DNA of 42,753 bases, from contig CACZRD010000104.1 of assembly GCA_902783545.1 (NCBI GenBank), positions 1 through 42,753 of the forward strand, written 5' to 3'. The notes below the pieces were generated by a model. That model had not been told where the DNA came from and did no database searches. It saw only the letters and a list, made by a program, of their open reading frames with translations. The DNA is from an uncultured Bacteroidales bacterium (lineage in GTDB: Bacteria; Bacteroidota; Bacteroidia; Bacteroidales; Paludibacteraceae). A program made the translations under genes and the position numbers. Below are positions 1 to 42,753 of the stretch, piece after piece. Each line of letters opens with the position of its first letter. Positions within the stretch are counted from its first letter, which is position 1.

Positions 1-1072
1 GTTCGGTTCGGAGCGTATAGCCAGCATCATGGACAGACTCGGTATGCAGGAGGGCGAGATGATCGAGCACTCGATGGTGAGCAAGTCAATCGAGAACGCG
101 CAGAAGAAAGTCGAGGAGAACAACTTCGGTATCCGTAAGCGCCTGATCGAGTACGACGATGTGATGAACCAGCAGCGTAACGTGATCTACGCCAAGCGTC
201 GTCACGCGCTGATGGGTGAGCGCATCGGCGTGGATATAACGAACATGATCTACGACACGGCAGAGTCCGTTGTGGCTAACTACCGCCCGACGCTCGACTA
301 CGAGGGACTGAAGGACGACGTGCTGCAGGTATTCGCCATGGAAGTGCCGTTCGACGAAGAGACATTCAACAGCAAGAAGTCTGCCGCCCTCGCCGAGGAG
401 TTGGCTGAGGCAGCGCTGGAGATGTTCAAGCGTAAGATGGATCGCATGGCGCAGATAGCCAACCCCGTGATCAAGCAGGTATTTGAGACCAAAGGTCAGA
501 TGTACGAGAATATCCTCGTACCGATCACCGACGGCCGTCATGTATATAACGTCAGCTGCAACCTCAAGCGCGCAGCCGAGACCGAGAGCAAAGAGGTGAT
601 CCGCGAGTTTGAGAAGCGCATCCTGCTCTACGTGATCGACGACGAGTGGAAGGAGCACTTACGCGCCCTGGATGACCTCAAGCAGAGCGTACAGAACGCC
701 AGCTACGAGCAGAAAGACCCGCTGCTGATCTACAAACTGGAGTCATTCAATATCTTCCGCTCGATGCTTGATAACTTCAACCGCCGTGCTATAGCTATCC
801 TGCTGCGCGGACAGATCCGCACCGAGGCGCCGGAGAACGTGCGCCAGGGTCAGGCTCCGCAACGTCAGGACTATAGCCGTTACCGCACACAGAAAGACGC
901 AGCCGACCAAGCAGCACAGCGCAGCGGTCAAGCCGCAGCAGCCGGACGTGACACCCGCGAGCAGCAACGGCCGATGCCTATCCATGCTGATAAGAAACCC
1001 CGCCCGAACGATCCCTGTCCGTGCGGAAGCGGTAAGAAGTACAAGCAGTGCCATGGCAGGATGGAGAGTTAA
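1..1072 (+). CDS. secA: Preprotein translocase ATPase SecA, C-terminal part (5' end outside window)
   Basis: SecA is the ATPase motor that drives unfolded preproteins through the SecYEG channel. The open frame runs in from the window edge (first full codon at base 2), so only about the last 356 residues are present. Seen: the stretch around [21 protein letters not shown] and the motif [20 protein letters not shown], typical of the helical scaffold region, then a low-complexity Q/R/A-rich linker and the C-terminal zinc-binding motif [14 protein letters not shown], which binds zinc (and SecB where present). The walker motifs lie upstream of the window. The stop is 6 nt before the next gene, which may be cotranscribed. 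Identity is very secure. Confidence 0.97.
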
Positions 1073-1078
1073 TAGATC

Positions 1079-2209
1079 ATGCAACTGGTACTGATACTGC
1101 TTGTAGGATTCTGGACGCGGTTTAATCCTAATCCACCGACTGCTCCCGCAGACTCGGCATTCATGGCGCGGCAGGCTGAGCTTGCCGCCAAGCCCGTGCA
1201 GCTGCTGTACGATGTGGATTTTGCGACGTACTTCGACAATCGCGAGTATCATTCGCCGTACCAGATACCGCAGACCATACTGAACTTCCGTCTATCGCCG
1301 CAGATCGGCGTGCGCATACTCGATCGCGCTGGTGGCACACATGAGCTTGCCGGCGGCGTGAGTTACACGCAGCGCCTCGGCGGTGACTGGCGCGACACGC
1401 AGTTTGCCCCGATAGCGTGGTATCACTTCCGCTATAAGGGTTTTGATGCCGGGATGGGAGCAATCCCCTACACACGGCGCATCGTGCCATTACCCGAATG
1501 GCTGATGTACGACAGTCTGACGTATTTCCACCCGAACATACAAGGTGCATTGATCCAATACAGCAGTGAGCAGGGATTCGTTGAGTTCATGTGCGACTGG
1601 CGCGGCGCCCGCACGGCTGAGCGGCGTGAGATGTTCCGACTCATACTCAACGGCGAATACCGTTACCGCTGGTTGCAGGTAGGCGGACTGGCGCATATGA
1701 ATCACAAAGCTTCCGCCGAGGCTGTGCACGAGATGGTGATGGATGACCTGCATCTGCACGCCTTTGCCGGAGCCAACCTGTCACAGCTCACACCGCTGGA
1801 CTCGCTGTCCATCCGCGCCGGATATATCTTCGGCTGGCAGCGTGACCGCGCCACCAACGAGAGTTTCCCTAACCACGGTCTGATCATCGAGCTGTACGCC
1901 AACTGGTGGTTCCTGGGTATCAAGAACACTTTCTACTATGGCGACAATCTCCAGCCCTTGCGACCGCGTAATCCCAATACATCGCTTGGCGACCCGTTCT
2001 ATCAGTCGCGCCTGTACAACCGCACAGATATATTCGCATACCTGTATAGGAGCAGTTTCGTGAATTTCTACTTCTCGTGGAATATGCATTTCGACGGCTA
2101 TCACCTGCAACACCAGCAACAGATGATTGTCCGCTTTCAGTTAGACCCGCTCATGAAAGAATTGGCGGGCAAGCAGCTACCTTACTTGCGCGGATTATTC
2201 GACAAGTGA
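1079..2209 (+). CDS. Putative outer-membrane beta-barrel protein, function unknown
   Basis: A 376-residue protein that I do not recognise as a named family. The N-terminus MQLVLILLVGFWTRF is a short hydrophobic segment that could be a signal peptide, though it lacks a basic n-region. The body is rich in aromatic residues and alternates polar and hydrophobic residues (for example HFRYKGFDAGMGAIPY and YANWWFLGIKNTFYYG), the pattern of an outer-membrane beta-barrel. There are no long hydrophobic helices. It starts 6 nt after secA and its 3' end overlaps the convergent O-antigen-ligase-type gene by 15 nt, so no terminator separates them. The barrel call is inference from composition; the existence of the gene is well supported by length and spacing. 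Confidence 0.7.
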   Translation: MQLVLILLVGFWTRFNPNPPTAPADSAFMARQAELAAKPVQLLYDVDFATYFDNREYHSPYQIPQTILNFRLSPQIGVRILDRAGGTHELAGGVSYTQRLGGDWRDTQFAPIAWYHFRYKGFDAGMGAIPYTRRIVPLPEWLMYDSLTYFHPNIQGALIQYSSEQGFVEFMCDWRGARTAERREMFRLILNGEYRYRWLQVGGLAHMNHKASAEAVHEMVMDDLHLHAFAGANLSQLTPLDSLSIRAGYIFGWQRDRATNESFPNHGLIIELYANWWFLGIKNTFYYGDNLQPLRPRNPNTSLGDPFYQSRLYNRTDIFAYLYRSSFVNFYFSWNMHFDGYHLQHQQQMIVRFQLDPLMKELAGKQLPYLRGLFDK

Positions 2210-3457
2210 TGCGTGTCCCGGATCATCTGACTCCGATTGCAGCATGATCATCATCAAGCCGGCAGACCACAAGGCTATCCCGCAGAACTTACCGAACATA
2301 CAATCCGTAAGCATGTTCATCATGAACAGCGCAGTGAACAGCAAGGCGGTAAACACGCCTTTGCGGCTGGCACATATAGGGATAGACAGCCAGCATAACA
2401 GGAAGAACAGCAGCCCCGGCACACCCAACTCCATCAACTCCTCCAGATATTGGTTGTGCGCATGGTACTGCATGTCAACAAAGTAACTAAAGTTCGCCTC
2501 TTTGTATTTCTCAATCATGTAATTCGTACTCTGCCCGGAGCCTAAACCGTGCGCCAGGTAGTCAGAGGGCTGCTGGAGAGCCAATCCCCAGATGTTCAGC
2601 CGGACATTATGCTCCGAGTTCACATTACGCATCTGAGTGAATTCTGCAAAATCGAAATTCTGCATACGCGGATTGAGTTCCAGCAAGCCGAAGCCTAATA
2701 TTATTCCGAGCAGCAGAATCCCCACTCCGTAGCGCAACCTGTAGCGTTGAGGCAGCTCATAGACTAATGCGACAGCCATCAGTGCTACAACGGTCAATAT
2801 AGACTGTCTGGAACCTGTGAGCGGGATAGACGACAGCATAACCAGCATGACGGGCAGCAGTATAGCCGGGCGCTTGCGGTACAACTGATACGCCATCACA
2901 GCACCGAACAACTCCACGCTGCAGAGGAACAGACGGTGCTTGACCCAGGATATGTTACTCTCAAAGAATGCGAACCAGCCTTTCGGTACATTCGTCCAGT
3001 ATTCCATGTTCGGGAACCGACCAATCCAGTCATTGTGCACATAGAATAGCGATACCCATGCTATATATACGAATATCGCCGCCACACAGCTCCACACCAG
3101 CACCTTGCCGGCAGTCCGCCAGTTGTAATACGCATTGACGCCCCATATGCCTACCGGAATAATCAAGCCGAACGAGAGGTAACGCTCTGCCTGCCACGCC
3201 CAAGCATCATGATCCGGCGCCCAGAAGAACGACAGCAGCCGCCATGCGTACCACAGTCCGAACAGGATCATCGGGATAGCCATCTTGTTCTCGCGCAAGG
3301 AGCGTGGCTTGCACAGCCATCTGCCCTCCAGCACCCAACATATGAACCATAGCACAAACGCGTACCGCAGATATATTTGCGGAAACGGCAACAGCGCCAC
3401 GATAACCAGGAAGAGGACGTAACTAATTCGTCCTATGATGTCACGGTACTGATTCAT
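2195..3457 (-). CDS. O-antigen ligase / Wzy-type polymerase family membrane protein
   Basis: A 420-residue polytopic membrane protein with roughly ten or more hydrophobic segments. A periplasmic loop near residues 329-350 holds H332, H334 and N335 followed by LEELMELGVPG, the signature of the Wzy_C family, which includes O-antigen ligases (WaaL) and polymerases; TGSRQS at 214-219 provides the conserved Arg seen in these enzymes. Such proteins join undecaprenyl-linked glycan to lipid A-core or polymerise repeat units on the outer face of the inner membrane. It is the last gene of the glycan cassette and its ATG overlaps the stop of the GT2-kinase gene in an ATGA, so translation is probably coupled. 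Ligase versus polymerase cannot be decided from sequence. Confidence 0.85.
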   Translation of the reverse strand: MNQYRDIIGRISYVLFLVIVALLPFPQIYLRYAFVLWFICWVLEGRWLCKPRSLRENKMAIPMILFGLWYAWRLLSFFWAPDHDAWAWQAERYLSFGLIIPVGIWGVNAYYNWRTAGKVLVWSCVAAIFVYIAWVSLFYVHNDWIGRFPNMEYWTNVPKGWFAFFESNISWVKHRLFLCSVELFGAVMAYQLYRKRPAILLPVMLVMLSSIPLTGSRQSILTVVALMAVALVYELPQRYRLRYGVGILLLGIILGFGLLELNPRMQNFDFAEFTQMRNVNSEHNVRLNIWGLALQQPSDYLAHGLGSGQSTNYMIEKYKEANFSYFVDMQYHAHNQYLEELMELGVPGLLFFLLCWLSIPICASRKGVFTALLFTALFMMNMLTDCMFGKFCGIALWSAGLMMIMLQSESDDPGHASLVE

Positions 3458-4860
3458 AGGTTCGTTATTCCTTGTTTTACATGTTTATACCAGCGGTGCG
3501 CGATGATATATTCCGCCACTTGATTGGCGTCCTCGCCCGTGACCGAAGCATAGCCGTCAGCAATCAGGTGCAACGCTTCGCGGTCGATGTTCAGTCGCTC
3601 GAAGTTACCCAGACGCTGCTCACGGCTCAGGTGACGGCCGAAGCGTATTCGGTTCAAGTCGATGACCTGAATGCAGCTGCCATCGTCATTGAACAGGATG
3701 TTCCCGCCCGAGTAATCGCGATGCAGGATACCGCGCCGGTGCAGTTCAGCCGTGAAGCGCCCTATAGCCTGCAGGATCTGCTTGCGCTGCGGATATTGCG
3801 GTGCGCCGATGAGCTCGTTGAACGTATGCCGGCACTCCGACTCGCGGCAAGCGTACCAACTATCGCGCAGAATGCCGCACATCCGCTCCTCACGGTAGGC
3901 AACAGGCGCAGGCGTCAGTCCCTGCATCCACTGCGCGTACTCATAGCTGCGACGCGCCTTGCTCCTGCCGAGCAGCCCGTACCAGAGTCCGCGCAGCAGG
4001 TTGGGTATAGCAAACTGCTTGACGACCACGCCTTCCGTCAGGCGCAGGATGTTACGACGGGAGAAGATGACCTCACCCTGTTGCCAACGGTCAAACTCGC
4101 CTACCTGCTTCGCGCTGTAGAACAGATTCAGGAACCTCGACCACGAGCGGTGGTAATGCAGTTTGCCGCCCAAGTAACGCTGCATATAAGCCGGATGGCG
4201 ACGGTTGATCTCATCAATCAGTTTGCGCTTGAGCGCACGATCCTGCACACGTTTGGATCCGGCACGTACACGATAATATAACCGTATGTCCGGCAGGCGT
4301 ACAAACTCGCCGCCCAGTTCGAACAACGAGAGCCACATATCCCAATCCTCACGTGCAGCGCAGGTGGTCATATAGCCGAGGGTCTGATCCCAATCCGCGC
4401 GGCGGTACATCGCGCAGGTGTCGATCATATTCTTACGCGCCAGCAGCTGTTTGCTGAACGGCGGAGTAATCCACTCGCCTGTCCGGTCACCAAAAAACTC
4501 CGCCCGGCAGGACACAACGCGCACCTCGGGGCGTGACGCAAGGACAGCCTCCGCCTCCTCGATATACAAGGGATGAATGCGGTTGTCGGCATCCACAGGC
4601 AGGATATACTCGCCCCGGCTGGCACGGATAGCATTGTTTCTTGCCGCCGATGCGCCGCTGTTCGGCTGATGCAGCACGCGCACCTCGGGATGCGCCGAGG
4701 CGAAATCCTGTGCCACGCGCAGGCTGTCATCCTTGCTGCCGTCGTCCATCACGATGACCTCTATCGGCCGATAGGTCGATGCCACTATGCTCTCCAGCGC
4801 TTCGACGATAAACGGCGCAGCGTTGTACAGAGGTACTATGACGGATACGAGAGGGTTCAT
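3454..4860 (-). CDS. Fusion of GT2 glycosyltransferase and LPS-kinase-like (Kdo/WaaP) domain
   Basis: A 468-residue protein with two enzymatic halves and no signal or membrane segment, so probably cytoplasmic or peripheral. Residues 1-230 are a GT-A glycosyltransferase family 2 domain: VSVIVPLYN at the N-terminus, DDGS at 39-42, the metal-binding DAD at 90-92 and EDW at 171-173. Residues about 270-468 look like the LPS-kinase/InaA group: VVVK with K281 as the likely ATP lysine, HRDYSGGN at 380-387 as catalytic loop (D382, N387) and D401 in IDLNR as metal site. Such kinases phosphorylate Kdo or core heptose. Start overlaps the stop of the upstream GT2 in an ATGA; its own stop overlaps the ligase start the same way. 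The fusion suggests one protein adds a core sugar and phosphorylates it. Confidence 0.87.
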   Translation of the reverse strand: MNPLVSVIVPLYNAAPFIVEALESIVASTYRPIEVIVMDDGSKDDSLRVAQDFASAHPEVRVLHQPNSGASAARNNAIRASRGEYILPVDADNRIHPLYIEEAEAVLASRPEVRVVSCRAEFFGDRTGEWITPPFSKQLLARKNMIDTCAMYRRADWDQTLGYMTTCAAREDWDMWLSLFELGGEFVRLPDIRLYYRVRAGSKRVQDRALKRKLIDEINRRHPAYMQRYLGGKLHYHRSWSRFLNLFYSAKQVGEFDRWQQGEVIFSRRNILRLTEGVVVKQFAIPNLLRGLWYGLLGRSKARRSYEYAQWMQGLTPAPVAYREERMCGILRDSWYACRESECRHTFNELIGAPQYPQRKQILQAIGRFTAELHRRGILHRDYSGGNILFNDDGSCIQVIDLNRIRFGRHLSREQRLGNFERLNIDREALHLIADGYASVTGEDANQVAEYIIAHRWYKHVKQGITNL

Positions 4861-5561
4861 ATTTTATCGCGGCGCTGGGTGAGTTTGCGCCAGTAGTAAA
4901 GTAGCGGGTTGGTATATTTGAGTCGTTTCCACGGGCGGCTGGAGTGCGGCTTATGCAACACGGGGTTGCTGACCTGCAGGATATTGTCAAAGCCCAATTT
5001 GAGCGACATATGACTGATGGTCACGTCGTACCAGTTCTTCGTCGGATCGAGTTGCTCGAAATCAAAGGCACGCAGGAACTCGTTGGTGAGCAATGTGCAG
5101 CAGAATGAGAAGCGCTTCTTGCAACTACCGTCCTGCTTGATACGCCGTGCGTAGTCGTAGGGGAAGTTAACATCACCATTCTCATTGTGCGTCACCGCGG
5201 CCACCAACCCGACCTTAGACCGGACTGATTGCACAAGCGTACTGATGGTGGACGGACGCACGATCACATCGCTCTCCACGATAACCAGATGCTGCCCGCT
5301 GCCGATACATTCGCGTTGCGTATGGATAAGCACCCAGCGGTAGTTAGGCGACGGATGGTCGGTTTGCTCGCTGATATGCATCACGCTAATACCTAACTCG
5401 GCGCTCAAGGCATCGAGTCGTGCAGCGTTCTCGGCGGTCGAGTTGTCGTCATACACAGTGAGCGTATATCCGCTTGCCACAATAGCTCGGATAGCCTGCT
5501 CGGCTGTTTGCAGCGAGTCCTTGACAGGCATGATGATATTTACCATTGAGTCATTTACCAT
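4857..5561 (-). CDS. Small family 2 glycosyltransferase
   Basis: A 234-residue GT-A fold transferase. Seen: VNIIMPVKD at the N-terminus, DDNS at 38-41 for nucleotide binding, and VESDV at 95-99 in the place of the metal-binding DxD. The C-terminus is basic and aromatic (RPWKRLKY, LLYYWRKL), as in enzymes that sit on the inner membrane. There is no transmembrane helix. The first residues MVNDSMVN come from a degenerate heptamer repeat that duplicates the start region, so initiation could be at ATG 5561 or at ATG 5546 (229 residues); the second fits the family start better. It lies 4 nt after the Wzi-type gene and overlaps the next gene by ATGA. Acceptor sugar is unknown. Confidence 0.88.
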   Translation of the reverse strand: MVNDSMVNIIMPVKDSLQTAEQAIRAIVASGYTLTVYDDNSTAENAARLDALSAELGISVMHISEQTDHPSPNYRWVLIHTQRECIGSGQHLVIVESDVIVRPSTISTLVQSVRSKVGLVAAVTHNENGDVNFPYDYARRIKQDGSCKKRFSFCCTLLTNEFLRAFDFEQLDPTKNWYDVTISHMSLKLGFDNILQVSNPVLHKPHSSRPWKRLKYTNPLLYYWRKLTQRRDKI

Positions 5562-5578
5562 TTTGTTACCATTGGGTG
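5546..5578 (-). repeat. Degenerate heptamer tract at the Wzi/GT2 junction
   Basis: Read on the minus strand, AATGGTAA occurs three times with AAATGAC between, in 7-8 nt steps that drift out of phase. It supplies the Wzi-gene stop codon and two alternative starts of the GT2 gene (ATG 5561 and ATG 5546). Confidence 0.7.
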
Positions 5579-7056
5579 ATTATTCCGCGTTTGCATATGG
5601 TGAGTTGTGCACCGAACTGGTTTCCCCACTGCGTACCGAGGTCAGCAGCCAGCCGCAGCCCGAAATCCAGTCCCCAGGCTTGCTCAACATGTTTCTGCAC
5701 CTCGAGCAGCAAGGCCGTGTTCTGGCTGAGCAGCGCGCGACTGGTGACATCGTTGCCATAGTTACGCGCATAACTGGCCATGACGCGATACCGGAATCCG
5801 TATATATCTCCGCGCACGCCCAGGTGATACACCATCACGCGGCTGTTGAGCGTGTAGATCGTGCCATCGGCATTATACAGCGGCGAGGTGATGAACGGCG
5901 TACCCATCGAGCGATACCAATAATTCCATCCGTTAGCGAACACGCTGTTGCGGTAGTAGCCGTCCTTGCCGGCATAACAGAGTCCGTCGCGATCGTGCCA
6001 AGGTCCGGACTGATCGGTCGTGTTCATGAACTCGCAGGTCACGCCCTGGATGAACGGCCAGCGAGTCTGCTTGAGGCTTATACCCCACAAGCCGTCAGTG
6101 ATATTCTGTCCGTCGCCGAGAAGTGCGAAGTTATCCTCGAAGAAGTTCTGCCAGTAGGCACTCACTTGCCAGCCGTCACCTTTGCCGGTGAGTACGAGTT
6201 GCTGACTGCCCACATGGTTGCCTTGTGCGTTCAGCCGATCATTGTTCATCACGCCGCCAGAACGCGCCAGGAACACATTGGCGAACGAACGCAGGTCACT
6301 GCCTATATCTCCATAAACAGGACTTATTCCGCCCCATTGCGCTGCGTGATGGAACTCGTAACTGATATTCACCGGCAGGCGACCACCGAGACGGACAGCA
6401 ATGAACTTATGGTGCAGATAACTGCCTTTCATAAAGACGTTATCTGCCAGCCACGCGTGTGTCAGTCCGCCTTTGAGTTCCAAGTAACCGTAACACCCCG
6501 GGAACGGCATGTACCGGTCTATACCGACCGTGACATGCGGCAGCGGTTGGCTGTTGCCGGAGAAGATCATGCTACCCATACTCAGGGCTGTATCCTGCGT
6601 CTCATAGATCATCGGCTTGATACCAGCCGTGATGTCGAACACATACAGCCGCAGATGCGCGTACAGCAGATTGAAGTAAGCAGTCACAGCGCGCTGCTGG
6701 ATATCGAACTTACTATCGGGAACAGGCGACTGCACGCGACCGGTCAGTTGCACGGCAAAGTCGTAATCCCACCAGCGGTCAGGATGCACGGCATCCTTAT
6801 AGATTTCCACGCTCAGGTTACCGCTATACGGACTGCTACTGATATCGCCATTCGTGTTGTTGTGCAGCCAGAACGGTGCATACCTGCCACTCGACGCCAC
6901 GGCACTGAGTCCTAAGCGATAGTGCAAGGTATCATTGCCGGCAGGGATACTATCAGTAATACCCGTCGGCCACCACTGCCAACTCAACTCGCGTGCATGC
7001 AGACTTGTGCAGAGCATGCACAGCATCAAAAACAGTATGTATAGCTTACTCCTCAA
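5566..7056 (-). CDS. Wzi-family capsule-assembly outer-membrane protein
   Basis: A 496-residue secreted barrel. The N-terminus has a signal peptide (YILFLMLCMLCTSLHA) and the body is aromatic-rich with alternating strands. Motifs that fit the Bacteroidota Wzi family are APFWLHNNTNGD near residue 60, LPHVTVGIDRYMPFPG near residue 175 and YLELKGGLTHAW following it. Wzi proteins hold or guide capsule or surface polysaccharide at the outer membrane, which suits the glycan genes around it. The frame opens with TTG at 7056, inside the last codons of the kelch gene (11 nt overlap); the next ATG at 7026 would cut into the signal peptide, so TTG looks like the true start. The stop codon is part of a heptamer repeat tract. 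Confidence 0.8.
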   Translation of the reverse strand: MRSKLYILFLMLCMLCTSLHARELSWQWWPTGITDSIPAGNDTLHYRLGLSAVASSGRYAPFWLHNNTNGDISSSPYSGNLSVEIYKDAVHPDRWWDYDFAVQLTGRVQSPVPDSKFDIQQRAVTAYFNLLYAHLRLYVFDITAGIKPMIYETQDTALSMGSMIFSGNSQPLPHVTVGIDRYMPFPGCYGYLELKGGLTHAWLADNVFMKGSYLHHKFIAVRLGGRLPVNISYEFHHAAQWGGISPVYGDIGSDLRSFANVFLARSGGVMNNDRLNAQGNHVGSQQLVLTGKGDGWQVSAYWQNFFEDNFALLGDGQNITDGLWGISLKQTRWPFIQGVTCEFMNTTDQSGPWHDRDGLCYAGKDGYYRNSVFANGWNYWYRSMGTPFITSPLYNADGTIYTLNSRVMVYHLGVRGDIYGFRYRVMASYARNYGNDVTSRALLSQNTALLLEVQKHVEQAWGLDFGLRLAADLGTQWGNQFGAQLTICKRGIITQW

Positions 7057-8014
7057 TACAGTAGAGTTTGTTTTGCACTTGCCATTCGTCGTTTTCTCCG
7101 AGCCCGAAATACACTTTTCCGTTTATGGCGAAACATACGTGATTGATCAAGCCCTGCGGAATGCGGGCGACGTATTGCCACTCGTCGCTATCCGGATTAT
7201 ACCGCCTTACATCCGTCAGCACCTCGCCGCTGGTGTTCACACCGCCGTAATGGATACCGCCGCACAGATAGACGTAGCGGTCGGTAGCTGCCGTAGCCGC
7301 CAACGTACGTTCACGACCGGGCACCTCAGCGCGTTGCTCCCAATGCGTACCATCGACGAGTTCAGCCCACCAGTTCACACTCTTGCGGAAGAACCCTGTG
7401 CCCATAAAATGTCGTCCGCGGCACGTACAGCCTGTACCTCCAAACGAGCGGGTCGGGTAACCCGTAAATGCGACTCCTACATCTATCGAGTCCCACCGGT
7501 CATCGGCTATCGTATAGCGGAACATATCACGACGGTAATTCCAACAGAATCCGTAACCGACATAGAGTTCGTCATCGCCTACAAACGAGGTTGCACGATT
7601 CGTGTACGCATTCGGGTAGTCGGCGAGCTGACGCCAGACGCCGGTAGCCGGTGTATATTCCCAGTAGTCACGCAGGTAACAGGAATCAACACCATGTTCG
7701 CCCTGGAAGCCGAGCCCCAGATAAACCTTGCCTGCATTCACACACGCCGTGGCATGTACGCGGGAGGTCAAGGGTGTAGTACCTAAGTTCTCCCACCGGT
7801 CAGTGGATGGCGTATAACACCACAGGTCATTGTGGGATATACCTGCACTGTCCCGACCGGCAAACACATACGCCTTACCATCCACCACAAACGCCGTTGC
7901 GCACGCACGCGCCACAGGCATCGGTGCGCACTCGCGGACAGTAAGCGTCACGTCAGGGCGCTGGCATCCGAATAATACCATCGAAAGGAGTGCTATGTAT
8001 ATCGCTCTGTTCAT
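7046..8014 (-). CDS. Six-bladed kelch-repeat lipoprotein
   Basis: A 322-residue protein with a lipoprotein signal peptide ending in VLFGC, so Cys17 is likely lipidated and the protein membrane-anchored. The mature part has about six repeats of a kelch type (GKAYVFAG...W, GKVYLGLG...W, DELYVGYG...W, RHFMGTGF...W, RYVYLCGG...W, GKVYFGLG), enough for one closed beta-propeller. Kelch propellers bind protein or sugar; a few relatives are sialic-acid mutarotases, but I see no reason to prefer that here. It starts in an ATGA overlap with the LTA-synthase-like gene and overlaps the Wzi-type gene by 11 nt, so it is made together with the glycan machinery. Its precise role is unknown. Confidence 0.85.
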   Translation of the reverse strand: MNRAIYIALLSMVLFGCQRPDVTLTVRECAPMPVARACATAFVVDGKAYVFAGRDSAGISHNDLWCYTPSTDRWENLGTTPLTSRVHATACVNAGKVYLGLGFQGEHGVDSCYLRDYWEYTPATGVWRQLADYPNAYTNRATSFVGDDELYVGYGFCWNYRRDMFRYTIADDRWDSIDVGVAFTGYPTRSFGGTGCTCRGRHFMGTGFFRKSVNWWAELVDGTHWEQRAEVPGRERTLAATAATDRYVYLCGGIHYGGVNTSGEVLTDVRRYNPDSDEWQYVARIPQGLINHVCFAINGKVYFGLGENDEWQVQNKLYCIEE

Positions 8015-9939
8015 TGCGCAGTCAGTTCGTCGTGCACCATACGGTGGATATATTGTTGGATAAACGCTTTCAGATAATCTGTCATCGGATCGAGTTGCTC
8101 CTGCGGTAGTTGACCGGCTTTGTTCGTATGCAGACAGCGGTCGTGGCGGTAGTCATATACTGCTGCCACCTGTTCGCCGTCAAACTGCAGGAGCAGACTA
8201 TCCGAGAATATCTGATATAACGGCGCATTGTAACACACGGCATAGGGGTGTTGCTTGGGCTGATTCAGAGCATCTTCGCCAAACGCAAAATACGGTTCGT
8301 CATACCCCAGAAACTCCAACACCGACGGCATAATATCCGTCTGGCTCACGACCTGCGCACGTCTCTCGGCGGTCAGCGCGGGGTGGTAGAACGCCACCGG
8401 CACTTCATACAGTCCGCGTGCGTTGGTGTATTCGGGCAGCGTGAGTTCGTTCGTGTGGTCGGCTGTGAGCACAAACAGCGTATGCTCAAACCACGGTTGC
8501 CTGCTTGCCGTCAAAAAGAACTGCCGGAGCGCATGATCGGCATAACCTACCGCCTCGTGGATGGGTTTGCTACCTTTCGGGAACACACCTTGATATTGCT
8601 CAGGCACTTTGTAGGGATGATGACTGGATGCAGTGAACACGGCGGTCATGAACGGCTCTTGCATCGCAGACATCGTTTGGGCGTAATACTGCAAGAACGG
8701 CTCATCCCAAATCGCCCATGTTCCGTCAAACGCACTATTGTCGCCGAACTCGTTCATCCCGTAATAGCGCTCGAAACCCGCACTGCGCGCATACGCCTGG
8801 AAGCCCATGCTACCGTTCGGTGCGCCGTGAAAGAACGCCGTCTGATAGCCAACTCTGTTCAGACAATCGGCAATGGATGATACACTATTGGTTGAGTACG
8901 GCGTAACGATATACGGCTCAATGAGCATCGGTATAGACGAAAGCACGGAAGGCATAGCGTCGATACTCTTTCGTCCCGAGGCGTACGAGTAGTCGTACGT
9001 CACCGACTGCTCCAGCAGGCTATCCAAAAACGGCGTATAGCCCCGATAGCCCTCCACATCACGGTTGTAAAAGCCGATATACTCCTTGCTGAACGACTCC
9101 AGAATAATCACGACCACATTGTCCGTTCGCTTGATACCGATGCTGTCAGCCCGATGCACGGGGTTCATGTGTTCCGCTAACTCGTCTTGCGAGAAATACT
9201 GCGGCTCAACATAGTGCTGGTTTTCCAGCGATTTCATCAGTGAGAACGGAGTGTTGAGCACCAGCGCTGTTTCACGCGGCGTATTGGTGTACTGCAGCGC
9301 GTTGCTCAATGTGATGGGGCGCGTATATTTGCCAAAGCCGCCGCGGATGCCAATCACCACAAAATAAGTGGTCAGGAGCATGATTGCCGTTGCTAACGGA
9401 TAATACAATACAGGACGCACAGATGGCACGCAGAATGTCCTGCGCGTGCAGACAAACAGAATAGCCAGCGCAAGCAGTCCGGCAAGCGTCACCGGCCAAT
9501 ACTGCACTATACCTTGGGCAAAGATACTCCACAGATTATCGTCGTTGGCAAACTCGGTAAAGAACGTGCATGTTGTCCGGCGATCGGTGAAAGGGATATA
9601 CGCGATATCCGCCGCGTTGACCGCCAAGCCTATAGCGTTCGGTATCAGGAACAGCCACGCCAGCACTTTTTGGTAACTGCCGTTCATCCGCCAGCGAGCG
9701 GGCAAAGGCAATAAGATGCCGAGCAGATATAGCGAACTGAGGTATAAGACAGCCGTCAGGTCAAAGCGTATGCCGCCGCAAAGAATCTCGCGCAGATGGT
9801 TGCCATCGATATCCGGGAACATCGCTCCGTTGACCGCATAGCATACGAGTCGGAGCAGCGTGTAGAGCGCCAATACCAACACAAGGTTGCAGGCTGCTAC
9901 TATCCACGGATATCGCAGGATATTCTTCATCAGGGGCAC
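8011..9939 (-). CDS. LTA-synthase-like sulfatase-superfamily membrane transferase
   Basis: A 642-residue protein of the alkaline-phosphatase/sulfatase superfamily. The first 200 residues hold about five transmembrane helices; the rest is an extracytoplasmic catalytic domain with VVVIILESF (metal ligand E281), the nucleophile region SGRKSID (S325 aligns by eye with the catalytic Thr of LtaS) and LTADHT (D494, H495). LtaS-type enzymes move phosphoglycerol from phosphatidylglycerol to a glycan; in a Gram-negative cassette like this, a phosphoglycerol or phosphoethanolamine decoration of LPS or another glycan is likely. The frame opens with GTG at 9939 directly after the lptB stop; ATG at 9930 (639 residues) is an equally good start. 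It ends in an ATGA overlap with the kelch gene. Confidence 0.86.
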   Translation of the reverse strand: MPLMKNILRYPWIVAACNLVLVLALYTLLRLVCYAVNGAMFPDIDGNHLREILCGGIRFDLTAVLYLSSLYLLGILLPLPARWRMNGSYQKVLAWLFLIPNAIGLAVNAADIAYIPFTDRRTTCTFFTEFANDDNLWSIFAQGIVQYWPVTLAGLLALAILFVCTRRTFCVPSVRPVLYYPLATAIMLLTTYFVVIGIRGGFGKYTRPITLSNALQYTNTPRETALVLNTPFSLMKSLENQHYVEPQYFSQDELAEHMNPVHRADSIGIKRTDNVVVIILESFSKEYIGFYNRDVEGYRGYTPFLDSLLEQSVTYDYSYASGRKSIDAMPSVLSSIPMLIEPYIVTPYSTNSVSSIADCLNRVGYQTAFFHGAPNGSMGFQAYARSAGFERYYGMNEFGDNSAFDGTWAIWDEPFLQYYAQTMSAMQEPFMTAVFTASSHHPYKVPEQYQGVFPKGSKPIHEAVGYADHALRQFFLTASRQPWFEHTLFVLTADHTNELTLPEYTNARGLYEVPVAFYHPALTAERRAQVVSQTDIMPSVLEFLGYDEPYFAFGEDALNQPKQHPYAVCYNAPLYQIFSDSLLLQFDGEQVAAVYDYRHDRCLHTNKAGQLPQEQLDPMTDYLKAFIQQYIHRMVHDELTAQ

Positions 9940-10686
9940 TTAATCGTTTACTTTCGTCTTGCGCTTCAGTTCAAAGTCACGTCCCAAATAGTTATTGCGC
10001 ACTATCGGGTTAGCCGCCAACTCTTCCGGCGTGCCGTGGAACAGGATCTTGCCTTCAAACAACAGGTACGCCCTGTCGGTGATAGACAATGTCTCGTCCA
10101 CATTATGGTCGGTGATCAGGATGCCGATATTCTTGTCCTTGAGCCGCCATACAACGTCCTGAATCTCTTGCACGGCTATCGGGTCAACGCCGGCAAACGG
10201 CTCATCAAGCATGACGAACTTCGGTTCGATAGCCAGGCAGCGGGCTATCTCCGTGCGGCGGCGTTCACCCCCCGAGAGACGATCGCCGAGGTTCGTGCGA
10301 ACATGCTCCAGATTGAACTCACGGATAAGTTGCTCCAGTTTCTCGTATTGATAATCCTTAGGGAAATTGGTCATCTCCAGTACAGAGAGGATATTATCCT
10401 CCACCGTCATCTTCCGGAACACGGATGCCTCCTGCGGCAGATAACCGATGCCCAACTGCGCACGACGGTACATCGGATACGAGGTGATGTCAATGTTATC
10501 AAGAAAGATCTTACCGTGATTAGCCACCACCAGACCGGTGGTCATATAGAACGTCGTCGTTTTGCCTGCACCATTCGGACCAAGCAGACCGACGATCTCA
10601 CCCTGCTCCAAATGAATACTGACATCGTTGACGACAGTACGCTTACCATATTTCTTTACCAGATGTTCTGTGCGTAATGTTTGCAT
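9940..10686 (-). CDS. lptB: LPS export ABC transporter ATP-binding protein LptB
   Basis: LptB is the cytoplasmic ATPase of the LptB2FG complex that extracts LPS from the inner membrane and pushes it along the Lpt bridge to the cell surface. The 248-residue length is typical. Seen: Walker [10 protein letters not shown] (36-44), the Q-loop region [10 protein letters not shown] characteristic of LptB, signature LSGGE (137-141), Walker B FVMLDEP with DE at 161-162, and the H-loop TDHN. The C-terminus is slightly extended ([11 protein letters not shown]). It heads the minus-strand glycan cassette, with the next frame beginning at the base after its stop. This position ties the cassette to LPS rather than to an unrelated capsule. 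Confidence 0.95.
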
Positions 10687-10714
10687 AAATCGAATTTATT
10701 CGGGATATATCGGA

Positions 10715-11476
10715 TTACTCTATCTCCAACGAAACCGGACAATGATCGCTGTGCACAGCATCGCTATGGATACGTGCATCGCGCAGACGCTCGCGCAGCG
10801 ACTCGCTCACCCAGAAGTAGTCAATACGCCAGCCAGCATTGTGGGCACGCGCTCCGGCACGATACGACCACCAACTGTACATCTCCGGCGATTGACAGAA
10901 CACGCGGAACGTATCAATCAGTCCCGTCTGTTGCCAACGATCCATCCACTCGCGCTCTTCGGGCAGGAATCCGCTGACGCCGATCTGACGCTCCGGGTGG
11001 TTGATGTCAATGGGTTTATGGCAGATATTGAAGTCGCCGCAGATGATCACGTTCGGACGTTCCTTGCGGAGTTCATTGAGCCACTTGAGGAAGACCTCCA
11101 GGAAGTCCATCTTAAACTCCTGACGGATGTCGCCTGTCGTGCCGCTGGGCACATAGACGCACACAACAGTCAGTTCGCCGAAGTCAGCACGCAGCACTCG
11201 TCCTTCACGGTCATAGCGGTCGTTGCTCATGCCTGCGACAACCTTGTCAGCAGGCTGCTTGCTGAAGATACACACGCCGGAGTAACCTTTCTTTTCGGCA
11301 GAGTGGACATAACTTGTGTAGCCGAGTTCTGCGAACGCGGTGGTATCAATCTGCTCGGGTTGCGCCTTGCTCTCTTGGATGCAGAACACATCGGGGTTAG
11401 CCGTTGCCAGCCACTCTAACAAGCCCTTGCTCAACGCGGAGCGGATGCCGTTAACATTATACGATACGAGTTTCAT
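10715..11476 (-). CDS. xth: Exodeoxyribonuclease III (AP endonuclease)
   Basis: A 253-residue member of the ExoIII/APE1 branch of the endonuclease-exonuclease-phosphatase superfamily, which cleaves DNA 5' of abasic sites and removes 3' blocking groups in base excision repair. Seen: [10 protein letters not shown] at the N-terminus, FCIQESK (metal-binding Glu), VYVPSG, GDFNICH with the catalytic Asp/Asn pair, [14 protein letters not shown] and the closing [10 protein letters not shown]. Length and motif order match bacterial enzymes. It sits 20 nt downstream of the prodomain-containing M6 protease gene and 28 nt upstream of lptB, so it may be read through in a longer transcript, but nothing links it functionally to either side. 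Confidence 0.95.
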
Positions 11477-11496
11477 TGTATGTTGTCTTTTCTGTC

Positions 11497-13113
11497 TCAG
11501 TGTAGCGATCTTCCTAACAAGTCGTAGTAGTCGCCATTGTACTCAATAAGGATTCTGCCCTCACGAAAAACCTTCTTTGCGGAGGTGTTTTGCTTTGTGT
11601 CCTGCACATCCAGATTGATGTTCTCGCCACCGCCACTGACTTGGAAACATATTTTCCCATTTTCCTCACGGATAGCCGTCACCGGATATGAAGTCAGCTC
11701 TGTAAACGAATCCGCCCCTGTTGGGTATGTATCACCGGGCTTACCGAAATAGCCGTTTTCGCGGTTGCTCTGGCTATATGCAGGTTTTTTGCCGTCTGCT
11801 TCCACAATATCCACTCCCATTACATACTGGCTGGCGTTGACCTTGTTGTTGCTCCACTTGCTCTCATCATAATTGATCTTCGTCACGAGCAGTCCGTGCC
11901 CGGGCAAGTACTGATCCCAACCGTCTTTCTGGCGATTTTCCAACAAGTAAAACTCTTTCGGGTTAGGATTAGTTCCAGTCATATTATGTTCGCCTGTTCG
12001 GGTCATCAGCACCGCGCTGTTCGCCGCACACAAAGCAGGTACCTCCACATCGCACGCGCTGTTGATGAGCGTGGGATGCAGCCATCCCATGTAGAACCGT
12101 TCGTAAGCCGAGTAGGCGGGAGGAGTGTTGCCGTCATTGTTGTATGGTCCATAATCCAGTATATCCCAAGCGCCCATGGTTTTGTGGGTAGCATTTTCAG
12201 TGGTTGCATATAAGTCCGGCAAGCCGAGTACATGCGAAAACTCGTGGCAGAACGTACCGATGCCGTCATGTTGCTTGCTATAGTAATCAAGTTCGTTGGA
12301 GCAGGCGTAGTTATCCACCCTCTTGCCGTCAACAATACAGTTCACACCGGTGTATGTCAGTCTGTAGTTATGCGGCCAAATATAGTTCTCGCCTGCACCA
12401 TCCGCTTCTCCATAGCCGGCGTAGATGACATACACGAAGTCCACCTGCCCGTCACCATCGTTGTCATAGAGGCTGAAATCCACCTCGTTGTTCACCAGTT
12501 CGCAAGCTTCCTTAATCATCTGGTCCGGGTGTTTGTCATCACCCTGACTGTCATTCTGACCGTAATATGCGTACCCCCGCGAAACGGTTACAGGACCTAC
12601 CACGTCAAATACAGGGTTATATTGTCCGCATGAGTTATCTTGGAAATACTGCCGTGCACTTCCTGACGAACTGATCCATCTTGTTCTGCCCTCGTCTTTA
12701 TAAGTATAACTGCGAGAGTAATTCTGCCCGTTAAGCATATTCTCCATTTCCTCATATGATGTCTGGAAAGTCAGATCAGAGAAGTTGACGAGGATCACCA
12801 ATCCACGAGGAGCAAGATTCAACGTGCCGACCTTCTGTTGCATGGCAACACGACGGGGATTGCTCATGTGGCGTGTTTGCAACTCTTCCTCCGACGGCAT
12901 GTGCGTCGGCTGGTAGAATCCTGCTGCATCGCGCTCCAGCATCTGCCCGTCGGCTGTGGTATAATAGTGGAAGAAAGCATCGCCGTGCAGATACGCTGTT
13001 ATCTGCGTACCGTCAGGTTGCGTGAGCTTCATCGCACCTCTGCGCGCAGGCTTGGCGAACACACAAAGCGCAACAACACAACATGCAAGCAAACAATATA
13101 TCTTCCGCCTCAT
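11497..13113 (-). CDS. Secreted M6-family metalloprotease with fused N-terminal prodomain
   Basis: A 538-residue secreted zinc protease of the immune-inhibitor-A type. Order: signal peptide (1-20), prodomain-like module (about 22-70: [22 protein letters not shown]), then the catalytic domain with HEFSH (H290, E291, H294) followed by GLPD (D300). DNDGDGQVD at 217-225 looks like a calcium loop. The last 26 residues ([18 protein letters not shown]) form a tail shared with two other secreted proteins in this window, probably a sorting signal. It lies 13 nt after a paralogous protease gene. The prodomain-like module is directly similar to the free-standing protein encoded at 14620-14988. Substrate is unknown; such enzymes usually degrade host or environmental proteins. 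Confidence 0.9.
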
Positions 13114-13126
13114 CTTCGTTTATTTG

Positions 13127-14617
13127 TTAATCCACCCGTGTACCATAGACGGAATACGTGCGTCCGTCTCTGCGGATCAGCAGTTGCCCGTCTTTGAGTA
13201 TCTTACCGGTCTGAGACTGTCCGTCGGTTGTTGCAGAGATAGCTGTCACTATCTTTCCTCCACGGTACTTGAACGACACGACACCATCCTCTGTCATCGT
13301 TATATCCGTGATAGCATGATCGGGAATACCGGTGTACTCCGTTGCGCCGCTCGGGAAAGCGTCTCCGGGTTTACCATAGTAACCATTGTCTGTGTTGGAT
13401 CCATCATAAGCCGGTGTCAGTCCGTCAGCCTCAATCAGATCCACACCAAAACTTCCAACAGTATTGTTTACTGTATTTTTGCTCCATCGTGCGGGTTGGT
13501 AGTCGATGCGCGTTATGAGCAGTCCTTCACCCGGGATTCCAATATCCCAACCTTTGTTTGTTGTGTTTTCCAGTCTATTTTCTAATAGATAGAATACGGT
13601 TGGGTTCGGATTCAATCCGTCGAGGTTATGTGTATCGCTCTCTGAAATTAGATAAGCCCGGTTGCTCGAAGCGATATCTGTCAGTTCTAAGTTATCTGCC
13701 TCTGTTATAAGCGTAGGTGTGAGCCAATCCAAGAAGAATCGCTCGTAGGCGGAAAGCGAAGGAGGAGTATGTGCGCCATTGTTGTACGGCCCTTCACACA
13801 TTAGATCCCATTCACCTAATAATTTCTGGTCATGCGTGTATTTTGTGTCGTACAGATCCGGCAATCCCAATGCATGGCAGTACTCGTGGCACGGCACACC
13901 AATGCCAGCGATAACAAGATTGTCTTTGGTAGAGAAAAAGCCATCCAATTCATTGCTGTATTCGCAAGCAGTAACTGTCTTGCCGTCATATGTGCCGCAA
14001 TTGCAATTGCCTACGTATTGTGGCCAGATAAGCGAATTCGGATCAGGAATAAGGTCTTTACGTGCAATGTAACCCGCATCATTCTTTCCGTAACCTGCGT
14101 AGAAGACATAAACGATATCAACTTGCCCATTATTATCAGAATCATACAGCGAGAAATCAACCGTATTGTCCACCAGCCCACAGGCTTCTGCTACCATACT
14201 CGTACCTGAACCATATTCTGCATATCCTTTAGATAATGTCACCGGGCCCACGATATCGAACTGCGGGTCGTATTGTCCCATGGACTGATCGTAGAAATAC
14301 TGCCGCACACTACCTGTCGCTCCATCCTTTGTCCAATTCGAGCCATTGAACATCGAATCCACCTCTGCCGGAGTAGAGATGAGTGCATAGTTGCTAAAGT
14401 TAACCATAATAACCAATACGCGCGGAATAATCGTCCGCGTACCGGCTACTTGTGTGGCTGTTGGCATGTATGCTGCCCCGGCATATTGCGGTTGAGACTG
14501 GCGTTGTGCCTCAATCTGTGCATACCACTCGGCCCTGCGTGAGGGATCACGCGGAGGAACAAGAGCCATACCGTATAGCGAGCAGCCAAGTAAAAGTATT
14601 GTCAAGTATTTGCGCAT
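13127..14617 (-). CDS. Secreted M6-family metalloprotease lacking the prodomain
   Basis: Paralogue of the following protease, 496 residues from ATG 14617. A longer frame exists upstream, but it only re-reads the previous gene; ATG 14617 opens a clear signal peptide (MRKYLTILLLGCSLYGMA) and sits 2 nt after the previous stop. Catalytic motif HEYCH (H244, E245, H248), GLPD (D254), calcium-type loop DSDNNGQVD near 159-167, and a C-terminal tail (KDGQLLIRRDGRTY, near 474-487). After the signal comes a short spacer and then the catalytic domain at about residue 64: the QP-G...L-GD...H module present in its paralogue is absent, and is instead encoded by the separate gene just upstream. An AAGGAGGA sequence, rare in this window, precedes the ATG by 6 nt. 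Confidence 0.9.
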   Translation of the reverse strand: MRKYLTILLLGCSLYGMALVPPRDPSRRAEWYAQIEAQRQSQPQYAGAAYMPTATQVAGTRTIIPRVLVIMVNFSNYALISTPAEVDSMFNGSNWTKDGATGSVRQYFYDQSMGQYDPQFDIVGPVTLSKGYAEYGSGTSMVAEACGLVDNTVDFSLYDSDNNGQVDIVYVFYAGYGKNDAGYIARKDLIPDPNSLIWPQYVGNCNCGTYDGKTVTACEYSNELDGFFSTKDNLVIAGIGVPCHEYCHALGLPDLYDTKYTHDQKLLGEWDLMCEGPYNNGAHTPPSLSAYERFFLDWLTPTLITEADNLELTDIASSNRAYLISESDTHNLDGLNPNPTVFYLLENRLENTTNKGWDIGIPGEGLLITRIDYQPARWSKNTVNNTVGSFGVDLIEADGLTPAYDGSNTDNGYYGKPGDAFPSGATEYTGIPDHAITDITMTEDGVVSFKYRGGKIVTAISATTDGQSQTGKILKDGQLLIRRDGRTYSVYGTRVD

Positions 14618-14619
14618 AA

Positions 14620-14988
14620 TCAGTCCTCCTTCATCTTTTGTATACCATGTTTGTTGAGCCAACGCTGCTCGCACTTGCTTCGCTTGGCGGCATCGTGGGC
14701 TTGACGGCGCGTGATGACCGCAACTTGCTGTTTCTCGCCGTTTATCTTGCGCGTCTTGAGTACAGCATAGCAAATCTTGCCTTTGTTGTCCTCTTTGACC
14801 TGCCAGCCGTCCACGGTCATAGTGAAGTGCCAGTGCTCATCACCCCGGAGAAACACATGCAGAGTGTCGCCGTTGGGTTGAATGCGGTTAATTACCCCGG
14901 GACGAGCGGGAACACGTGCCGGCTGCTGTGCTTGGCTGCTGAGTACGAATGCCGTACAAGCAAAAATTATAAATAACAATTTTTTCAT
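14620..14988 (-). CDS. Free-standing M6 prodomain-like secreted protein
   Basis: A 122-residue protein with its own signal peptide (MKKLLFIIFACTAFVLSSQA). The mature part reads PARPGVINRIQPNGDTL, FLRGDEHWHF and TVDGWQVKED, which aligns by eye with the N-terminal module of the M6 protease at 11497-13113 ([37 protein letters not shown]). A basic tail with paired residues follows (TRRQAHDAAKRSKCEQRW). It ends 2 nt before an M6 protease that lacks this module, and its last codons supply the purine-rich ribosome site for it. Likely role, by inference: a prodomain acting in trans as folding helper or inhibitor of the neighbouring protease. The alternative is a gene split by mutation, but the second signal peptide argues against that. 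Confidence 0.8.
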   Translation of the reverse strand: MKKLLFIIFACTAFVLSSQAQQPARVPARPGVINRIQPNGDTLHVFLRGDEHWHFTMTVDGWQVKEDNKGKICYAVLKTRKINGEKQQVAVITRRQAHDAAKRSKCEQRWLNKHGIQKMKED

Positions 14989-15014
14989 TGTAGCATTTTA
15001 CTTTGCTTAATGGT

Positions 15015-15084
15015 TCGATATTCCCTCGAGTATAGTCTAGGATTCCCTCGTATTACCCTCGATATACTCTCGATATTCCCTCGT
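15015..15084. repeat. Array of about six 11-bp units (ATTCCCTCG core)
   Basis: In the 114-nt gap between the mlaF stop and the prodomain gene start, the core ATTCCCTCG or a one- to two-base variant begins at 15020, 15042, 15052, 15064 and 15075. Spacing is 22, 10, 12 and 11 nt, with a degenerate unit filling the 22-nt step, so the period is about one helical turn. On the coding strand of the protease genes the unit reads CGAGGGAATAT. The array lies 27-96 nt before the prodomain ATG. The period suggests a cooperative protein-binding site or a simple minisatellite; the sequence alone does not decide. Confidence 0.75.
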
Positions 15085-15102
15085 TTATCCTGCACGTTTT
15101 TG

Positions 15103-15861
15103 TTACCTGTGCACTTTTTGTATCTCCTGGTAGAGTTGTGAGGCGAAGACAAAACTATTCAGCGCCTCGTTGTCGGCGTGGAAGATATCCTTGCGCGAAC
15201 CTTGCCACTCCTTCTTGCCACCTTTGAGGAAGATGATATTGTCACCTACCTCCATGATGGAGTTCATGTCGTGGGTGTTGACGACCGTGCAGATGTTGTA
15301 TTCTTGCGTGATGTCCTGAATAAGTTTGTCAATCACGAGCGATGTTTGCGGATCGAGACCTGAGTTCGGTTCGTCGCAGAACAGGTACTTCGGGTTCAGC
15401 GCTATGGCGCGGGCGATAGCCACACGTTTCTGCATACCGCCGGAAATCTCCGCAGGCATCAGAGTGAGTGCATGTTCGGCAATCTGCACACGGTTGAGGC
15501 AGAACCGTGCGCGCTCATCCATCTCATCCTTGCTCATGTGCCCGAACATCTGCATGGGGAAGAGTACGTTCTCCAATACTGTCATCGAGTCGAAGAGTGC
15601 TGAGCCTTGGAACAACACACCAACCTCGCGGTGTAGCATTCGGACTTCTTTCTCCTTCATGTTCGGCAGGTTTCTGCCATCGTACTCTATACGTCCGGAA
15701 TTGATAGGATGGATGCCGATGAGCGACTTGAGAAATACGGTCTTACCGCTGCCTGACTGTCCGATGATCATGTTGACCTTACCATCCTCAAACGTGGCAC
15801 TCACGTGATCGAGTACGAGCAGGTCGTCGAATTGTTTTACTATGTCAATTGCTTGAATCAT
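15103..15861 (-). CDS. mlaF: MlaF-like ABC transporter ATP-binding protein
   Basis: A 252-residue ATPase of the MlaFE lipid-transport type, which powers phospholipid movement between inner and outer membranes. Seen: Walker A GQSGSGKT (34-41), the MlaF-like stretch EVGVLFQGSALFDSMTV, signature SGGMQKR, Walker B YLFCDEP, and the H-loop NTHDM. The frame is open further upstream, but ATG 15861 overlaps the mlaE stop (ATGA) and starts the normal family N-terminus (MIQAIDIVKQFDD), so I chose it. An MCE-domain protein (MlaD-like) normally follows in Bacteroidota; here the strand continues into the 11-bp repeat array and the protease genes instead, so the partner must lie elsewhere. Confidence 0.92.
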   Translation of the reverse strand: MIQAIDIVKQFDDLLVLDHVSATFEDGKVNMIIGQSGSGKTVFLKSLIGIHPINSGRIEYDGRNLPNMKEKEVRMLHREVGVLFQGSALFDSMTVLENVLFPMQMFGHMSKDEMDERARFCLNRVQIAEHALTLMPAEISGGMQKRVAIARAIALNPKYLFCDEPNSGLDPQTSLVIDKLIQDITQEYNICTVVNTHDMNSIMEVGDNIIFLKGGKKEWQGSRKDIFHADNEALNSFVFASQLYQEIQKVHR

Positions 15862-16589
15862 AACAGTAGTCGTGACAGGACGAGGTCCAATAAAAGGATG
15901 ATAATATTCGAGTTCACCACAGCGTTCGTTGAAGCTCTGCCGACCTCCAGTGCACCGCCGTGCACCATATAACCGTAGTACGATGAGAGCGAGGTAATGA
16001 CATATGCAAAGAACAGTGACTTGATGATTCCGTACCACACGAAGTAGGGATTGAACGCATATTGCACGCCAACCAAGTAATCCGCCACGGTGATGATATC
16101 CGTGAATGCACCTACTGCCCAGCCACCTATCAGGCCGATAGCCGTCGAGAGGATGACCAGCATCGGCATCATGGTCATGAACGCCAAGATCTTCGGCAGA
16201 ATGAGATAGTTCGCAGAGTTCACCCCCATGATCTCCATGGCATCAATCTGTTCGGTGATGCGCATCGAACCTATCTCCGAGGCGATGTTCGAACCGACTT
16301 TTCCTGCCAATATCAGACAGAGGATCGTTGAAGAGAACTCCAACAAAAGCGTCTCACGCGTCAGCAGACCGACTATATACTTGGGCAAAAACGGGTTCTC
16401 GGTGTTCGTCTTTGCCTGGATGGTCAGAATTGCACCGATGAACAAAGAGATGACTATCACAATAGGCAAGGACTGCAAGCCTTGTTTCTCCAGTTCACGA
16501 CTATACTGCTGCCAGAACATACGCGGGCGATCCGGCAAGCGGAACACACGCGCCATCAATAGCCAATATTCTCCGAAATGCTTAATCAT
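15858..16589 (-). CDS. mlaE: MlaE-family phospholipid transporter permease
   Basis: A 243-residue integral membrane protein of the MlaE/YrbE family, the permease of the MCE lipid-transport ABC system. About five hydrophobic helices follow an N-terminal amphipathic stretch. Family hallmarks: VGSNIASEIGSMRITEQIDAME (written here only as the key region near 117-138: GS, E, EQIDA), LPKILA and the C-terminal YYGYMVHGGALEVGRAST. It sits in an unbroken overlap chain: its ATG overlaps the radA stop and its stop overlaps the mlaF ATG, both as ATGA. This couples synthesis of permease and ATPase, as expected for subunits of one complex. Confidence 0.93.
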   Translation of the reverse strand: MIKHFGEYWLLMARVFRLPDRPRMFWQQYSRELEKQGLQSLPIVIVISLFIGAILTIQAKTNTENPFLPKYIVGLLTRETLLLEFSSTILCLILAGKVGSNIASEIGSMRITEQIDAMEIMGVNSANYLILPKILAFMTMMPMLVILSTAIGLIGGWAVGAFTDIITVADYLVGVQYAFNPYFVWYGIIKSLFFAYVITSLSSYYGYMVHGGALEVGRASTNAVVNSNIIILLLDLVLSRLLL

Positions 16590-17932
16590 TGCTTAAATAA
16601 CATACGCACGGCATCTGTTACCCGAGCGACTTCAATAACCTGTATTCCTTTTACTGTCTGGTGCTTCTGCCCTGCCGGAATGAGTATTCGCGAAAATCCT
16701 AACTTCTTCGCCTCGCCGATACGTTGGTCGATGCGGTTCACGGGGCGTATCTCGCCAGCCAAACCTACCTCGCCTGTCATACAGCAGTCTGTGGGCAACG
16801 CAATGTCCATTGATGAAGATAAGACTGCTACGAGCACCGCTAAGTCTATTGCCGGATCGTTGACTTTTAGTCCGCCGGCGATGTTCAGGAACACATCCTT
16901 CATCAGTAGTTTGAATCCGATACGTTTCTCCAATACAGCAAGGAGCATGTTCAGCCTGCGCGAGTCAAAGCCCGTGGATGAGCGTTGCGGCGTACCGTAG
17001 GCAGCCGAGGAGGTCAAAGCCTGCACCTCTATCAACAGCGGTCGAACACCTTCCACTGCCACGGCAATGGATATACCGGATAAGCCGTCGCGATTCGAAC
17101 TGAGTAATAGCTCTGAGGGGTTGGTTACTTCCCGCAGACCGTCTTGCTGCATCTCGAAGATACCAATCTCCGATGTCGAGCCGAAGCGGTTCTTTTGTGC
17201 ACGGAGTACACGGTACATGTAATGCTGGTCGCCTTCGAACTGCAGGACGGTATCTACAATGTGTTCCAGCACTTTCGGGCCTGCGAGTGAGCCTTCTTTG
17301 GTTATGTGTCCGACGATGACGAACGGCGTGTTGGTCTCTTTGGCGAATTGCAGTATGCGGGCTGCACACTCCCTGACTTGCGACAGCGAACCGATGGTTG
17401 CATCAATAGCCTCTGTGCCGATGGTCTGGATCGAATCCACGACTACCACTTCCGGCTTTAAGGTCTTGGCGTGCTCCAGGATCTTCTCCAAGGAGGTTTC
17501 GGCTACAATATACAGGTTTTCCGGCTGACCGGCTATACGTTCCGAGCGTAGTTTTATCTGCTTGACTGACTCCTCGCCGCTTGCGTAGAGCGTCACGGCG
17601 TTGCCCATCTGCATGAGCACTTGTAGCGCGAGAGTTGACTTGCCTATGCCCGGCTCACCGCCAAGTAGAACGAGTGATCCGGGAACCAACCCGCCGCCAA
17701 GCACACGGTTGAGTTCCGTGCTATGCATATCCAGACGCTGGTCTTCCGTCACGCTAACTTCTTGCAGTTTCTGTACCTTCGACTCTCCGCGCGGACGAAC
17801 ACCTTTGCTCTTCTCTTGCACCTGCACCTCTTCCATCATCGTTCCCCACTCGCCGCACACGGGACAACGTCCCAATGCCTGCGAGGCGTGTGCTCCGCAG
17901 TTAGAACAAGTATATGTCACCGATGCTTTCAT
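16586..17932 (-). CDS. radA: DNA repair protein RadA
   Basis: RadA is a RecA-like ATPase with a C-terminal Lon-protease-like domain that helps branch migration during recombinational repair. The 448-residue protein from ATG 17932 has the N-terminal zinc finger CSNCG...CPVCGEW (9-29), Walker A GEPGIGKST, the RadA-specific KNRFGS motif, and a C-terminal Lon-like region (VNDPAIDLAVLVAVLSS). An in-frame ATG at 17950 would add six residues (MPHLHN) lying inside the RNase Z gene; the ATGA overlap at 17929-17932 and the family N-terminus favour 17932. It is followed by mlaE with another ATGA overlap. Confidence 0.96.
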   Translation of the reverse strand: MKASVTYTCSNCGAHASQALGRCPVCGEWGTMMEEVQVQEKSKGVRPRGESKVQKLQEVSVTEDQRLDMHSTELNRVLGGGLVPGSLVLLGGEPGIGKSTLALQVLMQMGNAVTLYASGEESVKQIKLRSERIAGQPENLYIVAETSLEKILEHAKTLKPEVVVVDSIQTIGTEAIDATIGSLSQVRECAARILQFAKETNTPFVIVGHITKEGSLAGPKVLEHIVDTVLQFEGDQHYMYRVLRAQKNRFGSTSEIGIFEMQQDGLREVTNPSELLLSSNRDGLSGISIAVAVEGVRPLLIEVQALTSSAAYGTPQRSSTGFDSRRLNMLLAVLEKRIGFKLLMKDVFLNIAGGLKVNDPAIDLAVLVAVLSSSMDIALPTDCCMTGEVGLAGEIRPVNRIDQRIGEAKKLGFSRILIPAGQKHQTVKGIQVIEVARVTDAVRMLFKQ

Positions 17933-18711
17933 ATTGTGTAGGTGTGGCATTCTTCTGCCATAATCGTGTTCGGGAAAATCTCCTTCGCCTCATCGAGGAA
18001 CGTTGTATGATCATCCACCCGCGCCGAGTAATGTCCGATGATCAGTTGCCCTGCGTTGGCTTTCTGCGCTACCGTCGCCGCTTCTGCTGCCGTTGAGTGC
18101 ATAGTACCCTTGCAGCGATCAGCGTATTGGTTGATATACGTCGCTTCGTGATACAAGGTCTGCACACCCTCAATGATCGGCAGAATAGTCTCCGTGTAAC
18201 GCGTGTCGGAGCAATAGGCATAGCGTTTCACAGGCTCTTTGTCGCGGTGATACTCGGTGAACAGGAATCCGCAGGTCGGCACTTTGTGCTTGAGCGGGAT
18301 AGTGGTTACGGTTATTGTCCGATCCTCATAGATCACCTCGCTTTTACGCGGGTTGATCGTGTGGAAGATCACTTCGTACGACATCCCTTCGCAGTGATAC
18401 GCCAGCCACGGTTGCATCAGTTTCTCCAAATCTGCCGGAGCATAGATATGCAGCGGTTGCGTTCTACCCATCATGCCGAACGTTGAGATCAGGCCGATCA
18501 GTCCGAAGCAGTGGTCGCCATGCAGGTGGGAGATGAACACGTTGTACAGCCGGGCTGTCTTCAGCGCCATGCGCCGGAACCAGATCTGACTTCCCTCGCC
18601 GCAGTCGATCATAAACGACTTGTCACAGAGCTCGAGCACCTGACAAGCAGGTGAGTTCTGGAACGTCGGCAGTGCGCTGCCGCAGCCTAATATGTGCAGT
18701 TCGTTATTCAC
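17929..18711 (-). CDS. rnz: RNase Z-like metallo-beta-lactamase, short form lacking the exosite arm
   Basis: RNase Z removes 3' trailers from tRNA precursors. This 260-residue protein keeps all metal ligands: SHLHGDH (H62, H64, D66, H67), H142 (LKHKVPTCGF), D169 (CSDT), HST (H205) and H227 (IGHYSAR). Bacterial RNase Z is usually about 300-310 residues; in the B. subtilis enzyme the His and Asp ligands corresponding to H142 and D169 lie 71 residues apart, but here only 27. The missing segment is where the flexible tRNA-binding exosite arm is inserted. The start is GTG at 18711, sharing one base with the exonuclease stop (TAGTG). It may still process tRNA by another contact, or act as a general phosphodiesterase. 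Confidence 0.87.
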   Translation of the reverse strand: MNNELHILGCGSALPTFQNSPACQVLELCDKSFMIDCGEGSQIWFRRMALKTARLYNVFISHLHGDHCFGLIGLISTFGMMGRTQPLHIYAPADLEKLMQPWLAYHCEGMSYEVIFHTINPRKSEVIYEDRTITVTTIPLKHKVPTCGFLFTEYHRDKEPVKRYAYCSDTRYTETILPIIEGVQTLYHEATYINQYADRCKGTMHSTAAEAATVAQKANAGQLIIGHYSARVDDHTTFLDEAKEIFPNTIMAEECHTYTI

Positions 18712-19517
18712 TATCTGTTAGCCAATCGTTGTTGGAGTTTGATGTTCGCAATCACGTTCTTGGTGTACTGCGGGAAGTCGCCGTTCATGATCCAGCCATA
18801 GTAGCCGGAGTCCCTCACCAGCACTTCGCTTACGGGCACATCTTTGTACTTGCCAAAGGCAAACACCACGTCGCCGTTTGCGTTATACGACAACTTGCCA
18901 GCCAAGTCTGCAAACTTCTGCGACGGGGCGGAATATTGTGCCAATCCCGTCACGTCTTTCGGCAGGTCGGTATAACGCTCTGTCTGCGCCAATAACACCT
19001 CATAGGTAGCCATCGTGTCTGCGTTCGCCGAGTGCGCGTCTGTCAGGTCTTTGCCACAATAAAAGGCGTAAGCAGCTGACAATGTGCGTTGTTCCTTGCG
19101 CGTAAAAATGGTGAACACGTCAATCATGCACCTGTTCGTGATGTCGAACTGCACCCCTGCGCGCAGGAACTCCTCGCCCAACAAGGGGATATCGAAGTGG
19201 TTGGAGTTATAACCGGCTATATCCGAACCTTCGAACACAGCCGCTACCTCGTGAGCTATCTCCATGAATGTCGGGCAGTCCTTTACATCGTCGTCGTATA
19301 TGCCGTGCACCTCCGACGCCTGCTCGGGGATATGCATTGTCGTCTCCAGACCCATAGCATCAATGATCGTCGGGCGCACACGGTACGTCTTCCCTTCTTT
19401 CGTTCCGTTAGGGAAAACCTTGTAGTACGACAACTCTACAACTCTGTCCTTGGCGATATTGACGCCCGTCGTCTCCAAGTCAAAGAAGACGAGCGGGCGG
19501 TTCAATTGAATTTTCAT
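18711..19517 (-). CDS. DEDDh 3'-5' exonuclease (DnaQ/RNase T-like)
   Basis: A 268-residue exonuclease with an N-terminal DEDDh domain: FFDLETTG (D13, E15), YNSNHFDIPLL (second Asp) and AHSANAD (His and last Asp). The C-terminal 80 residues (KFADLAGKLSYNANG, FGKYKDVPV, YGWIMNGDFP) form the small extra module often seen after this domain in Bacteroidota. Such enzymes proofread or trim nucleic-acid 3' ends; as it directly follows dnaN (10 nt gap), a role in DNA replication or repair is plausible but not shown. It is not the PolC-type proofreader because no polymerase is attached. Its TAG stop shares a base with the RNase Z GTG start. Confidence 0.88.
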   Translation of the reverse strand: MKIQLNRPLVFFDLETTGVNIAKDRVVELSYYKVFPNGTKEGKTYRVRPTIIDAMGLETTMHIPEQASEVHGIYDDDVKDCPTFMEIAHEVAAVFEGSDIAGYNSNHFDIPLLGEEFLRAGVQFDITNRCMIDVFTIFTRKEQRTLSAAYAFYCGKDLTDAHSANADTMATYEVLLAQTERYTDLPKDVTGLAQYSAPSQKFADLAGKLSYNANGDVVFAFGKYKDVPVSEVLVRDSGYYGWIMNGDFPQYTKNVIANIKLQQRLANR

Positions 19518-19527
19518 TACTCAAAAA

Positions 19528-20655
19528 TTAGTCGTTGAGCAACATCGGCATGAGCAGCATCAGCAACTCTTCGTTCTCGGCATCCTCGCTCGGCAGGATC
19601 AATCCCGCACGTGCCGGATCAGCGAGTTCAAGCTGCACTTCATCGGACTCTATCGTGCCCAGAATCTCGCACAAGAAGGGAGCCTTGAAGCCGATAGCCA
19701 TCGGTGTGCCGGCGTACGAGCAGACAAGTTTCTCTTCAGCAGACGTCGAGAAGTCGATGTCTTGCGATGAGATCGTCACGCTGTTCTCTGCCAATGCCAG
19801 ACGGATCAACGCCGTGCTCGTGTTTGCAAATACAGCTACGCGCTTGCAAGCCGACAGAAGCGTCAGACGGTCGATTGTCATGATGTTTGTATTGTTCTGC
19901 GGAATAACGGCGTTGTAGTTCGGGTAACGGCCGTCAATCAGGCGGCAGACGATCTCCGTATTACCAAAGGTAAACAGCACGTTGCGCGCGCCAAAACGGA
20001 TATCAACCTCGCCTTCGTCCTTCACCAGAACGTTCTTGAGCAGCGTTGCGGGTTTCTTCGGCAGGATGAAACTTGCAGGCTCATCCACATGCACCGTTGT
20101 GTTCGTATAACGAACCAGGCGGTGAGCGTCAGTAGCTACCAACGTGGCTTTCTCCGGTGTCAAATCGAAGAATATACCATTCATCACCGGACGCAGTTCA
20201 TCCTCAGCCGTGCAGAAGATTGTCTTGGAGATAGCATCCAGCAGCAACTCTGACGACATCTTCAGCGCGTGGCTGTCCTGCTCTGCCTCAAACGCAACCT
20301 CAGGATATTCTGCACCGTTCACACCTACTACAGAGTACTCTCCGTTCGGCGAGCTGATCGTCATGCCGAAGTTCTGCTCGTCAATCTTGAACTGTAGTGG
20401 TACTTCCGGGAATTGCTTGAACGTCTCAATCAGAATCTTTGCGCCAAATGCTACTGTTCCGCTGCCTTCGGCATTCTCCACCTCAAGGCGGGTACGGATT
20501 GTTGTCTCGCCGTCGGAAGCCGTCAATGCCAACTCGTTGCCCTCCAAACGGAACAACACATCGTCAAGGATAGCAAGGGCGTTCTTGCTTCCAATTGCGC
20601 GGCTCACTGCCTGCAGCTGACTGAACAGCCGCGTACTTGATACTTGAAATTTCAT
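19528..20655 (-). CDS. dnaN: DNA polymerase III beta subunit (sliding clamp)
   Basis: DnaN forms the ring-shaped dimer that holds DNA polymerase III on the template. The 375-residue length matches the family. Seen: MKFQVSSTRLFSQLQAVSRA at the N-terminus, the TASDGETTIRTR segment of domain 1, LVATDAHRLVRY in domain 2 (the classic ATDxHRL motif), RLIDGRYPNYNAVIP in domain 2-3, and the C-terminal LLMLLMPMLLND replacing the usual LPMR/Ln end. It begins the minus-strand chain to mlaF. A likely promoter lies in the AT-rich divergent region before it. No dnaA or recF neighbour is present, so this is not evidence of an origin. Confidence 0.97.
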   Translation of the reverse strand: MKFQVSSTRLFSQLQAVSRAIGSKNALAILDDVLFRLEGNELALTASDGETTIRTRLEVENAEGSGTVAFGAKILIETFKQFPEVPLQFKIDEQNFGMTISSPNGEYSVVGVNGAEYPEVAFEAEQDSHALKMSSELLLDAISKTIFCTAEDELRPVMNGIFFDLTPEKATLVATDAHRLVRYTNTTVHVDEPASFILPKKPATLLKNVLVKDEGEVDIRFGARNVLFTFGNTEIVCRLIDGRYPNYNAVIPQNNTNIMTIDRLTLLSACKRVAVFANTSTALIRLALAENSVTISSQDIDFSTSAEEKLVCSYAGTPMAIGFKAPFLCEILGTIESDEVQLELADPARAGLILPSEDAENEELLMLLMPMLLND

Positions 20656-20701
20656 ATTCGTAATAGTTTTATATTTGTTTGCATTATTTTATTCACGCCC
20701 A

Positions 20702-20733
20702 CAAAGTTACGATTTTTTTTTGACTTTTGCAAG
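20702..20733 (-). promoter_or_regulatory. Predicted Bacteroidota-type promoter for dnaN
   Basis: On the minus strand a TAACTTTG box (20702-20709) matches the -7 consensus TAnnTTTG. CTTG at 20730-20733, exactly 20 nt upstream, carries the TTG core of the -33 element. The dnaN ATG is about 46 nt downstream of the -7 box. The surrounding divergent gap (20656-20805) is strongly AT-rich and contains nothing else I can identify. Confidence 0.6.
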
Positions 20734-20748
20734 AATTATGCCAAATAA

Positions 20749-20780
20749 TTTGCATATTTGCGTATTTTTTTGTAATTTTG
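20749..20780 (+). promoter_or_regulatory. Predicted Bacteroidota-type promoter for murI
   Basis: TTTG at 20749-20752, then a 20-nt spacer, then TAATTTTG at 20773-20780, which fits the -33/-7 consensus of the Bacteroidota housekeeping sigma factor. The ATG of murI is 25 nt after the box, so the expected 5' leader is about 20 nt. It shares the AT-rich divergent region with the dnaN promoter. Confidence 0.7.
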
Positions 20781-20805
20781 CAGCGTTTTTCGTAAAAAGC
20801 GTAGC

Positions 20806-21642
20806 ATGATTGGCGTTTTTGACAGCGGTTATGGCGGTCTGACTATTCTCCAACAGATCCGCAAGGTTCTCCCCGAGTACGACTACCTGTACCTCGGTGA
20901 CAATGCCCGTGCACCTTACGGCACGCGTTCTTTTGAATGCATCTACCGTTACACTCTCGATGCAGTCTCGTATCTGATTCGACAAGGATGCGGTCTTATC
21001 ATCCTCGCCTGCAATACCGCCTCCGCCAAAGCCCTCCGCACCATCCAACAACATGATTTGCCATTGATAAATAAAAAAATGGCAAATGGTCAGAAGGTCA
21101 ATGTCTTGGGTGTTATCCGCCCGACTGTTGAAGTTGTGCCATCGCTTACGCAAACGAAACATGTCGGCGTACTTGCCACCCCTGGGACAGTGGCTTCGGA
21201 CAGCTATCGCATCGAACTTCTCAAGCAGGCCCCCGACCTCATTGTCACACAGCAATCCTGCCCAATGTGGGTGCCACTCATCGAAGTAGGCGAACACGAT
21301 TCTGAAGGCGCGAAATACTTCATTCATAAATATTTGCAGGAAATCATCACTCGCGACCCGATGATTGACACCTTACTGCTCGGCTGTACACATTATCCGC
21401 TCATCAAGCAGGCTATTGATGCTGAACTGACGAGCCTCGGGCACCCGTGCAATACAATAGCACAAGGCGAGATTGTAGCCCATAGCCTTGCCGATTACCT
21501 GCGACGACACCCCGAGTACGAGACACAGCTCACTCGCAACGGTTCATGCAGTTACCTCACAACCGATGATGCCGACCGCTTTTCCACAGCTGCTGAATTG
21601 TTCCTCACTCACCCTGTGAGCGCCACTCGCGTGGAATATTAA
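20806..21642 (+). CDS. murI: Glutamate racemase
   Basis: MurI converts L-glutamate to D-glutamate for the second residue of the peptidoglycan stem. The 278-residue protein has the N-terminal IGVFDSGYGGL (D6, S7), GDNARAPYG, the first catalytic Cys in ACNTASA (C69) and the second in GCTHYP (C194, H196). Between the LP at 85-86 and the conserved VLGVIRPTVE stretch lies an odd segment NKKMANGQK (89-97), encoded by a heptamer-like repeat and a short inverted repeat, which lengthens a loop relative to the family. The start at 20806 follows the predicted promoter closely. It is followed 51 nt later by the guanine-deaminase-like gene on the same strand. Confidence 0.95.
   Translation: MIGVFDSGYGGLTILQQIRKVLPEYDYLYLGDNARAPYGTRSFECIYRYTLDAVSYLIRQGCGLIILACNTASAKALRTIQQHDLPLINKKMANGQKVNVLGVIRPTVEVVPSLTQTKHVGVLATPGTVASDSYRIELLKQAPDLIVTQQSCPMWVPLIEVGEHDSEGAKYFIHKYLQEIITRDPMIDTLLLGCTHYPLIKQAIDAELTSLGHPCNTIAQGEIVAHSLADYLRRHPEYETQLTRNGSCSYLTTDDADRFSTAAELFLTHPVSATRVEY
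21056..21104 (+). repeat. Heptamer-like tract and 10-bp inverted repeat inside murI
   Basis: ATTTGCCATT (21056-21065) is repeated inverted as AATGGCAAAT (21078-21087) around a 12-nt A/T loop; AAATGGC, AAATGGT, CAGAAGG and TCAATGT follow in 7-nt steps. It encodes the loop NKKMANGQK of glutamate racemase. Confidence 0.7.
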
Positions 21643-21693
21643 CAAGAGAAAAAACAGCAATTTTAACAAGCAAAAATCTCAAATTATTATATC

Positions 21694-22962
21694 ATGAAAA
21701 ATGTCTATAAAGCACATATTCTGTTTACGAAAGAGCGTACGCAGTTTGAAGTCATTGAGAACGGTTACATCGCTGTAGAAGATGGCAAGGTGATCGGCGT
21801 ATATACGCAGTTGCCGGATTCTTTGAAGGGTGTATCGGTAACGGATTTTGGTGACAAATTGCTGATTCCTGCGATGAATGACATGCACGTACACGCGCCG
21901 CAATATCGTAACCAAGGTATAGCTATGGATCTCGAACTACTGCCATGGTTGCAGAACTATACATTCCCCGAGGAGAGCAAGTATGTTGATACGCAGTATG
22001 CCGAACGGATGTATCGGCGATTTGTGCGCGACTTATGGCGTTTTGGAACGATGCGTACCGTAGCTTTTGCGACCGTTCACCGTGACAGTACAAGGCTGCT
22101 GATGAACCTGTTCCGTGAAGCGGGAATGGGTGCGATGGTAGGCAAGGTTGATATGAACCGTAACTGCCCTGAGGCGCTGACAGAGACCGTAGAAGACGCT
22201 ATCCGCGACAACGAGGCATTGATTGCCGACTGCACGGAGCCTGATGCACTCGTCAAACCGATCATAACGCCGCGTTTTGTGCCCTCGTGTACGCCTGAAC
22301 TGCTGCAAGCCTGCGGCGATCTGGCACGCAAACATAAGTTACCCGTGCAATCGCACCTCTCGGAGAACCGCAGCGAGATAGCGTGGGTACAAGAACTGGA
22401 ACCGGAAAGCAAGCATTATGGCGACGCGTACCGCCGCTACGGACTATTTGGCGATACGCCGACAATCATGGCGCACTGCGTATGGACGGACGGTGAGGAA
22501 CTCGAACTGATGCGCGAGCGGCAGGTGATGGTTGCTCACTGCCCGACGAGTAACTTCAATCTGGCATCCGGTATGTCGCCTATACGCGTGTTCCTCAACG
22601 AAGGCGTGCCTGTCGGCCTGGGTAGCGACATCAGCGGCGGTCATGACCTGAGTATATTCAAGATGATGGTGTATGCCGTGCAGGTAAGTAAGATGCGTTA
22701 CTGCCAAGACAAGAACCTTGCGTTCCTCACCCTGCCGGAAGTCTTCTGGATTGCCACGAAGTCTGCAGGTCAGTTCTTTGGTAAGGTCGGCAGCTTTGAG
22801 CCGGGCTATGAGTTTGATGCGCTGGTTATTGATGATCACGAACTTAACCACGACAACTACAGCCTGTTGCATCGTTTGGAGCGATTCATCTACCTTGGTG
22901 ATGACAGGCATATCCGCCATCGTTTCTGCCGAGGCAAGGAGATCGCAGAACCGAAGATTTAA
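21694..22962 (+). CDS. guaD: Amidohydrolase, probable guanine deaminase
   Basis: A 422-residue metal-dependent amidohydrolase. Seen: NDMHVHAPQYRNQGI (H65, H67) and LLPWLQNYTFPEE, the pair characteristic of guanine deaminases; QSHLSEN (metal His), AHCVW (second His), AHCPTSNFNL, and GLGSDISGGHD with the catalytic Asp. Guanine deaminase converts guanine to xanthine and ammonia in the cytoplasm for purine salvage or nitrogen supply. No signal peptide. The leader (21643-21693) is AT-rich with no promoter box that I can name, so it may be cotranscribed with murI. A strong hairpin follows the stop. Some chlorohydrolase-type enzymes share these motifs, so the substrate is likely rather than certain. 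Confidence 0.87.
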   Translation: MKNVYKAHILFTKERTQFEVIENGYIAVEDGKVIGVYTQLPDSLKGVSVTDFGDKLLIPAMNDMHVHAPQYRNQGIAMDLELLPWLQNYTFPEESKYVDTQYAERMYRRFVRDLWRFGTMRTVAFATVHRDSTRLLMNLFREAGMGAMVGKVDMNRNCPEALTETVEDAIRDNEALIADCTEPDALVKPIITPRFVPSCTPELLQACGDLARKHKLPVQSHLSENRSEIAWVQELEPESKHYGDAYRRYGLFGDTPTIMAHCVWTDGEELELMRERQVMVAHCPTSNFNLASGMSPIRVFLNEGVPVGLGSDISGGHDLSIFKMMVYAVQVSKMRYCQDKNLAFLTLPEVFWIATKSAGQFFGKVGSFEPGYEFDALVIDDHELNHDNYSLLHRLERFIYLGDDRHIRHRFCRGKEIAEPKI

Positions 22963-22968
22963 CACAAT

Positions 22969-22998
22969 AATAGAGGCACCCGAAAAGATGCCTCTATT
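22969..22998. terminator. Hairpin terminator between convergent genes
   Basis: A perfect 10-bp stem (AATAGAGGCA at 22969-22978 with TGCCTCTATT at 22989-22998) closes a 10-nt loop. It lies 6 nt after the guaD stop and 22 nt before the end of the convergent SIMPL gene. T- and A-rich flanks are modest, so it may work in both directions, more strongly for guaD. Confidence 0.75.
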
Positions 22999-23020
22999 GT
23001 TTGATATATACCAATCTCTC

Positions 23021-23707
23021 TTACTTGAGATAGTACGAAACCGTCGTCACGACGCGTACGTGCTTGATCCACGGCTGATAACTGTCACTCTCGATAGAGA
23101 ACTGCCCTTGATTAGCTTGCTGGATGCTACCCAGGCGGCATTGTGCATCCTCGGCGAACTTCTGCGCCACGGCGCGGGCATTCTGCGTTGCTTCCTGTAC
23201 CATCTCCGGCTTGATCTCCGGTAGACCGTTGTATTGGAAGTTCGTATTCCAGTCATACGATTGCAGAATAACACCTTTTTTCAGGAGCTCGCTTTGGCAG
23301 CCGAGATTAGCAATCACGCGTTCTACATCGGCTGTAGAGATAACCAGCGATGTGCGTAGCGTGTAGTGATACTCCGGCTTGCGGTCGTAGTAACTTGCCC
23401 AATTGTCGTCAATGCTGACGTTTCCGCGCGTCAAATCTTCCGCCTTGAAGCCTTTGTCCATAAAGAACGAGCGTGCAATCTGCTCAATCTGCGCCAGATC
23501 GCTGTAGAGCGAACTGATTTCATTACCGCGCACGCAGAAGTCAAGTGCCCATACGACATAATCCGCCTTGACATCACGAGTAGAGAGTCCCTTCACCACG
23601 ACGGCACGATCCTTGGATGCCACCTGGTGAATACCGCAATACACGAACAATCCCGCCAATGCCAAACCGATGGCGAGAATAAGGGATGAAATAACTTGTT
23701 TGTTCAT
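23021..23707 (-). CDS. SIMPL-domain (DUF541) protein
   Basis: A 228-residue protein with an N-terminal signal anchor (ISSLILAIGLALAGLFVYCGI) and a SIMPL domain: VVVKGLSTRDVKADYVVW, RGNVSIDDNW, YTLRTSLVIST and the late EATQNARAVAQKFAEDAQCRLG, which match the usual order in this family. Relatives sit in the periplasm or at the membrane, form oligomers and are linked to stress resistance, but no biochemical activity is settled. It is the last gene of a minus-strand group, 16 nt after the secreted nuclease gene, and ends just before the shared hairpin. Confidence 0.88.
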   Translation of the reverse strand: MNKQVISSLILAIGLALAGLFVYCGIHQVASKDRAVVVKGLSTRDVKADYVVWALDFCVRGNEISSLYSDLAQIEQIARSFFMDKGFKAEDLTRGNVSIDDNWASYYDRKPEYHYTLRTSLVISTADVERVIANLGCQSELLKKGVILQSYDWNTNFQYNGLPEIKPEMVQEATQNARAVAQKFAEDAQCRLGSIQQANQGQFSIESDSYQPWIKHVRVVTTVSYYLK

Positions 23708-23723
23708 TTCTATTTATATTTAT

Positions 23724-25256
23724 TTATTGAATTTTTGTTCCTGTCACATTATAAAGCGCACCATCCGGAAGAACGATATACAGATGTCCTTCTAATAGCA
23801 TTTTACATGCCTTTATGTGCTGATTAACAGGCGCTTGAACGCCGGTCACCGTAGTCTCTCCAAGGTTGATAGCAACTATATACGGATCGTGATCCGAGTA
23901 GCGATGACCGTCATTATTTGCAGCATCAGAGCCGCAACCGGTAGAAATATGGAACAATCCCGCGCCTGTAACCTGCTTCTCCATCGAAGCGTTGGCATAT
24001 ACGTGATCTATCAGTTCGCCACCGCCATAGCAGTGCGAATATGCTCCGGTGTTATACTTGAGCAACAGTTCTACAAACCCAGCCTCCTCGATTATTGTCA
24101 GCGGCTCTTCACCGACTTCGCAGTTGAGGTCACCCATGATAAGAATATCCGGATCGAGGGTGCTGTTTTTTAATCCTTGCACCAGATCGTTTGCATTATC
24201 CACACGTTTGCCATTGGCTGCATCGCCCGAATTGTCCTTTGCCTTGAAGTGGTTCATCGAGAGAGTGAATTGCTCATGCGATGACAATTCTTCAAACACC
24301 TGTATACGCAGAACTTTTTTATAATAATACGCATTGGTAGCCGCTTTTTCCTCGCCAACGGGTTGTACTTTGTCTTTGCGGTAGATAAAGCCGGATTTGA
24401 GGTTGTTATTATACTGTGCGTTCCAATTTTCGTCTATGTTATTTTCAACCGCCACATACGGATCACCCTCTACACGGATATTCATCGAGTCGGCCAACTG
24501 CTTCAGGATGATCGGTTTGGCTTCCAGTTCGCAGAAGGCATAGATGTCGGCATCCACCCATAGCATTGCATCTACAATCTTGCGGGTCTTGTCAGCAAAC
24601 TCCTCCTGCGTGTAATTGCCACGTCCGGTGTTGTAGTTATAGTAGTAGTTCTGCAGGTTCTGTGCGCAGACCTTCAGGCGTCCGTTACCCAGTTCCGGCA
24701 AGGCTACAGGCGGTGCAGTGACACCATCACAGGTAGTGGTAATATGCAGATTCTTGATCTCCCACGTGCCATTCTGCTCAGCCGTACTCGTGTAGCGGAA
24801 GCAGAACACTGTATTCGCTCCGACATACTCAACCGGCACATCAATTGATACGTTGACAAACGTCCAATTGGTATTCGAGGCGTACGGACTGATGGTCAGT
24901 TGTTGCCACGTTGTAGCGGCGTAGCTGCCCTTGTAATCATCCGTCACCCAGAGGGTGTAGTCGGTCGAAGGGTTGGCGGCATAATTGTGCGTGTGGGCGA
25001 AAGTGATGTTCACGCCATCCACACCGTTCATATTCAGCACCGGAGTAAACAGATGTCCCTCTCCGCCGCCTATCTTGCGCCCTTTGGCGCATGAGAATCC
25101 AGCATCCCACGACCATATATCGGAAGCATCGGTGGTCATATTGCCTAAGCCGTTTTGCAAGAGTGCAAGGGTTGTGGGCACGCAATCTGCGGCGCGCAAT
25201 GCACTGCATATACATGTGCATGCTATAAGATAGATGATTAATATTCTGTTTTTCAT
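23724..25256 (-). CDS. Secreted endonuclease/exonuclease/phosphatase-family protein
   Basis: From ATG 25256 the protein has 510 residues; the open frame upstream re-reads the previous gene. Order: signal peptide (MKNRILIIYLIACTCICSALRA), an N-terminal beta-sandwich resembling choice-of-anchor J adhesion domains (about 50-170), then an EEP catalytic domain with VCAQNLQNYYYN, FCELEAKP (metal Glu), NHFKAKD, MGDLNCE and YSDHDPYIV. The last 27 residues (LLEGHLYIVLPDG, LYNVTGTK) match the tail seen on the two M6 proteases, so it is probably exported by the same route. Likely an extracellular DNase; a lipid or sugar phosphatase cannot be excluded. It lies 25 nt after the NlpC/P60 gene. Confidence 0.86.
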   Translation of the reverse strand: MKNRILIIYLIACTCICSALRAADCVPTTLALLQNGLGNMTTDASDIWSWDAGFSCAKGRKIGGGEGHLFTPVLNMNGVDGVNITFAHTHNYAANPSTDYTLWVTDDYKGSYAATTWQQLTISPYASNTNWTFVNVSIDVPVEYVGANTVFCFRYTSTAEQNGTWEIKNLHITTTCDGVTAPPVALPELGNGRLKVCAQNLQNYYYNYNTGRGNYTQEEFADKTRKIVDAMLWVDADIYAFCELEAKPIILKQLADSMNIRVEGDPYVAVENNIDENWNAQYNNNLKSGFIYRKDKVQPVGEEKAATNAYYYKKVLRIQVFEELSSHEQFTLSMNHFKAKDNSGDAANGKRVDNANDLVQGLKNSTLDPDILIMGDLNCEVGEEPLTIIEEAGFVELLLKYNTGAYSHCYGGGELIDHVYANASMEKQVTGAGLFHISTGCGSDAANNDGHRYSDHDPYIVAINLGETTVTGVQAPVNQHIKACKMLLEGHLYIVLPDGALYNVTGTKIQ

Positions 25257-25281
25257 GAATTTATATAGTTTAGAATAACGA

Positions 25282-26112
25282 TCACACGAACCGCCGTACG
25301 GCAGCAAGATGATGCGTATATAAGCGCTGCTCGGCACCGAATATACCGCGCTCGTCAATATGTTCTATCTTCACTCTGCCGGAACAATGGATGACACGTT
25401 TGGCATCTAACAAGATACCAACATGCGTGATGCGCGTATCCCCCTTGCTGTTGTTCGTCTCGCAGTTGTCGGTGCAGGTATCAGCATGATTGAAGAACAC
25501 GAGATCGCCGGCTTTTCCATCCTTCAGGTGTTTAACCTCTTTGCCGCAACTCACCTGCTGTGATGCGTTACGTGGCAGGCTTATTCCGGACAAGCTCATT
25601 ACCGTCTGTGTCAGTCCGGAGCAGTCCATCCCAAGGGCGTTCTTTCCGCCCCATAGATAGGGCGTATTCAGCAGGAAACGTGTAACTTGCATCAATGTCT
25701 GTTCGTTGAGTGGCAGCGGTTGCTCTGCTACAGCTGCAGCGTCGATACGAAACGGCACGCCTAACACCTCAAACTGCCCGTCATGGTAGTTCGTGAGTCT
25801 GGTACCCATTGTCAGAGGTAAGGTCTGACCGTTGTTGGCGCTCATGGCATAGGTCATCGGCAGTATGACGCGCGCGGTGCTTGCTGCCAATGCTGCAGAG
25901 CACGATGTATATTCCTCCGCGGACAGCGGTGTAACCATCTTGCTGTCCACAAAGCCTTCCTCACCATCCGCCTCATTGCGCACCTTGTACCAGCGCGGCA
26001 AGGTCTCTATTACCTCGCACAATTCGCCGAACAGAAGTTGTGTGTTCTGCTCCGCGCCCTCGCGCGCCTCTGCGCGCACGGGTACAATACTATGTAATAT
26101 AATAGCGTGCAT
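25282..26112 (-). CDS. NlpC/P60 cysteine peptidase with SH3-like N-terminus
   Basis: A 276-residue peptidoglycan-peptide hydrolase. Residues about 5-60 form a bacterial SH3-like domain (FGELCEVIETLPRWYKV...GFVDSKMV) and the C-terminal half is NlpC/P60: YLWGGKNALGMDCSGL with nucleophile C164, ITHVGI with H230 and a third residue H242 (VIHCSG). The layout resembles YkfC-type enzymes that cut gamma-D-Glu-diamino-acid bonds in recycled muropeptides. No signal peptide is visible, which supports a cytoplasmic recycling role. An unusual insert at 209-226 (HADTCTDNCETNNSKGD) places two cysteines just before the catalytic His. It follows nadB by 14 nt. Confidence 0.88.
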   Translation of the reverse strand: MHAIILHSIVPVRAEAREGAEQNTQLLFGELCEVIETLPRWYKVRNEADGEEGFVDSKMVTPLSAEEYTSCSAALAASTARVILPMTYAMSANNGQTLPLTMGTRLTNYHDGQFEVLGVPFRIDAAAVAEQPLPLNEQTLMQVTRFLLNTPYLWGGKNALGMDCSGLTQTVMSLSGISLPRNASQQVSCGKEVKHLKDGKAGDLVFFNHADTCTDNCETNNSKGDTRITHVGILLDAKRVIHCSGRVKIEHIDERGIFGAEQRLYTHHLAAVRRFV

Positions 26113-26126
26113 GAATCAGTTCTCAA

Positions 26127-27728
26127 CTACCAGACTTCGTTGGTGTTGCTGTTGGGATTGTGCGGGTAGTCTATGGTGTAATGCAATCCGCGGCTCTCCT
26201 TGCGCTCCAAAGCTTGACGTGTGATCAGGTAACCGACATTGATCATGTTCCTAAGCTCGCAGATGTCTTTCGTCGGCTTGACGCGCTTGAAGAGGTCTTC
26301 GGTCTCTTCGTACAAGAGATCAAGTCGTTCCCATGCACGCCTCAGACGCAGGTCAGAGCGAACGATACCCACGTAGGTGGACATGATCTGCCCGACTTCC
26401 TTCATATCCTGCGAGATGAGCACTTGCTCCTCGTTGGTCATCGTGCCCTCGTCGTTCCAGTCCGGCACACGCTCGTTGAAGTCATACTGCTCAATCATGC
26501 TCAGGCTGTGTCTGGCTGCTGCGTCGGCATACACAACCGCCTCGATGAGCGAGTTGCTTGCCAGACGGTTGCCGCCATGCAAACCCGTGCAACTGCATTC
26601 GCCGACGGCATACAGACGGCGGATGGTTGACTGACCGTCCAGATCGACCTTGATACCGCCGCACATGTAATGCGCACACGGGGCAACAGGTATATAGTCC
26701 TTCGTGATATCTATGCCTATGCTCAGGCACTTGGCGTAGATGTTCGGGAAATGGTGCTTGGTCTGTTCGGGGTCTTTGTGCGTCACATCCAGGCATACGT
26801 GGTCTATACCGTGGATCTTCATCTCATTATCTATCGCGCGAGCTACTATATCACGCGGCGCGAGCGAGAGACGTTTGTCGTACTTCTGCATGAACTCCTC
26901 ACCGTTCGGCAGGCGGAGTATGCCTCCGTAACCGCGCATTGCCTCGGTGATGAGGTAGGCGGGGTGCGTCTCACCCGGATTATATAAGGCCGTCGGGTGG
27001 AATTGTACGAACTCCATATCCTTGATGAGACCTTTTGCGCGGTGCACCATCGCTATACCGTCGCCAGTGGCGATGTTCGGGTTCGTCGTTGTGGCATATA
27101 CCGCCCCCGTGCCTCCTGTAGCCATGAGCGTGACACGGCTCAGATAAGTATCGATCTTCCCTGTGGCAGGGTCGATGATATATGCGCCGTAGCACTCCTT
27201 GTCCGGCGTGCGGTGGGTGACGCGTACGCCAAGATGGTGCTGGGTGATGATCTCCACAGCAAAGTGATTCTCCAGCACATCGATGAACGGATTGCTGCGT
27301 ACTGCTTCCATCAGTCCGCGCTGTATCTCGGCGCCGGTGTCGTCGGCGTGGTGCAGGATGCGAAACTCCGAGTGACCGCCCTCGCGGTGAAGGTCGTACT
27401 GCCCCTCGGCGTTCTTGTCGAAGTTCACTCCCCACTTCACAAGCTCCATAATCTGCTCCGGTGCGTTTCGCACCACCTGCTCCACAGCAGCGGGATCGCT
27501 GATCCAGTCGCCGGCGACCATCGTGTCGTGGATGTGTTTGTCAAAATCATCGACCAGCAGGTTTGTCACCGAGGCTATACCGCCTTGTGCCTTGGCGGTG
27601 TTTGCTTCGTCAAGAGTAGTCTTGCAGCACAGTGCAATCTTGTACTTCTGCGCACGTGCTACCTTCAGAGCGAAACTCATACCGGCTACGCCGCCGCCGA
27701 TGATCAGAAAGTCGTATTTATGTGTCAT
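26127..27728 (-). CDS. nadB: L-aspartate oxidase
   Basis: NadB oxidises L-aspartate to iminoaspartate, the first step of de novo NAD synthesis, using FAD and in anaerobes fumarate as acceptor. From ATG 27728 the protein has 533 residues. Seen: FAD-binding FLIIGGGVAGMSFA, KAQGGIASV, REGGHSEFRILHHAD, ATGGTGAVYATTTNP, FVQFHPTAL, ITEAMRGYGG and CTGLHGGNRLASNSL, matching the NadB subgroup of the fumarate reductase flavoprotein family. An in-frame ATG at 27755 lies within the gcvH terminator hairpin, so 27728 is preferred. nadA and nadC are not in the window. The gene begins 7 nt after the T-tract of that terminator, an unusual arrangement. Confidence 0.95.
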   Translation of the reverse strand: MTHKYDFLIIGGGVAGMSFALKVARAQKYKIALCCKTTLDEANTAKAQGGIASVTNLLVDDFDKHIHDTMVAGDWISDPAAVEQVVRNAPEQIMELVKWGVNFDKNAEGQYDLHREGGHSEFRILHHADDTGAEIQRGLMEAVRSNPFIDVLENHFAVEIITQHHLGVRVTHRTPDKECYGAYIIDPATGKIDTYLSRVTLMATGGTGAVYATTTNPNIATGDGIAMVHRAKGLIKDMEFVQFHPTALYNPGETHPAYLITEAMRGYGGILRLPNGEEFMQKYDKRLSLAPRDIVARAIDNEMKIHGIDHVCLDVTHKDPEQTKHHFPNIYAKCLSIGIDITKDYIPVAPCAHYMCGGIKVDLDGQSTIRRLYAVGECSCTGLHGGNRLASNSLIEAVVYADAAARHSLSMIEQYDFNERVPDWNDEGTMTNEEQVLISQDMKEVGQIMSTYVGIVRSDLRLRRAWERLDLLYEETEDLFKRVKPTKDICELRNMINVGYLITRQALERKESRGLHYTIDYPHNPNSNTNEVW

Positions 27729-27734
27729 AAGCCT

Positions 27735-27763
27735 AAAAAAAGGTAAGCCATGCATGGCTTACC
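27735..27763 (-). terminator. Intrinsic terminator after gcvH, abutting nadB
   Basis: A perfect 22-bp palindrome (27742-27763, GGTAAGCCATG and its complement) is followed on the minus strand by seven T (27735-27741). This is a textbook intrinsic terminator 20 nt after the gcvH stop. The T-tract ends 7 nt before the nadB ATG, so it could also act as a leader hairpin that limits nadB expression. Confidence 0.85.
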
Positions 27764-27783
27764 CTTTGCTGTACATGTTGATA

Positions 27784-28161
27784 TTAGTGAATACTTGCCT
27801 CGTAGGCTGCTGCGTCCATCAGACTATCGAGTTCGCCGGGGTCGGTCAGGCGGATGCGTACCATCCAACCCTTGCCGTACGGATCTTCGTTTACCAGCTC
27901 AGGATGAGCTTCCAGCTCCTCGTTCACCTCCAGCACCTCGCCTGTAGCAGGCATGTTCAGATCGCTGACGGTCTTTACGGCTTCTACCGAGCCAAACACC
28001 TCACCTTGCGCAACCACCTCGCCTAAAGTCGGTACGTCAATGAAGACGATCTCACCCAACTCGGATTGTGCGTAATCGGTGATTCCTACGTACGCCTCTT
28101 CACCTTCTACGCGAATCCACTCGTGTTCCGAGGTATAACGGACATTATTTGGGAAATTCAT
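27784..28161 (-). CDS. gcvH: Glycine cleavage system H protein
   Basis: GcvH carries the aminomethyl group on a lipoyl arm between the P, T and L proteins of the glycine cleavage system. The 125-residue protein has the full family pattern: [34 protein letters not shown], and the lipoylation site [11 protein letters not shown] with K63. gcvP and gcvT are not nearby. It starts 35 nt after gldJ with no promoter box visible and ends at a strong intrinsic terminator, so it may be read from the gldJ promoter. Confidence 0.97.
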
Positions 28162-28196
28162 ATTAGTAGTTTTTATTTTAATTTTATACTACACGC

Positions 28197-29969
28197 TTAT
28201 CGTCTTCCTTGAGTCGGGCCGGAAGGAATCTGATCGCCCAGCGTGGACATTGCGCAACGGAAGCCGATAGTGCTCTTACTCTTGTTGCCTTCCAAGTAAC
28301 GGCGCGACGACGGGTGCAACCAATATACGCGGTCGTTCCACGAACCACCTTTATATACATGGGTAGTCTTGGTGATCTTCGGAGCGTAAATGTCAGTTGG
28401 GTCGATCTTCTTGTTCGATGCAGAAGATGCTTCTTCGCCACCGCCTTCTTCCTCTTCTTCGCCTTCACCCTCTTCTTCCTCACCTTCTTCGCCTTCTTCC
28501 TCATTCTCCTCTTCTTCGGCCTCTTCCTCCTCTTCCTCGGCGCCATTGCCTTCGGTGTTAGCAGCCAGGCCTTTGAGGAACAATGCACCGAGCGTATCCA
28601 GCGGGTAGTCAGTCTGGATCAGGGATGCAAAGTCACCGTCAAGGTAGTCACGTTTATCATCATCGCTCGTCCACTCAACGTCTATACCGCCAAGTGCGTT
28701 GATGACACATTGTCCTTGGTCGTCTTTCTTCGCGCGGCTATAGATATTACCACGGAAAGAGTTGTACTCGGTAGCGTCCTGGTAGGTAGTCTCACGATAA
28801 ACATCCATCACCCACTCGTTGACGTTGCCTGCCATGTTGTACAATCCGAAATCATTCGGAGCAAACGCATCCACAGGGTTAGTGATCACGTAACCGTCGT
28901 TGAGCATGCCGGACACACCCATCATATCGCCCTTACCGCGGATGAAGTTAGCCTGCATCATACCCATGTTATCCTTACTGAGGTCACGAGGGTGATAGCC
29001 CGACCACGGATAAACCTTGCCTTCGATGGTCAGACCGTCCGTACCGGCAACCGGTGCGAAAGCGGCAAACTCCCACTCAGCCTCCGTCGGCAGACGGTAA
29101 CCTACTACGAGGATTCCGTCAGCGCGATCGACCTTGCGCGGGTTACCCCATGCGTCATGGAATTTCTTGCTACGCCTGTTGGCATCAGGGTTAACCGGGT
29201 TGTAGTCCTGACGACGCAAGTACTTCTCAGTGTTGAATATGAACTTGTCGCGGATCCACTCGTAGGGCACATGATACTCTACGTTGACATCCTCACCGTT
29301 CGTCACTTCCACCTCTATCGGCTCGTAGCCCGGGTTGGCGTTACGCCAGTCCTCCAGCTCAGTCTCGTCCAGAGCACGCAACTGCCTGAAGTCCGGGAAC
29401 TCGATAGCACCGGCGTGAACAAGCGCCAACTCATTCACACGGTCTGTACGCCACTGGCAGTACTGCATAGCCTGATCCCAGCTCACACCCACTACTGGAT
29501 AGAAACTGAATGCCGGGTGACGGAAATAGTTCTCTACATACGGCTCATTGTACGCCAACTCATCGCGCCACACCAGCGTATCAGGCAGCGCTGCCTGAAC
29601 GAGCTTGGGAGCCGAATAGCCGAGCACCATCTCCATCCAGTGAAGATACTCACGCCAGTTGAGGTTCGAGATCTCGTATTTGTCCATGTAGAAAGAACTT
29701 ACGGTTATCGAACGACGAGGATTATCGCGAGGAGCCGTGATAAACTCATCCGTCTGACCGATAGCGAATGTTCCGCCCTGAATGGCGACCATACCTACTG
29801 GATCTACATTGCCGACGCCTTCTTTGGCCTCAAAGTTGGTCGTCTTCTCATCATAATAGTTCCATCCCGTCGTGTTGGAGAATTGAGTGTTCAATTCGCG
29901 TGACTTGCAACCGCTAAATGCCAGCAAGATCACCGTTACGACGAATACAGATTGCACTACTTTTTTCAT
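28197..29969 (-). CDS. gldJ: Gliding/type IX secretion lipoprotein GldJ, with an acidic insert
   Basis: GldJ is an outer-membrane-associated lipoprotein with an FGE-sulfatase-type fold needed for gliding and type IX secretion (T9SS) in Bacteroidota. The 590-residue protein has the lipobox AFSGC (C21), TTGWNYYD, MVAIQGGTFAIGQTD, PRRSITVSSFYMDKYEISN, ALPDTLVWRDELAYNEPYV, YFRHPAFSFYPVVGVSW, YRLPTEAEWEFAA and NMAGNVNEWVMDVY, matching GldJ better than GldK/PorK. Residues 478-513 are almost purely Glu/Gly (positions 28431-28538), interrupting the conserved fold before KGGSWNDRVYW. The insert looks like repeat expansion. A promoter of the expected type lies about 80 nt upstream of the start. Confidence 0.9.
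   Translation of the reverse strand: MKKVVQSVFVVTVILLAFSGCKSRELNTQFSNTTGWNYYDEKTTNFEAKEGVGNVDPVGMVAIQGGTFAIGQTDEFITAPRDNPRRSITVSSFYMDKYEISNLNWREYLHWMEMVLGYSAPKLVQAALPDTLVWRDELAYNEPYVENYFRHPAFSFYPVVGVSWDQAMQYCQWRTDRVNELALVHAGAIEFPDFRQLRALDETELEDWRNANPGYEPIEVEVTNGEDVNVEYHVPYEWIRDKFIFNTEKYLRRQDYNPVNPDANRRSKKFHDAWGNPRKVDRADGILVVGYRLPTEAEWEFAAFAPVAGTDGLTIEGKVYPWSGYHPRDLSKDNMGMMQANFIRGKGDMMGVSGMLNDGYVITNPVDAFAPNDFGLYNMAGNVNEWVMDVYRETTYQDATEYNSFRGNIYSRAKKDDQGQCVINALGGIDVEWTSDDDKRDYLDGDFASLIQTDYPLDTLGALFLKGLAANTEGNGAEEEEEEAEEEENEEEGEEGEEEEGEGEEEEEGGGEEASSASNKKIDPTDIYAPKITKTTHVYKGGSWNDRVYWLHPSSRRYLEGNKSKSTIGFRCAMSTLGDQIPSGPTQGRR
28431..28538. repeat. Purine/pyrimidine-biased simple repeat inside gldJ (poly-Glu)
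   Basis: About 108 bases made almost only of pyrimidines on the plus strand (TTC, CTC and TTCTTC runs) encode the Glu-rich stretch of GldJ. Triplet units keep the frame when copies are gained or lost. Such mirror-symmetric tracts can also form triplex DNA. Confidence 0.8.
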
Positions 29970-30040
29970 GTTGTCTTGGATATAATTATACCTTAATTTT
30001 TCAATCTTGTCAACGCGCTTTTTCGGGGCGCACCACGATT

Positions 30041-30064
30041 AAGCCTACAAAGATACAAAAAAAA
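30041..30064 (-). repeat. Left arm of a 24-bp inverted repeat (gldJ promoter side)
   Basis: The 24 bases from 30041 to 30064 (AAGCCTACAAAGATAC then eight A) are an exact reverse complement of 30172-30195. The arms frame 107 bp of nearly pure A/T. Each arm contains a -7 box TATCTTTG pointing outward, so the repeat seems to be duplicated promoter sequence for the divergent genes gldJ and folP. Confidence 0.9.
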
Positions 30065-30079
30065 TACAAAATGAACAAA
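30048..30079 (-). promoter_or_regulatory. Predicted Bacteroidota-type promoter for gldJ
   Basis: On the minus strand: TTTG at 30076-30079, a 20-nt spacer, then TATCTTTG at 30048-30055, a good match to TTTG-N20-TAnnTTTG. The gldJ ATG at 29969 is about 78 nt downstream, giving a 5' leader near 70 nt. Confidence 0.7.
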
Positions 30080-30171
30080 TTTTTTTGAAAAAAAAAGCAA
30101 AAAATGTATATTTTCTTGACAAAATGCTATTTTTTATAAATATTTTTCGCATTTTTATAGCAAAAAACGAT

Positions 30172-30195
30172 TTTTTTTTGTATCTTTGTAGGCTT
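30172..30195 (+). repeat. Right arm of a 24-bp inverted repeat (folP promoter side)
   Basis: Exact inverted copy of 30041-30064. The gap between the arms (30065-30171) is AT-rich with long A and T runs that could serve as UP-like or bent DNA; nothing else was identified in this 228-nt divergent region. Confidence 0.9.
30181..30188 (+). promoter_or_regulatory. Predicted -7 box for folP
   Basis: TATCTTTG matches TAnnTTTG exactly. No TTTG lies at the usual distance upstream, only A/T tracts. A transcript starting about 6 nt later would begin near 30194, only a few bases before the first possible folP start codons (GTG 30198, ATG 30204, ATG 30210). Confidence 0.6.
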
Positions 30196-30197
30196 TT

Positions 30198-31028
30198 GTG
30201 AAAATGACTATGGATTCTGCGTGCTCGTACATACGTTTGGGAGACCGGTTATATGACCTCCGTCAACCGTTGGTGATGGGTATCGTCAACGTTACACCGG
30301 ATAGTTTTTTCGCCGGCAGTCGGGCTGAAACGGAAGCGGACTTACGCAACGCTTTCACTCGCGTAGTGAACAAAGGGGCAGATATCATTGACATCGGAGC
30401 TTGCTCCACTCGTCCTGCCGTACAATCGGGTGAAGGCATTGTAGGCGAAGACGAAGAATGGCGACGGTTGCACTTGGCGCTAACCATCGCTCGGCAGATG
30501 GATATTCAGTTACCGCTATCCGTGGACACCTTCCGTCCCGCAATCGCCCAACGTGCCATCGAAGAGTTCGGTGTGGAAATGATCAATGACATTTCCGGAA
30601 ATATGTACGGGACAAACGAGGTTTCATCGAGGTTTAAAGCAGGTTTTGTCCTGACTTACAACAGAACAAACGATGCGCACCGAACCGACAATTTGCTTGC
30701 GGATGCCACGGCATTTCTCAGCCGCCGGGTGGATGAACTCCGCCGCGCGGGTATCAGCGACATAGTCATCGACCCGGGCTTCGGCTTCGGGCAGACTGTA
30801 CAAGAGAGCCTCAGCCTGCTCGAAAACCTCAGCACTCTGCAGCACATAGGCTGCCCGATATTGGTCGGTATATCGCGCAAGCGTATGGCATACGAACCGG
30901 CAGGTCTGACCCCCGACACGTGTCTGGAGCAGACGCTCGCACTGGAGCGGCAAGCTATCGCACAAGGCGCAAATATCCTGCGCGTACACGATATCGCCGC
31001 AACGAAACAAATGGTAAATGGTAAATGA
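30198..31028 (+). CDS. folP: Dihydropteroate synthase
   Basis: FolP condenses p-aminobenzoate with dihydropterin pyrophosphate in folate synthesis and is the sulfonamide target. Up to 276 residues; MGIVNVTPDSFFAGSR (the pterin-site signature), DIIDIGACSTRP, LSVDTFRP, INDISGN, IDPGFGFGQT and ILVGISRKR are all present. Three in-frame starts are possible (GTG 30198, ATG 30204, ATG 30210); given the promoter only 10-20 nt upstream, ATG 30204 or 30210 is more likely and the leader must be very short. The last six codons and the stop lie in a heptamer repeat tract. Followed 19 nt later by cdaA, a pairing common in Bacteroidota. Confidence 0.95.
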   Translation: MKMTMDSACSYIRLGDRLYDLRQPLVMGIVNVTPDSFFAGSRAETEADLRNAFTRVVNKGADIIDIGACSTRPAVQSGEGIVGEDEEWRRLHLALTIARQMDIQLPLSVDTFRPAIAQRAIEEFGVEMINDISGNMYGTNEVSSRFKAGFVLTYNRTNDAHRTDNLLADATAFLSRRVDELRRAGISDIVIDPGFGFGQTVQESLSLLENLSTLQHIGCPILVGISRKRMAYEPAGLTPDTCLEQTLALERQAIAQGANILRVHDIAATKQMVNGK

Positions 31029-31043
31029 TTAAATAGTAAATGA
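31009..31043 (+). repeat. Heptamer mini-array, five units (AAATGGT type)
   Basis: Five consecutive 7-nt units: AAATGGT, AAATGGT, AAATGAT, TAAATAG, TAAATGA. The array covers the folP stop codon and most of the gap before cdaA. Same type as the arrays at 35246, 35753 and 39481. Confidence 0.8.
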
Positions 31044-31047
31044 CTTT

Positions 31048-31803
31048 ATGTTCTTCGGATTCAAAGATCTTGTAGATATCCTGCTGGTAGCCCTGCTGCT
31101 GTACGAGGCTTTTCGCCTGTTGCGCACCTCGGGAGCCGTCAACCTATTCTGGGGTATCTTGGCGTACATAGGATTATGGTTTCTGGTGTCGTTTGTTCTA
31201 CGCCTCGAACTGACCGGTGCAGTATTCAACTTCATCGGTAGTGCCGGTGCTGTGGCATTGGTTGTCATCTTCCAAGAGGAGATACGCGGTATGTTCAGCC
31301 GCATCGGTTCACGCATGAGCAACGCACAGATTGTTCGTTTCCGACAAGAAGAACAGACCGGTTGGCTCACGGACGAACAGATTCACCAACTCATCCTTGC
31401 CTGCGAATATATGTCCGACATGAAGGTCGGCGCGCTCATTGTCATCGCCGGCGAACAGGAACTGGAGGAATACGAACAGACCGGCGAGACAATCAATGCC
31501 GACATCTCGGCGCGGATGATTGAGAACATCTTTTTCAAGAACACCCCACTCCACGATGGCGCACTCATCGTACGTAACGGTCGCCTGCAATCCGCCGCAT
31601 GTATCCTGCCCGTATCAAGGAACCAGCGCATACCCAAGCACTACGGTCTGCGCCACCGTGCAGCACTCGGCTTGGCAGAGAAGTCTGACGCGCTCTGCAT
31701 CGTGGTTAGCGAGGAGACCGGCAAGATCAGCATCGCGCAAGATAGCAAGATTGCTACCGTCAAGCTTGCTACCCTGACTGAAAAACTGCAACATAAACAA
31801 TAA
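31048..31803 (+). CDS. cdaA: Diadenylate cyclase (c-di-AMP synthase) CdaA
   Basis: CdaA makes the second messenger c-di-AMP from two ATP at the inner membrane. The 251-residue protein has three N-terminal transmembrane segments (about 5-80) and a DAC domain with the catalytic motifs LHDGALIV and RHRAALGL, the DGA and RHR signatures. The amphipathic stretch EEIRGMFSRIGSRM connects membrane and catalytic parts as in other CdaA proteins. It follows folP by 19 nt and precedes metG by 6 nt, so a folP-cdaA-metG transcript is likely. No CdaR or GlmM gene is adjacent. Confidence 0.95.
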   Translation: MFFGFKDLVDILLVALLLYEAFRLLRTSGAVNLFWGILAYIGLWFLVSFVLRLELTGAVFNFIGSAGAVALVVIFQEEIRGMFSRIGSRMSNAQIVRFRQEEQTGWLTDEQIHQLILACEYMSDMKVGALIVIAGEQELEEYEQTGETINADISARMIENIFFKNTPLHDGALIVRNGRLQSAACILPVSRNQRIPKHYGLRHRAALGLAEKSDALCIVVSEETGKISIAQDSKIATVKLATLTEKLQHKQ

Positions 31804-31809
31804 CACTAT

Positions 31810-33885
31810 ATGAGTTACAAACGTACATTAATCACAGCAGCGTTGCCTTACGCCAACGGTCCCGTACATATCGGTCATCTCGCAGGTGTGTATGTGCCTG
31901 CGGACATCTACGCGCGCTACCTGCGCCTGAAGGGGCAAAACGTCCTTTATGTCTGCGGTAGCGACGAACACGGCGTTCCAGTAACTATTCGCGCGCGCAA
32001 AGAAGGTATTACCACCCAACAAGTAGTGGATCGCTACCACGAGATCATCAAGCGCTCGTTCGCCGATTTCGGTATATCATTCGATATATACTCGCGTACG
32101 ACCTCTGACATCCACCACAAGTTCGCTTCGGATTACTTCCGCAAACTCTATGACGAAGGCAAGTTCGTTGAGCAGGTTACCGAACAGTTCTACGACCCCG
32201 AGACCGGCCATTTCCTCACCGACCGTAATATCCGCGGTGAATGCCCGCATTGTCACAGCCTCGGCGCTTATGGTGACCAGTGCGAGAAGTGCGGATCGAC
32301 GCTCTCGCCCGAGGAACTCATCAACCCCTACAACGCTGAGACAGGCAATCCGCTCGTCAAGCGTCCTACTTCCCACTGGTACTTGCCGCTTGACCAATAT
32401 CAGCAGTGGCTCGAGCAGTGGATCCTCGAGGAGCACAAAGAGTGGCGACCAAACGTCTATGGTCAGTGCAAGTCATGGCTCGACGGCGGTCTGCGTCCGC
32501 GTGCTGTGACACGCGATCTGGACTGGGGTATCCCTGTGCCTGTAGAGGGGGCAGAAGGTAAAGTGCTCTACGTCTGGTTCGATGCTCCTATCGGCTATAT
32601 TTCCAACACCAAGGAGCTCTGCGACGCACAGCCCGAGAAATACGGCAACTGGGAGACGTGGTGGAAAGACCCGTCAACACGCCTCATTCACTTCATCGGC
32701 AAGGACAATATCGTCTTCCACTGTATCGTCTTCCCGGCTATGCTTAAAGCCGAGGGCTCGTATATCCTGCCGGACAATGTACCTTCGAACGAGTTTCTGA
32801 ACCTCGAGGGTGATAAGATCTCTACCTCCCGCAACTGGGCGGTGTGGCTCAATGAGTACCTCGACGACTTCCCCGGCAAGCAGGACGTCCTGCGCTACGT
32901 GCTCACCGCCAATGCGCCCGAGACGAAAGACAATGACTTCACGTGGGCGGATTTCCAGGCGCGTAACAACAATGAGTTAGTCGCAATCTATGGCAACTTC
33001 ATCAACCGCGCGCTCGTTCTCACCGGCAAGTATTTCGGCGGCAGGGTGCCCACACAAGGAGCGCTGACCGATTACGACCGTCAGACCATCGAGGAGTTCT
33101 GCAACGTCAAAGCCGAACTGGAGCGACTCTTGAACGACTTCCGCTTCCGCGATGCACAAAAGGAGGCAATGAACCTCGCCCGCATCGGTAACAAGTATCT
33201 GGCAGACACCGAACCCTGGAAACTCGCCAAGACCGACCTCGATCGTACGGCTACGATCCTTAATCTCTCGCTGCAGATTGCCGCGAACCTCGCTATCGCC
33301 TTCGAGCCGTTCTTGCCGTTCTCGTCTGCCAAACTCCGTGAGATGTTAGCTCTCGACACCTTCAACTGGGAGTCGCTCGGCAGCACGGATCTGCTGCCGG
33401 AAGGTCATCAGCTCGGGCAAGTCAGTCTGCTCTTTGAGAAGATCGAAGACGCGCCTATTCAGGCACAACTCGACCGCCTTGCACGTATCAAAGCCGAGAA
33501 CGAAGCAGCTGCACAAGCCGAGGCGCTCAAGAACTGGCAACCCGTGCCTGTCAAAGCACCGACCACCATCGACGAGTTCGACAAGGCTGATATACGCGTG
33601 GCTACCGTCTTGGAGTGCACCAACGTCAAGAAATCCGACCGCCTGCTTCAATTCCGGCTGGACGACGGCTTTGGCGAGCGCACGATCCTCAGCGGTATAG
33701 CACAATCGTACCCCGACCCGTCGGTGCTCGTTGGCAAGCAAGTTCTCTACATCGCGAACTTCCCGCCACGTAGAATGATGGGCATCGAGTCGCAAGGTAT
33801 GATTCTGTCTGCTGTCAATGCTGATGGCAAACTCGTAGTGACCACCGTCACAGCACCCGTACGTAACGGTGCACAAGTAGGCTAA
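31810..33885 (+). CDS. metG: Methionyl-tRNA synthetase with C-terminal tRNA-binding domain
   Basis: MetG charges tRNA-Met with methionine. The 691-residue protein contains the HIGH motif (H20-H23, [10 protein letters not shown]), a zinc-binding insert CPHC...CEKCG (near 145-162), the KMSKS equivalent KISTS (336-340), the anticodon-binding helical domain ([19 protein letters not shown]), and a C-terminal tRBD domain from about residue 585 ([39 protein letters not shown]) used for dimerisation and tRNA binding. All motifs are intact. It is followed 21 nt later by the SpoIIE-type phosphatase gene. Confidence 0.98.
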
Positions 33886-33906
33886 CATATTTCGAAACCA
33901 ACAGGC

Positions 33907-35976
33907 ATGAAGACAAACACTCAAACTGGCAAACGCTCGCACTCGGGACTGTGGATCGTTCTTATAGCGGCGGCATCCTTGGAGGCTATATCCTGCATCA
34001 TGTACTTTACCAGCCGTGCTGCTATCCGTCATGAGGCCGAGCAGCGCGTGCAGAGCGAACTGCGTAAAGCCGAGTTGCAGATCAACGCCGTGACCATCGA
34101 GATGGAAGCCGCAGCTAAGATGCTCACTACGCTCGCCGAACGGCATATCGAAAACCCCGACTCCGTTGCCAACGCCACACACGTGCTCCTGCAGACCATC
34201 GATCACGTCAGCAGCGCAGGCATAGCCTGCCAGCCTTACCTCTACCCGACGAAAGGACGCTGGTATGAGGTCTGCAGCAGCCGCGATACCTGCAACGGAA
34301 AGCCGTGTATCTACACTCGCGAGATCGGTAGTGCCAGCCATAACTACTTCGAGGCGGAGTGGTACAACAACGGTCTCACCATCGACAGCTGCTGGTGGTC
34401 GGAGCCCTATCTTGACGACTCCGGCGCACGAACGATGATCGTCAGCTGCACGCATCCCATACGTGACAAGCAGGGGAAGATCGTTGCCGTTACCTGTGTT
34501 GATCTATCGCTCTACTACCTCCAAGACCTGTCAGAATACCTGCAGATCTATGAGGACAGCTACTACGTCATTCGTTCCTGCGACGGAATGGAGATCGTGC
34601 CGGGTGCAGATACCGTCCCCGGGCGCAAGTACCACACCTACGATGAGGAGATCGATGCCACAGGCTGGCATATATCTATCAAGATCCCCGAGGATGTCAT
34701 CTTTGCCGATCTGAACCATATGGGACGGATCGTCGGACTGCTGATGCTTCTGGGTCTGGGACTGCTCATCCTCATCGTTTGGCGTTCGGGAAGCGACTCG
34801 AAGCGACTCATTGAAACCACTGCCCGCAATCAGAAGATGGAGAACGAGCTGCAGATAGCCAGCGCTATCCAGATGGCTATGCTGCCGAAGGTCTTCCCGC
34901 CATACTCCGATCACTCCGACCTGAACGTCTATGGCCTGGTTAATCCCGCCAAAGAGGTCGGCGGCGATCTGTACGACTTCTTTATCCGTCACGACAAACT
35001 GTTCTTCTGCGTAGGCGATGTCAGCGGCAAAGGCGTGCCGGCTGCACTGGTCATGGCTATGACGAACTCGCTCTTCCGCAGCATATCTGCCCACGAGGAG
35101 CAGCCCGAAGAGATCGTCAGCCTGATGAACCGCGCCTTCACCGAGCAGAACACGCAGGATATGTTCCTCACGCTCTTCCTCGGCGTGCTGGATCTGACCA
35201 CCGGTCGCCTCGACTACTGCAATGCCGGACATAACGCACCCATGCTAATGGCCAATGGCCAATGGCTAACGGCTAATGTCTTTGCCAACCTCCCCTTGGG
35301 TATCATTGCCGACTTCCCATATCAGGCGCAGAGCGCACAACTCAGCCGCGGTGATCTGCTCTTCCTCTATACCGACGGCCTGACGGAGGCGGAGAACAGC
35401 AACCATGACCAGTTCGGCGAACAGCGGATGACTGATGTCCTCGCATCGCTCACCGACACTCGCCCACGGCATATATCTGACACCATGCAGGCGGCTGTCG
35501 AGACCTTCGTCGGCGATGCCGAACAGAGCGACGATCTCACGATGCTCGTCATCCGCTATCAGACTCCGGCTATCGTCATGCGCAACGACATCCAGCAGAT
35601 ACCTACCCTTGCCGAGTGGATCGACGGACTGGGTATCCCTGACGAACTGAATATGCCCGTCAACCTCGCGCTGGAAGAGATAGTCAGCAATGTGATGCTC
35701 TACGCCTACCCGCACGACAAATCCGGGCAAGTCTTCGTGGAGTTCAGCAAACAAATGTCAAATGACAAATCACAAATAGCAAATATCATCTTCACCATCA
35801 CCGACTCCGGTATCCCCTTCGACCCCACGCAGAAAGGCGAGGTGGACATCACGCTGCCGGCTGAGGAGCGCGCTATAGGCGGCTTGGGCATCCATCTGGT
35901 TCGACAACTCATGGACGAGGTGATCTACAGCCGTGAGGACGACAAAAACGTATTAACACTAATCAAACGCATATGA
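33907..35976 (+). CDS. dCache - SpoIIE phosphatase - HATPase membrane sensor
   Basis: A 689-residue sensor. Helix about 14-36, an extracytoplasmic dCache-like domain (about 40-270, with WYNNGLTIDSCWWSEPY and VAVTCVDLSLYYLQDL), a second helix (about 276-294), a linker ELQIASAIQMAMLP, a PP2C/SpoIIE phosphatase domain (GGDLYDFF, GDVSGKGVPAALVMA, NAGHNAP, YTDGLTEA, SDDLTML) and a C-terminal HATPase domain (LALEEIVSNVMLYAY with E near 592 and N near 596, TDSGIPFDP, GGLGIHLV). It combines the phosphatase and the kinase of a partner switch in one chain; the STAS gene overlapping its stop is the expected substrate. Two heptamer arrays lie inside it, in variable loops. Confidence 0.93.
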   Translation: MKTNTQTGKRSHSGLWIVLIAAASLEAISCIMYFTSRAAIRHEAEQRVQSELRKAELQINAVTIEMEAAAKMLTTLAERHIENPDSVANATHVLLQTIDHVSSAGIACQPYLYPTKGRWYEVCSSRDTCNGKPCIYTREIGSASHNYFEAEWYNNGLTIDSCWWSEPYLDDSGARTMIVSCTHPIRDKQGKIVAVTCVDLSLYYLQDLSEYLQIYEDSYYVIRSCDGMEIVPGADTVPGRKYHTYDEEIDATGWHISIKIPEDVIFADLNHMGRIVGLLMLLGLGLLILIVWRSGSDSKRLIETTARNQKMENELQIASAIQMAMLPKVFPPYSDHSDLNVYGLVNPAKEVGGDLYDFFIRHDKLFFCVGDVSGKGVPAALVMAMTNSLFRSISAHEEQPEEIVSLMNRAFTEQNTQDMFLTLFLGVLDLTTGRLDYCNAGHNAPMLMANGQWLTANVFANLPLGIIADFPYQAQSAQLSRGDLLFLYTDGLTEAENSNHDQFGEQRMTDVLASLTDTRPRHISDTMQAAVETFVGDAEQSDDLTMLVIRYQTPAIVMRNDIQQIPTLAEWIDGLGIPDELNMPVNLALEEIVSNVMLYAYPHDKSGQVFVEFSKQMSNDKSQIANIIFTITDSGIPFDPTQKGEVDITLPAEERAIGGLGIHLVRQLMDEVIYSREDDKNVLTLIKRI
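35246..35280 (+). repeat. Heptamer mini-array, five units (TAATGGC type), inside the phosphatase gene
   Basis: Five exact 7-nt steps: TAATGGC, CAATGGC, CAATGGC, TAACGGC, TAATGTC. It encodes MANGQWLTANV, a loop between the NAGHNAP and LPLGI motifs of the SpoIIE domain. Confidence 0.85.
35753..35787 (+). repeat. Heptamer mini-array, five units (AAATGTC type), inside the HATPase part
   Basis: Five exact 7-nt steps: AAATGTC, AAATGAC, AAATCAC, AAATAGC, AAATATC. It encodes QMSNDKSQIANI, a loop in the HATPase domain between the N-box helix and the TDSG motif. Confidence 0.85.
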
Positions 35977-36275
35977 CAACCACAATCACCAACAACGGCA
36001 ATCAGATCATTGCCGCATTCGCAGGCAGGCTGGACACAGCTGCCGCCGTACAGACCGCCGAGGACATCAAGCCTCTGCTCGAAGTATCGGGCAAAGAGAT
36101 CATCCTCGACTGCACCGAACTGGAGTATATATCCTCATCCGGACTGCGTATCTTCCTCACCGTCCGCAAGGATGCCGCAGCACACGGCTGCAAGGTTATC
36201 GTCCGTAACATCAACGCCGACATCCGTCAGGTGTTCGTCATGACCGGCTTCGTCAGTCTGTTTGAAATACAATAA
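35973..36275 (+). CDS. STAS-domain anti-sigma-factor-antagonist protein
   Basis: A 100-residue single STAS domain, the phosphorylatable switch protein of partner-switching systems. Pattern: GRLDTAAA, IILDCTELEYISSSGLRIF, with S55 in the place of the phosphorylated serine of SpoIIAA, and GCKVIVRNINADIRQVFVMTGF. The ATG overlaps the stop of the phosphatase/kinase gene (ATGA), so both are made together. Its partner is probably the HATPase domain (kinase) and SpoIIE domain (phosphatase) of that protein. Bacteroidota generally lack sigma-B, so the downstream output is unknown; the alarmone synthetase gene 3 nt later is one candidate. Confidence 0.93.
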   Translation: MTTTITNNGNQIIAAFAGRLDTAAAVQTAEDIKPLLEVSGKEIILDCTELEYISSSGLRIFLTVRKDAAAHGCKVIVRNINADIRQVFVMTGFVSLFEIQ

Positions 36276-36278
36276 GCG

Positions 36279-37349
36279 ATGGATCTGCACACCGAAATGA
36301 TTCTGGCGGAGTACGATGCCAAACTGCCGTTAGTGGAGCGTCTGCAGAAGGTTGTCAAATCCACCCTCACGGATGCCATTGACCGCAACGGACTGGTTGT
36401 CACGGCTGTCAAGACGCGCCTCAAGACGCGCGACAGTCTGGAAGGCAAACTTGCGCTCAAAGGCAGCAAGTACCACTCGCTGAGCGACATCACCGACATC
36501 CTCGGCGCACGCGTCATCACGTTCTACACCGACGACGTCGATCGTATAGCCGCCATGGCGGAGAAGCTGTTCGACATCGACTGGGAAAACTCCGTGGACA
36601 AACGCCGCCTGCACGATACCGACAGCTTCGGCTACAACTCGCTGCATTACATCTGCCGGTTACCGAAGTCGGTCATCGACGATCCCGAACTCAACGACAT
36701 CCGCTTCGAGCTCCAGCTGCGCACCACGCTCCAGCATGCGTGGGCAAGTATCAACCACGACATCGGTTATAAGACCGGCGTGGAGATACCCCGTGAGTAC
36801 CTGCGCCAGATCAACCGTCTGGCAGGCATTCTGGAGATGGCGGACGACGAGTTCAGTCGTATCCGTACGGAGATCACCGACTACCGCCGCCGCGTGCATC
36901 AGCTCGTGCAGAACGGTCAGCTGAGCGAGGTGCAGCTGGATGGTGACACCTTCAGCAGTTACCTCAAGGCACGGCCGTTCGACTCGCTCAACCGACGCAT
37001 CGCCGCCATCAACCAGGCGGAGATACAGGAGGTGCCGCTCACGAACTACCTGGGCGTATTCAAGGCCTTCGGCTGCAACACCCTCGGCGACATCGACCAG
37101 CTCAAGAAGCGCTATGCGGAGGATGCCTACACTCTGGCACGCCACCAGCTCGGCAACACCGATCTGGATATCATCTCCTCGTCCGTCGGCATACAGAACA
37201 TCTGCATCGTCTGTATCCTTGCGCAGGGCGGAGGGAAGATCGGCCTGATCCGGCTGTTCAACGCACTCAACGGCGAGAACGAGCAGAACAGCCTATTGGC
37301 AGACTTGACCTACGAGCAGGCGAAGAACCTGCCGTTCATGAGCAAATAA
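36279..37349 (+). CDS. RelA/SpoT-type (p)ppGpp synthetase with unknown C-terminal extension
   Basis: A 356-residue protein. Residues about 40-170 are a (p)ppGpp synthetase domain: DILGARVI (D73), FGYNSLHY (118-124), and FELQLRT with E144, Q146 and R148, followed by WASINHDIGYK. These catalytic residues look complete, so it should make the stringent alarmone. There is no HD hydrolase, TGS or ACT domain, so it is not a full RelA/SpoT. The region 205-356 is helical, with no domain I recognise (for example TNYLGVFKAFGCNTLGDID). It follows the STAS gene by 3 nt and seems part of the same operon, which suggests that the partner switch feeds into alarmone synthesis. Confidence 0.85.
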   Translation: MDLHTEMILAEYDAKLPLVERLQKVVKSTLTDAIDRNGLVVTAVKTRLKTRDSLEGKLALKGSKYHSLSDITDILGARVITFYTDDVDRIAAMAEKLFDIDWENSVDKRRLHDTDSFGYNSLHYICRLPKSVIDDPELNDIRFELQLRTTLQHAWASINHDIGYKTGVEIPREYLRQINRLAGILEMADDEFSRIRTEITDYRRRVHQLVQNGQLSEVQLDGDTFSSYLKARPFDSLNRRIAAINQAEIQEVPLTNYLGVFKAFGCNTLGDIDQLKKRYAEDAYTLARHQLGNTDLDIISSSVGIQNICIVCILAQGGGKIGLIRLFNALNGENEQNSLLADLTYEQAKNLPFMSK

Positions 37350-37375
37350 CGCTAATCTTATTAAATACAACATCT

Positions 37376-37720
37376 ATGAACATCCTGATTCTTATACTCT
37401 TATCCCTGGCAGGCATTGTGCTGCTTGTGCTGGAACTCTTCCTCATCCCGGGCATCGGTATAGCCGGTATAGCCGGTGGCGGTTGTCTGGTCGGTGCTGT
37501 GGTGTATGCCTATATGGCTATCGGTGCCACGGCAGGACATATCACGTTCTTCGTCGTACTGGCGGCTACGGCTATCGCTATCTATGCGTTCTACAAGAGC
37601 CGCGCTATTGAGAAGATGAGTCTGGATACGAAGATCGACGACAAGGTCGAACTCGCTGCACCGGGTAAGAAGATCACCCGTCTGCAAGAGCAAGCCGAAG
37701 AGCAAGAGACGAAAAAATAA
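37376..37720 (+). CDS. Small NfeD-like membrane protein
   Basis: A 114-residue protein with two to three hydrophobic segments (about 2-22, 25-50, 53-72) rich in Gly/Ile (LIPGIGIAGIAGGGCLVGAVV), as in the membrane part of NfeD. The cytoplasmic tail is charged (RLQEQAEEQETKK); the usual NfeD OB-fold is short or missing. NfeD-type proteins pair with flotillin-like proteins in membrane microdomains, and floA follows directly, 27 nt downstream, which supports the call. Start ATG 37376 is the first in frame. Confidence 0.78.
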   Translation: MNILILILLSLAGIVLLVLELFLIPGIGIAGIAGGGCLVGAVVYAYMAIGATAGHITFFVVLAATAIAIYAFYKSRAIEKMSLDTKIDDKVELAAPGKKITRLQEQAEEQETKK

Positions 37721-37747
37721 TTGTCAAACCTACTAATACAACAGATT

Positions 37748-38713
37748 ATGGAAGCATTACAAGTTATCTTAATTGTGATCCTGTGCATTGCAGTGATCAT
37801 ATTCTTCTACTACGTACCGTTTATGTTGTGGATCAACGCGCAGGTCAGCGGCGTGCGTATATCGCTCATCCAGCTCTTCCTGATGCGCATCCGTCGCGTA
37901 CCGCCCACCAAGATCGTCAACTGTATGATCGAGGCGCACAAAGCCGGACTGGAAGACGTCAAGCGTGACGGTCTGGAGGCGCACTACCTCGCAGGCGGAC
38001 ATATAGAGCGCGTCGTTCATGCGCTGGTCAGCGCCAGCAAAGCCGGCATCCAACTGCCCTTTGGTATGGCTACGGCTATCGACCTCGCCGGTCGTGATGT
38101 GTTCGAGGCGGTACAGATGTCCGTTAACCCGAAGGTGATCGACACCCCGCCGGTAGCGGCTGTTGCCAAGGACGGTATCCAGCTTATCGCCAAAGCCCGT
38201 GTCACCGTGCGTGCGAACATCAAGCAGCTCGTCGGCGGTGCAGGTGAGGATACGATCCTTGCTCGCGTAGGCGAGGGTATAGTCAGCTCTATCGGTAGCG
38301 CCGAGAGCCACAAGCAGGTGCTCGAGAATCCTGATAGCATCAGCAAGCTCGTGCTCTCCAAGGGTCTGGACGACGGAACGGCATTCGAGATACTGAGTAT
38401 CGATATAGCCGATATCGATGTAGGTAAGAACATCGGTGCACAACTCCAGATGGATCAGGCGGAAGCCGACAAGAACATCGCTCAGGCTAAAGCCGAGGAA
38501 CGTCGCGCGATGGCTATTGCCAACGAACAGGAGATGAAAGCCAAAGCACAGGAAGCACGCGCCAAGGTCATCGAGGCGGAAGCCCTCGTGCCGCAGGCAA
38601 TGGCCGAGGCGTTCAAGAACGGGAACCTCGGTATCATGGACTACTACCGCATGCAGAACATCCAAGCGGATACCGCCATGCGTGAGACCATCAGTAAGCC
38701 GAAAGCCAAGTGA
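37748..38713 (+). CDS. floA: Flotillin-like protein FloA
   Basis: FloA (UPF0365/YqfA) is a flotillin-like scaffold that organises membrane microdomains. From ATG 37748 it has 321 residues; a TTG further upstream (37721) is an open but less likely start directly at the nfeD stop. Seen: a membrane hairpin ([20 protein letters not shown]), then [38 protein letters not shown]-like [18 protein letters not shown], and an Ala/Glu-rich coiled coil ([19 protein letters not shown]). Length and order match the family closely. The stop overlaps the next gene's GTG start (GTGA). Confidence 0.95.
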
Positions 38714-39498
38714 GAGTAGCTGTACTACAATATCCTGTAGTGTGGGGAGATGTTCGTCGGAACGTCTCCCTCGCTGCGGAACGCATAACAGCCTTAGCAG
38801 ACAAGGCGGATATAGCGTTGCTGCCGGAGATGTTCTCAACAGGCTTCTGCGTCGATCGCCCCGATCTCGCCGAGCCCGTTGACGGTTATACGATGACTGC
38901 CATGCAGCAGCTGACGGATGATACCGGCATAGCTGTCGCCGGCACGTTTATCTGCCGCGAAGGCAGCAGGCTGTTTAACCGAGGGTTCCTGCTCTCACCG
39001 CACGCTGCTCCACAATTCATTGACAAACGGCACCTCTACGCCACGGGCGGTGAAGACCGGTTCTTCACCCCGGGCACGAAGCGCACTGTCTTCACCTACC
39101 AAGGCGTGAAGATTCTGATGCTTATCTGTTACGATGTGCGGTTCCCCGTTTGGGCAAGGAACGTGTGGGGTGATGACTATGACCTGATCCTCGTCAGTGC
39201 GAACTGGCCGGAGGCACGCGTGAAGATGTGGGATATACTCGTTGCATCGCGTGCCGTAGAGAACCAGTGTTACATCGTAGCGGCGAACCTTGTGGGTGAC
39301 GATGGCGCAGGCTGGCATTACAACGGTCACTCCGTGGCGTACGATACCCGCATGAACGAATTGCTCAAGTTCGCCGATGACGAACAGGGCACACGCATAG
39401 CCGACCTGTCAATGCCCGTACTCAAGCATTACCGCGAAGCCCTGCCGCTATGGCGCGACACCGACCGAACAATGATAAGACCAACAGCCAACAGCTAA
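38710..39498 (+). CDS. Nitrilase-family omega-amidase
   Basis: A 262-residue carbon-nitrogen hydrolase with the Glu-Lys-Cys triad: [10 protein letters not shown] (E40), IDKRHLY (K106) and LICYDVRFP (C140). The EMFSTGF stretch and the size fit the omega-amidase/YafV (NIT2-like) branch, which hydrolyses alpha-ketoglutaramate or alpha-ketosuccinamate and helps methionine salvage. Start is GTG 38710, overlapping the floA stop in GTGA. The last codons and the following gap carry a heptamer repeat array. Cytoplasmic; no link in function to floA or recJ is evident. Confidence 0.88.
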
Positions 39499-39515
39499 TG
39501 GCTAATAGTTAACAG
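39481..39515 (+). repeat. Heptamer mini-array, five units (CCAACAG/CTAATGG type)
   Basis: Five exact 7-nt steps: CCAACAG, CCAACAG, CTAATGG, CTAATAG, TTAACAG. The array overlaps the last codons and stop of the omega-amidase and fills the gap before recJ. Confidence 0.85.
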
Positions 39516-39521
39516 CCTACA

Positions 39522-41243
39522 ATGAAGTATTCCTGGCAAATACAAACCTTGACCGACGAGCAGCAGGCTCTTCGTGACAAGCTCGCAGACGAACTGCACA
39601 TCAGTCCCGTGGCGGCGGCGTTGCTCGTGCGGCGCGGGATAACCACACGCGAAGAAGCCTCGGCGTTCGTTCACCCCTCGCTCAGCCAACTGCACGATCC
39701 GATGCTCATGCTCGGCATGCGCGAGGCGGAGCAGCGGCTCTCACAAGCTATCGACAACGGCGAGAAGATACTGATCTACGGCGATTATGATGTGGATGGC
39801 ACGACGGCTGTGGCGCTGATGTACCGATTCCTGAAATCGTTCTATACGAACATCGACTATTATATCCCTGACCGTTATACCGAGGGCTATGGTATATCAT
39901 TCCGTGGCATCGATTATGCGCAACAGCAAGGCTGCACGCTGATCATCGCTCTGGACTGCGGCATCAAGTCCGTCGACAAGGTCGAGTATGCACGGCTGCG
40001 CAATATAGACTTCATCATCTGCGACCATCACACCCCGGGCGACGAGATACCGAAAGCCGTAGCCGTGATGGACAGCAAGCAAGCGAACGATCCCTACCCG
40101 TTCAAACATCTGTCTGGCTGCGGCGTGGGATTCAAACTCGCACAAGCCTACGCCCAGACACACAATATGTCTTTCGAGCAGGCCCTCACACCGCTGCTCG
40201 AACTGCTGGCTATGTCCATCGCTTCGGACATCGTGCCGCTTACCGGTGAGAACCGTGTGCTCGCCTACTTCGGCATACAGCAGATCAGCACCACCCCCTC
40301 CGTCGGATTGCAGGGACTGATGCGTATGACCGGACTGGAAGGACAGCAGGTGAATATCTCCGACCTTGTCTATCGTATAGGACCGCGACTCAACGCCTGC
40401 GGACGTATCAAGTCCGGCAGAGCGGCGGTCGAGTTGCTTATCAGCGATGATGATGCTGTAGCGACGGAGATTGCACAGACCATCGAGGCGTTCAATAGCG
40501 AGCGCAAGGAGAAAGACGAATCCATCACACAAGAGGCACTCCAACAACTCGAAGCCGATCCCGAGCACCCAAACAAACACACGAACGTGGCGTACGGTCC
40601 GCAGTGGCATCGCGGCGTACTCGGTATAGTCGCCTCGCGACTGACAGAGAACTACTACCGCCCGACCATTGTGCTCGCCGATACCGATGACGGACTCATA
40701 GCCGGGTCGGCACGCAGCGTCGGAGGGTTCGACATCTATACAGCTATCGACTCCTGCCGTGACCTGCTCACGAATTTCGGAGGACATATGTTCGCCGCCG
40801 GATTGAGTATGCTGCCGCAGAACCTGCCGGAGTTCAAACGACGCTTTGAGGAGTATGTAGCCGCACATATAACTGACGAGCAGCTCGTGCCCGTCATACG
40901 CGTGGAGGAAGAGTTGCAACTAAGCGATATTGACAAACAGTTCTACAACGTTCTGCGGCATCTCGAGCCTTTCGGTCCGGACAACCCGCATCCGCGGTTC
41001 GTCACGCGAGCCCTGATCAACAATCGTTACACCAAGCGCGTCGGCAAGCTCGGCGAGCACCTCAAGCTCGACCTCACCGACCGCAGCCTGGCGATCACTG
41101 GTATAGCCTTCGGCAAAGGAGAGATGGCTACGTTCATACAGAACGGAAACGCCGTGGATGTCTGCTATAGCATCGAGCAGAACACCTACAACGGCGTTAC
41201 CTCTCTCCAGATGAAAGTCGAAGATATTATCCCTGCAACTTAG
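39522..41243 (+). CDS. recJ: Single-stranded-DNA-specific exonuclease RecJ
   Basis: RecJ degrades single-stranded DNA 5' to 3' in recombination and mismatch repair. The 573-residue protein has the DHH phosphoesterase motifs: IYGDYDVDGTT (D88, D90, D92), IALDCG, CDHHTPGDEIP, the DHHA1 region (VAYGPQWHRGVLGIVASRL), SARSVGGFD, and FGGHMFAAGLS, then the C-terminal OB-like part. All are intact and length matches the family. It is the last gene of the plus-strand run and converges with the cytidylate-kinase-like gene, 7 nt apart. Confidence 0.97.
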   Translation: MKYSWQIQTLTDEQQALRDKLADELHISPVAAALLVRRGITTREEASAFVHPSLSQLHDPMLMLGMREAEQRLSQAIDNGEKILIYGDYDVDGTTAVALMYRFLKSFYTNIDYYIPDRYTEGYGISFRGIDYAQQQGCTLIIALDCGIKSVDKVEYARLRNIDFIICDHHTPGDEIPKAVAVMDSKQANDPYPFKHLSGCGVGFKLAQAYAQTHNMSFEQALTPLLELLAMSIASDIVPLTGENRVLAYFGIQQISTTPSVGLQGLMRMTGLEGQQVNISDLVYRIGPRLNACGRIKSGRAAVELLISDDDAVATEIAQTIEAFNSERKEKDESITQEALQQLEADPEHPNKHTNVAYGPQWHRGVLGIVASRLTENYYRPTIVLADTDDGLIAGSARSVGGFDIYTAIDSCRDLLTNFGGHMFAAGLSMLPQNLPEFKRRFEEYVAAHITDEQLVPVIRVEEELQLSDIDKQFYNVLRHLEPFGPDNPHPRFVTRALINNRYTKRVGKLGEHLKLDLTDRSLAITGIAFGKGEMATFIQNGNAVDVCYSIEQNTYNGVTSLQMKVEDIIPAT

Positions 41244-41250
41244 CTCCGCA

Positions 41251-41877
41251 TCAGACAGCCATGCTGCGGATATAACTGAGGATGAGCTCTACGGCTGCGT
41301 CCTCGGTCAGTTCGTCCATGTTGATGACGAGCTGGTAGTTACGGGTGTCGTAGCGCGATGTGCCTGTGTACTCGCGGACGTAGTTCTCGCGCATCTTATC
41401 GACCTTGTCGATGGTTACACGTGCCATCTCTTTGCTCATATTTTGCTCACGCGCCACACGCGTCATGCGGCAGGGCATCGAAGCCTGAATGAAGATACTC
41501 AGGTGGTTCGGGTGATCGCGGAAGACATAGCACGCCGTACGGCCGGCAATGACGCAGGAGTTCTCTTTGGCCAGCGCCTTGAGGACCTGGGTTTCGGCAC
41601 GGAAGACATCCTCGGTCTCGATATTCGTTTGGTTGAGTTCGTATTCTGACTCGGAGAAAGTCATCTTACGTTTGAACTCCGCCCACCAACCGGTGTCTTG
41701 ACCTTTGAGCTGCTCGATCTGCTCCACCGACAGGTTATAGCGCTCTTGCAGGGCGTTGATGACGGCTTTGTCGAAGTACTCGACACCTAATCTCTCCGCT
41801 AACTTGCGACCTACCGTGCGACCGCCGCTACCTAACTCACGATTAATCGTGATAATGAATTTATTGTTGATATTCAT
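41251..41877 (-). CDS. Cytidylate-kinase-like P-loop protein
   Basis: A 208-residue P-loop kinase of the cytidylate-kinase-like family (distinct from the housekeeping Cmk). Seen: ITINRELGSGGRTVGRKLAE as the nucleotide-binding loop region, FDKAVINALQERY, CVIAGRTACYVF, and ARVTIDKVDKMRENYV. The family is often found in anaerobes and is presumed to phosphorylate a nucleotide or other small molecule, but the substrate is not established. It starts 3 nt after the stop of the C4-dicarboxylate carrier, so the two are probably cotranscribed. Confidence 0.87.
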   Translation of the reverse strand: MNINNKFIITINRELGSGGRTVGRKLAERLGVEYFDKAVINALQERYNLSVEQIEQLKGQDTGWWAEFKRKMTFSESEYELNQTNIETEDVFRAETQVLKALAKENSCVIAGRTACYVFRDHPNHLSIFIQASMPCRMTRVAREQNMSKEMARVTIDKVDKMRENYVREYTGTSRYDTRNYQLVINMDELTEDAAVELILSYIRSMAV

Positions 41878-41880
41878 AAT

Positions 41881-42753
41881 TTAGAAGATTAACAAAGTTA
41901 ATAAATACGCCACAATGGTCGAGACGGTCACGCAGATCAGTCCCGGCATCATGAACGAGTGGTTCAGCAGGTATTTACCGATCACTGTTGTGCCCGAGCG
42001 GTCAAAGTTCACGGTAGCGATATCCGACGGATAGTTCGGGATAAAGAAGTAACCATATACCGACGGCAGTACACCCAGCAGCACCACGCCCGGGATACCG
42101 AGTTTGTATGCGAGTGGCAACATTGCTACCACCACTGCACCTTGAGAATTAATGAGTACGGACACCGCAAAGAACACTAACGCAATCGACCACGGATACT
42201 TGGTCACGATATCATCGAGCATATCTTGGATCTGCGGCATGTAATTACCGAAATACGTATCTGCCATCCATGCGATGCCGTAGATTGCTACAACAGCGAC
42301 CATACCCGATTGCCATACCGGACCGGCAACGGCTTTCTTCGGACTCGCCTTGCAGAAGATAATCATCAGCGCCGCTGCGGTGATCATGACGATCTGAATG
42401 ACGAGGTTCATCTTCAGCGTCACCATTCCCATCTCCGTGAAGTTCTCTGCTACGACACCTGCTTTCGCCAACTCTTTGGCACTAATGGTTACACCACTGA
42501 TCAACGTGATATCTCCGGCTCCTTTCACCGCCTTAACTACCTCAAAACTCGGTAGTAGTTGCGGGAAGATAGCGAACAGCACGATGACCGTCAGTGCTCC
42601 GAGGAAGATGAACACGCTGTTCTTTGCACTCTGCGGGATCTCACGATCAAGGGTCGTCGCCGTATTACCGTATATATACGCGCGTTGTTCGGGATCCGCA
42701 ATCTTCGCTTGGAAGACCGGGTCTTTGTCCAGATCCAGACCGCGTTTGTACGA
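41881..42753 (-). CDS. Anaerobic C4-dicarboxylate transporter Dcu family (5' end outside window)
   Basis: C-terminal 290 residues of a DcuA/DcuB-type carrier, which exchanges fumarate, malate or aspartate for succinate during fumarate respiration. The frame runs to the window edge: YKRGLDLDKDPVFQAKIADP is the cytoplasmic loop typical of the family, followed by several transmembrane segments (FIFLGALTVIVLFAIFP, LVIQIVMITAAALMIIF, VAVVAIYGIAWMADTYFG, SIALVFFAVSVLINSQGA) and VYGYFFIPNYPSDIATVNFDRSG (key part YFFIPNYPSD). A fumarate/succinate exchanger suits an anaerobe and would also serve aspartate supply. DcuA and DcuB cannot be told apart here. Confidence 0.92.
   Translation of the reverse strand, partial: SYKRGLDLDKDPVFQAKIADPEQRAYIYGNTATTLDREIPQSAKNSVFIFLGALTVIVLFAIFPQLLPSFEVVKAVKGAGDITLISGVTISAKELAKAGVVAENFTEMGMVTLKMNLVIQIVMITAAALMIIFCKASPKKAVAGPVWQSGMVAVVAIYGIAWMADTYFGNYMPQIQDMLDDIVTKYPWSIALVFFAVSVLINSQGAVVVAMLPLAYKLGIPGVVLLGVLPSVYGYFFIPNYPSDIATVNFDRSGTTVIGKYLLNHSFMMPGLICVTVSTIVAYLLTLLIF

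Follow-up and report, generated by a model that had tools for sequence, protein, structure and literature searches.

Gene content of the locus

The window analysed here is the whole stretch of 42,753 nucleotides that forms contig 104 of an assembly from an uncultured Bacteroidales bacterium of the Paludibacteraceae (1.92 Mb in 149 contigs, 78% complete). On its minus strand the gene order is mlaE, mlaF-like, S, M6a, M6b, xth-like and lptB-like (Table 1), where S denotes a small gene for a secreted protein and M6a and M6b are tandem genes for metalloproteases of the M6 family. The names xth-like and lptB-like are ones that we presume to fit, and mlaF-like is likewise our assumption, taken from the neighbouring MlaE. 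The original prediction for this DNA had the coordinates and frames of S, M6a and M6b right, and its spacing of 2 nt between S and M6a agrees with those coordinates.

Table 1. Features of the S-M6 locus and its borders in the window
Feature	Position	Strand	Remarks
MlaE permease, upstream border	15858..16589	-	PF02405
mlaF-like ABC ATPase, bordering the slot upstream	15103..15861	-	ABC_tran; start set by eye within ORF 15103-16038
S, 122 aa, the module as a secreted protein of its own	14620..14988	-	leader ~1-21 by eye; module ~26-96; tail helix ~105-114
M6a, M6 metalloprotease without N-terminal module, 496 aa, own leader	13127..14617	-	frame differs from that of S
HEYCHALGLPD zinc-binding motif of M6a	13856..13888	-	
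M6b, 538 aa, second M6 metalloprotease of the tandem, with a module in cis	11497..13113	-	
Cis module of M6b, residues ~21-78, without the tail seen in S	12880..13053	-	
xth-like member of the exonuclease/endonuclease/phosphatase family, bordering the slot downstream	10715..11476	-	PF03372
lptB-like ABC ATPase, downstream border	9940..10686	-	ABC_tran

The two proteases are 42% identical, and the HExxHxxGxxD motif is intact in both. Each scores well above the cut-offs of the family models for such enzymes: for M6a and M6b respectively, 55.7 and 70.3 bits against a cut-off of 22 for Peptidase_M6 (PF05547), and 160 and 206.7 bits against 110.8 for TIGR03296. With D or H allowed at its last position, the zinc motif is present in all 118 M6 domains of the tree described below, M6a and M6b included. 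The leader of M6a, called by eye like the other signal peptides of S and the proteases, is followed by VPPR, comparable to the VPxR with which the module proteins start, and then by no module. The earlier reading of M6a as a protease with its own leader and without the module thus holds, there being no module match to it at E<=0.001 and no place for it among the best rows of the shuffle-tested profile search. SprA of the type IX secretion system (T9SS) is encoded in the genome. Neither M6 nor S matches a T9SS C-terminal-domain family, and the match of both M6s to NF052323 (T9SS-dependent inactivated M6) falls far under its cut-off.

The start of M6a is preceded by AAGGAGGA, so that the end of S does contain the stretch that had been put forward as a ribosome site. 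Among the six nearest relatives looked at, however, only L064 has anything similar (AAGGAG), and AAGGAGGA before M6a is therefore not a conserved signal. Between mlaF and S (14985-15110 of the window) a 19-nt unit occurs three times, in imperfect copies that are 74-100% alike.

Homology and predicted fold of S

The alignment of S with the N-terminal module of M6b, at first made by eye, stands up to scoring. BLAST finds 30% identity over 70 aa, a match that includes the signal peptide. Mature S against mature M6b gives 23.9 bits, the best of 2000 shuffles reaching 6.9, and a profile built from the S proteins of relatives, with that of the window excluded, gives 40.6 bits against M6b, the best of 1000 shuffles reaching 5.1. 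Judged by these scores, S is a homologue of the M6b N-terminal module beyond chance.

Neither S nor the module has a ready name. For the S of the window nothing in Pfam or NCBIfam matches beyond chance: a match to Moricin at E 0.24 is of the chance kind, and no Pfam family appears at 0.1. In five long M6 proteins that carry the module, this part was covered by no family at E<=0.01, and known inhibitor family profiles were matched neither by the S of the window nor by 51 other S proteins. All told, the Pfam and NCBIfam scans gave no convincing family for this M6-linked module of Bacteroidales. DUF1828 is matched weakly by 23 of 52 S proteins, the best at E 0.00086, and not at 0.1 by that of the window.

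AlphaFold2 models S alone with a mean pLDDT of 86.6 and a pTM of 0.68, placing strands at residues 32-36, 42-49, 54-58, 62-66, 72-82 and 85-96 and a helix at 105-114. For a natural S-M6 fusion, L203, modelled from 116 aligned rows, the corresponding values are 87.2 and 0.79; here the module and the catalytic domain are confident and the linker between them (~118-155) is disordered. Compared by order of elements, S and the fused module have the same predicted fold, six strands and one helix in the same sequence, so that the small protein is not, in these models, unlike the fused form.

Likeness to known M6 zymogens is another matter. The InhA2 zymogen (4yu5, 4yu6) shares an M6 catalytic domain with the L203 fusion, which matched only these two entries under E 0.001 when compared with PDB folds (E 1.8e-15). 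S alone, in contrast, matched nothing at E<=0.001, the M6 zymogens being absent among the best 50 of its 234 matches, and the S profile had no match among PDB sequences at E<=10. In these comparisons S thus showed none of the fold or sequence likeness to an M6 zymogen that would mark an InhA-type propeptide, and its lack of a fold match counts against reading S as a regulator of M6 proteases in trans.

Conservation of S and its chromosomal slot

S is widespread in the genus, the query finding a match at E<=0.001 in 112 of 121 genomes; in 9 of these 112 the best E is above 1e-9, and these weakest matches may be cis modules. The strongest places of the 112 furnished 100 loci from 99 genomes, 101 with the window; those of G134, G024 and G023, for example, lie outside this set. 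In 92 of the 101 loci S has an ORF to itself, 96-210 aa long, and in the other 9 it forms the N-terminal part of an M6 protein of 589-677 aa. Named records tell the same story, with 78 separate and 2 fused among the best 80 of 143, a set that overlaps the genus set.

An M6 gene on the same strand lies downstream of S in 90 of the 92 split loci; the two others, L081 and L148, have no M6 within the stretch covered. The close spacing is conserved, with a median gap of 21.5 nt, at most 30 nt in 56 of the 90 loci and at most 100 nt in 78, as computed with starts guessed by a simple rule. Both mlaF and xth flank S in 77 of 91 split loci and 7 of 9 fused ones, the window not being counted, and the mlaF-S-M6-xth slot is orthologous across the genus loci. 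In this genus, then, S is encoded next to its cognate protease, as a trans-prodomain would be. The pairing of the small gene with a module-less M6 likewise recurs, in 12 of the 90 split loci and in 11 named loci (L163-L173), 9 of which continue with an M6b-like protein. Arrays of several M6 proteases lie around or behind S in L111, L139, L140 and L157, one of the proteases in L139 being 1090 aa long.

S genes are under purifying selection: the median dN/dS is 0.12 over 819 pairs with dS under 2 and 70-98.5% identity, pairs that overlap in sharing sequences and in drawing on two overlapping locus sets. Invariant residues are present across sets of 44 and 52 S proteins. These observations bear on the idea that S is a functionless, decaying relic of a gene fission. 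Some S copies do stop before the tail (~96-104 aa), a few matches contain stops, and beyond the 9 of 121 genus genomes without a match at E<=0.001 there are 9 more with weak ones only. The low dN/dS, the invariant residues and the persistence of S as a separate gene, in other genera as well, nevertheless make a relic very improbable.

Nor is the split likely to be recent. In the clade of the window itself all 7 rows have S separate from M6, which together with the purifying selection rules out a recent split by mutation; the continuous genes that might have betrayed one do occur in relatives, in 9 of the 101 loci, but not in the nearest ones. An assembly artefact or sequencing frameshift that cut one gene in two is scarcely credible. 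The loci closest to that of the window among named records do come from metagenome-assembled genomes of Bacteroidales and Paludibacteraceae, several from rumen to judge by their titles and one named Candidatus Colicola coprequi, but two genes, with a leader of its own on the M6a counterpart, are found both in the 7 rows of the clade and in the 11 named loci (overlapping sets).

Repeated joining and parting of S and M6

In the tree of 118 M6 catalytic domains, all of them drawn from S loci, M6a and six proteases like it form one group (SH-aLRT 100). The wider clade around M6a (16 rows, SH-aLRT 99) comprises 9 proteases beside S, 7 fused to S and none with a cis-type module. M6b is placed in another, module-bearing group. 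When the best M6s of eight genomes without S were added, those of G129 and G115 fell next to L141_D1 (SH-aLRT 98), inside the wider clade of M6a.

Several simple histories are rejected by the catalytic-domain tree: a single clade of all fused proteins (p-AU 0.006, with L145_F forming a long branch), one clade of the module-less M6s beside S, and one clade of the fused together with the module-less M6s beside S (p-AU 0.003). The short module tree, by contrast, does not reject a single fusion origin (AU p 0.45). Since the catalytic domains do reject it, S and M6 have joined or parted more than once, and this repeated exchange, as read from the trees, is the best evidence that S and M6 work together.

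Does S stand in for a missing module?

The original prediction saw in S a prodomain supplied in trans to a protease that lacks it. Part of that reading has fared well, namely that S and the module represent one domain, that the two-gene form is conserved and that S is linked to M6. The part that has not is the supply of what M6a lacks, for 78 of the 90 M6s directly after S in split loci carry a module of their own. If S replaced a lost module, M6s without one should be found mainly beside S. With module presence scored by a profile threshold, a module is lacking in 12 of the 90 M6s beside S, in 8 of 40 outside S operons and in 3 of 8 of the best M6s of S-less genomes (Fisher p 0.43 and 0.10, respectively, for the comparison of the first with each of the others). 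Module-less M6s being no commoner beside S than elsewhere, the view of S as a substitute for a lost cis module, or as compensation for a missing cis prodomain, is not supported.

The comparison sets have their own composition. The M6s outside S operons are 40 selected genes in 30 genus genomes, of which a few share a contig with S and one, L361, comes from an S-less genome; by eye, 3 of the 8 module-less ones keep a short GDE-type remnant. Nine S-less genomes were searched and one had no M6 match, leaving eight, among whose best M6s L386 and L387 are not at the slot. Six further M6 matches of these genomes include two without a module (L388 and L389), for 5 of 14 in all. There is also a group of M6s in the genus that is without the module altogether (L341, L342, L343 and L346; 761-785 aa, with the mature start near SSNGGVRHLQP).

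Three of the S-less genomes, G129, G115 and G144, are listed as 95-96% complete. In each, mlaF is followed directly at the slot by an M6 with neither module nor S (loci L381, L382 and L385), and the weak profile matches in G115 and G144 are cis modules of other M6s. Two of these three M6s belong to the wider clade of M6a, so neither S nor the module is essential for M6. That S is an obligate trans prodomain or foldase, replacing the module missing from M6a, is accordingly unlikely. It would account well for a module-less M6a only 2 nt after S, and for an S-type module lying beside or fused to the protease in all 16 rows of the wider clade, rows that were drawn from S loci. Against it stand the cis modules of most M6s that follow S, the module-less M6s outside S operons and the three slots just described. 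A dispensable regulator fits better, since module-less M6s do occur without S.

S and the module beyond the genus

Profile matches to S extend to 201 of 250 genomes of the family, 93 of 295 of the order and 11 of 296 of the phylum, each a sample and some of them including members of the genus. Among the 46 order and phylum loci there are 45 module-bearing ORFs, with M6b of the window among them, these counts covering only the loci returned by profile searches and not every match. The M6 zinc motif lies in the same ORF in 36 of the 45, the motif being counted here because the module is itself part of the whole-protein M6 profile; a further 2 match that profile with the motif absent from the available stretch, and 7, mostly short stand-alone forms, have no M6 match.

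In the other genera of this family a module-bearing M6 often follows S. That said, 14 of the 17 loci listed from other genera and families have no M6 beside their stand-alone S, and the neighbours there look like relA, cinA or parE genes. Stand-alone S-type proteins without an adjoining M6 occur in L310, L315, L318, L322 and L326-L330; in L328-L330 the S-type gene stands before a parE-like gene, and the S proteins of L326 and L327, from another family, have by eye a lipoprotein-like leader. A 156-aa protein from a further family of the phylum (L254, 1291-1761) joins the module directly to what appears by eye to be a type IX secretion C-terminal domain, with no protease.

Such distributions would suit an accessory binding domain, with affinity for a substrate, a surface or a glycan and with no part in latency, S then acting alone or as an adaptor. 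The occurrence of stand-alone S without an M6 neighbour in other genera and families, in two cases with the lipoprotein-like leader, points in this direction, as do the lack of a significant PDB fold match for S in a library that includes the M6 zymogens and the absence of the module from M6s that retain their zinc motif. The module is nonetheless tied to M6 in long ORFs, and S to M6 operons and fusions, which makes a binding domain of this sort rather unlikely.

A proposed role for S

It is established that S is homologous to the M6 module, keeps its place before M6 at an orthologous slot, evolves under purifying selection and has fused with M6 more than once. Its occurrence in M6 operons and its fusion to M6 tie it to these proteases, and the conserved arrangement suggests, at the level of sequence, that S helps to control them. 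The preferred reading, which we consider evenly poised between right and wrong, is that S is a trans-encoded regulator of M6 proteases at the prodomain position. S would be the N-terminal domain of Bacteroidota M6 metalloproteases, the one in the propeptide position, made and secreted as a protein of its own; it would be exported together with the protease, bind the M6 catalytic domain in trans and, most likely, restrain it, as a periplasmic inhibitor or latency factor rather than as a protein indispensable for folding. In most sampled species S would act beside the cis module of the protease itself, and in the clade of the window it would be the only module left for M6a.

Several observations weigh against this regulatory role. 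Besides the missing fold match of S alone, they include the 14 loci of other genera and families where S has no M6 beside it, the three genomes whose slot lacks both S and module, and the distribution of the tail considered below. The conserved two-gene form of the M6 N-terminal module is in any case real; its function as a trans-prodomain is plausible. Should S act on M6 in trans, the slot would offer a natural system with cis, trans and fused versions of one domain at the same place, in which one could test directly what is gained by keeping a zymogen domain apart from its enzyme, and S would represent a possible class of M6 inhibitors.

Comparison with known systems

Prodomain-like proteins encoded apart from a protease are familiar as the stand-alone propeptide-like inhibitors I9, of subtilases, and I29, of papain-like enzymes. 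These are serine and cysteine protease systems, however, and the Pfam matches found for 52 S proteins include neither I9 nor I29. For M6, no description of a trans prodomain was found in the searchable literature, most subscription papers being outside its reach; the original prediction had known of none either.

A closer parallel may be found in streptococci. Spi, encoded beside the C10 cysteine protease SpeB of Streptococcus, is called "a propeptide analogue" and a specific inhibitor, with a suggested role in protecting the cell (PMC2873492). In both cases a small gene adjoins the gene of a secreted protease and its product is related to the pro-region of that protease. S differs in that its protease is of another catalytic class, in having no I69 match and in being sometimes fused to the protease; inhibition by S would be by analogy. 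S may therefore be comparable to the Spi/SpeB pair, and is not a member of the Spi family.

The same paper describes the Bfi proteins of Bacteroides fragilis, which are small, encoded within 35 bp of a C10 protease gene, staphostatin-like and, as characterised there, without significant identity to propeptides (PMC2873492). They resemble S, on this description, in being small proteins encoded near a protease gene in Bacteroidales, but differ in that S has a homologue in the M6 N-terminal module, whereas Bfi is reported to have no significant identity to propeptides.

The tail of S

The predicted helix that forms the tail of S was counted with a pattern of our own definition. In the genus loci it is found in 73 of 92 S proteins and 9 of 9 fused ones and in none of 94 cis modules. 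In a bolder form of the regulator reading, S would be the first of a family of genetically separate M6-specific prodomains, a periplasmic latency factor serving several M6s of one cell in trans, with the tail-less cis modules of this genus degenerating because S carries the tail and with repeated fusion and separation marking the exchange of a zymogen domain between cis and trans. We consider this extension less likely than not.

Outside the genus the pattern is present in 17 of 26 cis modules at the level of the order and in 5 of 16 at the level of the family. Most cis modules of other genera in the family are thus also without the tail, whose loss extends beyond this genus, a distribution that counts against S as a trans regulator. 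Adjacency to S is not the cause of the loss either, given that module-bearing M6s outside S operons are likewise tail-less, the pattern being present in 1 of 32; an effect from S elsewhere in the genome is possible.
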